In this document: positions 1 to 64,000 of the stretch, in pieces
Position numbering within the stretch: position 1 is the first letter of the stretch
Layout: every line of letters starts with the position of its first letter
Assembly (NCBI GenBank): GCA_903939115.1
Contig: CAJAFV010000012.1
Span: 1-64,000, forward strand
Reading direction: 5' to 3'
Source: an uncultured Geobacteraceae bacterium
GTDB taxonomy: Bacteria; Desulfobacterota; Desulfuromonadia; Geobacterales; Pseudopelobacteraceae
DNA length: 64,000 nt
Notes under the pieces: generated by a model
Told to the model about the DNA's origin: nothing
What the model saw: only the letters and a program-made list of their open reading frames with translations
Database searches by the model: none
Position numbers and translations under genes: made by a program

Positions 1-172
1 AACCGGGATTGCAGAACTTCCTGCCGGCATCGAAATGGTTATGCCTGGTGACAACGTTGCCATGACAATTAACCTGATCACCCCGATTGCTATGGATGAC
101 GGTCTGCGCTTTGCCATCCGTGAAGGTGGCCGTACTGTCGGTGCAGGCGTTGTTGCTTCAATTATTGAATAA
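1..172 (+). CDS. tuf: Elongation factor Tu, C-terminal end (partial)
   Basis: Only the last 56 codons are present, reading in frame from base 2 to a TAA stop at 170-172. The encoded end ([13 protein letters not shown], then [16 protein letters not shown]) is the conserved beta-barrel domain 3 of EF-Tu, the GTPase that carries aminoacyl-tRNA to the ribosome. The order tuf-rpmG-tRNA-Trp-secE-nusG downstream is the usual bacterial arrangement and supports the call. The promoter and GTPase domain lie outside the window. Many bacteria have two tuf copies; which copy this is cannot be decided here. Confidence 0.97.
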
Positions 173-241
173 TTAAAAAGATGGTATGTGGGCATGACGC
201 ATGTCATGCTCTACAGATTTCATACAAAAGGAAGCACATTA

Positions 242-391
242 ATGAGAGATATAATTACGCTTGGTTGCACAGAGTGCAAACAAAGAAACTACACGACAAC
301 AAAAAACAAAAGAACAACTCCAGGAAAACTTGAGTTCAGCAAGTTTTGTCGCTTCTGTCGCAAGCACACTCCTCATAAGGAAACCAAGTAA
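242..391 (+). CDS. rpmG: 50S ribosomal protein L33
   Basis: A 49-residue basic protein that fits the usual L33 length. It has two CxxC pairs (CTEC near residue 9 and CRFC near residue 36), so it is the zinc-binding C+ form of L33 rather than the zinc-free paralogue. The start chosen is the ATG at 242, preceded by AAAAGGAAG at 226-234. An upstream GTG at 188 would add 18 residues with no L33 character and was not used. The gene lies between tuf and tRNA-Trp, the standard position. Confidence 0.95.
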
Positions 392-415
392 CCGGACCGA
401 TTGTAGCACGGATAC

Positions 416-492
416 AGGCCAGTAGCTCTAACTGGTAGAGCGCCGGTCTCCAAAACCGGATGTTGGGGGTTCGAATCCCTCCTGGCCTGCCA
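416..492 (+). tRNA. tRNA-Trp (anticodon CCA)
   Basis: The 7-bp acceptor stem AGGCCAG/CTGGCCT pairs 416-422 with 482-488, followed by discriminator G and an encoded CCA at 490-492. The anticodon stem CCGGT/ACCGG encloses the loop CTCCAAA, giving anticodon CCA. The T arm GGGGGTTCGAATCCCTC is standard. A tRNA-Trp between rpmG and secE is a widespread arrangement. Confidence 0.97.
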
Positions 493-576
493 TACATCAA
501 TCGTTTTTCTTATGTTAGATGCTTTCAGCTTTCAATAAAATACGGCAGCGAATTAATCAGCTGCCAGGAGCGTAGC

Positions 577-759
577 GTGCAAAAAGTCACTGCTTTTTTT
601 GAATCAGTAAAGCTTGAACTTGAAAAGGTAACATGGCCAACGCGCAAAGAGACGATGGCAACAACCGGCGTCGTCGTTGTAATAGTCGTGCTGATTTCAT
701 TCTATCTTGGTGCATGCGATCTTATCCTGGCCAAGCTGCTGCGTTTGATCCTCGGATAA
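577..759 (+). CDS. secE: Preprotein translocase subunit SecE
   Basis: A 60-residue SecE of the short single-spanning type. It has the amphipathic segment FFESVKLELEKVTWPTRKET (the conserved K-V-x-W-P motif) followed by one membrane helix over roughly residues 28-55. SecE clamps SecY in the SecYEG protein-export channel of the inner membrane. The start chosen is GTG at 577, six bases after AGGAG (566-570). A longer reading frame begins inside the tRNA-Trp gene and is not credible. nusG follows after 13 bp, the typical secE-nusG pair. Confidence 0.95.
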   Translation: MQKVTAFFESVKLELEKVTWPTRKETMATTGVVVVIVVLISFYLGACDLILAKLLRLILG

Positions 760-772
760 AGGAATCCATCTA

Positions 773-1300
773 ATGCCCATGAAATGGTATGGAGTACATA
801 CATATTCAAGTTTTGAAAACAAGGTCCGTCTCAATCTGCTTGAATCTATCAAGAATGAGGGCATGGAAGAATTTTTTGAGGAAATTCTTATTCCGTGCGA
901 GACGGTAGTCGAACTAAAAAAAGGTGAGAAAAAGACCTCTTCACGAAAATTTTTCCCTGGTTATATTTTAGTAAAAATGAATTTAACTGATGAAACATGG
1001 CACCTTGTCAAGGAGACTGCAAAAGTCACCGGTTTTGTCGGGGGTAACACGCCATTCCCTATAGCTGATGAGGAAGTGCAGAAGATTACTCGTCGCATGG
1101 AAGAGGGAGCTGAAAAACCGCGACCTAAAGTGTTATTTGAAGTAGGTGAAACAGTGCGTGTAATCGACGGGCCATTCCTTAATTTTTCCGGGGTGGTTGA
1201 AGATGTTAAGCCAGACAAGGGCAAACTGCGCGTAACCGTTACAATTTTTGGTCGTGCAACACCTGTTGAGCTTGAATTCATGCAGGTCGAAAAAAACTAA
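773..1300 (+). CDS. nusG: Transcription termination/antitermination protein NusG
   Basis: A 175-residue protein of normal NusG length. The N-terminal NGN domain (about residues 1-110: [28 protein letters not shown]) binds RNA polymerase. The C-terminal KOW domain (about 120-175: [19 protein letters not shown]) contacts Rho or ribosomal protein S10. NusG suppresses pausing and couples transcription to translation. The ATG at 773 follows a GGA-containing ribosome-binding site; an in-frame ATG at 779 is an alternative only two residues shorter. It is co-directional with secE and rplK. Confidence 0.97.
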
Positions 1301-1362
1301 TTACTCATTCAGTCATTCGCTCAAGAATGACAGGCATCAGCAGTATATAAAGGAGCACATTC

Positions 1363-1785
1363 ATGGCAAAGAAAATAACCGGCTACATCAAACTTCAAGT
1401 ACCGGCAGGCAAAGCTAATCCTTCGCCTCCAATTGGACCGGCACTAGGTCAACATGGTGTTAACATCATGGAGTTCTGCAAGGCCTTCAATGCGAAAACA
1501 CAGGGCGATGAGGGTACTATTACTCCGGTTGTCATTACTGTGTATGCCGACAGATCGTTCACGTTCATCACAAAGACACCACCAGCTCCGGTTTTGATCA
1601 AAAAAGCGCTTGACCTTAAGAGTGGATCTCCTGTGCCAAACAAAACTAAAGTAGGCAAACTTACAAAAGCGCAAGTTGAAGAAATCGCCAAAAAGAAAAT
1701 GCCTGACCTCAATGCCGCTTCACTTGAAGCTGCCATGAGAACAATTGAAGGCACTGCCCGATCAATGGGCGTTGATATTGTATAA
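1363..1785 (+). CDS. rplK: 50S ribosomal protein L11
   Basis: A 140-residue protein with the N-terminal proline-rich [15 protein letters not shown] motif and the C-terminal rRNA-binding domain ending in [18 protein letters not shown]11 binds 23S rRNA at the GTPase-associated centre and is needed for stringent-response activation on the ribosome. AAGGAGCAC lies just ahead of the ATG. rplA follows after 44 bp, as in the canonical L11 operon. Confidence 0.98.
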
Positions 1786-1829
1786 GCAGCACGCTATCTA
1801 TTAATTAAGATCCTTAGAGAGGTTGTATC

Positions 1830-2531
1830 ATGTCAAAAAGCGCAAAGAAACATTCTGAAGCAATGTCTAAGATTGACAGAAACAAGGTTTATCAACTTGG
1901 GACCGCTCTTGACGTTGTAAAACAGACCGCTTATGCAAAATTTGATGAGACTGTCGATGTTGCCGTTAAGCTTGGTGTTGATCCACGTCATGCTGACCAG
2001 ATGGTTCGCGGCGCGGTTGTTCTACCTAACGGCCTCGGTAAAGACGTCCGCGTCCTCGTATTTGCAAAAGGGGAAAAAGAGAAGGAAGCGCTTGATGCCG
2101 GCGCTGATTTTGTCGGGGGTGATGACCTTGTTGCCAAGATTCAGGGCGGATGGTTCGGTTTCGATACGGCAATTGCAACACCGGATATGATGGGTGTTGT
2201 CGGCAAGATCGGTAAACTCCTCGGACCTCGCGGACTTATGCCGAACCCGAAAGTGGGTACTGTTACCTTTGAAGTCGGCAAGGCGGTAAAGGAATCAAAG
2301 GCCGGTAAAGTTGAGTTCCGCGTTGAAAAAGCAGGAATAATTCACGCTCCGGTTGGCAAGGTCTCTTTTGACGCTGATTTGCTCAAAGGTAATTTGCTTG
2401 CACTCGTGGAAGCGCTTATCAAAGCAAAGCCATCTGCTGCAAAAGGCACGTATATCAAAAAGATTTCGCTCTCCTCAACAATGGGTGCCGGCATCAATCT
2501 TGATATCAGTGATGTAACCGCTCAGATATAA
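1830..2531 (+). CDS. rplA: 50S ribosomal protein L1
   Basis: A 233-residue L1 with the signature segment [14 protein letters not shown] near residue 131 and the C-terminal [10 protein letters not shown] motif. L1 forms the mobile L1 stalk next to the E site. In many bacteria it also represses its own rplK-rplA mRNA; I did not identify that operator here. An AGAGAGG ribosome-binding site lies ahead of ATG 1830. The gene ends 14 bp before the structured L10 leader. Confidence 0.98.
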
Positions 2532-2545
2532 ACAGTTCAGTTTAG

Positions 2546-2643
2546 CCAAAGTCAAAGACAGCAGGCGCGTTTTTTGCGCTTAATCCTCTGAAAGGACCTG
2601 CCGAGACTTGGGTACCGCAATTTACTTGCGATCCTGACTTTGG
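2546..2643 (+). promoter_or_regulatory. L10 leader (autoregulatory mRNA structure)
   Basis: The spacer between rplA and rplJ folds into a long closed structure. The outer stem CCAAAGTCA (2546-2554) pairs perfectly with TGACTTTGG (2635-2643). An inner GCAGG (2561-2565) can pair with CCTGC (2597-2601). The sequence and position match the known L10 leader, to which the L10-L7/L12 complex binds to repress rplJL translation. The family match is by recognition; pairing was checked by eye, not by a covariance model. Confidence 0.85.
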
Positions 2644-2685
2644 CCGGGGCTCTGCCTCATATACCAAAAGAAAGGAGGATGTCGC

Positions 2686-3210
2686 TTGAACAAAAACAAC
2701 AAACAAGAACTCGTCGTCGAGATGCACGAGCGACTGACACGCGCCAAAGCCGTTTTTCTCGCAGATTTCCGAGGGATGAACGTTGGACAGGCAACTACGC
2801 TCAGAAATGAGCTTCGTGCAGCGTCAGTCGAGTACAAAGTATTTAAGAATACTTTGTTTGACCTGGCTGCAAAAGGCACTGATATTGAATGTATCAGCCC
2901 GTTTCTTGCTGGCCCTACCGCCGTAGCAATCAGCTATGACGATCCGGCAAGCGCTGCAAAAGTACTGCACAAGTTTGCAAAGGACCCGCAAGGGAAATTT
3001 GTACTTAAAGCAGCCGTACTCAGCGGAAAGCTGCTTGACGTAAAACAGATTCAGGCTTTGGCAGACCTGCCCTCACGTGAGGTTCTCATCGCCAAGATGC
3101 TCGGATCCATGCAGGCACCTGCGACCAACTTTGTTGGTGTACTTGCCGCTCTGCCAGGCTCGCTTGTACGCGTACTCGATGCCATTCGTGCACAAAAATC
3201 AGCTCAATAA
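2686..3210 (+). CDS. rplJ: 50S ribosomal protein L10
   Basis: A 174-residue protein of normal L10 length, with the N-terminal rRNA-binding domain ([14 protein letters not shown], then [15 protein letters not shown]) and a C-terminal helix that carries L7/L12 dimers. It forms the base of the ribosomal stalk. The start is a TTG at 2686, seven bases after the strong AAAGGAGG at 2671-2678. No ATG nearby would keep the conserved N-terminus. A weak TTG start behind a structured leader fits tight translational control by L10 itself. Confidence 0.96.
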
Positions 3211-3262
3211 ACCGTAGTTAAATAAACCTATTTTACAAAATAATATTCGGAGGATTCACCCA

Positions 3263-3637
3263 ATGGCTATCACTAAAGAAGATGTAATCAGCTTTATCGA
3301 AAAAATGACTGTTCTTGACCTTGCTGAACTCGTAAAAGAACTTGAAGAGAAATTCGGCGTATCTGCAGCTGCTCCTGCTGCCGCAGCTGCCGCTCCAGTT
3401 GCAGCTGCTGAAGCAGCTGAAGAGCAGACTGAGTTTGATGTTATTCTGAAAGCATGTGGCGCTAACAAAATCAACGTTATCAAAGTTGTTCGTGCACTGA
3501 CAAGCCTTGGCCTGAAAGAAGCAAAAGACGTTGTTGACGGCGCACCTGGCACTGTAAAGACCGGCGTTTCTAAAGCAGAGGCTGATGAAGCACTGAAGCA
3601 GCTTGTAGAAGCTGGCGCAGAAGCCGTTATCAAATAG
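3263..3637 (+). CDS. rplL: 50S ribosomal protein L7/L12
   Basis: A 124-residue acidic protein with the three parts of L7/L12: an N-terminal dimerisation domain (about 1-35), a long alanine-rich hinge (about 36-58) and a C-terminal domain with [20 protein letters not shown]. It recruits and stimulates translational GTPases. CGGAGGA lies ahead of the ATG. It sits 52 bp after rplJ and shares its transcript and leader control. Confidence 0.98.
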
Positions 3638-3663
3638 CACCTGGAATTGTTGTCTTTGTGAGA

Positions 3664-3690
3664 GCCAAGGTCGCCATGTGCGGCCTTGGC
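3664..3690 (+). terminator. rplL-rpoB intergenic hairpin (attenuator-like)
   Basis: An 11-bp stem, GCCAAGGTCGC (3664-3674) with GCGGCCTTGGC (3680-3690), including one G-U pair and a 5-base loop. The following TTGTGCTGTTT is only weakly T-rich, so it should terminate partially. This is the place where many bacteria attenuate or process the rplL-rpoB transcript to make less polymerase than ribosomal protein. Confidence 0.65.
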
Positions 3691-3792
3691 TTGTGCTGTT
3701 TCGGCATGCTTTAATTACTTTTACTTCTGATATTCCAGTTCATTACGATATACATCTGGAAGCAGTTACGATACCCCGCCAAAGGAGAAGCC

Positions 3793-6700
3793 ATGGCTTA
3801 TTCTATTGCCAATAATCACCTCTTGCGTAAAAACTTTGCCAAGATAAAGAACATAATCGAAATCCCTAATCTGATTGACATTCAGAAAGATTCTTATCGT
3901 CGTTTTCTACAGCAGGAAGTTTCAGCTGAGTCGCGTTTGAATACAGGGCTTGAAGCCGTATTCAGGAGCGTGTTCCCGATTAAGGACTTCAGTGAAAGCG
4001 CTTCTCTCGAATACGTATCGTACGCGCTTAACAAGCCGAAGTACGACGTTGAAGAATGCCATCAGCGTGGCATGACCTATGCGGCCCCCATGAAGGTTAA
4101 AGTTCGCCTTGTTATCTGGGATGCCGGTAAAGATTCAACGGTAAAGGCAATCAAGGATATAAAAGAGCAAGAGGTTTACTTCGGCGAAATACCGCTTATG
4201 ACCGATAATGGTACATTCATCATCAACGGTACAGAGCGGGTTATTGTCAGTCAGCTACATCGTTCACCCGGTGTTTTCTTCGACCACGACAAAGGTAAGA
4301 CTCACTCCAGCGGCAAGGTACTCTACTCCGCCCGCGTGATTCCGTACCGCGGGTCCTGGCTTGACTTCGAGTTTGACCACAAGGACATTCTGTATGTCCG
4401 GATTGACCGCCGCAGAAAAATGCCGGCAACCGTCCTTCTCAAGGCATTGGGATACTCAGTCGAGCAGCTTCTTAACTATTATTACAAAAGCGAAGAGTTC
4501 TGTATCAGTTCTGATGCAATTACCAAAAGCATTGAACCTGAACTCCTTACTCTCCAAAAGACTATTGTTGACATAACCGACCCCGCTAACGGAGAAGTTC
4601 TTGTTAAGGCAAATCGCAAATACACTAAATCTTCTATCAAAAAAATGCAGGAACGCGGTATCAAATCCGTTCCGGCAACTGTAGAGGATATTATTGGCCG
4701 CTATGCTTCATCTGACATAGTCGATCCAACTACCGGCGAAATTCTTGTTGAATGTAATAACGAGATTACTCTCGATCTTTTTAACGAGATCACAGCTCGT
4801 GGTGTCTGCAGCTTCAAAACTCTTTTTATTGATAATCTGCACATTACTTCGTCTTTCCGGGACACGTTACTGATTGATAAAATCAGCACGAGTGACGAAG
4901 GCCTTATCGAAATTTACCGGCGTCTCCGTCCAGGTGACCCACCAACTTTAAAAAGTTCGCTGGCCCTCTTTGACAATCTGTTTTTCAATCCGGAACGCTA
5001 TGACCTGTCAGCTGTTGGACGACTTAAGTTGAATTACAAACTTGGTCTCAAAGTCTGGCAGAACTGTATGGTTTTAAACGCTCCGTGTATGTTAAGCAAC
5101 GAAGATGTGTCCAGCTTTGATTCTTTAGCTGCCAAACTGGCAGGATCAAAAGATTCTTTTTCGCAGTACCTGATGACGAAACTTCCTTCTGATCTTGTAA
5201 AATCGCTTAAAAAGATGGAAGCAGGTCAGTCTGTCTCTGACAAGCTTCGGGAGCAGTTGCTGCAAGAATTTAACAACATTATTCGAGATAATGATTTTTT
5301 CCAGAAAGAACTGTTTGCAACGTTCGGATTGTCAAAAGCGACTATCAAACTGAGCGAAGCAATTGACCAAAGTGGTTTTGACGAGAATCGCCGCATAATC
5401 GAAACACTTCGTCGCAACAGGATGGTTTTTGAAGATCTGTACAGCTCGGATATTAAAATTGCCGTAAAAAATGATATTCTTGAGATAGTTCGGTATCTTA
5501 TTGAGCTTAAAAACGGTCGCGGTACAATCGATGATATCGATCATCTCGGTAATCGTCGTGTTCGCGCGGTTGGCGAACTGCTCGAAAATCAGTACCGTAT
5601 CGGCCTTGTCCGCATGGAACGGGCTATCAAAGAGAGAATGAGTCTGCAAGAGGTCGAAAACCTCATGCCTCATGACCTTATTAACTCCAAACCGGTTTCC
5701 GCGGTAGTGAAGGAATTCTTCGGATCTTCACAATTGTCGCAGTTTATGGACCAGACCAACCCGCTTTCCGAGGTAACTCACAAACGCCGTCTATCGGCAC
5801 TTGGACCAGGCGGCCTGACCCGTGAGCGAGCCGGTTTCGAGGTTCGTGACGTTCATCCGACTCATTATGGCCGGGTATGTCCGATTGAGACGCCTGAGGG
5901 CCCGAACATCGGCCTTATAGCCTCCCTGTCAACGTACGCCCGGATCAATGATCATGGTTTTGTAGAGACGCCGTATCGTATTGTCCAGGAAGGTAAAGTC
6001 ACCAAAGAAGTCCGCTTCTTCTCTGCTCTGGAGGAAGAGGGTCACGCCATCGCTCAGGCAAATGCTGAAGTCGATGCTGATGGACGCTTCATCAACGATT
6101 ACAACTCTGCACGAAAAAGCGGCGAGTTTATTCTTGTTCACCGCGACGAAATCGCTCTCATGGACGTTGCACCAATTCAGCTCGTATCAGTTGCGGCTGC
6201 TTTGATCCCTTTCCTTGAGAATGATGATGCTAACCGCGCTTTGATGGGCTCTAACATGCAGCGTCAGGCCGTACCTCTGCTGCGCGCCGACTCCCCGCTG
6301 GTCGGGACCGGTATGGAGCGCATTGTTGCACGTGACTCCGGTGTGTCAGTTATCGCCAAACATAACGGCGAAATTGAGTCCGTTGACGCCGGGCGAATAG
6401 TTGTAAAGATCGACGAAAATGAAATTGATGAAAACGGTACCGGTGTTGATATTTACAACCTGATTAAATTCGCACGTTCAAACCAGAACACCTGCATCAA
6501 TAACAAGCCGGTGGTCAAGGTTGGCGATAAAGTCAAGCGTGGTGCCGTAATTGCTGATGGCCCCTCAACCGACATGGGTGAACTTGCCCTTGGTCAGAAC
6601 ATTGTCGTCGCCTTTATGCCGTGGGGCGGCTACAACTATGAGGATTCGATTCTCATCTCTGAAAAACTTATCAAGGACGATCGTTATACATCCATTCATA

Positions 6701-8295
6701 TTGAAGAATTTGAGTGCGTAGCCCGTGACACAAAGCTTGGCAAAGAAGAAATTACTTCCGACATCCCGAACCTTGGCGAAGAGACTCTCAAGGATCTCGA
6801 TGAATCGGGCATCATCCGTATTGGTGCAGAAGTAAAACCTGGCGATATTCTGGTCGGCAAGATCACTCCAAAAGGAGAAACACAACTTTCTCCCGAAGAG
6901 AAATTGCTGCGGGCGATTTTCGGCGAAAAAGCCGGCGATGTACGCGATACATCACTCACCGTACCGCCAGGTGTTGAAGGAACAGTCATCGGCGCCAAGA
7001 TTTTCTCTCGTAAGGGCAATGACAAGGATTCCCGAACCGAATTGATTGAAAAAGCTGAAGAGGACAAACTGCGCAAGGATGAGCAGGATGAGATCAGGAT
7101 TATCCGCGATTCTGCTATCAGTAAGCTCAAGCGTCTCTTGATCGGTAAAACTTTGGCTGTCAAACTTGAAGACAGTAAAGGGGATCTTGTTCTCGCCAAA
7201 GGAAAACTGATCACCGAAGAATCACTTAAGAGTCTTGCAAGTTCCGTCTGGAGTACTATTTCGGTTAGCGATGACAACGAAACTGATGACAAGGTGCATC
7301 AGATACTTGAAACGCTCAACCGCCAGATTGACCTGATCCACAATGTTTTTGAAGATAAGATTCAAAAGCTGAAGCGTGGTGACGACCTGCCGCCTGGTGT
7401 CATCAAGATGGTTAAAATTTATATTTCAATTAAACGTAAACTTCAGGTCGGTGATAAGATGGCCGGCCGCCACGGTAATAAGGGTGTTGTCTCCCGCATC
7501 CTGCCGGAAGAAGATATGCCATATATGGAAGATGGACGACCGGTTGAAATCGTTCTTAACCCTCTTGGCGTACCATCCCGTATGAACGTCGGCCAGATTT
7601 TGGAAACTCATCTGGGTTGGGCGGCAAAAGGTATTGGCTGGAAAATTGAGGATATGCTTGAGAAGCAGACCTCTGAAGAAAATTTGAAAGTATATCTTAA
7701 AGATGTTTATGGCGATGGTGAAGTATCTGCATTTATTGACGGCCTCGACCGTACGGAATTGCTTAAAGTCGCCCGTCGTCTTCAACGCGGTGTTGCTATG
7801 GCTTCCCCGGTTTTTGAAGGTGCAAGTGAAGCACAGATCAAGGCAATGCTTGGCAAAGCAGATTTCCATTCATCAGGTCAGGTATGGCTGCGGGACGGCC
7901 GTACTGGAGATCAATTTGCGAATAAGGTAACTGTCGGAGTCATGTACGTATTAAAACTCCACCATCTTGTTGACGACAAGATCCATGCCCGTTCTATTGG
8001 ACCATACAGTCTCGTGACGCAGCAGCCACTCGGTGGTAAGGCGCAATTCGGTGGCCAGAGACTCGGAGAGATGGAAGTTTGGGCAATGGAAGCGTACGGT
8101 GCGGCTCACGCTCTTCAGGAATTCCTGACCGTTAAATCGGATGATGTATCCGGCAGAACCCGTATGTATGAGTCAATAGTCAAGGGCAAACATACTCTTG
8201 AGCCCGGCTTGCCCGAGTCATTCAACGTTCTTATCAAGGAACTTCAGTCCCTCTGCCTGGATGTTGATTTACTCGAAAGTGAAGAAGAACAATAA
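3793..8295 (+). CDS. rpoB: RNA polymerase beta subunit, with a lineage-specific insertion
   Basis: A 1500-residue beta subunit starting at an ATG preceded by AAAGGAGAAG. The rifampicin pocket ([13 protein letters not shown] near residues 642-654, then [13 protein letters not shown]) matches the drug-sensitive form, and the C-terminal switch and clamp segments ([25 protein letters not shown]) are intact. Both large proteobacterial insertions are present: one around residues 220-360, another around 1075-1190. Against the E. coli sequence as I remember it, the alignment offset jumps from 8 to 137 between residues 420 and 561. About 129 extra residues therefore sit in what should be a short loop just before the [10 protein letters not shown] motif (580-589). 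The reading frame is uninterrupted. rpoC follows after 64 bp. Confidence 0.97.
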
Positions 8296-8359
8296 ATGAT
8301 TTTCTGGCCGGCGTCTGAGCAATCAGACGCGCGGCTTCAGACAAACGGAGGAGAGCATC

Positions 8360-11300
8360 GTGGAAGATTATTTCAGCTTTTTTGATAAACCAAAAGATCC
8401 ACTCCACTTTTCATCTATACGCATTTCGATTTCATCTCCCGATAAGATCCGGGAGCGTTCTCATGGCGAAGTAAAAAAGCCGGAAACAATTAACTATCGT
8501 ACGTTCAAGCCTGAGCGGGATGGTCTTTTCTGCGCCAAGATATTCGGCCCGACAAAAGATTATGAATGCAACTGCGGTAAGTACAAACGAATGAAACATC
8601 GTGGCATTATTTGCGAAAAATGCGGTGTTGAAGTCATTCCTTCAAAAGTTCGTCGTGAACGCCTGGGGCACATTGACCTGGCTACTCCGGTTGCCCACAT
8701 CTGGTTTTTAAAATCGTTGCCGTCACGAATCGGCAACCTGCTGGATATAACCCTTAAAGATCTTGAAAAAGTTCTCTATTTTGAAGGGTTCGTCATCAGT
8801 GATCCAAAAAACACTCCCATGCAGTTTTGCGAAGTAATGTCAGAAGACAAATACATCCAGAAACAGCAGGAATACGGTACTGATGCATTTTCCGGCGGCA
8901 TGGGCGCTGAAGCAATCCGTGAGTGCCTGCGAGCTCTAAAGCTTGAGGATCTTGCCGTATCTCTGCGCACGGAAATGGTCGAATCAACCAGCGAAGCAAA
9001 ACGTAAAAAGACTGCAAAGCGCCTCAAGATTGTTGAAGCGTTCCGTCACTCCGGCAACAAGCCGGAATGGATGATTCTTGAATGCATCCCGGTTCTTCCT
9101 CCGGAATTACGCCCTCTGGTACCACTCGACGGCGGCCGTTTTGCAACGTCCGATCTGAACGATCTGTATCGTCGTGTCATCAACCGGAACAACCGCTTAA
9201 AACGACTTTGTGAGCTGCAGGCTCCCGAAGTCATCATACGCAACGAAAAACGTATGCTTCAGGAAGCCGTCGATGCACTATTTGACAATGGTCGTCGCGG
9301 TCGGGCTATTGCCGGCCCGAATAAACGTCCACTGAAGTCCCTCTCCGATATGCTCAAAGGAAAATCAGGACGTTTCCGACAGAACCTGCTCGGTAAACGT
9401 GTTGATTACTCCGGCCGTTCCGTTATCGTAGTAGGACCGGAGCTTAAACTGCATCAGTGCGGTCTTCCAAAGAAAATGGCACTGGAACTGTTCAAACCGT
9501 TTATCTATAACAAGCTTGAAGAGCGCGGTCTGGTAACCACCATCAAAAGCGCTAAGAAAATGGTTGAAAAAGAGCGTCCGGAAGTCTGGGACGTTCTTGA
9601 AGAGGTAATCAAAGAGCATCCCGTAATGCTCAACCGTGCTCCGACCCTGCACCGTCTCGGTATCCAGGCTTTTGAACCTGTCTTGATTGAGGGGAAGGCT
9701 ATTCAGCTGCATCCTCTCGTCTGTACCGCGTTCAATGCCGACTTTGACGGTGACCAGATGGCCGTCCATCTGCCGCTCTCGATTGAGAGTCAGGTAGAAG
9801 CCCGTGTTCTGATGATGTCTACAAACAACATCCTCTCACCGGCGAACGGTAAGCCGATCATCGTACCGTCCCAGGATATGGTTCTCGGGGCATACTACAT
9901 GACCCGTGACAGAATCAACGTAAAAGGTGAATACTTCCGTCCGACTGAGGAAGCACTCCTGTCAGGCGTTAATGCCTCCGGCTGCTACTCTTCGCCAGAA
10001 GAGGTCCGGATCGCATTCGATGCCGGCGAAGTCGATATGCAGGCATTGATTAAAGTCCGCATGAAAAACCTGGCTACTGATGAAAAAGCCCAGCTGATTG
10101 ACACGACACCGGGGCGCATACTGTTGCGTGATGTCCTTCCTGCAGCCGTTCCTTTTTCAACGATCAACAAGGTTATGACCAAGAAAGAGCTTTCAAGCCT
10201 CGTTGATACCTGCTACCGACTGTCGGACAGCAAGGAAACAGTTCTTTTGGCTGACCGGTTGAAAGAGATCGGCTTCAAGTACGCTAATCTGGCAGGCATC
10301 TCCATCTGCCTTGATGACATGGTTATTCCGGAAGGAAAGCCGGCTATCATTGAGAAGGCCCATGAAGAGGTCACCGAAATCCAGAATCAGTATACTGAAG
10401 GTCTTATTACTGATGGCGAGCGCTACAACAAAGTCATTGATATCTGGGCCAAAGCAACAGAAGAGATTGCCAACGAGATGCTTGACAACCTTTCAAAAGT
10501 TGTTGTTACGGCGCGTGACGGTAGCAAAGTCGAAACATCGTCATTTAATGCCATTCATATGATGGCTGATTCGGGTGCCCGTGGCTCTGCACAGCAGATT
10601 CGTCAGCTTGCCGGTATGCGTGGTTTGATGGCCAAGCCTTCCGGCGAGATCATCGAAACCCCGATTACGGCAAACTTCCGTGAAGGTTTGACGGTTCTCC
10701 AATACTTTATTTCAACGCATGGCGCTCGTAAAGGCCTTGCCGATACGGCTCTTAAAACGGCCAACTCCGGTTACCTGACCCGTCGACTCGTTGACGTAGC
10801 TCAGGATGCTATTATTACGGAAACTGATTGCGGCACGCTGGACGGTCTTATTGTCTCTTCATTGACTGAAGGCGGCGAGATCATCGAGCCGATCGGTGAC
10901 CGTATCCTTGGACGAGTGGCGCTTGATGATATACACGATCCATTAACTGACGAAATACTGATTGAAATGAATCAGGAAATTGATGAATATCTGGTTAAAC
11001 GTGTAGAAGATGCCGGCATCGAGAAAGTTAAAATCAGATCAGTTCTGACATGCCAAAGTAAACGCGGTATTTGTGCCAAGTGCTATGGGCGTGACCTTGC
11101 CCGAGGCCATAGCGTCAATATGGGTGAAGCTGTCGGCGTTATTGCTGCCCAGTCAATTGGCGAGCCGGGAACACAGCTGACCATGCGTACCTTCCACATC
11201 GGCGGTACCGCATCCCGTCATGCCGAGCAGACTTCACTTGAGGCTCGCGCTGATGGTGTGATCAACTACATCAATGTCAATACTGTTATCAATAATGACG

Positions 11301-12556
11301 GTCACCACATCGTTATGAACCGTAACGGTGAGATATCCGTTGTTGATGAAACAGGTCGCGAGCGTGAAAAATATACCGTCGTATACGGTGCCAAGATCAA
11401 GATTGCACCCGGTGGCGTAGTTAAACAGGGTGCTACTCTTGCAGAATGGGACCCCTACACCATGCCGATCCTTACCGAATTCGGCGGTCGGGTCAAGTTC
11501 GCCGACATCCTTGAAGGTGTAACGATGGAAGAACAGCTTGATGATGTTACCGGTCTTTCCCGTAAGGTTATCATCGAGACAAAAGATACTGACAAACGAC
11601 CACGCATTGCGATCAAAGATGCAACCGGAGAAGGTGGCGGCACTATCGGTAGATACTTCCTGCCGGCCGGAGCTAACATTTCGGTTACCGATGATACTGT
11701 TATCAGCGCAGGCGATATTATTGCCAAAATCCCGCGCGAAACTACAAAAACAAAGGACATCACCGGTGGTTTACCGCGCGTTGCCGAACTTTTTGAGGCA
11801 CGTAAACCGAAAGACTTTGCCGTTATTACCGAAATTGATGGCCGTGTAACATACGGTAAAGATGCCAAAGGTAAACGTAAAGTTATTGTCACACCGGAAC
11901 TGGGCGAGCCAAAAGAGTATTTGATTCCAAAAGGCAAGCATATCAGTGTTCACGAAGGCGACCACGTTCGTGCCGGTGAACCGCTTATGGATGGATCATC
12001 CAATCCTCATGATATTTTACGGGTACTTGGTGTTAAAGAACTTGCAAAATATCTGGTTGATGAAGTTCAGGAAGTTTACCGTCTGCAGGGCGTTAAGATC
12101 AATGACAAGCATATTGAGGTTATTGTTCGTCAGATGCTGCGCCGTGTCCGTATCAAGGATACTGGCGACACCAGTCTTCTGATTGATGATCAGATTGAAC
12201 GGTATGTATTTGAGCAGGAAAACGAAAAAGCTTACCGTGACGGGAAGCGCCCTGCTGTCGCAGAGCCGTTGCTGTTAGGTATCACGAAAGCATCGCTCTC
12301 AACCGAGTCATTCATTTCTGCAGCATCCTTCCAGGAGACGACGAAGGTCTTGACCCAGGCTGCGATTGAAGGAAAGATCGATTATCTGCGTGGACTCAAA
12401 GAGAATGTCATCATGGGACGATTGATCCCTGCTGGAACCGGTATCGCTCACTACCGTAATTTACGTTTGGTGGCAGCATCACTTGTACCGAAAGAAAATG
12501 CTGAAAAAGAAGCAGAAAGTAACGAACCTGCTGAAGCGGATTTAGAAGCGGCATAA
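8360..12556 (+). CDS. rpoC: RNA polymerase beta' subunit
   Basis: A 1398-residue beta' subunit. The start is GTG at 8360 with GGAGGAGAG upstream. The N-terminal zinc site has cysteines at 70, 72, 85 and 88. The catalytic loop NADFDGDQM places the three magnesium-binding aspartates at 461, 463 and 465. The second zinc site ([13 protein letters not shown]) and the trigger-loop region ([16 protein letters not shown]) are intact. With beta it forms the active centre of RNA polymerase. The C-terminal tail is acidic and low-complexity (about 20 residues rich in E and A). A strong terminator follows. Confidence 0.98.
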
Positions 12557-12582
12557 CCAGTTACATCTGATGAAGTGCATAG

Positions 12583-12616
12583 AACGGCCGGGGGAATCAA
12601 TCTCCGGCCGTTTTTT
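12583..12616 (+). terminator. Intrinsic terminator of the rpoBC transcript
   Basis: A perfect 9-bp stem, AACGGCCGG (12583-12591) with CCGGCCGTT (12604-12612), followed by a T run. It closes the ribosomal-protein/polymerase block. The convergent gene ends three bases later, so the hairpin also separates the two transcripts. Confidence 0.9.
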
Positions 12617-12618
12617 AT

Positions 12619-14229
12619 TCAGCCAGCGATACGCCCTTTTTCCTTAAGCTTTTTCCAGCTGCTACTGGCCAATTCAACCAGACCGTTTATTGTGCGGGTA
12701 TAAAATCTGGTTACCGGCATACTGTTAACCAGTAAAGATCCGTTTACCGACTCGATAGAAACCGGGTCTCCGGGTACGCATGATGCGATGAGATCGTAAT
12801 ATTCACCGGATATTCCAAACAGGAACTTATAGGTAGAATCTTCAAATCGGCAGGCAACTATGAGTATAACAACCTCCGGCTGGCCGGTTTTATAATGGTA
12901 TCTAACCGTAGCCGAGGCAAACGTTCCGCTTACGGAGCTGCTTGTCGCCAGCAGTGATTCAAGAGTAACTCCCTTTGGTTTCATTTTACCAAGGGTTGGT
13001 AGCCCCCATGGTTTAAACGGGTCGTGTTTCCGCGATTCATAGTGGTCAGATCGCTCAATAAGCGTGACGACATTGTTATTGATCGGTCCGCCAATGGAGT
13101 GCGACAGCCCGGCAGAAAAACCTTTATCGCGTATCAGCTGATGATTTTCAACAATCTGGATCATACCGGTTGCCCCAAGTGGATGACCCCTTCCCTTTAA
13201 CCCCCCGGTAATATTTGTTGGAAAGGCGCCGTTTTCACCGGTAAGCGAGTCATCAAGGAGCGAGTCCATGAGCCGACTTCTGCTGACTATGCCAAGATCC
13301 ACCATGTTTATTGGTCCAAAACCGTTAAATGGATCATGCATATTAATGTGAAGCTTACCGGCAAGAGTTCGGATATCCCTGATACCTGCCATTCCATAGG
13401 CATAGCCTGCAGCTATTACCGTTGCAGGAAATGAATGAAAATAATTCCGATCGGCAATTGTTGGAATGTCGGTCGCGCTACCCACACCGCTCACTCGAAT
13501 ATCCTGCCTGTGCGATGTCAGGACTACTGCTGCCACTCCGTCAGACATGGGGCAAAAGTCGTGGTAGCGGAGCGGGTGCCAATACGGATAGTTTCTTCCG
13601 TCAACTATTTGGGCATAATAGTCTTGTAATTCGATCTGAAAATTCAGATGTGCATAGGGATTCTTGGCAGCAAAGCGTTGACTGCGTTGCGTAAGAAGTG
13701 CCGAATAAGCTGTCCATTCTTCATCAGTAAGCCGAAGACGCTCTTTAAGTGCTCTAGCGACCAGCGCGCCACACGCCGGCATGCTCAGACCGAATTCAGC
13801 TTCGTCTCTATCGATAACGCCGGCAATAATCCGAGTTGACTCCAGTGTCACTGTATCGCTCATTTTCTGCACACCAAGAGCAAGAACGGAATCATATCTC
13901 CCTGATGCTATCTCCAGATACGCACTTTCAAAAGCGGAAGCCCCTGATGAAGAGGCTGTATCAATGAGTACTGAGCGGGCACCGGAAATCCCCAAAATAC
14001 CGGATATTTTAGCAGCAGTGTTATCTACGCCTGAAAACGCCGCAGGATTCTGACTTCCGACTATCACCGCTTCTATATCATGGCGCCGCACTGAACAGCC
14101 GTGAAAAACTTCACCGCTCATTTCAGATAGCTCGAGAAATGAGCGTTTCTCCTTTTCTTTCCCGTTATACCTGCCCACAGGAGCCATCCAGGAAGCGGCA
14201 ATATATACAGGTCGAGGTTTGAATGGCAT
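12619..14229 (-). CDS. Thiolase-family protein with C-terminal extra domain, catalytic Cys replaced
   Basis: A 536-residue protein. Residues about 1-400 have the thiolase fold in the SCP-x/acetyl-CoA acetyltransferase-like branch, ending with the family motif GGLKGRGHPLGATG. The nucleophile loop, normally C-A-S-G, reads S-S-S-G (Ser93-Gly96), so the acyl-accepting cysteine is missing. The last 120 residues form a separate beta-rich domain that I do not recognise with certainty; its position recalls DUF35/OB-fold partners of such thiolases. A cysteine-less thiolase fold suggests an aldolase-like or non-catalytic role, which is inference. The start ATG follows GAAAGGGGA. It is divergent in function from its neighbours msrA and yebC but lies on the same strand. 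Confidence 0.8.
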   Translation of the reverse strand: MPFKPRPVYIAASWMAPVGRYNGKEKEKRSFLELSEMSGEVFHGCSVRRHDIEAVIVGSQNPAAFSGVDNTAAKISGILGISGARSVLIDTASSSGASAFESAYLEIASGRYDSVLALGVQKMSDTVTLESTRIIAGVIDRDEAEFGLSMPACGALVARALKERLRLTDEEWTAYSALLTQRSQRFAAKNPYAHLNFQIELQDYYAQIVDGRNYPYWHPLRYHDFCPMSDGVAAVVLTSHRQDIRVSGVGSATDIPTIADRNYFHSFPATVIAAGYAYGMAGIRDIRTLAGKLHINMHDPFNGFGPINMVDLGIVSRSRLMDSLLDDSLTGENGAFPTNITGGLKGRGHPLGATGMIQIVENHQLIRDKGFSAGLSHSIGGPINNNVVTLIERSDHYESRKHDPFKPWGLPTLGKMKPKGVTLESLLATSSSVSGTFASATVRYHYKTGQPEVVILIVACRFEDSTYKFLFGISGEYYDLIASCVPGDPVSIESVNGSLLVNSMPVTRFYTRTINGLVELASSSWKKLKEKGRIAG

Positions 14230-14298
14230 CTTGAAGTATCCCCTTTCAGTATTACTACGATAATGTGAGCACTATTCGTAAAGCATACCACATGGATT

Positions 14299-14769
14299 TC
14301 AAAAGCCGCATCCCCCGCTGTTTTTTTGATGGTATTTCTGGTGGTACGCTTCAGCTTCCCAGAAAAAAGTGGCGGGAACAATTTGAGTCGCTATTGATCT
14401 GCGCAATCTGCTGCTGAGCTCCAACTCGTCCCGCGACGTACAAGCGGCGAGATATTGATCGTCACTGTGGGTAAATATCGCCGAACGGTATTGTTCACCA
14501 AAATCGGGCCCCTGCCTGTTGACCTGGGTCGGGTCATGGCACTCCCAGAAAACTTTCAGCAGGTCATCATAAGAGATCAGAAGCGGATCAAAGGTAACCT
14601 CCACGGCTTCTGCATGGCCGGTGACGTGACGACAGACATCCTGGTACGTCGGATTATCTGTATGCCCTCCGCAGTACCCGACCCGGGTAGCAACAACTCC
14701 GGGCAGCGACAGAAAGGAATCTTCTACACCCCAGAAACAGCCGGCAGCAAAGGTTGCTATTTCATTCAT
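14299..14769 (-). CDS. msrA: Peptide methionine sulfoxide reductase MsrA
   Basis: A 156-residue protein with the MsrA active-site motif GCFWG near residues 10-14, the conserved RVGYCGGHTDNPTY, and a GxxxxEV-type segment (GHAEAVEV). It reduces methionine-S-sulfoxide in proteins using thioredoxin. A C-terminal cysteine (GGCGF) can serve as the resolving cysteine. The ATG has AAGGGGGG upstream. The length is short, but MsrA proteins of this size are common. Confidence 0.95.
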   Translation of the reverse strand: MNEIATFAAGCFWGVEDSFLSLPGVVATRVGYCGGHTDNPTYQDVCRHVTGHAEAVEVTFDPLLISYDDLLKVFWECHDPTQVNRQGPDFGEQYRSAIFTHSDDQYLAACTSRDELELSSRLRRSIATQIVPATFFWEAEAYHQKYHQKNSGGCGF

Positions 14770-14788
14770 ACACGCCCCCCCTTTTTAT

Positions 14789-14812
14789 AAAAAAAGGGCC
14801 CCGAAGGGCCCC
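14789..14812 (-). terminator. Intrinsic terminator of yebC
   Basis: On the - strand, GGGCCC-TTCG-GGGCCC is followed by a seven-T run (14811 down to 14789). A UUCG tetraloop closed by C-G is exceptionally stable. It lies just after the yebC stop codon and before msrA, so the two genes are probably transcribed separately. Confidence 0.9.
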
Positions 14813-14819
14813 GTTGAAA

Positions 14820-15563
14820 CTACATCAGCTTTTCCATCTCCTCTTCAGAGATATCGAAGTTTGCATATACGTTTTGGACATCATCATTGTCTTCCAACTT
14901 ATCCATTAATTTAAGCATACTTTCAGCCTGTTTCCCTTCGAGCTTGACCTGTGTCTGGGGAATCATGGTGACTTCAGCATTTGAATGCTTGAATCCTTTA
15001 GCGGCCAGCGCCTCGCGCACCTCAATAAAAGAGGAAGGTTCCGTTGTAACTTCAAAGCAATCATCCTGCTCGGAAACATCCTCCGCACCAGCTTCCAAAG
15101 CTGCTTCAAAAAGCTGATCGAAGTCAACACTCTTATCATAGCCGATCAACCCTTTTTTACTGAATATCCAGGCGACGCACCCGGCCTCTCCCATATTCCC
15201 GTTACTCTTGGAAAAAATACTGCGAATATCTGAAACTGATCGATTACGGTTATCGGTCAATACTTCGACCAGAACCGCAGAACCGCCAGGACCATAACCT
15301 TCATAAATGATTTCTTCGTACGTTACACCTTCCATCCCGCCGGCACCTTTTTTAATAGCCCGTTCGATGTTATCTTTGGGCATATTTTCAGCTTTGGCCT
15401 TATCAACGGCAGTACGCAAGCGAGGATTGGCGGCAGGATCGCCTCCTCCCAGTTTTGCAGCAACTGATATTTCTTTTATAAACTTAGTAAAAAGCTTACC
15501 TCGTTTGGCATCGGCAGCACCTTTTTTGTGCTTGATAGTACTCCACTTATTATGACCAGACAT
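14820..15563 (-). CDS. yebC: YebC/PmpR family regulatory protein
   Basis: A 247-residue member of the YebC/TACO1 family, recognised by the N-terminal [23 protein letters not shown] and the following KFIKEI. Members act as DNA-binding transcriptional regulators or as factors that relieve ribosome stalling at proline-rich motifs; the sequence alone does not separate these roles. AAAGGAG precedes the ATG. In relatives this gene often stands next to ruvC; here ruvCA is about 18 kb away. Confidence 0.95.
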
Positions 15564-15686
15564 CGCCCCTGCTCCTTTTAATAGTATTCTTACCGAGTTT
15601 TTTATTGCCTAAAAAAGTGTGAGACTTTATCATGCATAGCGCAACCTGTCCAGAGAGAATTTTTCAGAAAAAAGGATCTTCACAAC

Positions 15687-16052
15687 ATGACAAGACCTGT
15701 TAAACGCTCAATATTGCTGACAGTTTTGCTACTGATCATTACCATATCAACCGGTTGCAGCACAACCCGCTCTAACTCGCGGGCTGACGAGCTTCCCATC
15801 CTTTCACAAGATGAGCTGATTCGGCCGTATATAAAACTCGGAAGAATTCAGGTGACGCGTGAGGTCTACGGAGCGGACTATGCGGTCTCTCCTGACATTA
15901 CGGCATGGGGACTGTCCGCTGTGCGTCAGGAGGCTGCTAAATTAGGCGCTGATGCCGTCATGCTGCCGGAGGTAACAGGTCGTACAACAACAAGCGGAAT
16001 TTTCCCTTTAACTGAATATCGTGCAACCGGCTTTGCAATAAAATTCAAATAG
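15687..16052 (+). CDS. Small lipoprotein of unknown function
   Basis: A 121-residue protein with a lipoprotein signal: basic N-terminus, hydrophobic core of about 14 residues, and a lipobox ending ISTGC (Cys at about residue 24). The mature part ends in a compact alpha/beta segment (VRQEAAKLGADAVMLPEVTG, then YRATGFAIKFK) that resembles the YbjQ-like 'GADAV' fold of small heavy-metal-binding-like proteins. That resemblance is weak. It stands alone, upstream of tRNA-Cys. Confidence 0.75.
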   Translation: MTRPVKRSILLTVLLLIITISTGCSTTRSNSRADELPILSQDELIRPYIKLGRIQVTREVYGADYAVSPDITAWGLSAVRQEAAKLGADAVMLPEVTGRTTTSGIFPLTEYRATGFAIKFK

Positions 16053-16113
16053 AAAAATTAGAGGTTGACAGCGAATAACGATATTCGTTATAAAGGCTAC
16101 TTGATTGACCAAT

Positions 16114-16187
16114 GGCGCGTTATCCAAGAGGCTAGGAGCCGGTCTGCAAAACCGTTAACGTCGGTTCGAATCCGACACGCGCCTCCA
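16114..16187 (+). tRNA. tRNA-Cys (anticodon GCA)
   Basis: The acceptor stem GGCGCGT pairs with ACGCGCC, followed by discriminator T and an encoded CCA at 16185-16187. The anticodon loop CTGCAAA gives anticodon GCA. The T arm GTCGGTTCGAATCCGAC is perfect. The outermost anticodon-stem pair is a mismatch, a minor oddity. Confidence 0.96.
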
Positions 16188-16206
16188 TTTAAAATCAGCA
16201 TGTTAC

Positions 16207-16244
16207 AAGAAAGGCCATGCTTTAGAGCATGGCCTTTCTTTTTG
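16207..16244 (+). terminator. Intrinsic terminator after tRNA-Cys
   Basis: A perfect 15-bp inverted repeat, AAGAAAGGCCATGCT (16207-16221) with its complement at 16226-16240, has a 4-base loop and is followed by TTTG. It serves tRNA-Cys and may also stop the convergent cytochrome gene that ends at 16285. Confidence 0.9.
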
Positions 16245-16284
16245 TTTCGGGTGTCTGCGTACGACGGAAAGTAATTGCTCAAAA

Positions 16285-16647
16285 CTATTTGGCGTTTTCA
16301 TCCAGCAGATAATTAAGAAGCACAACAACGTCCCGTATTTCCTTCTTATTCATGTCAGAATTCGGCTTACGAAGCATTTTTATTCCATATGCTTTAACCG
16401 CCTGCTTATTAAACGGCTGACCTGTTATAGGCGCCACACCTGTTTGCACAGAGATAACGGTACGTTCCATAGTGTGACACTTGATGCATTTTATCTGCAT
16501 GAGCTCAAAGGCAGGTTTATGTATTTCTGGAATATCGTCGGCATTAAAGTTCATTTTAGCGCCACGTCCGATGACTTTGATTCGCGCTTCTGCGACCGAA
16601 TAGACGGATAATCCTATAAGCACAACCAGCAGTACGTACTTTTTCAT
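16285..16647 (-). CDS. Exported monoheme c-type cytochrome-like protein
   Basis: A 120-residue protein with an N-terminal signal peptide (about residues 1-21) and one heme-binding CIKCH (residues 54-58). Downstream methionines (near 92 and 100) could provide the axial ligand. It is periplasmic by inference. It is the last gene of a - strand cluster with a heme-tagged outer-membrane barrel, a 10-heme lipoprotein and a polytopic membrane protein, so a role as a soluble electron shuttle to that system is plausible. It is not assigned to a named family. Confidence 0.85.
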   Translation of the reverse strand: MKKYVLLVVLIGLSVYSVAEARIKVIGRGAKMNFNADDIPEIHKPAFELMQIKCIKCHTMERTVISVQTGVAPITGQPFNKQAVKAYGIKMLRKPNSDMNKKEIRDVVVLLNYLLDENAK

Positions 16648-16723
16648 AAATACTCCTAAACGGTTTCAATAACTTTTAGAGTATAGCAGAGTAGCTTAAT
16701 TAATCCAGTAAACATTGGAAAAA

Positions 16724-18220
16724 CTAAAAACTAAACGTTGCTCCTACAGTCCCGATCCTGTTTATGACATCCTGTGTAATTTCATATTTGAACTCGGAAG
16801 ACAGCTTAACGTTTTCAAGCGGCGCATATGCGACAGTTCCGACATAACGACGCACATACTTATTTGTAAACAAAGCGGGCAAGTCACCTAATTCCTGCAG
16901 ATAGTCAAAGCGAACGGCAGCGATCAGGTTTGTCCGTAACGTAAACTCACCATCAATGGTGCCCGTTTTAGAAATAACTTTCGGTGTGTAGGAAGATTGT
17001 GTCGGGTCTACATTGCTGTCGCTCCCCCACCCACCAAGCAGACGCAACCTGAATATCTTGTATTGCAGTTCAGTATCAACCCCTACCCTTTCATAGCTGT
17101 TGCGAGGTGTGCCGCTCACACTGGAACCATTTTCACCGTAATATGCATAACTGCCGACTGTGACGGTCAGGAAGTCGAGAATACTCTCTTCTTTGGACAG
17201 ATCAATATCAGTCTCGTTCCCAAGATAATCTACTCCACCAATCTTGTAGGAGATGTGGCCATAGCCTTCCTTGGTGTTCTGCCCCTTGCGGTTAACGATC
17301 CCCCCCGCAACAAACAACCGTCTGGCAAATATGGTATTCAGCTCGATAACATCCTGTGGCTGTTCAATTTTGAAAACAGATTCCTGTCCAACGGTATAGG
17401 AGTACGGCAGATAATTGTTTGTGACTGACAGCTTGTTGTTGGTCTTCCAAAGGCCAAGCTTTGGCTGCATACGCCCGATCTTGAGATTTAGCGGAGTATC
17501 GAGGATGTTACGCATCTGTAAAAACAGCTCGTTGATATCAGTTTTGTTATTTGACGGCATTTCACTCGTATTATAGGTACCGCTTTGTGGCTGCTCGCTA
17601 TAGGCAACATACGTGGCAAAAAAGCCTACTTTCTCGCGAAAGTTTCCGGCTGCGTGCAGCTTGAATGAGCGGGCAGAATAATCAAATTCATTTCCATTAT
17701 TAATATTTCGCTGATCTCCAAAGGCATAGTTAACTGTGCCGGTAAAAGAAATCGGCAAAAGTTCCGGAATGCCTGCCAGCACAAGCCCTTCGGGTTTTAA
17801 ATCGCCCGGACTGTCAATCACAGCTGCAGTATCTGGAGATGTAACGACTGCGACCTGCCCGGCACCGCCGGCAACCATGGCACCGGCTTTAAGCTTATTT
17901 AGTTGATCGGCATCGCCTTCACCCCTTATCTTTACGGCGACCCCGTTAGAGGAACCTGCTGCCGGTTTCTTTGCAGCAGCCGATACAGCAACAACAGGTT
18001 CCTTCTTTTCAGAACTCTTTGCCTTTCCGACATACACGTAGGAATTCTTAAGGAAAACCTCTCCATACTCGTTCAGCTCAGGAGCAATCGTGTGGCAGGT
18101 GGTACACTCAACCTTGTAAGTACGGCTGAAGGCAGGGATAGCGTGGGCAGTGCCAACGGCAACCAATTGTAACGCGCTTAATGTGATGATGCCTGAGAAC
18201 AACCTACGTGTATTACTCAT
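16724..18220 (-). CDS. Outer-membrane beta-barrel protein with N-terminal c-type heme site
   Basis: The start chosen is the ATG at 18220, eight bases after GGGAGGA; a longer frame adds 19 residues before the signal peptide. The 498-residue product has a signal peptide (ending TAHA), then AIPAFSRTYKVECTTCH with one CxxCH, an alanine-rich linker, and a long region of alternating short beta strands ending in aromatic phenylalanine (TFSF), typical of a porin. Porins next to multiheme cytochromes form conduits that carry electrons across the outer membrane in Geobacter. A heme motif on the barrel protein itself is notable. It lies between the 10-heme lipoprotein and the monoheme gene. Confidence 0.82.
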   Translation of the reverse strand: MSNTRRLFSGIITLSALQLVAVGTAHAIPAFSRTYKVECTTCHTIAPELNEYGEVFLKNSYVYVGKAKSSEKKEPVVAVSAAAKKPAAGSSNGVAVKIRGEGDADQLNKLKAGAMVAGGAGQVAVVTSPDTAAVIDSPGDLKPEGLVLAGIPELLPISFTGTVNYAFGDQRNINNGNEFDYSARSFKLHAAGNFREKVGFFATYVAYSEQPQSGTYNTSEMPSNNKTDINELFLQMRNILDTPLNLKIGRMQPKLGLWKTNNKLSVTNNYLPYSYTVGQESVFKIEQPQDVIELNTIFARRLFVAGGIVNRKGQNTKEGYGHISYKIGGVDYLGNETDIDLSKEESILDFLTVTVGSYAYYGENGSSVSGTPRNSYERVGVDTELQYKIFRLRLLGGWGSDSNVDPTQSSYTPKVISKTGTIDGEFTLRTNLIAAVRFDYLQELGDLPALFTNKYVRRYVGTVAYAPLENVKLSSEFKYEITQDVINRIGTVGATFSF

Positions 18221-18261
18221 GAACGAAATCCTCCCTGCATAGCGTAACGATCTATTATTGT

Positions 18262-20295
18262 CTACCATCTGTTGCATACGTTGGAACCGTCGACATAGCC
18301 CTTGCAGAGCCAGTAAAATGCTGCATCTCTGTCAGCCTCGGTGCTGTAGATGGCGTAGTTTTTGTTGACGCTGACACCGTTGATCTCCCCGGACACGACA
18401 TCCACCTTTGTCCAAAGAAAGCCGGGAGGTACCGGCGGATTCGCTGCCGCATTGCCTGTCGGGATCGGTACATTCTTGATGGCCTCGAATACGCTGGCCG
18501 GTCTTGTACCAAATCCCTCCGGGCCATTCTTCAGCCAGTCGATTGAGTCATAGATCAACTGCCGGGCCAGGATCGGGCTGTGGTTGTAGGAGCTCGGTTC
18601 GTTAAAAAGAAATCCATAGTTGTAGCTGGCTCCCATGGTGTAGACGGCCGCCGGCATATTCCCCAGTCCTGGGACCACAGCAGTGCCATAGGTGATATTG
18701 GGAGTAATGTTCGTGTTTGGACCGATCCAGTTGCTGGAGGCCGGCAGTAACTTGGCCAGAATCAGCAGGGATACGCGGATACCCTTGCGCAGCTGCAGGT
18801 TCATCAGATCCGGGGTAAGCGCCGGCTGAAGGGAACCATTGTGGCAATCAGAGCAGACTGCCTGGTTGCTGATGATCTCGGTAATGTCCTGGTTGAGATC
18901 GTCCTGGGTCCAGTTCACCGGCCTGAAGAGGTGTGAATGGATCACGCCGCCAACTGTCTGGGTGGACGGAATCCTTGGCATGTGGCAGGTGATGCAGGGA
19001 CCGTTTCCGTCGGCATTGAGTGCCCTATGAGCAGGGAAGGTCTTGTATCTGGCCTGACTGGTGTAAAAAAGAAAGGCGCTCTTTTCAGCCTCAAGGACGG
19101 CACCGCCGGCAAAATCGTGAATGCTTGGCGCCGAAGGTTTCTTATTAGCGACGATACTCGAGATCAAACCGGGCTCGCTGATCGTCTTACCGGTAGCCCG
19201 ACCGGAGTGGCAGGTCAGACAAAGGTTCGATTTCCCGAGTGTGTCGAAGAGTACCGGGGTCACGGTCTTGAAACCTGGTGATGAGTAGGGGTAATAAATC
19301 TTCACGCCGGTTGTTAGTGCAACCGGTCGCAGCGTGCCACTGTACGAACTGGCATCGGATGAGCGGACATCAAGATGACAGACAGTGCAGTTGGTGGCTT
19401 CGCGGGATGTGTCCTTGTAGGAAAATACCTGGCCGGCAGCATTTACAATCTTACCTGCATTGGGACTGTTTCTGCCGGCAGTGGTATATTCAGGGGCGTT
19501 GCTCCTGAAGCCATTTGGGTCAGGAAGACCGTCGGCACCGACATCAGGAAGAGCATTGACATTCGTAAAGGCGCCTCCGGCAACAAAATTGATGAAGCCG
19601 GTACTCGTGTGGCACCGTACGCAGTAGTTATTGTTACCGAAATTCTGATCCAGCGGGACATTTGTGCCACGACTCTTGCCATCAAGCACTGTTCGCGCCA
19701 ATCCGCGCGTATTGCCATGCCCAGAACCGCTCCATGCTATAAGGTGCTCCCGTCCGAATGAGGTGTCATGGGGATTGTGGCAATTACGGCAGTGTCGTCT
19801 GTTGTTGCTGGAAACATAGTTAGCGCGCAGACCGGTGCTAAAGTGGGTAAAACGAGTTGAGCTGCCGGCTGGAACGCCGTTAGCGGTAACAATCGTTTTA
19901 AAACCATCAGATATTCCGGCTCGCGGATTTGCTTTGTCATGACAAGTGGCGCAGCTGTCACTGGCGTCGGGATTTGTTAGCGGACTGACCGCCGCCAACC
20001 CTACTGAGTGGCATTTGCTGCAAGAGGCGGGGTGCATATAGCCACTGCCGTGGCAATCCTTACAACTGGCACCGTTGGTGGCACTGTTATGTGTCGAGGC
20101 ACTCCATTCGGCCACAACAGAATGCCCACTGCCGGGCGTTTTCCAGTTAGTGCCTTCATGACAACCGATACACGTCTGAGATTCATGCAGGGCGTTGTTT
20201 GCGGCGCCGGGAGCGGAGCCGCCTCCACTGCCACAACCGGAAAGCAAAGCCAGTCCGACTGACAGCATAAAATAAATAATCGGCTTTTGATTCAT
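18262..20295 (-). CDS. Deca-heme c-type cytochrome lipoprotein
   Basis: The start chosen is the ATG at 20295 (CAGGAG upstream), which gives a clean lipoprotein signal with lipobox LLSGC. The 677-residue product contains ten CxxCH heme sites, in order CIGCH, CKDCH, CSKCH, CATCH, CRNCH, CVRCH, CTVCH, CLTCH, CITCH and CSDCH. They lie in the first 480 residues; the last 180 residues lack heme motifs but hold two further cysteines. A lipid-anchored multiheme cytochrome fits a periplasmic or surface face of the outer membrane. It is followed by the heme-tagged barrel, and together they form a candidate electron conduit. Confidence 0.9.
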   Translation of the reverse strand: MNQKPIIYFMLSVGLALLSGCGSGGGSAPGAANNALHESQTCIGCHEGTNWKTPGSGHSVVAEWSASTHNSATNGASCKDCHGSGYMHPASCSKCHSVGLAAVSPLTNPDASDSCATCHDKANPRAGISDGFKTIVTANGVPAGSSTRFTHFSTGLRANYVSSNNRRHCRNCHNPHDTSFGREHLIAWSGSGHGNTRGLARTVLDGKSRGTNVPLDQNFGNNNYCVRCHTSTGFINFVAGGAFTNVNALPDVGADGLPDPNGFRSNAPEYTTAGRNSPNAGKIVNAAGQVFSYKDTSREATNCTVCHLDVRSSDASSYSGTLRPVALTTGVKIYYPYSSPGFKTVTPVLFDTLGKSNLCLTCHSGRATGKTISEPGLISSIVANKKPSAPSIHDFAGGAVLEAEKSAFLFYTSQARYKTFPAHRALNADGNGPCITCHMPRIPSTQTVGGVIHSHLFRPVNWTQDDLNQDITEIISNQAVCSDCHNGSLQPALTPDLMNLQLRKGIRVSLLILAKLLPASSNWIGPNTNITPNITYGTAVVPGLGNMPAAVYTMGASYNYGFLFNEPSSYNHSPILARQLIYDSIDWLKNGPEGFGTRPASVFEAIKNVPIPTGNAAANPPVPPGFLWTKVDVVSGEINGVSVNKNYAIYSTEADRDAAFYWLCKGYVDGSNVCNRW

Positions 20296-20364
20296 GCGAC
20301 AGAACTCCTGAATCCGAAGAAGATTACATCGGACTGCAAAAAGGTGCAAAACACTCGTGTTAAA

Positions 20365-21117
20365 CTATTTCAACAACTTATACATGTAGGTAAATGCGCC
20401 GCCAACCGAAACGCCTGACAAAACACCGGCATAGCGAATTACCTCTCGTGAAAATTCAACTCGTCCCATGTATTCTTCAATATCGGAACTTTCTTCCGTC
20501 ATAAGAGTGATGATATCCTGCCAGTCTTGATCCCACTGATATATCTGCAGATACAAGTCGGCTCCCCGCCACAGGAAAATACAAACAAAAACAATTCCAA
20601 ACGCTATAAAGCCCTTCGAAATATCCGAGTCGCGGATAGTACTGTAGATTTTTCTGATGAGTTCAATATTCACAATACAGAGGAATACCCAAATGGCATT
20701 TTCAACCATTTTAATATTTCTGATTGTATTGGGACTTGGCGTCGGATTGACGATCAGCAAGGCTCCTGATGCTGCAAGAATGCCTAATGCAGTCAAGTAC
20801 ACAATGAGTTTATTTCCCGGCATTTCAAAGGTGCGGCAGAAAACATAATATTCGAGGAACCCGTGGGTTATGGTCATAATCGCCGCTGCGCCGACAATAT
20901 AGTGATATGCGGTAAGTTTTTGGTAATGTGTCCATGGGTTAATACCATACGCCTGACTGAGAAAGATCAAAAAAAAGCCAATCGATATACTTGTCCAGAC
21001 GCGGGCATTACCGACACTGAAGTAAAAGCTGATAGCTCCCGCCACCCCCCAGGAAATCACCTTAACTAGCTCAAACGGATTCATTTGGGACAACAACTCT
21101 AAAAATTTATCCATCAT
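20365..21117 (-). CDS. Polytopic inner-membrane protein, unknown function
   Basis: A 250-residue protein with about six hydrophobic segments (roughly residues 17-35, 42-58, 70-90, 103-122, 138-155 and 170-188) and a final one near 230. Several histidines lie in or near the helices (HYQ, HYIVG, THGF), but I see no certified heme-b or quinone motif. It is 24 bp after the preceding regulator-like gene and about 70 bp before the deca-heme lipoprotein. An inner-membrane electron-entry or signalling role is possible. I do not recognise the family. Confidence 0.7.
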   Translation of the reverse strand: MMDKFLELLSQMNPFELVKVISWGVAGAISFYFSVGNARVWTSISIGFFLIFLSQAYGINPWTHYQKLTAYHYIVGAAAIMTITHGFLEYYVFCRTFEMPGNKLIVYLTALGILAASGALLIVNPTPSPNTIRNIKMVENAIWVFLCIVNIELIRKIYSTIRDSDISKGFIAFGIVFVCIFLWRGADLYLQIYQWDQDWQDIITLMTEESSDIEEYMGRVEFSREVIRYAGVLSGVSVGGAFTYMYKLLK

Positions 21118-21141
21118 ATACTCCAGCTCGCAGCAATATAA

Positions 21142-22107
21142 TTAAAACTCAGAGTCGACACCTGTTAATGCAGAAGAAAGTCTTTCCATCATCACCTTAC
21201 TATTCGTTCCGCTGACAAGAAGTTTTGCAGTACGCTCTATGCCCTTCATGAACTTCTCCGCTCTATCGGCATCAACCAGACACGAATTGCCGCCGTTATC
21301 AGAAATTTCCTTGTCAACAATACCACGACCAATCCTGCCAACAGAGTCGACAACTATCGACTTAACCATCTCTTCCAATTCAGCAAGCTGCTGCGACACA
21401 ATTATTTTGGCGAGTTCCTGGCTTTCGGTATCTGTTATATTGATCACCGATTTGTGAAGAGCAACGCAGGCGTCCCAGATTTCTTGAACGTTTATAAATT
21501 CAAGCAGGTTCGCTTCCGCCAATTCGCTCGCATTTTTTGTTGAAAACAGATCAATTTTTGCACCGGGCATTCCTGCTATTTTCTGTGTTTCAGTGGGTGA
21601 CGTTTCTATTTCTCTGTCTCCGTCATGAAAGAAACCGAGGGGATTGCCCTCTTTATAAAAAACAATGGCTGTATGCTCATCCGTAAATATGCGCAGGCAG
21701 CCATTCATTTTATCAATTTTTATTTTTTCATGGATGGCGTTTATATCAATCAGCGTAAGATTCTGGTCTTTACAAAGCGGTTCTCCTTCCAGCAGAGCAT
21801 AAAAACACATAGTAAGGTCTTTGGAAAGCGTATAGACATTAAGAGCCCCGCTTCCCGTCGTAACCATTGATTCAGCCAGTGATGAGAGAGCCTGAAAACC
21901 GGACTCACGCATGCTGTTTTCATCTTCTACAAGGGCACTGAAGAGTCTTCCGGCCTCAAAAACCAGGACAGCAGTGCTGGTCTGAAAGACGAAGCTTGCA
22001 TATCCGGTGAAAGAACCGTTTCTCAGCTTCGCTATAATGTCCGGGAGCTTCAGCTTCGAAACCGCCATATTTTCAAATAGGGGGTTGCCCTTGGGGAGAA
22101 GGAGCAT
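21142..22107 (-). CDS. DUF4388/PATAN-like protein, unknown function
   Basis: The ATG at 22107 follows TGGAGA; a TTG one codon earlier is possible. The 321-residue product begins with a segment (LKLPDIIAKLRNGSFTGYAS, then AVLVFEAGRLFSALVED) like the DUF4388/PATAN domains often found near MglA GTPases and two-component systems in deltaproteobacteria. A second similar half (GCLRIFTDEHTAIVFYKEGNPLGFF) lies near residues 140-165, so the protein may carry two such domains. The C-terminus is helical. It heads the cytochrome cluster and may regulate it; both points are inference. Confidence 0.65.
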   Translation of the reverse strand: MLLLPKGNPLFENMAVSKLKLPDIIAKLRNGSFTGYASFVFQTSTAVLVFEAGRLFSALVEDENSMRESGFQALSSLAESMVTTGSGALNVYTLSKDLTMCFYALLEGEPLCKDQNLTLIDINAIHEKIKIDKMNGCLRIFTDEHTAIVFYKEGNPLGFFHDGDREIETSPTETQKIAGMPGAKIDLFSTKNASELAEANLLEFINVQEIWDACVALHKSVINITDTESQELAKIIVSQQLAELEEMVKSIVVDSVGRIGRGIVDKEISDNGGNSCLVDADRAEKFMKGIERTAKLLVSGTNSKVMMERLSSALTGVDSEF

Positions 22108-22268
22108 CAAAGTCTCCAGTAACTCATTTTTACAATGCCGTTGAAACTAATGTAATTTACAATATGTGTCAAATGTTTACGCAAGCGCTTACTTCCTGTA
22201 ATTACATAGTTGATACGCTTCATACGCTGTGATATAGGTCATCATATTTTTGAGCTCAGGTGACAACA

Positions 22269-23093
22269 ATGATAATGATTGACCGTCTGATTGAACAGGC
22301 CCTTCTAGAAGACATTCATACCGGTGACATCACGACATTAGCAGTTGTCCCCGGAGCGCGCCCCGCTTCCGCGAGGCTGATAGCGAAAGAGCCTCTGGTT
22401 GTTGCGGGCATCGCTACCGCTGCCCGGGTTTTCAGCATACTTGACCCCGATATCTGCTTCAAAGCGTGCCTGAACGATGGCGACAAAGCGTCTTCAGGGA
22501 CTCTATTGGCAACCGCCCACGGAGAGGCTGCGCAGCTATTGATGGGTGAGCGGGTTGCTCTCAACCTGCTCCAGAGAATGTGCGGCATCGCAACACTGAC
22601 AAACAGCTTCGTTGAAGCGGTCTCCGGAACGAAAGCCCGGATTGTTGACACCCGCAAAACGACACCCGGACTGCGGCAACTTGAAAAATACGCCGTACGG
22701 ATCGGTGGGGGTATTAACCACCGTACCGGGCTTTATGACGGCGTTCTTATCAAGGAAAACCACATTGTTGCAGCCGGAGGCATCACTGAAGCGATCCGCC
22801 GTGCCCGCTCCTACATTCCCCATACGTTGAAAATTGAGATAGAGACCGAGACTCTTGCACAGGTTGATGAGGCTCTTGCGGCCGGCGCCGACATCATAAT
22901 GCTCGACAACATGAGTCTTGATGAAATGCGTGCCGCTGTTGTCACCATTGGCGGACGAGCTCAGGTGGAGGCTTCAGGGGGCGTCAACCTTGAACGTGTC
23001 CGTGCCATTGCAGAGACCGGAGTAGATATAATTTCTGTAGGGGCACTGACCCATTCGCCACGGGCAATGGATATCTCAATGCTTCTCGACTAG
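22269..23093 (+). CDS. nadC: Nicotinate-nucleotide pyrophosphorylase (quinolinate phosphoribosyltransferase)
   Basis: About 274 residues. The conserved motifs RKTTPGLRQLEKYAV and GGGINHRTGLYDGVLIKENH are those of NadC, which makes nicotinate mononucleotide from quinolinate and PRPP in NAD synthesis. The C-terminal barrel ends EASGGVNLERVRAIAETGVDIISVGALTH, as expected. The start is uncertain: GTG 22260, ATG 22269 and ATG 22275 are in frame. AGGTGA at 22258-22263 is best placed for 22269. It is co-directional with birA and coaX, forming a cofactor gene group. Confidence 0.95.
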   Translation: MIMIDRLIEQALLEDIHTGDITTLAVVPGARPASARLIAKEPLVVAGIATAARVFSILDPDICFKACLNDGDKASSGTLLATAHGEAAQLLMGERVALNLLQRMCGIATLTNSFVEAVSGTKARIVDTRKTTPGLRQLEKYAVRIGGGINHRTGLYDGVLIKENHIVAAGGITEAIRRARSYIPHTLKIEIETETLAQVDEALAAGADIIMLDNMSLDEMRAAVVTIGGRAQVEASGGVNLERVRAIAETGVDIISVGALTHSPRAMDISMLLD

Positions 23094-23126
23094 GCGCGCA
23101 GCACTTCTACAAACTACCGAGGTAGC

Positions 23127-24107
23127 ATGATGCACCCAAAAGCCGGCACAATATTGCGGCTGTTCCGTACTGAACCCGGCTATATATCAGGAGAGTTCCT
23201 GAGCAAAGAACTTGGGATATCGCGGACCGCTGTCTGGAAACATATTTCTGCATTAAGAAATGGCGGTTATTGCGTTGAGGCGGTGCCGTCACGAGGCTAT
23301 AGACTCATTTCATCACCTGATGTTATAAATCCGCACGAAGTGACAGCTCAGTTGGACAGTAAAACTATCGGCCGACATCTTGAATTTTTAAAACTGACCG
23401 CCTCAACCAATGCCGACGCCTTTCGGTTGGCTGAGAATGGGGCCGCTGAGGGGACAGTGGTTCTTGCGGACGCGCAGTCCGGCGGCAAGGGGCGGCGCGG
23501 CAGAATCTGGTCTTCACCTGCCGGGGTCAACCTCTACTGTTCAGTTGTGTTACGCCCCGCAATCATGCCGAACGAAGCACCGCAACTCACTTTCCTCTCT
23601 GCGGTAGCAGTTGCCCGGGCAATTGAACTGACAACAGGCCTGACCCCTGAAATCAAATGGCCCAACGATCTTCTGATAACCGGAAAGAAAGTGGCTGGCC
23701 TGCTGAATGAAATGAGTGCCGAAACGGACGGCATCAATTTTGTCATCCTTGGCATCGGCGTTAACCTGAACATGACCGCCGGGCAGTTTCCTGACGACCT
23801 GCGCCATCCCGCCACGTCACTGCTTCTTGAGTCAGGCTCAGGAGTTGACCGGTCACACTTTGCCAGCACCATGCTGAACGAACTGGATCGGCTGTACAGA
23901 GATTTTCTGGAACATGGCTTCGGACCGGTTCGTGAAGAGTGGCAACGTCGCTGCAATGCTAACGGGCGTCAGGTCATAGTCAGCGATACCGGCACGGCAT
24001 GTACCGGCGGCACGTTTATCGGCATCGATACAGATGGAGCGCTACTGCTCAGAGCCGACGATTCGGTACTACACCGTATAACCTGTGGAGATGTGAGGGT
24101 AATCTGA
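23127..24107 (+). CDS. birA: Bifunctional biotin ligase/biotin repressor BirA
   Basis: A 326-residue protein. The N-terminal 65 residues form a winged helix (LSKELGISRTAVWKHISALRNGGY, then SRGYRL), so it is the two-domain BirA that can repress biotin genes. The ligase domain has GKGRRGRIWSSPAGVNLY, the adenylate-binding glycine loop, and KWPNDLLITGKKVAGLLNE with the catalytic lysine. It attaches biotin to acetyl-CoA carboxylase and other carboxylases. An in-frame ATG at 23130 is equally possible. The stop codon is directly followed by coaX, indicating co-translation. Confidence 0.95.
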   Translation: MMHPKAGTILRLFRTEPGYISGEFLSKELGISRTAVWKHISALRNGGYCVEAVPSRGYRLISSPDVINPHEVTAQLDSKTIGRHLEFLKLTASTNADAFRLAENGAAEGTVVLADAQSGGKGRRGRIWSSPAGVNLYCSVVLRPAIMPNEAPQLTFLSAVAVARAIELTTGLTPEIKWPNDLLITGKKVAGLLNEMSAETDGINFVILGIGVNLNMTAGQFPDDLRHPATSLLLESGSGVDRSHFASTMLNELDRLYRDFLEHGFGPVREEWQRRCNANGRQVIVSDTGTACTGGTFIGIDTDGALLLRADDSVLHRITCGDVRVI

Positions 24108-24872
24108 ATGCTTCTGGTTATTGATGTCGGCAACAGCAATATAGTACTTGGTGTGTATGACGGTGCGCAGCTCCTCCGCAGCTGGCGTCTTTCGACCGAC
24201 AAGTCCCGCACCTCGGACGAATACGCGGTACTGCTCCACAGTCTGTTCGATCAGGCGGGACTTGAATTTTCCGGGGTCAAAGCCGCGATTATATCCTCAG
24301 TCGTTCCCCCTCTGACCGGCGTGATGGAGGCCATTTCCCGTGATTTTTTCAATCTGACACCTTATGTCGTCGGCCCCGGCATCAAAACGGGAATGCTGAT
24401 CCACTACGATAATCCGCGTGAAGTCGGGGCTGACCGGATTGTCAACGCTGTAGCCGGTTTCGCAAAGCATGCGTGCCCTCTGGTGATTGTTGACTTCGGA
24501 ACGGCGACAACCTTTGATTATGTCAATGGCAAGGGAGAATACTGCGGCGGCGCCATAGCCCCCGGCCTTGGCATCTCGGTGGAAGCGCTCTTTCAGCGGG
24601 CCAGTAAACTGCCGAGAATTGATATAATAAAACCACCCCACGTCATTGCAAAGAACACCGTCAACTCGATGCAGGCTGGCATTTTTTTCGGCTACGTCGG
24701 CCTGGTCGACGGCATTGTGGAGCACATCAGGTCTGAGTCCGACGAAGAGTTTCGGGTAATCGCTACCGGCGGCCTCGCTTCTTTAATCGCTCCTGAGTCA
24801 AAGACGATTGATGAGGTCGATGAGAACCTGACGCTTGAGGGTTTACGCATTCTGTATGAACGAAACCGCTGA
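24108..24872 (+). CDS. coaX: Type III pantothenate kinase
   Basis: A 254-residue protein of the ASKHA fold with [18 protein letters not shown] (phosphate 1 loop), [11 protein letters not shown] and [13 protein letters not shown] (phosphate 2), and [11 protein letters not shown]. CoaX performs the first step of coenzyme A synthesis and is insensitive to CoA feedback. The ATG abuts the TGA of birA with no spacing; the birA-coaX pair is common. Confidence 0.96.
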
Positions 24873-24973
24873 TTGATACCACGTCGCAATCAAACGAATT
24901 AACTCTTTTTGGAGAACAGCAGATACCGTTGAGCAGGCAGTGAAATCCATTTTGCAGGCAAGGAGGCAGTTCT

Positions 24974-27073
24974 ATGGGACAGTTCGAAACCAGCAAGATC
25001 CGTAACTTGGGCATCGTCGCACACGGTGGTGCCGGCAAAACATCGCTTTCAGAGGCGATCCTGTTTGACACCGGGATGATTGACCGACTTGGTCGTGTTG
25101 ACGATGGCACCTCAACGATGGATTTTGAGCCGGAAGAGATTAAACGAAAAATTTCCATCACTTCAGCGCTTGACCATTGCGAATGGCAGGGACATTCCAT
25201 TCATATTGTCGATACCCCCGGTTACGGCAACTTCATTGCTGATACCCGCGCCTGCATGCGTACCCTGGACTGCGCGGTAGTCATTCTTTCCGCCATTTCC
25301 GGAGTCAAAGCGCAGACTGAGGAGATCTGGAGATGGGCCAATGACTTTGAAATACCGCGCATTGCATTTGTCAATAAACTTGATCGGGAACGAGCCAGCT
25401 TCCTCCGTGCTATTGATGATATGGAAAAAATGCTGGGGGCCCGCGGAGTAGCCATTCAGATGCCGATTGGTACCGAAGCGGCCTTTGAAGGGATTATAGA
25501 TCTGATAACAATGAAAGCCTGCTTTTATGCCAAAGACGGATCAGGGAAATATAGTGAAGGGGCGATCCCTGCGGAGTACGCAGAAGAAGCGGCGCGTCTT
25601 CGCGAACAGATGGTTGAGACAGTTGCCGAGGCATATGATGCCCTGACGGAAAAATTTCTTGAAAACGGGGACCTCACCGTTGATGAGATTATAGACGGCT
25701 TACGCGTCGGCACGATGCGCAACACTTTTACCGCAGTGCTCTGCGGTGCGGCAACGTCAAATATCGGCGTCGCCCATCTGCTCGATGCCGTCTGCGCCTA
25801 TCTTCCCTCCCCGCTCGACCGGACGAAGGCGGTCGGTATCCATCCAAAGACAGAAGAGATAATCGAACGCGCTCCGGATGAGAAAGAACCATTCTCTGCG
25901 CTGGTTTTCAAGACGACTTCTGACCCGTATACCGGCAAGATCACCATTTTCCGGGTATATTCCGGCGTGCTTAATTCTGACTCAACGATCTACAACTCGA
26001 CGAAAGGGGTTGAAGAGCGAATCGGCCAGATTTACGAACTGGAGGGGAAAAAACAGCACCCGATCAAACAGGCGGTCGCGGGCGACATTGTAGCCGTAGC
26101 CAAACTAAAAGAAACCGTCACCGGCGATACCCTTTGTGATCCTGCCAAACCGATAATTTTTGAACCGGCAAAGCAGCTGTTGCCGGTGATATCTTATGCG
26201 ATAGAACCGAAGACAAAAGCCGACGAAGACAAGATCCACAATGCTCTGCACCGCATGATCGAAGAAGAGCCTACCTTAGAGTCGCATCGCGACATCCAGA
26301 CAAAAGAATTTATTGTTTCCGGGATGGGGCAGGTTCACCTGGAAGTCATTGTTGAAAAGATGAAACGTAAATTCGGCGTCGAGGTTCTCCTCAAGACGCC
26401 GAAGGTGCCCTATTTTGAGACAATCCGCGGTACGGCCAAGGTTCAGGGGAAATACAAGAAGCAGTCGGGAGGGCGCGGCCAGTATGGTGACTGCTGGATC
26501 GAAATGTCCCCGACAGGTCGTGGCGAGGGGTATATTTTTGACGACAAAGTTGTCGGCGGTGTCATCCCACGCCAGTATATACCGGCAGTTGACAAGGGAA
26601 TTCAGGAAGCCAGCGTCGAAGGTTTTCTCGCCGGCTATCCGGTTGTCGACTTTAGAGTTGCGCTCTATGACGGTTCTTTTCACACCGTCGACTCTTCAGA
26701 AATGGCATTCAAAGTAGCCGGTTCAATGGCATTCAAAAAAGCAATGGAACAGTGCAAACCTGTTCTGCTTGAACCGATTGTGAACATGAAAATCACTGTG
26801 CCGGACGAAAATATGGGGGACGTCATCGGCGATCTCAACTCCCGGCGCGGCAAGGTTGTCGGTGTAGAACCGAAAGCAAATTCACAGATTATCCGCTCAA
26901 TCGTTCCAATGTCCGAAGTTCTAGCGTATTCCAACGATCTTAAATCCATGACCAGCGATCGGGGCATGTTCAGTATGGAGTTTTCTCATTATGAAGAGGT
27001 GCCTTCGCACCTTTCCCAAAAAATAGTGACAGATTCACTGGCGGAAAAGAAAGATTCACATTCCCATCATTAA
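24974..27073 (+). CDS. Elongation factor G-like translational GTPase (EF-G paralogue)
   Basis: A 699-residue protein with all five EF-G domains. The P loop reads AHGGAGKT (16-23) instead of the AHIDAGKT usual for the main EF-G; DTPG (G3) and NKLD (G4) are intact. Domain IV has the QSGGRGQYGDCWIEMSP region. The altered P loop, and the position outside the rpsL-rpsG cluster, suggest the second EF-G type found in many deltaproteobacteria. Its exact role (translocation, recycling or another function) cannot be read from sequence. AAGGAGGCAG precedes the ATG. It leads a run of SPOR, unknown and MglA-like genes. Confidence 0.9.
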   Translation: MGQFETSKIRNLGIVAHGGAGKTSLSEAILFDTGMIDRLGRVDDGTSTMDFEPEEIKRKISITSALDHCEWQGHSIHIVDTPGYGNFIADTRACMRTLDCAVVILSAISGVKAQTEEIWRWANDFEIPRIAFVNKLDRERASFLRAIDDMEKMLGARGVAIQMPIGTEAAFEGIIDLITMKACFYAKDGSGKYSEGAIPAEYAEEAARLREQMVETVAEAYDALTEKFLENGDLTVDEIIDGLRVGTMRNTFTAVLCGAATSNIGVAHLLDAVCAYLPSPLDRTKAVGIHPKTEEIIERAPDEKEPFSALVFKTTSDPYTGKITIFRVYSGVLNSDSTIYNSTKGVEERIGQIYELEGKKQHPIKQAVAGDIVAVAKLKETVTGDTLCDPAKPIIFEPAKQLLPVISYAIEPKTKADEDKIHNALHRMIEEEPTLESHRDIQTKEFIVSGMGQVHLEVIVEKMKRKFGVEVLLKTPKVPYFETIRGTAKVQGKYKKQSGGRGQYGDCWIEMSPTGRGEGYIFDDKVVGGVIPRQYIPAVDKGIQEASVEGFLAGYPVVDFRVALYDGSFHTVDSSEMAFKVAGSMAFKKAMEQCKPVLLEPIVNMKITVPDENMGDVIGDLNSRRGKVVGVEPKANSQIIRSIVPMSEVLAYSNDLKSMTSDRGMFSMEFSHYEEVPSHLSQKIVTDSLAEKKDSHSHH

Positions 27074-27099
27074 CCATCAAACGGTCCCGGAGGACTTTT

Positions 27100-28191
27100 A
27101 TGGAGTTTAAATTTAGTAACGAGTCTGACAATTCTCAGCAGAAAGCGCCCGATGACAAAAAGAGTCAAAGTGCTCTTGTACTCCTTCTGTTGATTCTGGT
27201 CGGTGGCTTTACGTATATCTACTTTTTCACGGGGTTGATCAAACCCCAGGAAGCGCAAAAAGCGGCTGAGGCCCCTGCTGCTGCACCAAAAATTGTAAAA
27301 ATACCACTACCGTCATCTGGCGGTGAAGTCGTAAAGCCGAATGAAAAAGCAGTAGCTACAAGCGAGATACCAAAAGTGGTCGCTTCGGCCGTTCCTGCGG
27401 TTAAACCAGCTGCTACGCCTGTTGCTCCCGCTGCACCTGCCAAACCGGCACCGGCACCTGTCGCTGCACCGATCGTAACAGCTGTTCCGCCTCCTCCGGC
27501 GCTGAAGCCAAAAGAAGAAATCAAAAAAAGTGTGGCAGCAAATCCGTCTGAGAAGGCGCATCTGCCTGCTATAGCACCCGAGAAAAAAACGGCGGCGGCC
27601 GCTGCAGCAAAAATTGAAGCGAAAAAACCTGCAGAAGCAGACAAAAAAGGCGCCCCTGTAAAAGAGGCTCTGAAAAAGCCGACCGCAAACGGTACCTCTA
27701 AAGCCAAGGTTGACGTAAGCACAAAACCGGCTGTAGGAGGTTCATGGTCGATTGTAGTCGGTAATTATGTCCTTGAAGAGGCTTTGGCTGCTGATTTGGG
27801 CCGGGTACGGAAGTCAGGATTCGAACCGATAGTAAAACCGGGCAATCGTAAAAAAGCGGCTATGAACCGGCTGTTTGTTTCTGATTTCAATGACCGGGCT
27901 TCAGCACAGTCGACTCTGGAAAAGCTGAAACAGCTTACATCAGATGCATTCGTCATTGAACAGGGTGGCAAATTTGCTGTCTATGCCGGGTCCTACCTCC
28001 AAAGCGAAGCAGCAAACTCTGAAAAAGAGCGCCTGAAAGCAGCCGGCTTTAAGACAACGGTCAAACATATAGATCTTGCCATACCCTCCCAGAGTCTTTC
28101 TGTTGGCCCGTTTACCAGTAAAAAAGCTGCTGATATCGCTCGTGGTAAATTAAAAAATGTCGGCTTAAAAACAACCATTTCTCAACCGTAA
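27100..28191 (+). CDS. SPOR-domain membrane protein
   Basis: A 363-residue protein: a short cytoplasmic tail, one membrane helix (about 26-46), then a long Ala/Pro/Lys-rich periplasmic linker (about 50-210). The C-terminal region (about 215-363) holds tandem SPOR-like repeats (WSIVVGNYVLEEALAADL, FAVYAGSYLQSEAANSEKE, LSVGPFTSKKAADIARGKL). SPOR domains bind denuded peptidoglycan at division septa. It starts 26 bp after the EF-G gene with CCGGAGGA upstream and is followed by two genes of an apparent MglA-type cluster. Confidence 0.9.
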   Translation: MEFKFSNESDNSQQKAPDDKKSQSALVLLLLILVGGFTYIYFFTGLIKPQEAQKAAEAPAAAPKIVKIPLPSSGGEVVKPNEKAVATSEIPKVVASAVPAVKPAATPVAPAAPAKPAPAPVAAPIVTAVPPPPALKPKEEIKKSVAANPSEKAHLPAIAPEKKTAAAAAAKIEAKKPAEADKKGAPVKEALKKPTANGTSKAKVDVSTKPAVGGSWSIVVGNYVLEEALAADLGRVRKSGFEPIVKPGNRKKAAMNRLFVSDFNDRASAQSTLEKLKQLTSDAFVIEQGGKFAVYAGSYLQSEAANSEKERLKAAGFKTTVKHIDLAIPSQSLSVGPFTSKKAADIARGKLKNVGLKTTISQP

Positions 28192-28199
28192 CCAACCAA

Positions 28200-29021
28200 A
28201 TGTCTGAAAAAGTCACCTTAACCATATCCCCGACCGTGGCGGCATACGTCCGACCGGGGACAGCTCTTGAAGTCAAGCTCGCAGGCTGCGCTGCGGCGGA
28301 GAGCATGACGGCGACTGATCGGCTGATGCTTTTGTTCTGTCTGTCGAAAGATGCCGAACCGGCTGTTCAAGCGGCAGCGCTCGCCTTCCTTAAAAACGTG
28401 CCTGCTGAGATAATCAAAGAGTTTGCCGAGTCACCAAGCCCACACCCTCTCATGCTCAATGTTCTACGTACCCTCTGCCACAACTACCCCGACTCATTCC
28501 CGGCTTCTGAATCCTCCTTACTACCAGTGGATGATTATAGTGAGGCGCTACCGAATGGATTGGAGCCGGAGACTGAGGACCAGGATCCGGTCAATGAAGA
28601 GAGTGAGCAGTTTCTCAGTAAATATAAAATGGCTCAGTTAATGGGAATTGGTGAAAAAATCAAGATGGCACTTTTAGGGGACAAAGAGTGGCGATCTATT
28701 CTTGTCAAGGACTCTAATAAACTGGTTTCAGGAAGCGTTGTAAAAAACCCGCGTATCAGCGAGGCTGAAATACTGACGCTTATCAAATCAGGCATTCAGA
28801 ATGATGAGATCATGCGACTGATCTGTGCCAATAAGGAATGGATAAAAATCTACAAAATCAGAAAAGCCCTTATCGAGAACAACCGTACGCCGGTTCAGAA
28901 TGCCACCAGATTCCTGAACACTATGGATGTCAAGGATCTGGCATATTTTGCCAAAAGCAAAAATGTTGCGACAGTAATTTCAACCTTGGCAAAACGGCTT
29001 CTGTTAAACAAGAAAAGGTAG
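28200..29021 (+). CDS. Conserved helical protein of unknown function
   Basis: A 273-residue mostly alpha-helical protein with no signal peptide. Helical repeat-like stretches occur at both ends (MTATDRLMLLFCLSKDAEPAVQ; ISEAEILTLIKSGIQNDEIMRLI), reminiscent of HEAT-like or DUF2336-like scaffolds, separated by an acidic linker near residues 110-140. There is no clear ribosome-binding site; it begins 8 bp after the SPOR gene stop, so translational coupling is possible. It is followed by the MglA-like GTPase after 14 bp. Function is unknown; a partner or scaffold of the GTPase is a guess from position. Confidence 0.75.
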   Translation: MSEKVTLTISPTVAAYVRPGTALEVKLAGCAAAESMTATDRLMLLFCLSKDAEPAVQAAALAFLKNVPAEIIKEFAESPSPHPLMLNVLRTLCHNYPDSFPASESSLLPVDDYSEALPNGLEPETEDQDPVNEESEQFLSKYKMAQLMGIGEKIKMALLGDKEWRSILVKDSNKLVSGSVVKNPRISEAEILTLIKSGIQNDEIMRLICANKEWIKIYKIRKALIENNRTPVQNATRFLNTMDVKDLAYFAKSKNVATVISTLAKRLLLNKKR

Positions 29022-29035
29022 ACCGGGAGTTTTTT

Positions 29036-29863
29036 ATGGCACTGGTTAATCACGCAAAAAAAGAGATCAATGCTAAAATTGTCTATTACGGCCCGGCTCA
29101 AAGCGGTAAGGGCACTGCGCTCACCTATATTTATTCGCGGATAAAACCTTCCCTGCGGGGAGAGTTGAAATGCGTTCCTGCCGGCGCCGACAATCTGATG
29201 TTCTTTGATTTTAGTCCGTTTGAAACCACAATGCCCAATGGTTACCGTCTGCGCCTGCATATTTACACATTAACCGGAATTGTGACCAATCCCGCAACCT
29301 GGAAAATGACGCTGAAGGGCACTGACGGAATCATGATTATGATTGACCCGGCCGTCGAGCATGCCGCTGAAGCCGGTGAAAGCGTAGCGCAATTGCGCGA
29401 TTTTCTCTCTGCATATGGAGTCGGACTTCACGAAACGCCCGCTGTTCTTCAACTCAACAGATGTACCCGGGAAATTCTGCCTGATGAAATGGCACAGATT
29501 GCAGGGGCACTTGATCTTTCTTCGCTTTCAACCTGCCCGACTAACGCAGCAAGCGGAGAGGGGCTGCTCGAGGCACTGACGACGCTTTCACGTCAGATTC
29601 TCGATCGGGTTGCCCTCTGCGATGAACCACCTGAGACTGACACTGCCCCCGCCGGACTATCTTCTGAGATTGAAACTCCGGAACCGTTCGATCAGAATGT
29701 GAATCCCCTCCCAAACAGATCTCAATTTGATAACTCACCAAAGGTTGCTCTTCTGTCGCGTGAGGTAATTTCAGAGGGCGGGACTATCCGGATACCTTTG
29801 ACAGTAACCCATGGCGACGTACTTCGCAGGCTGGTTGTGACGGTAAACGTTGATTTGGAATAG
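29036..29863 (+). CDS. MglA-like small GTPase with C-terminal extension
   Basis: The ATG at 29036 has GGGAG six bases upstream; the frame is open further 5' but that part overlaps the preceding gene. The 275-residue product has a P loop GPAQSGKGT (19-27) and the MglA-type hydrophobic switch segment (DNLMFFDFSPFE). The usual NKxD base-recognition motif is replaced by QLNRCTRE, so nucleotide specificity may be altered. Residues after about 200 form an extension with no clear family. MglA GTPases set cell polarity and motility in Myxococcus; in this lineage they occur with SPOR and PATAN-like genes. Confidence 0.82.
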   Translation: MALVNHAKKEINAKIVYYGPAQSGKGTALTYIYSRIKPSLRGELKCVPAGADNLMFFDFSPFETTMPNGYRLRLHIYTLTGIVTNPATWKMTLKGTDGIMIMIDPAVEHAAEAGESVAQLRDFLSAYGVGLHETPAVLQLNRCTREILPDEMAQIAGALDLSSLSTCPTNAASGEGLLEALTTLSRQILDRVALCDEPPETDTAPAGLSSEIETPEPFDQNVNPLPNRSQFDNSPKVALLSREVISEGGTIRIPLTVTHGDVLRRLVVTVNVDLE

Positions 29864-30011
29864 CCTGCAGATATCGCTGTAGCAGAATTATTCCGCTTCA
29901 GTAACTATCCAGTATAACTAATTTTTAGTCACGTTATCATGATCGGCTTGTATACAAAAATATTACATGCTATAAGCGGTTACACTGATTCGTTTTATTG
30001 GAGGCTGGTAA

Positions 30012-30842
30012 ATGGCAATTATCACCGTATCACGCGAAATGGGCACTGGAGCTTATCAAATTGCCTCTGATGTCGCTCAGAGACTCAAGTACACCCTTAT
30101 TGACGGGCCTCGAATCAAATCACTTGCGGGCAAATACGGCCTGACTCCTGAAATGCTGCAGATGGTTGATGAAAAACCACCCTCCTACGTTACTGCGGAA
30201 GATCGCAAGCGTGCCGCAGCCCTTAATGTAATCGAATTGATCATCCTTGACCTGGCCCGTAAAGGGAATGTTGTTATTTACGGACGGGGTGGGCAGGATT
30301 TACTGACCGGCTGTAAAAACGTCCTCCGTCTCCGTTTTATTGCCAATTTTGAAGAGCGGGTTGAGCGGTTTGCTGAGCGGGAATGGATCGACCCGGATAT
30401 GGCCCGGTCGCTGATACGCCGTAGCGACCTTCAAAGGGGCGGGTTTATTCATTTCTATTTTGACCGCGACTGGCATGATCCCAATAACTATGATCTGGTT
30501 TTTAACACTTCACGCCTTTCAGAGGCGACCATTGTGGAATGCATTGTTGCTTCAGTCAAAGAACCAGCCATAAAAGACTCTGAAAAGTCCGCAGTTACTG
30601 TTATTGAGAGCGTGATTCTGTCCAAAAAGATTGAAACAGCCCTCCTGAACGCCCCGGCTCTGGAGGATTATCGACCATTCACCATTGCAGTCGATAAAGG
30701 TGCGGTGTCAATCAGCGGCTACATAGTCTCTGAGGCCCAAAAAACCGCAGCTATTGCGATTGTAAAATCGGTAAAAGGGGTAACGTCAATCAAAGAAGAT
30801 GTCCATGTGGTTGATTACAAAGCGTACAAGGAGAACATGTAG
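30012..30842 (+). CDS. Cytidylate kinase-like protein fused to a BON domain
   Basis: A 276-residue protein. Residues 1-185 resemble the cytidylate kinase-like family (IITVSREMGTGAYQIASDVAQRL, with GRGGQDLL in the NMP-binding part). The typical Walker A lysine-serine is absent at the N-terminus: the motif reads REMGTGAYQI. Residues about 208-270 form a BON-like domain (TIAVDKGAVSISGYIVSEAQK, then VKGVTSIKEDV), usually a lipid- or signal-binding module of exported proteins. No signal peptide is seen, so it is cytoplasmic. TTGGAGG precedes the ATG. Confidence 0.8.
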   Translation: MAIITVSREMGTGAYQIASDVAQRLKYTLIDGPRIKSLAGKYGLTPEMLQMVDEKPPSYVTAEDRKRAAALNVIELIILDLARKGNVVIYGRGGQDLLTGCKNVLRLRFIANFEERVERFAEREWIDPDMARSLIRRSDLQRGGFIHFYFDRDWHDPNNYDLVFNTSRLSEATIVECIVASVKEPAIKDSEKSAVTVIESVILSKKIETALLNAPALEDYRPFTIAVDKGAVSISGYIVSEAQKTAAIAIVKSVKGVTSIKEDVHVVDYKAYKENM

Positions 30843-30845
30843 TAT

Positions 30846-31709
30846 TTATCCTCTGACAGAATCTATCCGTTCATACAGGGGGGCGAGCAGGGCGCTGTCA
30901 AAGCGTATCCCTTCTCGCCCTCTGCCAATTTCAAGCCCCTCTTCAATTCCATGAAAATCTGAACCTGCCGTCATCAACAGCCCTGACTCCTCTGCAGTAC
31001 GTCTCAGAAATTCGATCTCCAGCGGCCAGCCCATATTATTATAAACCTCAATACCATCAAGACCCAGCAGGTGAAGAGCATCGATAACGGGTCCGAGCCT
31101 GGCCAGATCTTTTGATATACTGGTCGGATGAGCGAGGACAGCGACTCCACCGATACGATGAATTTCAGCTATTGCCTCATCCATCGGCCAATAGCTTTTC
31201 GGAACATTGCAGGGGACAAGATAACGCCGAAACGCATCTTCCACCGTATTCACGTATCCTCGTTCCAACAAAGCCCGTGCAATATGTGGGCGACCGATAG
31301 AGCCGCGGGCAAAGGCAAGGACGTTCTCAATATTTAGCCTGCTTCGCCCTTCCGCATGCAAACAGGCGTTGACGCGCTCCAGGATATCGCCGTTTCGACC
31401 TTCACGGCGGCACCTGAAACCATCAAGGTTCAGCAGAAATTTTTCATCCTTGCAGTTGATGCCGTATCCGAGAAGATGGACATCCTGCCACTCTTCAAAC
31501 TTCACGGAAAGCTCTACGGCCGACAGCACTGTGACACCAATAGCAGAACCGGCATTTGTCGCCTCTTCGACCCCGGCCACGGAATCGTGATCAGCTATGG
31601 CCATAGCCCGGACATCTTGTTGTACGGCAATGCCTACAAGCTCGGTTGGTGAGAACGCCCCGTCAGAAAAGCTGGAATGTATATGCAGGTCAATATTCAT
31701 GGAGCGCAT
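30846..31709 (-). CDS. PHP-domain metal-dependent phosphoesterase
   Basis: About 287 residues. The N-terminal metal motif DLHIHSSFSDG, the second motif ADHDSVAG, and the later HPTSIS and GSDFHG motifs define the PHP family, in the TrpH/YciV (3',5'-nucleoside bisphosphate phosphatase/RNase AM) branch. Substrate cannot be told from sequence. The start is uncertain: ATG 31709 is used; ATG 31700 and TTG 31727 are alternatives. The 5' end is about 70 bp from the divergent nth start, so the two share a promoter region. It is convergent with the kinase-BON gene, with only three bases between stops. Confidence 0.9.
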   Translation of the reverse strand: MRSMNIDLHIHSSFSDGAFSPTELVGIAVQQDVRAMAIADHDSVAGVEEATNAGSAIGVTVLSAVELSVKFEEWQDVHLLGYGINCKDEKFLLNLDGFRCRREGRNGDILERVNACLHAEGRSRLNIENVLAFARGSIGRPHIARALLERGYVNTVEDAFRRYLVPCNVPKSYWPMDEAIAEIHRIGGVAVLAHPTSISKDLARLGPVIDALHLLGLDGIEVYNNMGWPLEIEFLRRTAEESGLLMTAGSDFHGIEEGLEIGRGREGIRFDSALLAPLYERIDSVRG

Positions 31710-31779
31710 ACTAGCGCGCCCTGACAAAAAAGTAAAACCGCTATTGCAGATAATTGCTGCTTACGGTACTATTTCGCTA

Positions 31780-32436
31780 ATGAAACCCCATGAAATTCAT
31801 AGTGCAATTGCAATGCTGCGCGAGGAATACAAAACGTGGCAGACTCCAGCCGTTACCATAGTTGCCCAATGTGACGGCAGCCCCTTCAAGGTCCTGATTT
31901 CCTGTATCATCTCGCTTCGCACCAAAGATGAGGTAACCGCTCTTGCTTCTGCACGGATTTTTGCACGGGCTCAGACTCCGGAAGAGATGCAGACGCTGAC
32001 TACGGAAGAGATATCCGAGTTAATCTATCCGGCCGGATTTTATCGCACAAAGGCCGCCCAGATAACACTATTGTCGCAAGAACTTGTGGAACAGCATCAT
32101 GGGGTCGTACCTGACAGTATTGATGAGCTGCTCCGGTTCAAAGGGGTCGGGCGCAAAACAGCCAATCTGGTGGTAACTCTCGGTTTTGGAAAACCGGGGA
32201 TATGCGTAGACACCCACGTTCACCGTATTTGTAATCGATTTGGCTATATTGCAACGAAAAGCGCTGACGAGACTGAACAGGTATTACGCTCACTTCTCCC
32301 CCCCCAGTACTGGATCGAAATCAATGACCTGCTGGTCGCATTCGGGCAAAATCATTGTCACCCGGTTTCACCGCGCTGTTCAAACTGCAGGTTGGCAGGA
32401 GTATGTGATCGGATTGGTGTCACCATCTCCCGATAA
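31780..32436 (+). CDS. nth: Endonuclease III (DNA glycosylase/AP lyase)
   Basis: A 218-residue protein from the ATG at 31780. The helix-hairpin-helix LLRFKGVGRKTANLVV carries the catalytic lysine, and VDTHVHRI carries the catalytic aspartate. The C-terminus holds the 4Fe-4S ligands as C-x6-C-x2-C-x5-C (CHPVSPRCSNCRLAGVC). It removes oxidised pyrimidines from DNA. The frame is open for another 61 codons upstream, but these run antisense to the PHP gene and are not conserved in Nth, so the later start was chosen although its ribosome-binding site is weak. Confidence 0.95.
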   Translation: MKPHEIHSAIAMLREEYKTWQTPAVTIVAQCDGSPFKVLISCIISLRTKDEVTALASARIFARAQTPEEMQTLTTEEISELIYPAGFYRTKAAQITLLSQELVEQHHGVVPDSIDELLRFKGVGRKTANLVVTLGFGKPGICVDTHVHRICNRFGYIATKSADETEQVLRSLLPPQYWIEINDLLVAFGQNHCHPVSPRCSNCRLAGVCDRIGVTISR

Positions 32437-32545
32437 GATAAAATCGACAAAAACCGGGTGAACTCGTATTTGATTATTGCCAGCCGGCAAAAACTAATAT
32501 AAATTAACACATTATTTTATGATAGCTACCTATGGGAGGTATTGC

Positions 32546-33412
32546 ATGTTGAGGAAAATCGGTTTTATCGGGCTTGGTACTGTTGGACGACATATGGCCG
32601 TAAATCTGGCCAAGGCAAACTATGAGCTGACAGTATTTGATTTAGATCCGGCAATCGTACAGGAATTGACTGCGTCGGGCGCCAAGGGTGCAACTTCAGC
32701 TTTCAAAGCGGCTAAAGGGCGCGATCTTGTCATCGCGATCGTCCCCGAAGGTGACGAACTGGGACCGCTCTTTTTTGGCGAGAAGGGCATTATGGCCGGC
32801 ATAGACAGCGGAACCATTCTGGCTGATATGGGCTCACACTCTCTTGAAACAACGATGAAGCTCGCAGAAGAGTGCGCAAAGAAGAACGTTCACTATCTGG
32901 ATGCGCCGGTGTGGGGCAGCAAAGATCACGCAGTCAACGGACTTATGACGATCATCACCGCCGGCGACCCCGCTTTGGCGGGCAAATGCCGTGAACCGTT
33001 CTCCTTTTTCGGCCTGAATACGATTCATGTCGGCCAGATTGGCGATGCCACCAAGATGAAGTTTATCGTAAATCTTGTGCAGGCCGAGTTGGTGCAGGTT
33101 CTTGCTGAAGGTCTGGTCTTTGGCGAGAAAATGGGATTCAACGCGGACAAGATCCTGGAAGTTCTCGACACCCGCGGGGTTGCGTCGCCCCTTTTCCACC
33201 AGAAAGGCCGTGCTATGGCACGTGGTGACTTTTCCCGCAGTCTTGCCCTCAAATATGTCAACGACCAACTGCATATGGTCATGAACGCGGCACGCCTGGT
33301 TGGCCTGACCCTGCCGGCAGCCGAATCAGCAAGCAAGGTGTACCAGGCAGGGGTTGATGCCGGCCTTGGCGAAGAGGATATCTGCGCCATTATCAAAGTA
33401 TTACGTAAGTAG
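32546..33412 (+). CDS. NAD(P)-dependent beta-hydroxyacid dehydrogenase family protein
   Basis: A 288-residue protein from the ATG at 32546, six bases after GGGAGG. It has the Rossmann motif [16 protein letters not shown], the substrate-binding [14 protein letters not shown], and the catalytic-lysine helix [16 protein letters not shown]. The family includes 3-hydroxyisobutyrate dehydrogenase, tartronate semialdehyde reductase and glyoxylate/succinic semialdehyde reductase. Geobacter enzymes of this type reduce succinic semialdehyde or glyoxylate, but the substrate here is not fixed by sequence. A terminator follows, so it is probably monocistronic. Confidence 0.9.
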
Positions 33413-33439
33413 AGCCCTCCAGCGGATTAAATTTTGCTT

Positions 33440-33472
33440 CAGGCGTCCAAATTATTGGACGCCTGTTTTTTT
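33440..33472 (+). terminator. Intrinsic terminator after the hydroxyacid dehydrogenase gene
   Basis: A perfect 11-bp stem, CAGGCGTCCAA (33440-33450) with TTGGACGCCTG (33455-33465), has a 4-base loop and is followed by seven T. It separates the dehydrogenase from ruvC. Confidence 0.93.
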
Positions 33473-33510
33473 GGCAGTTGCATTTCCCGTTTAAGCAAAG
33501 GTACCGCAGC

Positions 33511-34047
33511 ATGATCGTTCTCGGCATAGATCCAGGCTCACGCATTACCGGCTACGGCATTGTCGAACAGGTCGGTAACCGTCTGATTCATATAGATAAT
33601 GGCGCTATTTTCACCGATACGGCGGCGGACTTCCCCGGTCGGCTGAAAAAGATTTTCGATGGACTCCTGGAGGTGATCGCTCGATATCAACCGGACCAGG
33701 TTGCTGTTGAGAACATTTTTTTTGCGACCAACCCGCAGAGTGCTCTCAAACTGGGGCAGGCCCGTGGGGCCGCTATTGTCGCAGCCGTTCATTGTGGCTT
33801 GCCGGTAGCCGAATACAGCGCCCTTCAGGTAAAACAGGCCGTCGTCGGCCAGGGTCGGGCAGAAAAGGGACAGGTGCAGAAGATGCTCAAGGTATTACTC
33901 GGACTTCCGGAAATAGCCCAGGCAGACGCCTCAGACGCACTTGCAGTTGCGGTCTGCCATATCAACTCATACGGTCTCAAGCAGATATCCGGTGACCGAA
34001 CCACCACTAAACAGCAAAAAACCTCCTGGAGAGACATGAAGCTATGA
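33511..34047 (+). CDS. ruvC: Crossover junction endodeoxyribonuclease RuvC
   Basis: A 178-residue protein from the ATG at 33511 (AAAGG upstream); a longer frame starts inside the terminator and was rejected. The N-terminus [16 protein letters not shown] carries the first catalytic aspartate, [11 protein letters not shown] the glutamate, and the [12 protein letters not shown] region the last acidic residues. RuvC resolves Holliday junctions. Its stop overlaps the ruvA start by ATGA, showing translational coupling. Confidence 0.96.
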
Positions 34048-34646
34048 TTGCACTATTGACCGGACTAATCGCCCACAAATCGCCCGACCATATTATTCTC
34101 GACGTTCAGGGTGTCGGCTATCGGGTGCACATTCCCTTTTCAACCTATTACGAACTCCCTGAAGAGGGTGGCACGGCATCCCTTCACATACATACGAGTG
34201 TCAGGGAGGATGCGATACTTCTCTACGGATTCCGTACACGGCTGGAAAAGTCATTCTTCCAACTGCTGATTGCAGTTTCCGGTGTCGGACCCAAACTGGC
34301 TCGGGATATCCTCTCCAACATCCAGCCCGGCCCGCTTGCCCAGGCCTTGGCACAGGGCGATCTGAACAAGCTGTCAACCATCCCCGGTATCGGAAAAAAA
34401 ACTGCCGAACGTCTTGTGTTGGAGCTTAAAGACAAGGTAGGCAAACTGGATTTAACGGCGCTTCCGGTAACCGGCACACGGGAAATCCCTGCCGATGATG
34501 TTGCAGGAGATGTGGTTTCAGCACTGCTTAACCTGGGCTATAAAGAGCCCTTCGTGCGCAAGGCGATGGCTGGGCTTGATGCAACAGGGGGTGTCTCGGT
34601 TGAAGGGCTTTTGAAGCAGGCACTGAAAATACTGATGAAGCATTAA
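34044..34646 (+). CDS. ruvA: Holliday junction DNA helicase subunit RuvA
   Basis: A 200-residue RuvA with the N-terminal OB domain ([19 protein letters not shown]), two helix-hairpin-helix motifs ([12 protein letters not shown] and [18 protein letters not shown]), and the C-terminal domain III that contacts RuvB. RuvA binds the junction and loads RuvB. The usual third gene, ruvB, does not follow. The next genes are on the opposite strand and there is no ruvB in the window. Confidence 0.96.
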
Positions 34647-34700
34647 ATTTAACACCTTGTTTTTACATTATGATCACGGCTCATTTCAAGAGATGTGACT

Positions 34701-35324
34701 TTATACTGAGGCACGCATTTCAACCAGTTGCAGCAACGATATAACCTGGACGTCCGCAAATTCGCTCCAGCGAAACTCCCCGGTTGGATCTACGTGTACC
34801 GTTGCTGAACCGAGGTTTTTGCCACAGAGAAGATCATACAGATAATCCCCCGTCACAACAATCTCTCCCGGAGGTGCTCCCCAGAGAGACGCCAACTGCA
34901 GAGCTCCCTCCGGATCCGGCTTGGGAGCCGCGTCATGCCTGCCAATTATGAATTCCGGCTCGGTGAAGTACTCTCCCAGACCGGCACATTCCAGCGTCAA
35001 GCGCGCCACCTCATGTGTATTCCGGGTAAGTATTCCTATCTTGCAGTTATCCTGCATCAACAGAGAGAGCAGCTCCCTGGCACCTGATGCTGCAACGGCC
35101 TGCTCCGACAGAACCCGTTCTATGTCGTCGAGTTCTTTGTGGCGTCGAGTTGATTCTTCCGCGGGCAATGAATCAAGGTGGGAGAGTATATCAGCTTCAG
35201 CGGGGACGCCCAAAGCCTCTTTGATGATTTTGAAGTCATGTACCGCGATAGTCAGTGTACCGTCCAGATCAAATATCCAGTGTTTACGGCGTACGATGGC
35301 GTTACTGTTTCGTTGTATGGGCAT
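34701..35324 (-). CDS. HAD-superfamily phosphatase (phosphoglycolate phosphatase-like)
   Basis: A 207-residue protein with the HAD motif I WIFDLDGTLT, motif II GILTRNT, motif III lysine in KPDPEGAL, and motif IV GDYLYDLLCG. The small cap between motifs I and II places it among phosphoglycolate phosphatase-like hydrolases; the substrate is unknown. It lies 17 bp after the rhomboid gene on the same strand, probably one operon. Confidence 0.88.
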   Translation of the reverse strand: MPIQRNSNAIVRRKHWIFDLDGTLTIAVHDFKIIKEALGVPAEADILSHLDSLPAEESTRRHKELDDIERVLSEQAVAASGARELLSLLMQDNCKIGILTRNTHEVARLTLECAGLGEYFTEPEFIIGRHDAAPKPDPEGALQLASLWGAPPGEIVVTGDYLYDLLCGKNLGSATVHVDPTGEFRWSEFADVQVISLLQLVEMRASV

Positions 35325-35341
35325 AATGTGTCACCAGTTAG

Positions 35342-36163
35342 TTACCAGCCGTAAATGAATGCTCGTACGGTAACCCACACCAGGATCCCGACTGTTACCA
35401 GTCCGCAGAGTAGAGCCAGCGCACGATCAAAATTATTTTCTTTGCGTCGCTCGTTGTAGCCGACAAGAGCGCCGATGGCGATTCCGCCGATTATCCCTCC
35501 CCCGTGCCCCCAGTTATTGATTCCGGGAAAAATCAGGCCGAAGACGAAGAGGCTGACAACCCAGCCGCTCACCTCCCGGTAGACCGAACCACCGTAGGCG
35601 CCGCCCCTGCTTTTCCCATAAAAAAGCAGAGCTCCTATAAGGCTGCAGACCGCTGCAGAAGCACCGATGGTAAAGGGCACTCCGGCGAAGTAGGAGATCA
35701 CATAACCAATTACGCCACCAAGGGTGTAGATGGTAAACATGCGACTGGCACCGTACTCATTTGATGCCCAGGGTGCAATCTGTTTCAGTGCCATCAGGTT
35801 GAAAATCAGGTGGACAATACCGCCGTGAAGGTAGTTGGCGCTGATTACCGTCCAGAACCGCCCGAAATGGTCGATTGGATAGGTGCCGGTTGCTCCCAGC
35901 AGCATGAGACTGGTTTGGCCGGGAGAGAGGATACTGCCGATGTCTCCCGTTCTTGCACTTAGTGCAAGCGAAACGGCAAAAAAGAGTACGTTGGCAGTAA
36001 TGAGGGATTTGACCAACCAGTCGTCACCAACCATCACCCCTTTTGACCAGTTGATAAACTGCCACCACGCGGCTGAGCGGGCAGTCCCGCACCAGGAACA
36101 AACCGCTTCTTCACTGCCGACTAAACGCCTGCAGCGCGGACAAAGAATTGCCCGTTGAGTCAT
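35342..36163 (-). CDS. Rhomboid-family intramembrane serine protease with N-terminal zinc ribbon
   Basis: A 273-residue protein. An N-terminal CPRC/CSWC pair (Cys 8, 11, 22, 25) forms a likely zinc ribbon. About six membrane segments follow. The rhomboid motifs are present: HLIFNLMAL (His118, Asn122), the catalytic GASAAV (Ser169) and WGHGGG (His220), so it should be an active protease. Rhomboids cut membrane proteins within the bilayer; the substrate is unknown. The glycine usually found after the serine (GxSG) is alanine, a minor variation. It is co-directional with the HAD gene. Confidence 0.9.
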   Translation of the reverse strand: MTQRAILCPRCRRLVGSEEAVCSWCGTARSAAWWQFINWSKGVMVGDDWLVKSLITANVLFFAVSLALSARTGDIGSILSPGQTSLMLLGATGTYPIDHFGRFWTVISANYLHGGIVHLIFNLMALKQIAPWASNEYGASRMFTIYTLGGVIGYVISYFAGVPFTIGASAAVCSLIGALLFYGKSRGGAYGGSVYREVSGWVVSLFVFGLIFPGINNWGHGGGIIGGIAIGALVGYNERRKENNFDRALALLCGLVTVGILVWVTVRAFIYGW

Positions 36164-36321
36164 CGTCTCGTGCCGGTAAATCGGGGCAGTATGAGAAATA
36201 AATTGATGAAAACGAGATCTATCTTGGTAAGCGGGGATATATTACCATCGTTCATGATGAAGCTCCTATTACTGTCATTACGGTTGATGCCACCATATCA
36301 TTTCCAGGAAGCCTTTAGGAG

Positions 36322-36460
36322 AATGATTCTGACTTTGGTAATGGGAGCGCACTATTTTCGCCATAGTAAACTTGCGTTCTTGAGTATTGATGGTATTGTT
36401 TCACTTGAATCCGCCATGGATGAAATACAAGAAAAGAAAAAAGAGAGGGTAAATCAATGA
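36322..36460 (+). pseudogene. Possible remnant or small gene upstream of the next ORF
   Basis: An open frame ending in IDGIVSLESAMDEIQEKKK stops in an ATGA overlap with the next gene, as genuine coupled genes do. In the adjacent frame just upstream (about 36208-36319) a protein-like stretch (GYITIVHDEAPITVITVDA) ends in TAG. The two frames could be parts of one gene split by a frameshift. I do not recognise either, and no ribosome-binding site decides a start. Confidence 0.3.
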
Positions 36461-36825
36461 ATGTATCTATTGTTAGCAAGTCGGTCGTCAAGAGCAACGT
36501 ACTGGATGAGTTGGCCAAGGGAATGCCGACTATTATTTCTGGAGTTCTGGAGATGCCCGGTGGAAAATTGGCCATACTTAAACCAGAACAGATATCACTG
36601 GAGTTTTCCCAGGCAAGCACCAGGGATGTAGGCTCAGACATAAGAATCATGGCATTCGCGCGCAGCAACGACCCACGGTCATCGACAGAAACTGAACTGG
36701 CCAGGACGATCCTTGAAAAGATTGTCGCATTGATATCAAAGGTTGGAGAAGAATACTCGGTTGACGTCCGTCTTTACCTGATAGAGATTGGTGCAGCGGA
36801 GCATTCAGCACGTGCTGGTAAATGA
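36457..36825 (+). CDS. Small protein of unknown function
   Basis: A 122-residue protein starting at an ATG with AGAGAGGG upstream and overlapping the previous frame by ATGA. It has an alpha/beta composition (MPTIISGVLEMPGGKLAIL; helical RTILEKIVALISKVGEEY; then VRLYLIEIGAAEH), no signal peptide and no membrane segment. I do not recognise the family. It is the last gene before about 660 bp without confident coding sequence. Confidence 0.6.
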   Translation: MNVSIVSKSVVKSNVLDELAKGMPTIISGVLEMPGGKLAILKPEQISLEFSQASTRDVGSDIRIMAFARSNDPRSSTETELARTILEKIVALISKVGEEYSVDVRLYLIEIGAAEHSARAGK

Positions 36826-36937
36826 TGCCGGAATAGTCATGGGGTTCATGAATTTTTAATCTGATTTCAGATCCCACTCCGGAATAAAAATGACTAAGTT
36901 GCTGATATTTCGGGGATGAACCTCTTTCCACAAAAAA

Positions 36938-36967
36938 TGTGGATAACCCTGTGGATGCTGTGGATAT
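36938..36967. repeat. Cluster of three DnaA-box-like 9-mers
   Basis: TGTGGATAA (36938-36946), TGTGGATGC (36950-36958) and TGTGGATAT (36959-36967) stand in the same orientation. The first is an exact DnaA box (complement TTATCCACA); the others match seven to eight of nine positions. The flanking DNA is AT-rich. No dnaA or other replication gene is near, so function is open. Confidence 0.55.
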
Positions 36968-37187
36968 GTTTCATAAATGTAACGGAAAGACTACTGTTTT
37001 ACCGGTTTGCACAGTGAATACGCACAGCACGTAAGTGTCTGTATTTATGTGTCAATAGCTAATGTGCCGTACCGGGTTTACTCATTAAAAAAGGGGTGCG
37101 GTACTCGATTCTAAAAAATAGGCACTATATCAGCTACTAACAAAAAAACAGGTCAATTTTATACTCAAAAAGGGCTGATTAACGGGG

Positions 37188-37257
37188 TCGGACTACACCA
37201 CTCATTCACCAGGCATCAACAGGACAAATTATTGTCTTTGAGCAGTGGTGTAGCCGA
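37188..37257. repeat. Inverted repeat, possible structured RNA
   Basis: TCGG-A-CTACACCACT (37188-37202) pairs with AGTGGTGTAG-CCGA (37244-37257) except for one bulged A. Inside the loop GACAA and TTGTC can pair around ATTA. The long stem is not followed by a T run, so it is not a terminator. No family recognised. Confidence 0.45.
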
Positions 37258-37486
37258 TCCTTCAATAGAGGATCCCGTCCCGAAACCTGCCGGGTGTGCC
37301 TGACCGGAGGATGGCTGGGTGGGAGCAGATTGTGTGGCTTACTGAAAATCCTGCCTATCGTTATTCCACGTAAAATTGTACCGTTTTATAGCCGGTTATG
37401 TTTTATTACAAAACGTAATATACTGAAAAACAAAGGCTACTTCAATGGAGCCTTTTTTGCATACACTTATCTAAGCCAATTTAATG

Positions 37487-37565
37487 TTCCGTCTCAGGGT
37501 AACCCTATCGAGAGGTAGGCGCACAAAGTCGCAGGTCCCATAATCGGACGGCTGGGCTACCGGAA
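37487..37565 (+). promoter_or_regulatory. GEMM-I-type cyclic dinucleotide riboswitch
   Basis: The closing stem TTCCG (37487-37491) pairs with CGGAA (37561-37565). Inside are the GEMM-I hallmarks in order: CAGGGTAACCC, a short hairpin with a CGAGAG tetraloop, GGCGCACAAAGTC, a second hairpin (GGTCC...GGAC), then GGCTGGGCTACCG. This order matches the Vc2 c-di-GMP-I riboswitch. The base I align with position 20 is G, which would favour c-di-GMP over 3',3'-cGAMP, but the alignment is by eye. It lies upstream of a small ORF and the 13-heme cytochrome gene; GEMM riboswitches commonly control cytochromes in Geobacter. Confidence 0.82.
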
Positions 37566-37575
37566 ATAATCCTTG

Positions 37576-37935
37576 ATGGGATTTCCTGTGCGACATTTTT
37601 GCTTTATTAAATTCAGATTTTTTTTTATTGCGCCACTTTTGCTGCTGCATCTGCACTGTGGTCTCGCACTGTTGCATAATCATTTTGAAGACTCCTGGCA
37701 CAACGCTAAAGACCCTATCCACCAACTCTCCACTACTGTTGCTGTCAAATTACAGAAATTTTCAATAGCGCCAGGTCTCTCACTCACCGATTCAATCTAC
37801 CCCGACCACAGAACAATAGCTTTATATGAAGATGCAGACACCCTCTTCCTACCTCATAAGTACTACCTCACGTCAGCTAAATATCCTACCGGCCACCCGC
37901 TAGAATCGTTTCCTAATAAAGCCTCTCCCGCATAA
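37576..37935 (+). CDS. Possible small exported protein downstream of the riboswitch
   Basis: A 119-residue open frame starting 11 bp after the riboswitch. The N-terminus has a basic stretch and a hydrophobic core (FFFIAPLLLLHLHCGLALL) that could be a signal peptide or membrane anchor; the rest is not recognised. The ribosome-binding site is weak. Its place between riboswitch and cytochrome is the main support. It could instead be untranslated leader. Confidence 0.35.
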   Translation: MGFPVRHFCFIKFRFFFIAPLLLLHLHCGLALLHNHFEDSWHNAKDPIHQLSTTVAVKLQKFSIAPGLSLTDSIYPDHRTIALYEDADTLFLPHKYYLTSAKYPTGHPLESFPNKASPA

Positions 37936-38033
37936 ACCGCATCAATCCAATATTGTCCAATCTTGAATCTGATCAAGTTGGTAAAGGCAATTCTCACTCT
38001 GCATCTCATGTATGATCTGAAAAGGAGAAGATT

Positions 38034-40289
38034 ATGTTCAGAAAAAGTCTCGTTATAGTGACCTTATTATTTGCCATGATTCCAACTGTAGCTTCTGCTG
38101 CTTCGTGGAGCCTCAACACCTGGGTTAAATCAGGTGGTGGCAGTATTGTAGTGCGCGGTGGTACGCCACAGACCTCTGCCAACGGCTCTGTTTTCAAAAC
38201 CTACACAACCAGTAAAGCTTTCAACGTAACAGTCTCTCCCAACACCGGATATTCGGCCAGCCAAGTAACCTACAACACTGTCGTCACATCCAATCCCAGC
38301 CAGACAACGTACACGGTTCAAGGTCCCGCTTCCCAGAAAGTCTTTGCCACGTTTTCCCCGCAATTGCTGACGGTGACCGCGTCAACCAATACCGGCGGAT
38401 CGGTGAATCTCTCCAGCATAAGTGGCATATATTACGGGGCAAAGCTTTCCTCCGCGAAAAAGTTCACCTTTACCCCGAGTCCGGCAACATCAAGAGTGGA
38501 AAACATCGACGGGGTTCCTGCCGGGGCTACGGTGAGCCATACGTTACCTGCTTCTGCCAACACGGCGGTAACTGTCACCTTACCGGTCGGCTTCACCTTC
38601 ACATCTAACATCGCCCTCTACGGGACATTTTCCGGAGCTCCAGTTGCCAAAACAACTTCATCGCAGATAGTAAGTCCCGGAATGCTGACTACCCTTGACG
38701 GCAGTTCCAGCACCGGCTTCCCTTCCAGCTTTGCCTGGAGTCAAACCAGCGGCCCTTCGATACCTATCACCAATGCTAATGCTGCTGTTGCATCTTTTAC
38801 CCCTGCCGTAGTGGGCACTTACTCCTTCACCCTCACCATCACCGGTGGCTCGACCGCGTTAACAACGGTTACCGTCACAGATGACATTACCGGTGTAATC
38901 CGCTCACAATGCCAAAACTGTCATGCAGGCAACGGGATAGGGCCCAATGTCTTTGCGAACTGGTCTTCCTCACCGCACCGGGTAAAGAAAGTAATCTGCT
39001 CTCAGTGTCATATCGGGGCCAATACCGGCGGACATCCCGGACAGCTCACCAGCGGCTCGGTCAGCGAGACCACCTTTAACTACAATGCTTCTTTTGGCTC
39101 CGGAAATTTCTGCAGCACCTGCCATAACCCAGCCATAATTTCCGATTTTACTGCCAGCAAGCATTACGGACCGGCCGGCACTGCTTCCTGCAGCTTCTGC
39201 CATGTACAGGGTGTGCACAACCCGGCTGCTGCATGTATTAACTGTCATAACCCCGGCAATCCTCTTGGACTCCCCTGGCCGCCGACTGGAATGAATTTCC
39301 ACGATGAATATACCGGCACAAACCTCTGCACAACCTGTCATAACAAGCACTCGACTTCCGTAAGCGGCTGTGGCAACTGTCATGACAACCCTCCGGCCAC
39401 CGCTTCCCACTTGAAGCATTTTGGCAGCACTACTGTTGTATCAGGTTACGGTGATCTTCGCATTACAGGCGCTTTTACCAACTACAGCAGCGGTTATGTT
39501 TTCGGCTGTGGTAACTGCCATCCCATGGATATCTCTAAACATAAAAACGGTGTAGTAGACGTGGAACTATACAACTCTCTGGCGACAGCCGGGTCGATAA
39601 AAGCCCGCAACCCTGCTTCTGCAGGGTATGTAGCCGGTTCAGAGACGTTTACCGACTCAAAAGGAGTGGCCTATACCAAAGGAAAATGCAGTAACGTCTA
39701 CTGCCACAGCTACAATGAATCAGCGACAACAGCGACTATCGGCGACGGAGAATCAAACTGGGAAGCAAAGGTTGTTACCACCAGAATTTACAAAACTGTC
39801 ACCTGGGGCAGCAGTGCCCTCGGCTGTGCCGGCTGCCACGGCAATCCGACACAGACAACCTCTCTCACTAACGATGGCGGTGCAGGAGACAGCCACTCAT
39901 GGATAGACAGCCAGGGCTATCAGAATCTGCATACCTATAATATGGGCGGTGACCCTGTAAGCTGTAAATTCTGCCACAATGATACAGTCAAGCAGTTGAA
40001 CAGCTACACAACAGACGGCATGGGCGTAAGAACTCTCAGCGCTGTGCCAATCAGCAATTTTTCCAAGCACGTAAACGGCAACAACGATGTGGCATTCGAT
40101 ACACAAAATCCCTTTGTCTACAAGACATACTATAGCGGCGATGTTTCCAGAAGCCTCGCCGGAGCAACATATGCTCCAGAGACAAAAACCTGCTCGAATG
40201 TATCATGTCACCGCGAACAGACCGTCGTTAAATGGGGAACACCGTACCGCTGGTACTACAATGAGTGTAACGTTTGCCACAGTTACTAA
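38034..40289 (+). CDS. Exported multiheme c-type cytochrome (11 CxxCH + 2 CxxxxCH) with N-terminal Ig-like domains
   Basis: A 751-residue protein with a signal peptide (ending ASAAS) and AAAAGGAGAAG ahead of the ATG. Residues about 25-285 form beta-rich surface-type domains, the last resembling a PKD fold (LDGSSSTGFPSSFAWSQTSG, then GTYSFTLTITGG). From residue 290 on there are eleven CxxCH motifs plus two CxxxxCH motifs (CSNVYCH, CSNVSCH), each followed by a CxxCH. The paired CxxxxCH/CxxCH arrangement is a domain seen in Geobacter multiheme cytochromes. It is probably a secreted or surface electron carrier. The riboswitch upstream suggests second-messenger control. Confidence 0.92.
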   Translation: MFRKSLVIVTLLFAMIPTVASAASWSLNTWVKSGGGSIVVRGGTPQTSANGSVFKTYTTSKAFNVTVSPNTGYSASQVTYNTVVTSNPSQTTYTVQGPASQKVFATFSPQLLTVTASTNTGGSVNLSSISGIYYGAKLSSAKKFTFTPSPATSRVENIDGVPAGATVSHTLPASANTAVTVTLPVGFTFTSNIALYGTFSGAPVAKTTSSQIVSPGMLTTLDGSSSTGFPSSFAWSQTSGPSIPITNANAAVASFTPAVVGTYSFTLTITGGSTALTTVTVTDDITGVIRSQCQNCHAGNGIGPNVFANWSSSPHRVKKVICSQCHIGANTGGHPGQLTSGSVSETTFNYNASFGSGNFCSTCHNPAIISDFTASKHYGPAGTASCSFCHVQGVHNPAAACINCHNPGNPLGLPWPPTGMNFHDEYTGTNLCTTCHNKHSTSVSGCGNCHDNPPATASHLKHFGSTTVVSGYGDLRITGAFTNYSSGYVFGCGNCHPMDISKHKNGVVDVELYNSLATAGSIKARNPASAGYVAGSETFTDSKGVAYTKGKCSNVYCHSYNESATTATIGDGESNWEAKVVTTRIYKTVTWGSSALGCAGCHGNPTQTTSLTNDGGAGDSHSWIDSQGYQNLHTYNMGGDPVSCKFCHNDTVKQLNSYTTDGMGVRTLSAVPISNFSKHVNGNNDVAFDTQNPFVYKTYYSGDVSRSLAGATYAPETKTCSNVSCHREQTVVKWGTPYRWYYNECNVCHSY

Positions 40290-40605
40290 TGCAAGGAGAT
40301 ACGCCTGCTAGGGAATACGACTAAACAGGTTTGCATTAAAGGAATACCCAGAAATTAGCGAAAAATCGAGGGGAGAGGTTCTAAAGCCTTTCCCCTCAGT
40401 AATCTTAGCAAAGCAAGCTTCGGACAAGACGAGATGAGGCTGCATATTCATATTGAATATTCGCTCACATTAATATACTGGCAACATCACTGAAGCAGTT
40501 ATTTTTTAGAACAATACTGCAAATAATGGCCGGTGTCGGTTTGATGTTTGGCGGGAAATAGCAAGGTGGTAAAGGACCATGAAAGTACCGCAATTGAAGG
40601 ACAAA
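40290..40605. other. Non-coding interval downstream of the cytochrome
   Basis: A hairpin at 40368-40397 (GAGGGGAGAGG with CCTTTCCCCTC, one G-U pair) may end the cytochrome transcript, although no clear T run follows. I see no gene. Confidence 0.5.
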
Positions 40606-40637
40606 CAAAAAGGCACCTACAATCTCCTGTAAGTGCC
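40606..40637 (-). terminator. Terminator following the orphan tRNA-Arg fragment
   Basis: On the - strand a 10-bp stem (GGCACTTACA/TGTAGGTGCC, one mismatch) is followed by a T run. The complete tRNA-Arg at 55272 has the same layout of tRNA end plus terminator, with partly similar sequence. Confidence 0.7.
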
Positions 40638-40646
40638 TGTAATGTT

Positions 40647-40690
40647 TGGTGCGCCTGGAGCGATTCGAACGCCCGACCTACGGATTCGTA
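40647..40690 (-). repeat. Orphan 3' half of tRNA-Arg(ACG): probable attachment site
   Basis: These 44 bp are identical to 55272-55315, the part of the intact tRNA-Arg from the anticodon loop to the CCA end. The 5' half of the tRNA is absent here: identity ends at 40690 in the anticodon loop. A displaced tRNA 3' half in direct orientation with a complete copy is the typical trace of integration by a tRNA-targeting recombinase. The interval between the copies is about 14.6 kb. Confidence 0.85.
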
Positions 40691-41006
40691 CGACATGCGC
40701 GCTAAGCACTTGAAATATAATAATTTCTTACTGTTGGAGGCGCTTTCACTAGAGAATAAAAACAATCAAAGGACTATGAACTTTCAGAAGGGAGTGATTC
40801 GTACTTAAGGAAATAAGGCCATAAACATTTGGGAATCAAAGGCAAAGGTACTTTCATCATCTATTACAGTTGCGGATCAGCGAAGGAATCAAACCTACTT
40901 CCTGCTTCCAATCAATCAGCTAATTGACATCTGTATAAATTAAATCCGCGAGCCTTTTGACGTGATGGTCTTTCAAATTAGAGACAACGGCTTAATTCGT
41001 TCTGGT
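40691..41006. other. Non-coding interval inside the left island boundary
   Basis: AT-rich DNA without a recognisable gene. A protein-like open stretch of about 38 codons near 40820-40935 (DQRRNQTYFLLPINQLIDI) ends in TAA and may be the tail of a degraded gene. No integrase motif is seen. Confidence 0.45.
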
Positions 41007-43739
41007 TTACTCCTCCAACCCTATCAGAGCCTCACGAACCTTTGCCGACAGTGAGGCCATGTTAAATGGCTTTTGCAAAAAGTTCATATGCTCTTCCAGA
41101 GCACCCCGTCCTGATATAACGTCGGCAGTATAACCGGACATGAACAAACAGGTCATATCCGGATTCTTCTGAATCAATATTTCAGATAAATCACGCCCAT
41201 TCATTCCTGGCATTATTATATCGGTAATCAGCAGAGTTATCTGCCCTTGATTTTCATCGGCAAGTTGTATTGCCTCTTCAGGGGAATTAGCAGAAAACAC
41301 TTTATATCCCAGTTTTTTAAGCATGGTTGTGCCTAAGTGCATAATGGAAAGTTCATCTTCTACCAGCAGAATTGTTTCACTGCCACCAACAACAGCAGGT
41401 TTTTCCTTAATACCTTCGACTGAGTCCGTTATACCGGGAAGATATACTCTAAAAGTAGTACCTTGCCCTGGTTCACTGTAAACCTTGATTTCCCCCTTAT
41501 TTTGCTTAACAATGCCAAAGACCGTTGCCAATCCGAGTCCGGTTCCTTTACCGACCTCTTTGGTGGTGTAAAATGGTTCAAAAATATGATTGATGACATT
41601 TTTTGGTATACCACTGCCATTATCGCTCACTGAAAGCATTACATATTCACCGGGTACCATTTCTGAGTGTTTATCCCATCCAGTCTCATCGAGAGTAAAA
41701 TTTCCCGTCTGAATTGCTACTTTACCGACACCTGAAATGGCATCCCTTGCATTGACGCAGAGGTTTGCCATTATCTGATCCAACTGTGATGGGTCAATTT
41801 TTACATTTAAGAGTTCATAGCCGGGGTTCCAGATCAGGTCAATATCTTCACCCATAAGTTGCCGAAGCATTTTGAGCAATCCGGAAACGGTATCATTGAG
41901 ATCGAGTATTTTGGGGTTAACCGTCTGCTGGCGAGAAAAAGCCAGCAATTGTTTGGTGATGCCTGCAGAGCGTTCAGAAGCGTTAATAATTTCTTCTACA
42001 TAGTGGTACAAGGGCTTGGTAGAATCAGCTCCCATTAAGGCGAGTTGGGCATAGCCAGTGATGACAGTGAGCATATTATTGAAATCATGGGCTACACCAC
42101 CAGCAAGTTTGCCGACTGATTCCATTTTTTGTGATTGGTGTAATTGTTCCTCCACTTTTCGTTGCTCAGTGATATCCCGCACCGTTTGAATTACCCCGAT
42201 TATATTTCCAGCACTATCCAGCAACGGAGCGTAGGTATCAGATGTATTCACGGATTTTTTTGAATCCGGAATGTTAAAATTAATGCCAATATTTTCTGCT
42301 ACCTCTCCGGCAAGAACCTTGCGTAATCTCTCCAGTACGCCAGAATCTTGCAGAAAGGGGAAAACCTCCAGAGGCATTTTTCCAACGACATCTTCTGATT
42401 TTATTCCAATCATTTTCTCCATATAGGGATTCCAGACCAGATAACGAAGGTCTCTGTCGTGGACAATGATCCCCTCTTGAGCGCTGCTGATAATCTGCTG
42501 GTTGAACAGCAGGGCTTGCTTCAGATTCTCTTCAGCTTGTTTCTGCCTGGTTATATCTTCGTATACCCCTAGGACTCCGGTAACTGTTCCGGATTCGTCT
42601 TTAAGCGGAACCTTTGTGGTATCAACCCATATGGTCGTCCCGTCAGCCTGACGTTGCGTTTCAATAATGTGTTCCTTCGCTTCCACCCGCTCCATAACAG
42701 CACGGTCATCATCTCGAAAACTCTCAGCTTCTTCACGACTCCATGCCAAGTCGAAATCGCTCAAACCAATCAAGTCATCAGATTTGTCATAACCAGCTCG
42801 GCGAGCAAAATTTTGATTACAGCCAAGATATACAGATGTCTTGTCCTTCCAGAATAGTGATTGCGGAATTGAGTTAATTATGCGGGAAAGCATGGTGTGG
42901 CTTTTGTTTAGCGATTCATAAGGTTTTCTGACGGAGGCTACGAATATTCCTTTATAGATAATCAAAAATGCCCCAATTTTATATAGATGCCCCAACATGT
43001 TGTAGGTGTCGAAGGCGCTTTTATAGAGTGTAAAAGAAAGTTCACTGAATATGCAGATTACAAAGGCTACCAAGTAGTATTGAATCACCCGTTCCCCAGT
43101 TCGGGACAATCGTTGCCAATACATGATAGTTGCCAGAACCAGTAAAAAAATTATGACATATTCTGAATTTACCTTGAACGGTGTCAGCCCTATACCTTGA
43201 ACGAATGCTACAGGGACGTAGTCTGGAAAGTAGATAATTGCGATAAAAACTACGCTTGAAACCACCAGCGCACAAGTCATGAGTGGTGTTTTTGATATCC
43301 AGCGTCGCTTGCTGTCTAAAGATATAAAAGCACTGATAAGAAAAACTGAGGCACTAAAAAAACGGACAGCAATCCAGAACTGTGTAGCTTTGTTTGGTAG
43401 GTGGGGTGTTATTAGGGCGGGCATACCGGCATAACCCAGAGTATGCATAAAGTCCATCAGACCAATAGCAAGGAAAGAAACGCTTAGAAACAGCGAGTGT
43501 TGGTCATTGTTCTGGTCATAGGCATACCAGCCTAAACCAAAAATAGAGAAGGAAACCATAACACTGAAAAATTCAGTTACATTGTGAAAAACAAGGTAGG
43601 GACTAATCACCATAACCGTGTAGAGACTTGATTTAAATAGCTCCACAAGCAGAAATGGAATAGCCGACAGAAAAACTGTCGAGACAAGTAATGGAATCGC
43701 TGGAATCTGTTCTAGTTTTTTCATGACAGAATGAGACAA
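41007..43739 (-). CDS. Hybrid histidine kinase: MASE3-like sensor, PAS-PAS-HisKA-HATPase-REC
   Basis: A 910-residue membrane-bound kinase. Residues about 15-275 hold some eight hydrophobic helices of the MASE3 type (the [11 protein letters not shown] segment is characteristic). Two PAS domains follow (about 285-405 and 410-530). The phosphoacceptor is His551 in [11 protein letters not shown]. The ATPase domain has NARDA, DNGSGIP and [11 protein letters not shown], and the C-terminal receiver domain has Asp840 (LLITDIIMP) and a lysine in FLQKPF. The VAHDFNN box places it in a different HisKA group from the other island kinases. A TTG at 43739 or ATG at 43724 could be the start. Confidence 0.9.
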
Positions 43740-43958
43740 AAAGAGAAGATCATTTGTTGTTCCATCCCTTTAAATGGCTATAAATAGAAGTGTTTGCTAT
43801 GACTGTTTCAAAAAGGTTACCGGGGTACCCCATCAAATATGTAATGTTTAAAAATATCCGAATTGACGCGCAACGTAGAGAAAACGTACGTTAAGACGTC
43901 ACGATCTATTCTGAAGACCTCTTTGGAAAGTACCACTTCGGCGTTATTTTGTCTATTG

Positions 43959-43990
43959 AAAGGCGCAGAGTTCCCAAACTCAACGCCTTT
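43959..43990 (-). terminator. Hairpin terminator after the 1056-residue kinase gene
   Basis: AAAGGCG pairs with CGCCTTT, enclosing a second stem GAGTT/AACTC with a TGGG loop. It lies 18 bp after the stop at 44008. A short T stretch ends the stem. Confidence 0.7.
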
Positions 43991-44007
43991 TCAGAAGAGG
44001 CTATATG

Positions 44008-47000
44008 TTATAAATTCATAACCCGCTTCATTTCGGCGACCAACTCCTTTGCCAACATCGGTTTTGACAGATACCCGTCAAATCCTCCCTCAAGAAAGCG
44101 GTCCTTTTCACCACGTAACGCATGGGCGGTGAGAGCAATGACCCGTTGATGTGAAGAGGCCCCCTGCTCTTTGGAGCGAATTGCCCGGAGCGTTTCTTCG
44201 CCATTCATAACCGGCATCTGGATATCCATCAGGACGAGATCGAATGTGCCCTGATCAAGCGCTTCCAGACTCTCTGTACCATTTGCAGCCGTCACGACTT
44301 CATGGCCATGCTTACCAAGCAGTACTGTACCGAATTTCATATTGATCGGATTGTCTTCCACTAACAGAACCCGTAAGGATGGGCCGTCCCAGGCAGGCAT
44401 TGTTATAGGAGCTTTGGGTTCAGTTGTATCTGTCATGGTTGGGATCGTGAGCGGTAATTTCAGCATGAAGCTGCTGCCGACTCCTTGCGTACTTTCGACA
44501 GATATATTACCACCCATGAACTCTGCCAGGCGACGACTGATAGTGAGGCCAAGACCGGTGCCGCCAAACTGGCGGGTCGTTGAGCCATCCTCCTGAACAA
44601 ACGGGTTAAATATTTTTTCGAGCGCCTCGGCAGAAATGCCGATACCGGTATCGGCAACCGAAATCTGAATGACAAGGGAGCCATGATGCCGTTCAAGCAC
44701 CTTTGCAGTGATGGTGATTCCCCCTGATTTTGTGAACTTTGCTGCATTGCCGAGCAGGTTGAGTGTTATCTGTTTGACCCGCAGTTGATCGCCTATTAGC
44801 GAGCTGGGAATTTCCTCGTCAACAGTGATATCAAACGCAAGCTTCTTCTCGAATATGAACGATTTCTGCATCATATAGACTTCATTGATTGCACGACGCA
44901 GATCAAACTCTACAGATTCGATAACGATCTTTCCCGCTTCAATCTTTGACAGATCAAGAATGTCGTTGACCAGTGACACCAGGTTATTACCGGATAGTTT
45001 GAGTAAGGTCACGTAATTCTGCTGTTCGTGCGTCAGGTCAGTCATCTCCAGAAGCTGGGTCATGCCGAGCAAGCCGTTCATTGGGGTGCGGATCTCGTGG
45101 CTCATGTTAGCCAGGAATTCACTCTTGGCCCGGTTGGCAGATTCGGCGGCAGCTTTAGCCTGAAGCAATTCCTCTTCATATTTTATCCGTTCTGTGACAT
45201 CCTCCAAAATCCAGAGCGTTCCCCGTGACATGTCCTGTGGATCTATGGCTTTTCCGATGCATCTGACCAGAAAGTGTTCACCATCTTTTTTTACCAATTC
45301 CTGTATCGTGATAAACATATCCCCTTGTGCCAGTACAGGATAAGCTTGCTGGCTAAATTGTTCGTATGCTTCATCGGAAGGGTAGATTGCTCTGGTTGGC
45401 TGGTTTGTTATCTCTTCAGGCGAGTAGAGGAATAACTCAGTTGTTTTTTGGTTTACCCATACTTGCACCCTGTCAACAATTTTGGAGATTCCCACAGGTG
45501 CATTCTCTAACAGGATATTCAATTCATTGGTTCTCTGTGCAACCTGTTCCTCCAGCGATTCGTTGATCCGCCTGGTTTCATTAAACTGCTTTGCCAGCAA
45601 ATCAGCCATCTTGCTAAAATTGGCGATCAGGTCATGCGGTTCCTGGATGCCGCTTTCCGGCCACTCTATATCCTTCCTGCCTGTTGTCAGTTTATCAGGA
45701 AAGTCCTGAGTGATATGCACCAGTTTTTCAATGGTGACGATGAAGCGACGGCTCAAGTATTCTGCCAGTGCCATTGCAGCGAGCAGGAGCAGGAATAACA
45801 TGGACAGTCTGCTGGTGTAGCTGTCATAGAGGGCTTTTTGAAATGGCGCCACAGGCTGTTCCAGAACCAGTTTCCACCCGGCCATTCCTCCCAGAGTGGT
45901 CTCTGCGACATAGTATGATTTTTTCCAGCGCTCAGACACAGGGGTATTGGGCGGCAGGGCGGGAATCCACTGGCTGATTTCTTTATCAACAGGAGCAAGT
46001 GTACCTTTGCCCCGCTCAAAGGGTGTCATGACTTTCTGCTCAGTACGGTTGGTCATAATGACATTGCCATTGCTGTCAAGCAGCGTGTATAGCGAAGCAT
46101 CCCGGCTCATGTTGATTTCAAGGGAACTCTGAATCTGCTCCAAACCAAGAACGCCAAACAAGAAACCATTGTAGCGCCCTTTGTTCATAACTGGTGCCAT
46201 CATGAGTACTCGCGGCTTGCTGATACCGATCTTACCCATAAATACGTCAGACAGCATCGGTTTAAGGGCTTGCTTGATGACTGGCACATAGGGCCGATCT
46301 GATAAATCGATCCCGATGGTGCTCTTGCCCGACTCATCTATTCGTGGGGCAAATGCTAAAGAGATGGCCTCCTTATTCACGAAGCCGAGGCGATCATAAA
46401 AGTCAGCCGACCGTTTTGCCTGTTCCAAAAGTGCCTGCATCTGTTGTGGAGAGTTGGTTTTAGCGATATTAGCCAACTCAACTATTGGCTGTTTCCGGTG
46501 TTCCAGCCAAATGTCAAGAAAGAGCCGCTCTGTCTTGATTGCATGTAATAGCGTGACTTTAATTTGCTTATCGGTTGCTGCAAAATCTGCTCTGCTGCTG
46601 AAAGCCAGCGTGGCAAGTGCAGGCATCAAGATAAAGAAGATAAAAAGATTATAAATTATCTCACGGTAAGACATCAAAGATGAACGGGTGCGAAGAACAT
46701 ATCCGGTGAAAATTAGGCGTGCAACCAGGGCGTTGGCAATGCCGTTCACCGCCTGTTTGGTCATGACAATGTAGGTATTGCTGGGTGGGACATGCATGGC
46801 CACGTGATAGAAAAGATAGACCAGCGGCATTCCTATGACGAGCCAGTAAAGAGTATCAGACAAAACCATCCCCATCTTTTGGCGACTCATTAACCAACCG
46901 ACAGAAGCTACTTCAGCAGTCATAATGATGATAGCGTAGGGATGGTTCCAGAGGATGTAGGTGTAACCGGCAATCATTGCGGCTGCAACTATGCCACGGC

Positions 47001-47178
47001 CAACCCCTAAGAACTGCAATGCCAGCATGGCGAAGATGCTACCGAATAGAAAGTCGATATTTAGGAAGATCGGGTATTTGAAGTAGTTGCCGGCCAGACC
47101 GGCGGCGATCAGTGTCAGCAGGAGCGGGATGCTGTATTTATTGGGTGTGCGTCCTTGGTCGGCTTCCGTTGTTGTCAT
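44008..47178 (-). CDS. Hybrid histidine kinase: multi-TM sensor, Cache, PAS, HisKA-HATPase-REC
   Basis: A 1056-residue kinase. An N-terminal block of about six membrane helices (15-190) resembles a MASE-type sensor. A large extracytoplasmic region with Cache-like features (about 205-450; [15 protein letters not shown], then [14 protein letters not shown]) and a final helix (about 455-475) follow. After a linker and coiled coil comes a PAS domain, then HisKA with His694 (MSHEIRTP), an ATPase domain ([12 protein letters not shown]), and a receiver with Asp985 (LVLMDIQMP). The kinase-receiver half is nearly identical in DNA to that of the 1446-residue kinase. It follows the small response regulator gene and may share its transcript. 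Confidence 0.9.
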
Positions 47179-47235
47179 GGTATCTCCAAAAAAATATGCG
47201 GAGGGCTAACCGTTCCGGTGAACTTCAAACCCTGG

Positions 47236-47655
47236 TTATGGCAAGGGGGCGCCTCTCTCCAACAAACTATTCGCACATTTCAGCAGTGTCACTTTGAGCT
47301 TTGTTCTGGAAAGAGCCTTCATTTCATATCTCAGAAACCCGAAGTCATTAGATTGATTTAGGCTATCTGATGTCTCAAAGGCCGACAGGACAATTACCGG
47401 GATTGTTGTATTCGAGGTGCGCACGTGTTTCAACATTTCCAGCCCATCCATGACAGGCATCATGATGTCGGTGATGATAATATCCGGTTGGCGCTTATGG
47501 TAGGCTTCCACCCCTTCAGCACCATTTTTTGCAGTTATCAACACGCCTACAATACTAGACAGGAACTCGCCGTACTGGTCACGCGTATCATCGTCATCCT
47601 CAACATACAACACAGTTGATCCAAATCCTGTTTGCCAATAGCGCTGCTGTTTCAC
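47236..47655 (-). CDS. Single-domain response regulator
   Basis: About 139 residues, a lone receiver domain. The start chosen is GTG 47655, which overlaps the TGA of the preceding kinase gene (GTGA), indicating coupling; a GTG at 47682 is an alternative. The acidic pair and phospho-Asp are present ([19 protein letters not shown]). The position normally K-P near the end reads K-A. It resembles the N-terminal receiver of the preceding 668-residue kinase, suggesting duplication. Confidence 0.85.
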
Positions 47656-49658
47656 TGCTTCAGATATGCCGGGGTCAGCCACTTTTCCAGTAGCGCTTGT
47701 AGATCCTCAATCACAAGCGGTTTTGACAGGAAATCGTCCATACCGGCTTCACGGCATTTGTCACGCTCCTCCTGAAAACAGCCGGCTGACAAGGCAATTA
47801 CCGGAATTTCATGGTTTCTGACGGCAGAAGCGTGATCCCGGATAGCTTCTGTTGCCTCAAAGCCATCAAGCACCGGCATCTGACAATCCATTAAAACCAG
47901 GGAGTAATCGTCGTTTTCGAGTGAAGCGACGGCCTCTCTACCATTAGTCACAACATCAACCTGATACCCTAATTTTATAAGGAAGCGCTTGATAATTATC
48001 TGTAGGAAGTGATCATCTTCAGCAAGAAGCAGGCGGTTGTTGGCGCCGGCCTGACTCTTGTGTACCGGTTTAGCCGGGTGGTTGTCCGCAACCGGGGTGT
48101 CAGAGATACCATTACCATCTCCGGTCTGCTTCACCAAGGCAACGGTAAACCAGAACGTAGAGCCTTCCCCTTCTACGCTCTCTACGCCAATGAGTCCCCC
48201 CATTAATTCAACGAGTTGCTGCACGATAGCCAACCCCAGGCCGGTTCCACCGTAATAACGTGTGGTAGAGGTATCTGCCTGAGCGAATGGTTCGAATATA
48301 TGGTCCAGTCTGTCTGCCGGAATACCGATACCGCTGTCGCGCACCTGAAAACGGAGAGTTGTCTGTTCCCAATCTTCGGCATCGATGCTGATATGTAGTA
48401 AGACGGAACCTTTGTGGGTAAATTTGATGGCGTTGCCAACCAGATTGGTAAGAATCTGGCGCAGTCGCTTTGCATCACCCACCAAATAGTGCGGAACGTC
48501 CGTATCCATCAGCAATACGAGATCCAGATTTTTTTCACGGGCACTGAAAGAGAGTAGCTTGATAAGAGATGTTGTTTTTGTCTGTATATTGAAATTCTGT
48601 GTTTCAAGCTCCATCTTGCCCGCTTCTATCTTGGATAAATCCAGGAGATCATTGACAAGTAATAGCAGGCTATTGCCACATGACTTGATGGCTTCGACAC
48701 ACGACTGCTGCTCTGTGGCCAGAGGTGTCATCTCCAGCAACTTGGCCATGCCGACAATACCGCCCATCGGGGTACGGATCTCGTGACTCATGTTGGCGAG
48801 GAACTCGCTTTTGGCACGATAGGCGGATTCGGCATCAATTTTAGCTTGCTGCAATGATGCTTCCGCCTGCTTGCGCTCGCTGATGTCCTCCATAGCCAGC
48901 AGAATAATCTGAGAGCCAATATTTTTTTGGAAAATCTGCCGGCCGTTTAACAGGATGGTTCTTTTGCCGATACTGAGAAAATCATGCTCCACTTCGTAAT
49001 CATAGAACACACTGCTTGTGGGGAGGATATTCTCAAGTCGCAGTCGCAGTTTGGGAATATCCCACTGACGATTACCGAGATCAAAAATAAAATTCCCGAT
49101 GGTCTCTTCGGGCGTTACTTTAAAAGTTCTGTAGAAGCAGGTATTGGCAGTTACTACCTTTAGGGCGGAATCAAGTACGAGAAGAGGTTCGCGTAAGGTT
49201 TCCAGAATGTTTTCAGCATACACTCGGGACTGGTGCAGTTTATTTTCAATCAGTAAACCTTGCGCACACTTCAGTAATGCCTCTGTAATCCTGCTTACGT
49301 TGATAGGCTTGATCGCATAACCGCTAACGCCGAGATCAATACTACGCATGAGGTACTCAGTCTCCTCAAAGGCAGACATGATAATCACCGGAACCACCTG
49401 GTCAACGCTGCGGATTTCCTGCAGCATGGAGAGGCCGTCCATGACCGGCATCTGGATGTCTGTGATGATGATATCTGGCTTGTGCTGCCGCCACGCTTCC
49501 AAGCCTTCCGCACCGTTTTGCGCTGTTATAAGTACCCCGACAAGGCGTGACAGAATTTCACAGCAGATTTCGCGGGAGAACTCTTCATCTTCAACACATA
49601 AAACGGTGAGGCGCTTCAGGTACGCTTGCGGTTCTCCCTCTAAAATGACTGTACTCAT
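47652..49658 (-). CDS. Soluble hybrid histidine kinase: REC-PAS-HisKA-HATPase-REC
   Basis: A 668-residue protein without membrane segments. The N-terminal receiver has Asp67 ([13 protein letters not shown]), followed by a PAS domain (about 145-265), HisKA with His292 ([11 protein letters not shown]), an ATPase domain ([20 protein letters not shown]), and a C-terminal receiver with Asp591 (LVLMDCQMP). It can receive phosphate at one end and relay it at the other. It starts a - strand run with the single-domain regulator and the 1056-residue kinase. A terminator-like hairpin lies in its leader. Confidence 0.9.
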
Positions 49659-49741
49659 GAACTTTACTCCTTACTTCAATGCCTTTTATACCAGTGCGCA
49701 ATCAAAAACCTGAACGTTGTTATGGCGGGCTCCAGAACTGA

Positions 49742-49776
49742 CAAAAAAACAGGCGCTCGAAAAACTCCGAAGCGCC
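49742..49776 (-). terminator. Terminator-like hairpin in the leader of the 668-residue kinase gene
   Basis: On the - strand GGCGCT (49776-49771) pairs with AGCGCC (49757-49752), followed by a T run (49749-49743). It precedes the start codon by about 85 bp. It could end the transcript of the upstream regulator at 49924 or attenuate the kinase transcript. A similar sequence lies ahead of the 1446-residue kinase. Confidence 0.65.
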
Positions 49777-49923
49777 GACCGGTAGGTATCAGTCTGATTT
49801 ACTGATAAAAGAAAGGTTTGTTAGGGTCTGTCTGTCTGTTCAATATAGTTGCCATTTCAATACTCCATCAACAGATTTAAGTGTAGTCACTGTAAGCTGA
49901 TATGTGAAAATTGCAACAATAAA

Positions 49924-50459
49924 TCAGATATTCAGCTCAGAGGTTAAAAGGCTGGATGCTTCACAAGTCGTGTTTAGTAGCCTTTTAAAGTTACGGGACA
50001 GCAAAGGATTCATTCCCTCAAGCTGCTTGATTCGAGCAAGTGTCGCTTCAAGTTGATCCCTCTGTTCTTTTACATGATCACTGCGCCGTTTCAATTCGAT
50101 ATGGTTGCGTACGCGGAGCTTGAGTAGATCCAGATTAACCGGCTTTGCCAGGAAATCGATTCCACCCAGCTCCAGTCCAATTATTTCAGATTGGATGGTA
50201 CCCATTGCAGTCAGAAAAAGAATTGGAATATCGGCATATGTTTCTTCTGACTTGATTAGCGTGCAGACATCAAAGCCGCTCAGATCGGGCATCATCACAT
50301 CCAGAATGAGCAAGTCAGGTGACGTATCATTGACCTGACTGATAGCATCAAACCCATTGGTTGCCGTGAAAATATCGTAGGTCCCCTGCAATGTTTTCGT
50401 CAGCAGTTGAATGTTTACCGGATCGTCATCAACGATCAATATGCGGGGTTTGTCGTGCA

Positions 50460-50460
<1 letters not shown>
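49924..50460 (-). CDS. Response regulator with C-terminal coiled coil
   Basis: About 178 residues. The receiver (residues 1-125) has the acidic pair VDDDP, phospho-Asp in LLILDVMMPDLSGFD, and KPV near residue 108. The tail (about 130-165) is a coiled coil (VKEQRDQLEATLARIKQLEG) with no output domain. Such regulators may act by protein contact. The ATG at 50460 overlaps the stop of the 1446-residue kinase gene and has GAGGAGGG upstream, so it is probably the cognate regulator. Confidence 0.87.
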
Positions 50461-54800
<4,340 letters not shown>

Positions 54801-54811
54801 TCCTGCTTAAA

Positions 54812-54845
54812 CAAAAAAAAGGCGCACGGGGAAAGCCGCAACGCC
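54812..54845 (-). terminator. Terminator-like hairpin in the leader of the 1446-residue kinase gene
   Basis: On the - strand GGCGTTGCGG can fold on CCCGTGCGCC (paired at both ends, mismatched in the middle), followed by eight T. It lies directly upstream of the kinase ribosome-binding site, where only attenuation or read-through would make sense. Just 5' of it a TGATAC...CCGGCG sequence resembles that ahead of the hairpin at 49742. Confidence 0.55.
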
Positions 54846-54905
54846 GGTTAGTATGAGTATCAATCAAAATATTTTTTGACAGTGGTATTTGTCAGGAGGA
54901 GATTT

Positions 54906-54954
<49 letters not shown>

Positions 54955-55228
54955 GCAAAATCATTGCCATATGCGATCCTTCTGAGACAGAGTTTGTTTG
55001 CAGATTCTACACTTATTTATGCGAATTGCATCCTAATATTACCCTATCACCAATAAGCCCCCCTTGCGGTGAAGCTCGATCTTATCACCAAGAATTATGC
55101 TAAATCTGTGAAAAAACTGAAAGAGGCTGATCCGAGAACGACGCACGGTAACAAAATGAATTTATTGAAGTTTTTGTGAATTTATTTCGAGCAAGGGTAG
55201 TAAATGGACCGACTATGGCCCGGCAAAC

Positions 55229-55261
55229 AAAAAAGGGGTTACAGCAATTAGCCGTAACCCC
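55229..55261 (-). terminator. Intrinsic terminator of tRNA-Arg
   Basis: GGGGTTAC (55235-55242) pairs perfectly with GTAACCCC (55254-55261); on the - strand the stem is followed by a T run. It lies 11 bp after the CCA end. Confidence 0.9.
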
Positions 55262-55271
55262 TTGATTTTTA

Positions 55272-55348
55272 TGGTGCGCCTGGAGCGATTCGAACGCCCG
55301 ACCTACGGATTCGTAGTCCGTTGCTCTATCCAGCTGAGCTACAAGCGC
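55272..55348 (-). tRNA. tRNA-Arg (anticodon ACG)
   Basis: The acceptor stem GCGCTTG pairs with CAGGCGC (one G-U), then discriminator A and an encoded CCA. The anticodon stem ACGGA/TCCGT encloses CTACGAA, giving ACG. The T arm GGGCGTTCGAATCGCTC has one weak pair. The 3' 44 bases (55272-55315) recur exactly at 40647-40690, marking this gene as the probable attachment target. Confidence 0.96.
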
Positions 55349-55512
55349 ATTGAGAGAAAGCTTTATAGCGCACTAGGCGGAATATATCAACTATTTTTTG
55401 ACTATGTCGCATTATCATGAACCATCCGGCTGCATTATCTCTACCAAATCCTGTTGTTTTCATATATTGTCCTCCGATCAGTTAAACTGATATTTTCATG
55501 AAGGGCACTGAA

Positions 55513-55830
55513 ATGGAACACTTTATTCTGGAAGTCGATGAATCTGATGTAAAGCGGGAGCGCGAGAAATCGCGGGAGCTTCGTAAAACTCGCTGGTGGC
55601 AAAATCGCATTGCCCTTGGGCGGTGCCACTATTGCGATGGGTTATTTTCTCCGGAAGAGCTGACCATGGACCACCTCGTCCCGGTATCACGAGGCGGAAA
55701 AGCGTCCCGGAACAATGTCGTTCCGGCCTGCAAGGAGTGTAACAGCCGCAAAAAATATTTACTTCCGATTGAGTGGGAAGAGTATTTAGCCAAGCAAGAG
55801 AGCCAACCAACGGAGTCTACAAGTGAGTGA
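55513..55830 (+). CDS. HNH endonuclease family protein
   Basis: About 105 residues from the ATG at 55513 (AAGGG seven bases upstream); an ATG at 55498 lacks a ribosome-binding site. The C-terminal half carries a complete HNH fold: CHYC, the core MDHLVPVSRGG, then a conserved asparagine (RNNVVPAC) and the second CxxC (CKEC), so it should bind zinc and metal. Similar small HNH proteins resemble McrA-type nucleases, but a restriction role is not shown. The 3' end overlaps the HAD gene by 8 bp. Confidence 0.88.
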   Translation: MEHFILEVDESDVKREREKSRELRKTRWWQNRIALGRCHYCDGLFSPEELTMDHLVPVSRGGKASRNNVVPACKECNSRKKYLLPIEWEEYLAKQESQPTESTSE

Positions 55831-56464
55831 ATTGAAAAGTCGCTATAAAGTTGTCATCTACGACTGTGATGGCGTGATCCTTGACTCAATGGAATCTAAC
55901 TATATTTTTTACAATCGCATCATGGAATTTCTGGGAAGACCCGAGATTGACCGGGATAACTGCAATGCAAAAAGGGTACTTCACACCTATTCGTTCCACA
56001 ATGTGATGGATTATTTCTTTGCCGGTGATCTGCGACGGGAAGACGCCTTACAATTCGCCAAGACCATCCATTATCGCGACCTGATGCCGTACATGAAGAT
56101 GGAAGACGGCTTTGTCAGCGCCCTTGACCAATTAAAAGGGCACACGTCGCTGGCTATCTGCACCAATCGGGCGACATCTATGGAAATGATAATTGAGGAT
56201 TTCGGGCTGAGTGGGTATTTTGAATATGTCATGACGGCTTCACAGGTAACTAACCCAAAGCCCCATCCGGAACCGCTCCTGAAAGTATTGAAACACTTTG
56301 GAGTTGAACCGGATGAGGCTCTTTTTATTGGCGACGGCGAAGTTGACATGCAGGCGGCTAACAGCGCCGGCGTTCCTTTTATCTCCTACAAATCCGACCT
56401 GCCCGGACTGGCCCGGATCGAGCATCATTCTGAGATTATCCGGCATGTATTCTCACCGGTGTAG
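55823..56464 (+). CDS. HAD-superfamily hydrolase
   Basis: A 213-residue protein from a GTG start overlapping the HNH gene. HAD motifs are present: VIYDCDGVILD (nucleophile and acid), ICTNRAT (motif II), the motif III lysine in NPKPHPEPL, and FIGDGEVDMQAA (motif IV). The long cap between motifs I and II is of the phosphoglycolate phosphatase/beta-phosphoglucomutase type. Substrate unknown. Confidence 0.88.
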   Translation: MSELKSRYKVVIYDCDGVILDSMESNYIFYNRIMEFLGRPEIDRDNCNAKRVLHTYSFHNVMDYFFAGDLRREDALQFAKTIHYRDLMPYMKMEDGFVSALDQLKGHTSLAICTNRATSMEMIIEDFGLSGYFEYVMTASQVTNPKPHPEPLLKVLKHFGVEPDEALFIGDGEVDMQAANSAGVPFISYKSDLPGLARIEHHSEIIRHVFSPV

Positions 56465-56473
56465 AACGGACCG

Positions 56474-57040
56474 TTATCGTACCAGCTTCGAAAGCTTTTT
56501 GAATTCATCCGTGCCGGCAACCTTCAATAATTGAAACAGGACAGACTCCGTAGAGGTTGGGATCGCCCCGGCAAGGGTCATTGCCTTAAGTGCAGTTTGC
56601 CAGTTCTTTTTACTGCGGCTCATAACGGCATCCTCCACGACATGAACATTCAGGCCGGCGGCACGAAGCTCGATCACCGTCTGCTGAACACAGACATGTG
56701 TTTCCATACCGGTGATAATCACCTGACTCCTGCCGGTTGCCTTGAGCGCTTCAACGAATTCCTGACTGCCGCAACAGCTGAAAGCCATTTTTTCATAACA
56801 GGGAGCGAGCGCCGCCTTTTCCTTCAGCTCAGACAGCGTTGCTCCCAACCCTTTCACATACTGTTCCGTCACCAGAACCGGAATTTTTAATTCGGTTGCA
56901 CTTTCAAGCAGGATGCCAACATTTTTTACCAACTGCTTCAAGACGACCTCATCCATCGCAATGCACAATTTTTCCTGCACATCAATTACTACCAACACCG
57001 CTTTATCACGGTCCAGAAAAAAACTTTCCTTGATTAACAT
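56474..57040 (-). CDS. Isochorismatase-family cysteine hydrolase
   Basis: A 188-residue protein with the isochorismatase-like triad: Asp in VVIDVQEKL, a lysine in the central region, and Cys in TGMETHVCVQQT. The pattern matches YcaC-like hydrolases of unknown substrate. It is convergent with the HAD gene, with 9 bp between stops, and lies about 70 bp downstream of tpx on the same strand. Confidence 0.9.
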   Translation of the reverse strand: MLIKESFFLDRDKAVLVVIDVQEKLCIAMDEVVLKQLVKNVGILLESATELKIPVLVTEQYVKGLGATLSELKEKAALAPCYEKMAFSCCGSQEFVEALKATGRSQVIITGMETHVCVQQTVIELRAAGLNVHVVEDAVMSRSKKNWQTALKAMTLAGAIPTSTESVLFQLLKVAGTDEFKKLSKLVR

Positions 57041-57111
57041 TAGTTATCTCCCTTGCTTTAACATTGAATAGTTCAGGGCGTTCCCAGTGGAACGTCCAGA
57101 CAATAAATTTC

Positions 57112-57627
57112 CTACGATAATGCTTTTGCAGCCGCGATAGCGGCGGCATAATCAGGCTCCCCGGTGACTTCGGGAACAATCTGGATGTAGCGGATGATGT
57201 TGGCGGCATCAACGACGAACACCGCTCGTGTCAGCAGCAGCAATTCCTTTATCAGCACCCCGTAGCCCAGACCGAAAGAACGTTCACGATAGTCGGAAAG
57301 CGTGATCACCTTGTCAATTCCTGCAGCTCCGCACCAGCGTTTCTGGGCAAACGGGAGGTCGAGGCTGATTGTCAGCACCACTGTATCTCCCGGCAACGAC
57401 GCTGCTTCCTGATTGAAACGGCGGGTCTCCGTATCACATACCGGCGTGTCAAGGGAAGGTACAGCGCTGATGATTTTTATTTTCCCGGCATAGCTTGAGA
57501 GCGATACAGCGGCCAAGCCATTATCGACAGCGACAAAGTCGGGAGCGGCGTCACCCACCATAAGCCCGGGGCCCAGCAAAGTCATCGGATTTCCCTTAAA
57601 CGTGATTATTCCTGTTTTTTCACTCAT
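57112..57627 (-). CDS. tpx: Thiol peroxidase Tpx
   Basis: A 171-residue atypical 2-Cys peroxiredoxin from the ATG at 57627, eight bases after GAGGAGG. The peroxidatic cysteine is in PSLDTPVCDTETRRF and the resolving cysteine in AQKRWCG. It reduces lipid and hydrogen peroxides with thioredoxin. Its start lies just after the Nudix gene stop (57630), so the two are probably co-transcribed. Confidence 0.95.
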   Translation of the reverse strand: MSEKTGIITFKGNPMTLLGPGLMVGDAAPDFVAVDNGLAAVSLSSYAGKIKIISAVPSLDTPVCDTETRRFNQEAASLPGDTVVLTISLDLPFAQKRWCGAAGIDKVITLSDYRERSFGLGYGVLIKELLLLTRAVFVVDAANIIRYIQIVPEVTGEPDYAAAIAAAKALS

Positions 57628-57629
57628 GA

Positions 57630-58301
57630 TCAATCCTCCTCGTTAAGTTCTACCGTTCCAGGTAGTCTGCAGCATTCTTCAAACTCAGCACGATCATCTT
57701 CTAAAACCGTCAACAGTTGCATCACCAATCGATAGGTAATTCCCCACAGCACCGGTGCGTTATCGACAGGAAGCTGAATAGCCGGTACGTCAAACGTTTT
57801 ATCATCAAAGGCAACAGGGCTCCTGGCATGTCGCCCAGGATCACGCAGGTCGGAAAGAGCGACCCAGAACAGGTTTCGAACTTCTTCATTCAATGTCGGG
57901 CAAACAAGGTTCCTGTCAATGGCAAAGAGACAACAGGAAACCCGTACCGGCAGGTTGGCACCGATAATGTCGGAAAGTCGCCCCAGATACGTTCCCTCTA
58001 TGAGATCAATGCCGATTTCTTCAAGCGTTTCGCGGCAGGCCGCCTGACAGGGTATTTCGCCATCTTCCAGTTTACCTCCAGGGAAGGCGATATGCCCCGA
58101 CCATGGATCAAGGTTATGGGTTGCGCGCTGAATGAAGAGAATTTCAAGATCATCTGCTCCCTGATGCAGTATCATGGCGACGGCAGCGGGCGTCCGATTG
58201 CCGGAGTGCTGATCCGTTTCACTCTTCCGATGCGCCAATTTTCCGGCTATTCGCTCAAATGACCAGTTCTGTTGGCCTGTTATTCGATTCATACCGTTCA
58301 T
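57630..58301 (-). CDS. Nudix hydrolase (CoA pyrophosphatase-like)
   Basis: About 223 residues from the ATG at 58301, just after GAGGAGA; ATG 58292 is an alternative and a longer frame has no ribosome-binding site. The Nudix box GKLEDGEIPCQAACRETLEE is complete, preceded by SGHIAFPGG. The FPGG and downstream features fit the NudL/CoA-pyrophosphatase branch, which cleaves coenzyme A or its derivatives. It is upstream of tpx on the same strand. Confidence 0.87.
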   Translation of the reverse strand: MNGMNRITGQQNWSFERIAGKLAHRKSETDQHSGNRTPAAVAMILHQGADDLEILFIQRATHNLDPWSGHIAFPGGKLEDGEIPCQAACRETLEEIGIDLIEGTYLGRLSDIIGANLPVRVSCCLFAIDRNLVCPTLNEEVRNLFWVALSDLRDPGRHARSPVAFDDKTFDVPAIQLPVDNAPVLWGITYRLVMQLLTVLEDDRAEFEECCRLPGTVELNEED

Positions 58302-58525
58302 ATTCTCCTCAAAAATTGTTGCCCTTATCCTCCCCATATCAGCAGCCATCGTCAAGTACAAATTACGCTGCGTGGCTCTGATCTTCGTTATTCCGGCGAC
58401 ATTGTCTTGCCAGAGAGTTTTCATACTGGTATTTTAGCCGCGCACCGCCGATTTTAAGCAGATCTACACCACGCATGAATGTATTGCCGGGAAAATACTT
58501 GAATTACGAAAGTTCACTCATAAAA

Positions 58526-59527
58526 ATGCCCGCAATTTCTATCCTTATGCCGATTCGCAATGAAGAGCGCTACCTCCGGGCAACGCTGGATTCCCTCTAC
58601 CACCAATCGTTTGTTAATTGGGAACTGATTGCTGTCGATGACGGCTCAAGCGACGGTACGGCGATGATCCTTGCAGAAGCCGTACGCGCGGACACGCGGG
58701 TGCACGTTATCAGGCGTGACGGAGGCGGCCTGGTCTCTGCGCTCAATGCCGGGCTGAAAGCCTGCCGCGCACCGCTCATTGCCCGTCTGGACGGCGATGA
58801 TATCTGCCACCCCCGCCGCCTGGAGTTGCAAGCCGCCTTGCTGAATGCAGATCCGGAAATCGGACTGGTAGCCACAGCCTTCCGCCATTTTCCGAGGACA
58901 GGGCTCAAGCAGGGGATGATTGACTATGAGACATGGCAGAACGGCCTGACTGATCATGCTCTCGTCATCCGCGATCTGCTGGTAGAATCCCCCTTTGTCC
59001 ACCCTTCCATTATGACACGCAGAACCATCCTGGAAAATCTTGACGGCTATCAGGATAACGGCTGGCCCGAAGATTATGACCTCTGGCTGCGTATGGCTGC
59101 CGCCGGGGTAACGTTTGCCCGTCTGCCACAGGCTCTCCTGTTCTGGCGTGACCACCCGGAGCGGGCAACCCGTACGATGGATGAATATGCGGCTCACGCC
59201 TTTCGCGCCTGTAAATGTCACCACCTGCTGAACGGTTTTCTAAAAGACGCCCAGGATGTGGTTATCGCCGGGGCGGGACAGGAAGCCCGCGCATGGCAGC
59301 GCCTGCTGGCCACGAAGGGCGTAACTGTTTCAACCTGGCTCGATGTCGATCCCAAAAAGATAGGGCGGACATTACATAATGCACCGGTGATTTCACCTCG
59401 AGAGCTTCACCTGGAGGGGAGAAGAATGATTGTGGCTATCGGCGTACGTGGTGCGCGTGAACAGTTTCGGAGTGTTGCAGAAAAACGTGGTTGGCAGGAA
59501 GGCATGGACTTTGTCTGTGTCGCATGA
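58526..59527 (+). CDS. Family 2 glycosyltransferase with C-terminal Rossmann-like domain
   Basis: About 333 residues from the ATG at 58526; an upstream ATG at 58475 is possible. The GT2 domain has ISILMPIRNEERYLRATLDS, AVDDGSSDGT, ARLDGDDICHPRRL (the metal-binding DxD) and WPEDYDLWLR. From about residue 240 a second domain begins with VVIAGAGQEARAWQRLL and continues as a nucleotide-binding-like fold, similar to the N-terminal part of PglD-type sugar acyltransferases. A transferase fused to this partner is uncommon in my knowledge. Cytoplasmic; substrate unknown. Confidence 0.85.
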   Translation: MPAISILMPIRNEERYLRATLDSLYHQSFVNWELIAVDDGSSDGTAMILAEAVRADTRVHVIRRDGGGLVSALNAGLKACRAPLIARLDGDDICHPRRLELQAALLNADPEIGLVATAFRHFPRTGLKQGMIDYETWQNGLTDHALVIRDLLVESPFVHPSIMTRRTILENLDGYQDNGWPEDYDLWLRMAAAGVTFARLPQALLFWRDHPERATRTMDEYAAHAFRACKCHHLLNGFLKDAQDVVIAGAGQEARAWQRLLATKGVTVSTWLDVDPKKIGRTLHNAPVISPRELHLEGRRMIVAIGVRGAREQFRSVAEKRGWQEGMDFVCVA

Positions 59528-59589
59528 TAAAAAATAACGTACGAAAGCGGCAGAATATGTCTGATGGTTTATAACTGAAGGAGTTGTTG

Positions 59590-59892
59590 ATGTTACCAAG
59601 CAAAGAAGAGATGGCTCTTACAATTGATGAAGCAGATTGGGGCAGTCTGCGCGCTCATCTGCATCGCGGCGGACTTATTCTGGTTGATGACTCCCTTGAC
59701 CTGGCCGATACCGCCCATAAAGTCGCCGGCGATGACATCGCTATTATTCAGCATCTGGTCGAGCATGGCATGATTGGCAAACCTTCCGATGCGAAGATCC
59801 GCGCATGGGAAGAGGATAAACAGAAGAAGTTTGCCATGTTGATTGTCAGTCCATATGTACTGTTCCAGGAAAAAATGCCGACATTTCACTAA
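59590..59892 (+). CDS. DUF2288-family protein
   Basis: A 100-residue protein from the ATG at 59590, six bases after AAGGAG. The segments HRGGLILVDDSLDLADTA, KVAGDDIAIIQHLVEHG and AMLIVSPYVLFQEK match the pattern of DUF2288, a small family of unknown function. It is followed directly by the yceH-like gene. Confidence 0.8.
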   Translation: MLPSKEEMALTIDEADWGSLRAHLHRGGLILVDDSLDLADTAHKVAGDDIAIIQHLVEHGMIGKPSDAKIRAWEEDKQKKFAMLIVSPYVLFQEKMPTFH

Positions 59893-59909
59893 ATTCGATG
59901 AGGTCACAC

Positions 59910-60569
59910 GTGGAAATAACTCTTAACGATACTGAGGTACGAGTTCTAGGTAGCCTGATAGAAAAAGAGCTCACCACCCCGGAGTATTACCCGTTGTCAC
60001 TCAACTCTCTCACTAACGCCTGCAACCAGAAATCAAACCGTGATCCCGCCATGTCTCTGGCGGAGGAAGATGTCGTGCGAGCGCTGGATTCACTCCGTTT
60101 CAAGCAGATGGTGGTCCTCTCCGCCGACGGCGGCCGTGTCTCGAAATATCGCCATCTGATGGCCGAAAAATTCGGTTTGATGCCGGCTGAGCAGGCCGTA
60201 ATCTGCGAGCTTCTGGTGCGCGGTCCTCAGACTGTCGGTGAACTTCGGACCCGGGGGGAACGGATGTACCCGTTTGGTGATATTGCAGCGGTTGAAGAGG
60301 TACTGCAGGAGCTAATGGTGCGGGAAACTCCGCTGATTGCCCTGATGCCGCGCCAGCCGGGACGAAAAGAAGGGCGCTATGCCCAGCTTTTCTCAGGGAT
60401 TCCTGAGAATAACGAAGAGTGTGGTGAAGCACGCCCCGAACCTGCCCGGCAGCGGGTGATGGCAGAAAATGAACGGATTGCGAAACTGGAGGCCGACGTG
60501 GCTTCGTTGCATGAAGAAGTTGCGGTTCTTCGGTGCTTGATGGAGGAGTTCAAGAAGCAGTTTGAATAA
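59910..60569 (+). CDS. YceH family (DUF480) winged-helix protein
   Basis: About 219 residues. GTG 59910 has GAGG upstream and is preferred to ATG 59898, which lacks a ribosome-binding site. The conserved sequence RVLGSLIEKELTTPEYYPLSLN, then ACNQKSNRDPAM, identifies the YceH/DUF480 family, tandem winged-helix proteins of unknown role. The C-terminus has a coiled coil. Its last 20 bases overlap the convergent hflX gene. Confidence 0.88.
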   Translation: MEITLNDTEVRVLGSLIEKELTTPEYYPLSLNSLTNACNQKSNRDPAMSLAEEDVVRALDSLRFKQMVVLSADGGRVSKYRHLMAEKFGLMPAEQAVICELLVRGPQTVGELRTRGERMYPFGDIAAVEEVLQELMVRETPLIALMPRQPGRKEGRYAQLFSGIPENNEECGEARPEPARQRVMAENERIAKLEADVASLHEEVAVLRCLMEEFKKQFE

Positions 60570-62232
60570 CCTCTTCGTCCTCCGGCCAGAACCGCCTCTG
60601 CAATTCAGCCATCAACGGTTTGAGGCTCTTCCTGTCCCGGGCCGATACCGTGACGCTATTCTGGGTTCGTGCCGACTGACGAACCTTTATAAATGCTACC
60701 GTATCCTTCTTTTTCAAATCAGTCAGCAGATCCGCCTTGTTGTACACCAGCAATTCCGGTTTATCCCCTAACTCCAACTCTGCCAGAATAGTTCGCACCT
60801 GCGCGATCTGAGCCTCAAAACGGGGATGGGAGGCGTCGACGACATGCAGCAGCAGGTCAGCATCACGCATCTCTTCCAGTGTCGCCTTGAAAGCCCCCAA
60901 CAGAGATTTTGGCAGGGAGCGGATAAACCCGACCGTGTCGGTGATGATCACCTCACGCTCACGCGGGAAGCGGAGGCGACGGGTAGAGGTGTCAAGGGTT
61001 GCAAAGAGCAGATCTTCTGTAAAAACATCGCTCTTGGTCAGGGCGTTCAGCAGCGTTGATTTGCCGGCATTGGTGTAGCCGACGATCGAAATGATCGGCA
61101 CTCCCGCTTTCACCCGCTGTTTACGCCGTTGATCCCGCCCTTGAGAAAGTTCCTTCAGTTCCCTCTCGAGAGTGGTGATCCGATCCCGGACCCGGCGCCG
61201 ATCTGTCTCAAGCTTGGTTTCACCTGGCCCACGCCCCCCAATACCGCCCATCAGGCGCGACATCTGCACACCGCGGCCGGTCAGGCGCGGCAGAAGATAT
61301 TTAAGCTGCGCCAGTTCGACTTGCACCTTGCCGTCCAGAGTTTTCGCCCGCCGGGCAAAAATATCGAGTATCAGCTGACTCCGATCGATAACCTTGAGCT
61401 CGGTCATTGCAGATATGCATCGTATCTGAGCAGGAGTAAGTTCCTGATCGAACACCAGCATGCTGGCGCCACGCTGCATCGCCCTGATGACGACATCGCG
61501 CATCATCCCCTCCCCCATGAGGAAGCGGGGGTTAAGGTTTTTCGGGCGCTGGATGAATTCATCCAGCGCTTCCACCTGAGCGGTACGGGAAAGCTCACGC
61601 AACTCCGCCATGGAATCCTCTGCTTCCTGGCGGGTGCCGGAAGTTGTTACGGAGATCAATATGGCCCGTTCGAGCGCATCTTTGCCCTGGGGTACGGCAC
61701 GAGCCGCTTTTTCCAAATCGGCTTCCAGCTCTGGAATAAAATGAACGCAGTCAAGATCTACCCGTTCAAGCGGAATAACGGGCTCGAGGGTCGTGCTTGC
61801 ACCTCGTTGATCGGGGGCCAGAAAGGCAAGCTGGGCAAAAATCTGGTTTTTACCCGGCGCAGACATCAGGGCGGCAAGAAGATCAAAACGCAACAGGGAA
61901 AGGTCGGTCAAGTCGTCTTCAGAGACCGGCTCGTTTTTCAGGTGAGTGTGGATAAACCGCAAGCCGCGCATGACTCTTTTGCCACGGGGATAGTCCCGCA
62001 GCTCCGGTATGACGACCGCTTTTTCATCGCCGACGATGACATATTCCACACTTCCAGCACGATTAACGAGGATACCGATTTGACGACGGAGTTCACTGGA
62101 GAGTTCGACGAGGCGGGAAGCCAATTCGTGGGAGCAGAATTCAGCAACCGGTATCCGTCTGCGATACAGACGTTCCAGAGACTGAAGCTGGCTTGATTTT
62201 AAACCGGCAAGATTGCCAAATACTTCTTTAAT
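60550..62232 (-). CDS. hflX: GTPase HflX, probable AUU start
   Basis: About 560 residues. The GTPase domain has SIVGYTNAGKST (P loop), DTVGFI (G3) and NKAD (G4), and the HflX signature GIGGRGPGETKLETDRR precedes it. HflX splits stalled ribosomes. No ATG, GTG or TTG upstream keeps the conserved N-terminus (VFGNLAGLKSSQLQSLERLYRRR). The frame is open there, and an ATT at 62232 is preceded at seven bases by GGAG. I therefore place the start there. The next in-frame candidate, TTG 62124, has no ribosome-binding site and would remove about 36 conserved residues. Confidence 0.88.
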   Translation of the reverse strand: MKEVFGNLAGLKSSQLQSLERLYRRRIPVAEFCSHELASRLVELSSELRRQIGILVNRAGSVEYVIVGDEKAVVIPELRDYPRGKRVMRGLRFIHTHLKNEPVSEDDLTDLSLLRFDLLAALMSAPGKNQIFAQLAFLAPDQRGASTTLEPVIPLERVDLDCVHFIPELEADLEKAARAVPQGKDALERAILISVTTSGTRQEAEDSMAELRELSRTAQVEALDEFIQRPKNLNPRFLMGEGMMRDVVIRAMQRGASMLVFDQELTPAQIRCISAMTELKVIDRSQLILDIFARRAKTLDGKVQVELAQLKYLLPRLTGRGVQMSRLMGGIGGRGPGETKLETDRRRVRDRITTLERELKELSQGRDQRRKQRVKAGVPIISIVGYTNAGKSTLLNALTKSDVFTEDLLFATLDTSTRRLRFPREREVIITDTVGFIRSLPKSLLGAFKATLEEMRDADLLLHVVDASHPRFEAQIAQVRTILAELELGDKPELLVYNKADLLTDLKKKDTVAFIKVRQSARTQNSVTVSARDRKSLKPLMAELQRRFWPEDEEVIQTAS

Positions 62233-62320
62233 GGGATGACTCCGAATTGCCCCTGATAAGCAGGATAAGTGCGTTAACGAAGTATTTTCTGCAAAAAATG
62301 CAGAAAATGACTTCTAACTT

Positions 62321-63088
62321 CTAAAGCCCGATGATATTATAGCCACCGTCAACATAGTGAATTTCACCGCTCACACCGCTCGCTAGATCACTGCTGAGGT
62401 AGAGGGCGGCACCGGCTACATCTTCCTGGGTGATCGATCGCCTGAGCGGAGCCTTTGACTCAACGTGATTGAGAATAGCATGAAAGCCGTTTACCCCTGC
62501 CGCTGCCAGCGTGCGGATCGGACCGGCTGAAATAGCATTTACCCTGGTTCCGTCAGGGCCGAGCGCCTCAGACAGATAGCGCACAGACGCTTCCAGTGCC
62601 GCTTTGGCGATTCCCATGACATTATAGCTCGGAAACACTTTCATTGCCCCGTAGTAGCTGAGGGTCAAAGCAGAGCCCCCCCTCCCCTGCATCATCGACT
62701 GGGCAGCCTTCATGATTGCCAGAAAGGAATAAACACTGATATCCATGGCGGTAGCGAAGCCTTCCCGCGTAGTGCTCAGAACAGTGCCCTTGAGTTCTTC
62801 TTTGTTGGCAAAGGCGACCGCATGGACAATTATGTCAACGCCATCCCATATTTTGGCGAGTTCACTGAATACCGACTCTATCTCTTCATCGCTCGTAACA
62901 TTACACGGCAGTATCGCTGCGACATCTATCGATTCTGACAGCGGACGAACCCGCTTTTCAATAGCTTCTCCGGCATAGGTTATAGCGAGCTCGGCCCCCT
63001 GCTCGTGAAAAAGCCGGGCGATCGCCCAGGCGATACTTTTATCGTTTGCAACACCAAAAATTACAACTTTTTTTCCTCGTAGCAACAT
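62321..63088 (-). CDS. fabI: Enoyl-[acyl-carrier-protein] reductase FabI
   Basis: A 255-residue short-chain dehydrogenase of FabI type: LLRGKKVVIFGVANDKSIAWAIA, HAVAF, and the active-site LSYYGAMKV...YNVMGIAKAAL with the Tyr-x6-Lys spacing of FabI. It reduces enoyl-ACP in fatty acid synthesis and is the usual triclosan target. The ATG is followed upstream by a weak ribosome-binding site. It precedes hflX on the same strand, about 90 bp away. Confidence 0.95.
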   Translation of the reverse strand: MLLRGKKVVIFGVANDKSIAWAIARLFHEQGAELAITYAGEAIEKRVRPLSESIDVAAILPCNVTSDEEIESVFSELAKIWDGVDIIVHAVAFANKEELKGTVLSTTREGFATAMDISVYSFLAIMKAAQSMMQGRGGSALTLSYYGAMKVFPSYNVMGIAKAALEASVRYLSEALGPDGTRVNAISAGPIRTLAAAGVNGFHAILNHVESKAPLRRSITQEDVAGAALYLSSDLASGVSGEIHYVDGGYNIIGL

Positions 63089-63108
63089 CTTTACTATCCT
63101 CCAGGTCG

Positions 63109-63432
63109 TTACACTGCGGGTGATGCTTCCGGACCGTTTTTTTCGGCAGTAGTCTCGCTCCGGGTTACTGCATGTTCAAACTGATGATCTTGTGTTGATG
63201 CTGCTGAAGGATCGGCTTGACCGGACGGGTCATCATACATCGGTACCGGCTTGGCAGATATATGTGCGTTTTCGATAGCGGCCAGACGTTTTTCGATCGA
63301 TTCGAGTACCTCCAGCGTCCGATCCTGTTTCCCTTTAATAGCGAATACGACAAACGGCATGATCAGCCAGACAACAGCCAGAAAAAGGCTGATGATGCTC
63401 ATCATTACCATGAAACCGCCAAAAACTTCCAT
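63109..63432 (-). CDS. Small single-pass membrane protein, unknown function
   Basis: About 107 residues from the ATG at 63432, six bases after GGGAG. One membrane helix (about 8-32), a short coiled coil (DRTLEVLESIEKRLAAIEN), then a polar, low-complexity tail rich in Pro, Asp and Ser. I recognise no family. It is about 20 bp upstream of fabI on the same strand. Confidence 0.7.
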   Translation of the reverse strand: MEVFGGFMVMMSIISLFLAVVWLIMPFVVFAIKGKQDRTLEVLESIEKRLAAIENAHISAKPVPMYDDPSGQADPSAASTQDHQFEHAVTRSETTAEKNGPEASPAV

Positions 63433-63495
63433 GTCATCTCCCGCTCGATTTGTGCTCCGCTTATAGCACAGTACCATCTGAAAGTTAAGGTGTAT

Positions 63496-64000
63496 TTACA
63501 GTATTCCGCAGAGTATCGCGGCATGGTTCGAGCTGAATTGCGGCGGATCATTCCTGATTATCGGGGCAATGGCGGGATGACGCTTGAATTCACTCTCCAG
63601 AAAGTGACGGACCAGTTTGCGATCCCAACCCCCTGGATGCCTGAATGACGTATAGAGGGACAAATCCCCCTCATAGAACGGCTGATTGCCATATTCTGCG
63701 GCCTCGTCTCCGTAGAGTGGCATATTGAACAGCGCCATATTAAGAAAGGTTATCGCCTCGTGGTGACGGGCAACAAAATCGAGGGTCCGTCGCGCTTCGA
63801 CCACGGTTTCTCCCGGTGTCCCGAACAACAGATAACAGTATACTGCGATCCCGGCATCCTTAAGGTTGGTTAGCACCCGCGAAGTCAGTTCGAGACTGAT
63901 CCCCTTATTCATCCGATCCAGGACACTCTGGTCACCAGACTCCAGTCCCAACTTGAGCATGGTACAGCCGGATTTTTTCAAATCATGGCAGAAACCGGAA
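63496..64000 (-). CDS. Radical SAM protein, C-terminal part (partial)
   Basis: The gene runs off the right end of the window, so the CxxxCxxC cluster motif is not visible. The visible part has the radical SAM barrel segment KSGCTMLKLGLESGDQSVLDRMNKG, then YCYLLFGTPGETVVEA, typical of B12-binding-domain radical SAM enzymes. The last 60 residues fall outside the barrel. Substrate unknown. Confidence 0.8.
   Translation of the reverse strand, partial: SGFCHDLKKSGCTMLKLGLESGDQSVLDRMNKGISLELTSRVLTNLKDAGIAVYCYLLFGTPGETVVEARRTLDFVARHHEAITFLNMALFNMPLYGDEAAEYGNQPFYEGDLSLYTSFRHPGGWDRKLVRHFLESEFKRHPAIAPIIRNDPPQFSSNHAAILCGIL

Follow-up and report, generated by a model that had tools for sequence, protein, structure and literature searches.

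A cluster of five genes on the minus strand at 16285-22107 of the window (the whole stretch of 64,000 nucleotides analysed here, from an uncultured Geobacteraceae bacterium) probably encodes an outer-membrane electron-transfer module, in which electrons would pass from a monoheme cytochrome to a heme-bearing barrel, from there to a decaheme lipoprotein, and finally to an acceptor outside the cell; we give this reading a probability of about 60%. In the proposed path, the periplasmic monoheme cytochrome would hand electrons to the single N-terminal heme of a 16-stranded, OprP-like cytochrome-porin, whose heme domain may, from the periplasmic side, plug the barrel or reach into it; the ten-heme lipoprotein would dock with the barrel and pass electrons to the outside acceptor. 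A membrane protein and a DUF4388-like protein, often in the operon in the window's family, may feed or control the monoheme cytochrome. That the lipoprotein is exposed at the surface and docks with the barrel is inferred, and so are the electron path, the acceptor and the part played by the membrane protein; the outward direction is likewise suggested by analogy, because the hosts look like Geobacter relatives. The features of the cluster are:

21142..22107, minus strand: DUF4388-like protein, first gene of the likely operon (Pfam PF14332 below cut-off)
20365..21117, minus strand: multi-pass membrane protein, from hydropathy
20305..20309, minus strand: Shine-Dalgarno AGGAG of the decaheme gene, read from the sequence
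18262..20295, minus strand: decaheme lipoprotein of 677 residues, with ten CXXCH motifs and lipobox Cys21
20233..20235, minus strand: codon of the lipobox cysteine (LLSGC), Cys21 in 37/37 alignment rows
18230..18236, minus strand: Shine-Dalgarno AGGGAGG of the barrel gene, read from the sequence
16724..18220, minus strand: Cyc2-like cytochrome-porin, a 498-residue precursor, from a heme-domain profile match and the predicted structure
18140..18220, minus strand: signal peptide of the barrel, with cleavage expected after AHA
17996..18139, minus strand: N-terminal heme mini-domain (IPAFSRTYKVECTTCHTIAPELNEYGEVFLKN...) and start of the linker, matched by hhalign to Cyc2-type proteins
18092..18106, minus strand: CTTCH heme-binding motif of the barrel (C39, C42 and H43 in 41/41)
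16730..17752, minus strand: predicted 16-stranded beta-barrel, from the AlphaFold model and the match to OprP 2o4v
16285..16647, minus strand: monoheme c-type cytochrome (CIKCH), with a signal peptide and without a lipobox
16207..16240, plus strand: strong hairpin of 15 pairs, between a tRNA-Cys gene and the 3' end of the cluster

The five genes proposed by the sequence-only reading all lie where it placed them (its regulator-like gene is the DUF4388-like one), although two starts need correcting: the barrel gene likely begins at 18220, downstream of the ORF start at 18277, and the decaheme gene at 20295, downstream of the ORF start at 20349, each corrected start having a Shine-Dalgarno sequence and a signal peptide. 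Its more specific descriptions also hold, namely a deca-heme lipoprotein (ten CXXCH and the lipobox LLSGC are present), a barrel with a CXXCH of its own (the single CTTCH) and a monoheme cytochrome (the CIKCH gene at 16285-16647). The hairpin has a T-run on the plus strand and so could terminate transcription on one side or on both; a promoter scan gave 4 matches against 8.8 in shuffles, that is, no signal above shuffled sequence.

The linkage of the three cytochrome genes is conserved among relatives. Substantial matches were found in 55 genomes (the window included), from which 40 homologous loci were taken, L002, which duplicates L035, being omitted. In 38 of the 40 loci a multiheme gene that matches the decaheme lies no more than 4.5 kb from the barrel, in 39 the monoheme gene is in that range, and both occur together in 37; across the 40 loci the linkage is seen in co-directional as well as divergent arrangements. 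The decaheme partner is not obligatory, because one locus from the window's own genus (L067, with no multiheme gene in range) and two from another order (L105 and L106, with none in 14 kb) have a barrel and a monoheme gene without it. The membrane protein and DUF4388-like genes adjoin the cluster in 16/40 loci (one more locus is cut by a contig end), all within the window's family and none outside it, and are therefore not needed for the cluster. In five relatives lacking a barrel match, the DUF4388-like, membrane protein and monoheme genes are still neighbours, with no decaheme or barrel gene between them. A scan of named genomes found matches in two MAGs of the Desulfuromonadales, a group known for metal reduction.

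The CXXCH of the barrel is kept as C39, C42 and H43 in all 41 aligned sequences (the window and 40 homologs), at a constant distance from the end of the signal peptide. The motif is thus not a product of chance, and heme is presumably attached to it; the mature barrel protein, expected to start Ile-Pro-Ala-Phe, has a calculated mass of 51,535 Da without heme. When the heme domain was compared with three Cyc2-type proteins, which are plasmid-encoded and bear the Cyc2 motif but are not experimentally studied Cyc2, hhalign returned 99% (E 7.9e-18, 40 columns); the three come from a plasmid search that yielded 4 individually weak records (E 0.01 to 2). Five control comparisons of the heme domain with monoheme and decaheme profiles gave 6.5-59% over 8-19 columns. 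Barrel-only profiles gave 14% against the Cyc2-type proteins and no alignment, and the porin part of Cyc2 is described as poorly conserved (PMC8406198).

The AlphaFold model of the barrel protein (mean pLDDT 65, pTM 0.64) has 16 predicted strands, with the heme domain poorly modelled (pLDDT 31-44). The nearest structures are OprP and OprO (OprP 2o4v: Z 27.3, rmsd 3.2, 317 aligned; OprO 4rjw: profile match, E 0.0011), which are the published structural template for Cyc2 (PMC8406198). The barrel protein has, in common with Cyc2 of iron oxidisers, a signal peptide, a short N-terminal domain with one CXXCH, a PXL motif just downstream (PEL in the window) and, by prediction, a 16-stranded OprO/OprP-like porin (PMC8406198). 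It differs in that its family reads AIPAF[S/T]R where Cyc2 has AXPXFAR (PMC8406198), and in its linker, which runs for 33-105 residues from the heme domain to the first strand, its decaheme lipoprotein neighbour and its Desulfuromonadales-type hosts. The strict Cyc2 motif before the CXXCH, AXPXFAR[Q/K][T/Y], is absent from all 41 barrels including that of the window, which reads AIPAFSRTY, the second Ala being replaced by Ser in 23 and Thr in 18; the barrel is therefore Cyc2-like rather than Cyc2. The exact motif does occur in L105 and L106; their barrels share 30% identity with that of the window.

The heme-bearing barrel is accordingly of a known kind and belongs with the Cyc2-type cytochrome-porins. 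A further precedent is GM18_3465 of Geobacter sp. M18, a predicted outer-membrane barrel of 21 predicted trans-membrane segments with ten heme motifs in external loops (PMC4245776); both proteins are predicted outer-membrane barrels bearing heme motifs of their own, but for GM18_3465 the available portion of that paper mentions no N-terminal mini-domain such as that of the window barrel. A conduit with a heme-tagged barrel, as the sequence-only reading proposed, is still the best reading of the cluster, although a heme-carrying barrel is in itself nothing new.

An alternative is that the barrel works as Cyc2 does in iron oxidisers, with dissolved metal ions entering the pore and trading electrons with the plug heme, electrons running inward to the monoheme cytochrome, and the decaheme as an accessory. 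Cyc2 is a demonstrated iron oxidase (PMC8406198), the heme domain is related and the porin fold is the one modelled for Cyc2; moreover, L105 and L106 combine the exact motif with an adjoining monoheme gene and no decaheme, and L067 likewise lacks the decaheme. We nonetheless consider this mode of action unlikely, given the decaheme neighbour in 38 of 40 loci, the strict motif missing from every one of the 41 barrels, and the Desulfuromonadales origin of the two named loci. In the published Cyc2 model the heme sits at the periplasmic mouth of the barrel (PMC8406198); one heme by itself cannot bridge the membrane, and under the outward reading the remaining gap would fall to the decaheme.

In the decaheme lipoprotein, the Cys, Cys and His columns of all ten motifs are filled, and the lipobox cysteine is present, in 37/37 aligned sequences. 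Nine further conserved His (six in 37/37, the others in 35, 34 and 31 of 37) are candidate distal heme ligands. This alignment omits L059 and L067, in which no decaheme was found, as well as L057 and L058, whose genes encode 12-13 hemes and lie 1.3 kb away; for L048 the nearer ten-heme gene was used instead of the best BLAST match. The nearest folds by VIA-align are OcwA (6i5b, Z 11.2), a Carboxydothermus undecaheme and NrfA structures (Z about 6.5-7.4), so that the predicted fold appears, with moderate support, to be closest to OcwA; Foldseek reached E 0.13 at best, and Pfam C552 matches 3/37 family members. OcwA of Thermincola potens is a surface multiheme reductase of a Gram-positive cell wall, with a C-terminal helix bundle and nine hemes (PMC6703420), compared with ten motifs in the window protein. 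Models of the MtrC type gave mixed signals on the window decaheme: NCBIfam TIGR03507 (OmcA/MtrC family) scored 19.1 bits, far under its cut-off of 209.3, while the Pfam MtrC II/IV domain scored 39.5 over a cut-off of 30 and matched 25/37 members, and VIA-align placed OcwA first.

Since the fold resembles OcwA and NrfA, the decaheme might instead be an enzyme, fed across the outer membrane, that acts on nitrite, hydroxylamine or some other oxyanion as a soluble substrate. Besides iron oxide, OcwA reduces nitrite and hydroxylamine (PMC6703420), and NrfA-type chains are among the sequence matches (E 1e-4 to 0.04). However, the top two sequence matches (E 1.8e-6 and 2.1e-5) are multiheme cytochromes of other kinds, CXXCH itself accounts for part of such matching, and the last residue of all ten conserved motifs is His (the search covered CXXCH, not the catalytic CXXCK of NrfA), so we regard an enzyme of this sort as rather improbable. 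Least likely is a solute porin in which the heme domain acts as redox gate or sensor and electrons do not cross the membrane: OprP and OprO are phosphate porins, a single heme is too few for a wire and a regulatory role is conceivable for the DUF4388-like and membrane proteins, but the linkage of decaheme lipoprotein and monoheme cytochrome to the barrel in 37/40 loci speaks against it.

In the monoheme cytochrome, the CXXCH, Met91 and Met99 are invariant in 40/40 sequences, the window included, and a search of the PDB gave no match up to E 10. The DUF4388-like protein scores 21.9 bits against PF14332, under the cut-off of 25. The membrane protein has 6 partly overlapping hydrophobic segments by hydropathy, gave no Pfam or NCBIfam match, and has invariant His72 and His85 in the 10 sequences aligned. 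As in PCC3 and PCC4, it accompanies a barrel and multiheme cytochromes (PMC5566968). The inner-membrane proteins of those systems have two conserved WX3HX13H motifs, compared with the one invariant pair (H72/H85) here, and a PCC3/PCC4-type di-heme b cytochrome was rejected on this ground; PCC3 cytochromes, moreover, have medians of 34 and 21 heme sites (PMC5566968) compared with ten in the window decaheme.

The cluster is also distinct from the Omc and Ext conduits, with which the sequence-only reading had called for a comparison, and from the Mtr conduits. Geobacter Pcc conduits (OmbB-OmaB-OmcB, ExtABCD, ExtEFG and ExtHIJKL) are defined by a periplasmic multiheme cytochrome; for the Ext barrels 18-21 strands are predicted, and no heme is mentioned for them in the portions available (PMC6148476, PMC4245776). 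The window cluster shares with them an integral barrel and a redox lipoprotein in one cluster, but its barrel has a heme motif, its other periplasmic cytochrome is monoheme, and no periplasmic multiheme cytochrome is found in the cluster, only the monoheme and the lipobox-bearing decaheme. With MtrCAB, MtoAB and PioAB the proposed module would share trans-outer-membrane electron transfer involving a decaheme; their barrel, however, wraps 26 strands around a decaheme wire (PMC8406198), compared with 16 predicted strands here. A Pcc/Ext or MtrB-type porin was rejected because of the 16 predicted strands and the monoheme periplasmic partner; a search of the window's own genome with TIGR03509 (MtrB family) was uninformative, as no control genome gave a match either. 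OmpJ was set aside by description, as a porin without apparent redox groups in the available text (PMC1186022). The earlier suggestion that the heme on the barrel stands in for one periplasmic cytochrome of a Pcc conduit is a poor fit, because a barrel that encloses a multiheme wire would be expected to have more than the 16 predicted strands and the other cytochromes of the cluster are only a monoheme without lipobox and a decaheme lipoprotein. Whether the cluster is a known conduit family, which that reading had named as a point that would refute it, has a divided answer: the barrel is of a known kind, but the set of barrel, decaheme and monoheme was not found described in the literature searched (subscription papers and preprints fell outside its scope), and looks new.

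A bolder proposal, possible on the sequence patterns but doubtful, is that the Cyc2-like porin and OcwA-like decaheme form an overlooked order-wide conduit and, in addition, that throughout the mini-domain family, with Cyc2 among its members, the heme has His and the mature N-terminal alpha-amine as ligands, in the manner of cytochrome f. The barrel signal peptides have Ala at -1 in 41/41 and Ala (30), Ser (8) or Val (3) at -3, and exactly 11 residues separate cleavage from the first heme Cys in 41/41; the same Ala and spacing recur in 10/10 other proteins (five of the barrel family, five more distant) and in the 3 plasmid Cyc2-type proteins. An alignment of the mini-domain (28 of 44 heme domains) has no invariant His, Met, Lys or Cys outside CXXCH. 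In cytochrome f the N-terminal amine is a heme ligand and the mature N-terminus reads X-P-x-F ahead of CXXCH, as is expected of the barrel, with about 9 residues more before the first Cys than in the barrel family. Cytochrome f was rejected as a homolog of the heme domain, being absent from the PDB profile matches up to E 10, and any likeness would therefore be convergence. If the proposal is true, the published Cyc2 signature is a cleavage-site-plus-ligand motif, its first Ala being the signal peptidase -1 residue, and the prediction would apply to every Cyc2; no report of an N-terminal heme ligand in Cyc2 was found in the literature searched, again with subscription papers and preprints outside its scope.

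With all five known conduit clusters removed, a G. sulfurreducens mutant still showed some electrode activity, from which the authors argued that other trans-membrane mechanisms await discovery (PMC6148476). The Cyc2-like porin with its decaheme lipoprotein, conserved in the order to which G. sulfurreducens belongs, is a candidate for such a mechanism, if G. sulfurreducens has it. The module would carry the Cyc2 architecture into Geobacter relatives, and Cyc2-type matches there should therefore be tested before they are taken as a sign of iron oxidation.

The five cluster genes (16285-22107) encode a DUF4388-like protein, a multi-pass membrane protein, a decaheme lipoprotein, a beta-barrel protein with one CXXCH motif (CTTCH) and a monoheme cytochrome, in a genome of 4.76 Mb on 99 contigs. 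All share the minus strand, the gaps from each stop codon to the likely next start measure 24 to 76 bases, and the genes therefore likely form one operon; a 15-pair hairpin lies between the 3' end of the cluster and a convergent tRNA-Cys gene. In the barrel precursor, a signal peptide with AHA at its end is followed by IPAFSRTYKVECTTCHTIAPELNEYG, a linker rich in Lys and Ala, and the barrel. Its gene is placed as follows:

18220, minus strand, likely start of the barrel gene, behind AGGGAGG

The sequence-only reading had described this cluster, including a barrel with a CxxCH motif, and the description is borne out: both cysteines and the histidine are present in all 41 sequences of an alignment (A1) of the window's barrel with 40 homologs. 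Its proposal of an outer-membrane electron conduit with a heme on the porin is partly supported: a barrel that probably bears a heme, with linked cytochromes, fits the data, but heme-bearing barrels are already known in Cyc2, the fused cytochrome-porin of iron oxidisers.

Barrel matches were found in 59 of 98 genomes searched, counting its own, with four of these (G004, G030, G071, G078) giving a short, weak match only. Among 277 genomes of the class 84 match, those outside the order being strong in two genomes of one genus (G191, G192) and weak in G161. The two named loci found by a barrel search come from Desulfuromonadales MAGs. AlphaFold predicts 16 strands, and VIA-align ranks the porins OprP (Z 27.3, rmsd 3.2, 317 residues) and OprO (Z 27.1, rmsd 3.0, 308 residues) first and second, with OprB at Z 25.0 and general porins at Z 23-25, while in Foldseek's own ranking a general porin leads and OprP comes sixth. 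OprO is also found at the sequence level by the barrel profile (E 0.0011), and Cyc2 itself, according to PMC8406198, was modelled on OprO and OprP. At one locus (L110 6911-8493, genome G265) the barrel gene is split over two overlapping frames, with the other four genes adjoining; this may be a frameshift or a sequencing error, or heme domain and barrel may be naturally separate there.

The defining Cyc2 motif is AXPXFAR[Q/K][T/Y], and sequences without PXFAR[Q/K][T/Y] were screened out in that study (PMC8406198). As stand-ins for Cyc2 we used three plasmid-borne proteins (from Caballeronia, Methylocystis and Paraburkholderia), recognised by this motif only. Against them, the window family's whole profile aligned at 98% over 48 columns, within the heme domain, and the heme domains alone at 99% over 40 columns; the monoheme and decaheme profiles, set against one side or the other as five controls, gave 54.1, 19.2, 6.5, 11.5 and 59.2%, with 8 to 19 columns aligned around CXXCH. 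As profiles, the barrel parts show no alignment (14%), and the strict motif is absent from the window family, its second Ala being Ser (23) or Thr (18) in 41/41. The two groups are tied together by loci L105 and L106 (in G191 and G192), which have the exact AIPAFARQY and barrels 30% identical to the window's. Given the related heme domain, the missing strict motif and this tie, the window barrel protein is, by sequence, Cyc2-like, not Cyc2. Two other proteins with the short N-terminal heme mini-domain (L111 2735-4237, L112 3077-4360) have porin-like C-terminal parts, match the window family only briefly and weakly, and are possibly further Cyc2-like lineages within the same order.

Of the 40 homologous loci retrieved, 38 have a multiheme gene that matches the decaheme within 4.5 kb of the barrel (with 12-13 CxxCH in two of them), 39 have the monoheme gene, and 37 have both. 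L059, with no decaheme, and L069, with no monoheme, are each next to a contig end; this does not apply to L067, a locus from the window's genus in which no decaheme lies within this range. Gene direction varies, all co-directional in some loci and the decaheme divergent from the barrel in others, and a linkage that outlasts such rearrangement points to joint function of barrel, decaheme and monoheme. In the decaheme alignment, all 37 rows fill the ten motifs at their Cys, Cys and His columns and have the lipobox cysteine; nine more histidines are each shared by 31 to 37 rows. The first motif after the lipobox is CX4CH, not CXXCH, in L037, L038, L054, L062, L063 and some others, so where 8-9 CxxCH are counted in these, at least one likely heme site is missed. 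The decaheme model (pTM 0.75) has OcwA (Z 11.2), a Carboxydothermus undecaheme cytochrome (9.6) and NrfA (6.5-7.4) as nearest folds by VIA-align, a neighbourhood to which we assign it with moderate confidence; Foldseek on its own found nothing significant. The window's decaheme scores above the cut-off of the Pfam MtrC II/IV domain, which matches 25/37 members. The monoheme keeps its CXXCH and two methionines in 40/40, and in the window lacks a lipobox, its only two cysteines sitting in CIKCH. A second multiheme protein is encoded elsewhere in the window (38034-40289, plus strand; 751 aa), with a signal peptide, about 11 CxxCH and longer-spaced Cys...CysHis motifs.

We favour a route in which electrons would pass from the monoheme to the barrel heme, then to the decaheme and an outside acceptor. 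In Cyc2, the plug heme is described at the periplasmic mouth, with dissolved Fe(II) entering the pore (PMC8406198). Here the linker between heme domain and first strand spans 33 to 105 residues (median 71); given this linker and a decaheme partner, the plug might lie deeper in the barrel, or the decaheme lipoprotein could reach in.

As a bold prediction from sequence patterns, the barrel heme would be ligated by the mature N-terminal amine in the fashion of cytochrome f, whose N-terminal amine is a heme ligand and whose sequence begins Tyr-Pro-Ile-Phe. At the inferred cleavage site, all 41 barrels have Ala at -1, exactly 12 residues ahead of the first Cys, and Pro at +2, with Ala (30), Ser (8) or Val (3) at -3. 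This Ala and spacing recur in the three plasmid Cyc2-motif proteins and in the ten others examined: five belonging to the barrel family (L105, L106, L110, L113, L114) and five at a greater distance, of which two are short and lack a barrel. In a 28-sequence mini-domain alignment the invariant positions are P2, F4, R6, C12, C15, H16, P20, E21, G26 and F29; apart from those of CXXCH, none of them is a His, Met, Lys or Cys. The ligand could instead come from the barrel, where His322 is conserved in 39/41 and Lys259 and Lys326 in 41/41, or the spacing may simply reflect a mini-domain that begins at the cleavage site. Loss of Pro2 in the five distant proteins counts against the N-terminal ligand; the spectrum published for Cyc2 (Soret 410 nm) does not discriminate between ligand schemes, and the barrel model is too weak at the N-terminus for judging this point. 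Two short open frames (L107 2974-3726, 251 aa; L108 2542-3360, 273 aa) carry the same mini-domain and cleavage spacing, with charged tails that do not look barrel-like; the mini-domain may be a module that also occurs outside porins.

The membrane protein and DUF4388-like genes adjoin the cluster in 16/40 loci, all within the window's family (in a seventeenth the membrane-protein gene is cut by the contig end), and are on this distribution a family-level addition. A second DUF4388-like gene, 35% identical to the window's, lies 4 kb past the operon end in G042 (L117 9372-10379). Barrel and monoheme are present in L105 and L106, where 14 kb hold no open reading frame with at least two CxxCH, and so may be the older pair. 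Five members of the window's family that gave no barrel match in the search of 98 genomes (G011, G022, G025, G042, G045; G025 only 66% complete) still have DUF4388-like, membrane-protein and monoheme genes side by side, and the stretches fetched show no decaheme or barrel among or next to them. At this site the genomes thus mostly have both decaheme and barrel or neither, as would suit an outer-membrane module set on an inner core; L067 is an exception.

Follow-up and report, generated by a model that had tools for sequence, protein, structure and literature searches.

What determines when the multiheme cytochrome gene at positions 38034-40289 is expressed? Within the window (the whole stretch of DNA that was analyzed, 64,000 nt), this gene follows a GEMM-I element and a small ORF on the same, forward strand, an arrangement that the original prediction took to suggest second-messenger control of extracellular electron transfer. 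The occurrence of GEMM-I ahead of Geobacter cytochromes is already known, and the window element alone would be one more member of that regulon. The part worth following is the leader ORF, along with the order-wide family to which it belongs and the way it is coupled to GEMM-I. Tentatively, and with slightly more doubt than confidence, we read the cytochrome leader as a two-stage control region in which a c-di-GMP riboswitch would be followed by a nascent-peptide gate.

The element at 37488-37564 is, as judged from its score and covariation, a genuine GEMM-I riboswitch. A covariance-model search (cmscan) of the 64-kb window gave 42.7 bits for RF01051 (c-di-GMP-I) against a gathering score of 35, and no other riboswitch was found in the window. 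An alignment with eight relatives shows covariation: 95.7% of pair cells are standard and 10 cells have both sides changed, with either value reached in none of 500 shuffles. The closing stem, P1, is formed by UUCCG (37487-37491) and CGGAA (37561-37565), so both the identity of the element and its closing stem hold as originally described.

Which second messenger does it bind? The ligand-contact bases read from the alignments are, in Vc2 numbering, G20 (37498), A47 (37525), and C92 (37560). Because of this contact set, c-di-GMP is most likely the ligand and a better prediction than cGAMP, in agreement with an earlier, tentative reading of the specificity base. The A20 criterion for GEMM-Ib points the same way, with a G at 37498, and A20G in a Geobacter GEMM-Ib riboswitch makes it c-di-GMP-selective (PMC6456294). 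Binding of 3',3'-cGAMP, or of both ligands, despite G20 seems improbable: the OmcST riboswitch in Geobacter is reported to respond to both (PMC6456294), and the host genome has one Hypr GGDEF and five A20 elements, but G20, A47, and C92 are c-di-GMP contacts, and A20G is the very change that turns GEMM-Ib to c-di-GMP. Far less probable again is that the element is a c-di-GMP-I-GGC variant (RF03167) with a different ligand. In a narrow search, RF03167 scored 43.1 bits, slightly above RF01051, but its family threshold of 59 bits is far higher and its defining G47 is an A here; these two observations led us to rule the variant out. Elsewhere, two GEMM-I elements occur in series upstream of a leader ORF (L091/L100, G050:C22), one of which exceeds the RF03167 threshold yet has A at position 47, and the Rfam RF03167 model may be poor at separating the GGC variant in that lineage.

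The host genome, a 99-contig assembly, contains 19 GEMM-I elements, which a reading of the alignments divides into 14 with G20 and five with A20 (L006, L007, L009, L010, and L012). The ligand contacts of the GSU1761 aptamer (G8, A9, A11, A12, A14, C15, G40, A41, and A42 in the published numbering, where A14 is position 20) are all matched by L006. The single Hypr-type GGDEF, L075 (G000:C89:10759-11229; NDSYGHMIGS...GGDEY, with Ser at the selectivity position), is by its sequence likely to be a cGAMP synthase. Since it occurs amid about 20 canonical GGDEF domains or proteins, the presence of both c-di-GMP and cGAMP in the cell is plausible. Several of the other elements have neighborhoods of their own. 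A tandem pair of A20-type, cGAMP-like elements (L007/L009, G000:C19:43492-43797) has a lipoprotein gene downstream. Near-identical G20 elements lie upstream of PilZ-domain genes (L003 and L004, G000:C47 and C36; PF07238, E 2.4e-12), with an 11/12 sigma-54 match about 118 nt upstream, giving a c-di-GMP riboswitch that precedes the gene for a c-di-GMP receptor. Three nearly identical elements on separate contigs (L015, L016, and L017; G000:C56, C39, and C1), two of which precede one type of small gene, are evidently the product of a recent duplication of riboswitch and gene.

Where would the leader transcript begin? A putative sigma-54 promoter (-24/-12) at 37446-37461, TGGAGCCTTTTTTGCA (TGGAGC-N5-TTGCA), matches 9 of 12 consensus positions, and from it we infer a transcription start at about 37472. 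Sites with 9/12 matches are not rare (25 in the 128 kb scanned), making this one weak alone. Sites scoring 9-11 are found 30-47 nt before the aptamer at L008, L011, L106, L013, L157, L158, L160, L185, and L186; L008, L011, and L106 match 11 of 12 positions, and several other members 9-10. A sigma-70 promoter scan gave no hits above shuffles. The cytochrome gene may have a separate promoter, although the promoter scan turned up no good candidate for one.

How might ligand binding affect expression? The window element, four other host elements, and relatives elsewhere form a GEMM-I subfamily with a U22-A45 pair, and the model of this subfamily (R1) has matches in 115 of the 141 genomes of the order. 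The expression platform was compared across 25 subfamily members, namely those in the R1 model itself plus its best additional matches. In 17 of the 25, a start codon lies 14-28 nt past the aptamer and is accompanied by a ribosome-binding site that agrees at 4 or more of 6 positions, as against 11.6% of shuffles; the window element, owing to its weak GGGA site, is outside these 17. In 19 relatives, pairing between the P1 5' strand and the downstream ribosome-binding region averages -8.87 kcal/mol, versus -7.61 kcal/mol with permuted partners (p = 0.006). In the window, the P1 5' strand, GUUCCGUC (37486-37493), is complementary to the ribosome-binding region of the small ORF, GAUGGGAU (37575-37582), with a duplex energy of -9.8 kcal/mol. 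A single P1 strand would therefore serve both the ligand-bound P1 and occlusion of the site, which suggests that riboswitches of the U22-A45 subfamily exert translational ON control, with the P1 5' strand as the anti-ribosome-binding-site strand. The switch envisaged originally was a different one, in which a downstream hairpin competes with the closing stem. That hairpin (CGGAAAU..AUUUCC) can form, at -6.9 kcal/mol, but it is not conserved, and shuffled tails compete with the aptamer just as strongly; the subfamily instead conserves the complementarity of the P1 5' strand to the ribosome-binding site.

At four loci (L008, 1606-1695; L013, 1608-1706; L157; and L159), short GTG leader ORFs of 29-48 codons begin about 20 nt past the aptamer and extend through a strong terminator hairpin just downstream of GEMM-I. 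The terminator hairpin sequence accounts for the tails of these ORFs (YFRAPV/YYRAPV/YFREPV/YFRVPA). The layout suggests that the riboswitch at these loci admits ribosomes, which would disrupt the terminator.

Which start codon would the window riboswitch control? The likely answer is GTG 37588, the start of the small ORF, rather than that of the cytochrome. Because the ORF is the likely direct target, control of the cytochrome would be indirect, a putative later step; the earlier idea of second-messenger control is retained. In other subfamily members, the start codon after the aptamer does belong to a cytochrome or lipoprotein gene (L005, L161, L162, L164, L168, L185, and L188). L005, in the host genome, is informative because its cytochrome, 21 nt behind an aptamer of the same riboswitch subfamily, is homologous to that of the window (37% identity over 402 aa to the 38034-40289 product). 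The proposed link to electron-transfer genes gains from this case.

The window cytochrome itself, a c-type protein of 751 aa with a PKD-like domain, has 11 CXXCH and 2 CX4CH motifs, that is, the 13 putative hemes expected for it, and it matches TIGR01904. A search for close relatives in named genomes returned only distant multiheme proteins, with no GEMM-I nearby. The host's GEMM-I repertoire, its cytochromes, and the structure of the family nevertheless suggest a place in the Geobacter lineage. Its gene lies 98 nt beyond the small ORF, and its ribosome-binding site, AAGGAGA (38022-38028), is predicted to pair with 37904-37914 inside that ORF (p about 0.75). SecM/CutF-like hiding of the cytochrome site by the 3' end of the ORF was considered and rejected: it is not significant against synonymous codons, 20% of recodings doing as well, and it is not common to the ORF family. 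Convergent with the cytochrome gene, on the reverse strand at 41007-43739 and 44008-47178, are two large hybrid sensor kinases with MASE3-PAS-HK-REC and Cache/PAS-HK-REC architectures.

What is the small ORF? It had been described as an ORF of 119 codons, which would begin at ATG 37576. The ORF is real and conserved, but GTG 37588, which aligns with the TTG of L106 and the GTG of L100, is probably its start, giving 115 aa (37588-37935) instead. A profile search found the family in 24 of the 141 genomes of the order and in 28 of 277 genomes of the class, and no match among these 277 lay outside the one order. The ORF has no family in Pfam or NCBIfam, and DUF2946 (PF11162) has a Pfam match in none of 25 family members, so DUF2946 and other known families were ruled out. 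A hydrophobic segment lies at the N-terminus of every member, including, by inspection, the 115-aa ORF. CXXC is absent from the window ORF. A His motif, HNHFEDSWHNAKDPIH (37675-37722), contains H30 and H45, each conserved at 90% or more across 25 sequences, and a motif around HxH..xSxYDxxDxxH is found in nearly all members. A second family copy in the host genome (L122/L148, G000:C58:85828-86262) has the tail RASPV, with a GEMM-I element 35 nt downstream and then a metallophosphoesterase gene.

The family has a conserved C-terminal tail, KASP in the window ORF (37918-37929). The motif [R/K][A/G/V][S/P]P occurs near the C-terminus in 29 of 29 family members, as RASP, RAPP, RGSP, or RVSP, or as KASP in six including the window ORF; the first residue is Arg in 23 and Lys in 6. 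All four of the later, weaker matches also have it, ending in RAPP, and are not a fully independent test because most of them also matched over the tail of the profile. Among 942 other ORFs of the same loci, only seven carry it within the final 17 residues. The codons for the tail vary freely, and the motif is therefore conserved as protein. The distance from the His motif to the tail, where measurable, is 68-69, 76-81, or 85-86 residues, which we infer would let the His motif extend into the periplasm with the tail still inside the ribosome. The RNA has an unusual composition as well. A C-rich, G-poor stretch at 37690-37960 is, by composition, a possible Rho-utilization (rut) region, and C/(C+G) is 0.678 for the small ORF versus a mean of 0.494 for window genes, a value reached by 0 of 1283 gene windows. 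C is not elevated at the fourfold sites of the ORF, so the bias reflects amino-acid make-up and not synonymous choice; RNA-level selection for a rut site was accordingly set aside, leaving a bias of composition only.

What lies next to the leader ORF in other genomes? In nearly all family loci with a readable neighbor, the gene that follows codes for a protein that is exported or sits in the membrane. For example, membrane 9-heme cytochromes follow the ORF at L101, L111-L114, L116, L117, and L142, and a decaheme cytochrome of the GSU2203 type follows it at L099, with similar ones at L105 and L144; other downstream genes encode secreted repeat proteins, PEP-CTERM-like proteins, and lipoproteins. 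GEMM-I touches the leader ORF in 5 of 33 family members, coming before the ORF in the window, L100, and L106, and after it in L122 and L102. Thus, GEMM-I is directly upstream in only 3 of 33 members, one of which is the starting case. Contact in 5 of 33 members nonetheless far exceeds chance: with about a dozen GEMM-I elements per genome, the probability is roughly estimated at < 1e-4 when the starting case is left out. One operon, encoding an exported protein of ~140 aa and then a tetraheme cytochrome (67-68% identical), is found in four genomes; GEMM-I stands at its head in G028 and G103 (L156 and L186), and a KASP leader ORF takes that position in G111 and G117 (L103 and L104). Because the same operon can be headed by either, GEMM-I and leader-ORF modules evidently replace one another in evolution.

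How could the two modules work together at the window locus? A transcript made from the candidate sigma-54-type promoter would start with the riboswitch, which is assigned by homology. Binding of c-di-GMP to the G20/A47/C92 aptamer would, as in the rest of its family, lock P1. Without ligand, the P1 5' strand would hide the ribosome-binding site of the small ORF, and with ligand the site would be freed, a step for which there is comparative support. Translation would then produce an exported leader peptide with a His motif able to reach the periplasm and a RAPP-like tail. This peptide most likely regulates as a nascent chain, in the manner of SecM, ApdP, CruR, and CutF. A pause at the tail, or mere translation of the ORF, may shield the C-rich RNA from Rho or open the cytochrome site. 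Synthesis of the cytochrome would require both the second messenger and a leader peptide that signals the right conditions in the periplasm. We favor this two-stage control from the analogy to RAPP-like arrest and from the C-rich, G-poor RNA of the ORF, as in CruR, which acts via such RNA and Rho. The Lys in KASP is a serious caveat because Arg is irreplaceable in the RAPP-type arrest peptides known and tested (PMC12992588). A broader proposal, which we hold with distinctly more doubt than belief, is that of a tandem gate: the riboswitch would admit translation of an arrest-type peptide, the peptide would decide on the electron-transfer cytochrome, and across the order the family would serve generally to sense the periplasm and regulate cytochrome and surface-protein genes.

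There are two other ways to read the locus. It could be a plain c-di-GMP-controlled two-gene operon, encoding an ordinary small periplasmic protein and the cytochrome, without nascent-peptide regulation. This is a real possibility, albeit a doubtful one: the conservation of riboswitch and ORF holds either way, a conserved C-terminus could serve the mature protein, and the tail is KASP, not RAPP. Yet the family preserves the tail motif and its spacing although the middle ~50 residues cannot be aligned, the variants RASP, RAPP, and RGSP are those listed for arrest peptides, and the ORF stays ahead of genes for exported proteins rather than being freely distributed. The other reading concerns the riboswitch and is unlikely, namely that it is a transcriptional ON switch in which, without ligand, a P3 strand, 37589-37594, and a U-run form a terminator that ligand prevents. 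The strongest predicted alternatives to the aptamer are pairing of the P3 5' strand with UGCGAC and pairing of the P1 5' strand with GAUGGGAU. The first gives a possible terminator-like fold (37528-37600; GUCGCA at 37528-37533 with UGCGAC at 37589-37594, then AUUUUU), which is the minimum-energy fold, about 10 kcal/mol below the aptamer form (-38.8 versus -28.9 kcal/mol with the aptamer forced), and anti-termination by ligand is the GSU1761 model in Geobacter cGAMP riboswitches (PMC6456294). However, shuffled tails do as well (p = 0.14), no canonical terminator was found by scanning, the U-run is short, and what relatives share is the start-codon element, not the fold. Failing to improve on shuffled tails, the terminator switch was dropped as the main explanation and kept as a rival to translational control.

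If the two-stage leader is real, what is new? It would provide a testable account of how cytochrome synthesis is matched to conditions beyond the inner membrane, through a fresh architecture of riboswitch and then nascent-peptide sensor. A family of leader peptides resembling arrest sensors before electron-transfer genes, including those for decaheme GSU2203-type and membrane multiheme cytochromes, would be new, as would a second-messenger riboswitch that acts, at a few loci, as the entry gate to a leader peptide. The pairing of a riboswitch with a candidate ribosome-arresting leader before an electron-transfer gene seems to be undescribed: searches of open-access papers turned up neither a riboswitch coupled to an arrest peptide nor any arrest peptide described from Geobacter, and a 2025 survey of arrest peptides is confined to RAPP/RGPP, with cytochromes absent from its main text. 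The data also suggest a GEMM-I subfamily that acts through translation by means of P1.

How does the locus compare with known systems? When a small exported upstream ORF carries a RAPP-like tail, it works as a regulator by translation arrest; examples are SecM (RAGP), ApdA/ApdP (RAPP), and the RQH family (PMC10987492, PMC12992588, PMC10951233). Such tails act by stalling ribosomes or by controlling the genes that follow (PMC10987492, PMC12992588, PMC9426467), and RASP and RGSP are listed variants. The window ORF resembles them in being a small exported ORF (115 aa) on the same strand as, and 98 nt upstream of, its downstream gene, with a variable middle and a conserved short motif near the C-terminus. 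The known arrest peptides precede sec/yidC genes, whereas the family described here precedes genes for cytochromes and surface proteins, and they have Arg where the window member has Lys, its arrest being a prediction by analogy. A second likeness is to the metal-sensing upstream ORFs CruR (DUF2946) and CutF (PMC9426467, PMC9973294), which are likewise exported, with a putative metal-binding motif, a C-terminal Pro motif, and a downstream gene on the same strand; the Rho region of CruR is C-rich, as is the RNA of the window ORF. By the filter used for CutF-like ORFs (PMC9973294), the window ORF is shorter than 150 aa, has the H30/H45 motif, and has a same-strand gene within 1000 nt, but it carries SP rather than PP in its last 15 residues; PP is present in the RAPP subgroup (L101, L102, L108, L111-L114, L116, and L117). 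Unlike CruR and CutF, the window ORF has a His-only motif without CXXC or a DUF2946 match, its family has a spacing of 68-86 instead of 45, and it has GEMM-I upstream. The riboswitch shares with other RF01051 members its fold, an above-threshold score, G20/A47/C92, and a leader position, and differs in having U22-A45 instead of C22-G45, a start codon immediately past the aptamer, and a P1 5' strand that doubles as an anti-ribosome-binding-site strand. The GEMM-Ib cGAMP riboswitches of Geobacter (GSU1761/pgcA, Gmet_0970, and omcAHG) have A20 and terminator platforms, in contrast to the G20 of the window element. Nevertheless, they share with it a common lineage and a position upstream of multiheme cytochromes, and ON logic is expected both there and here.
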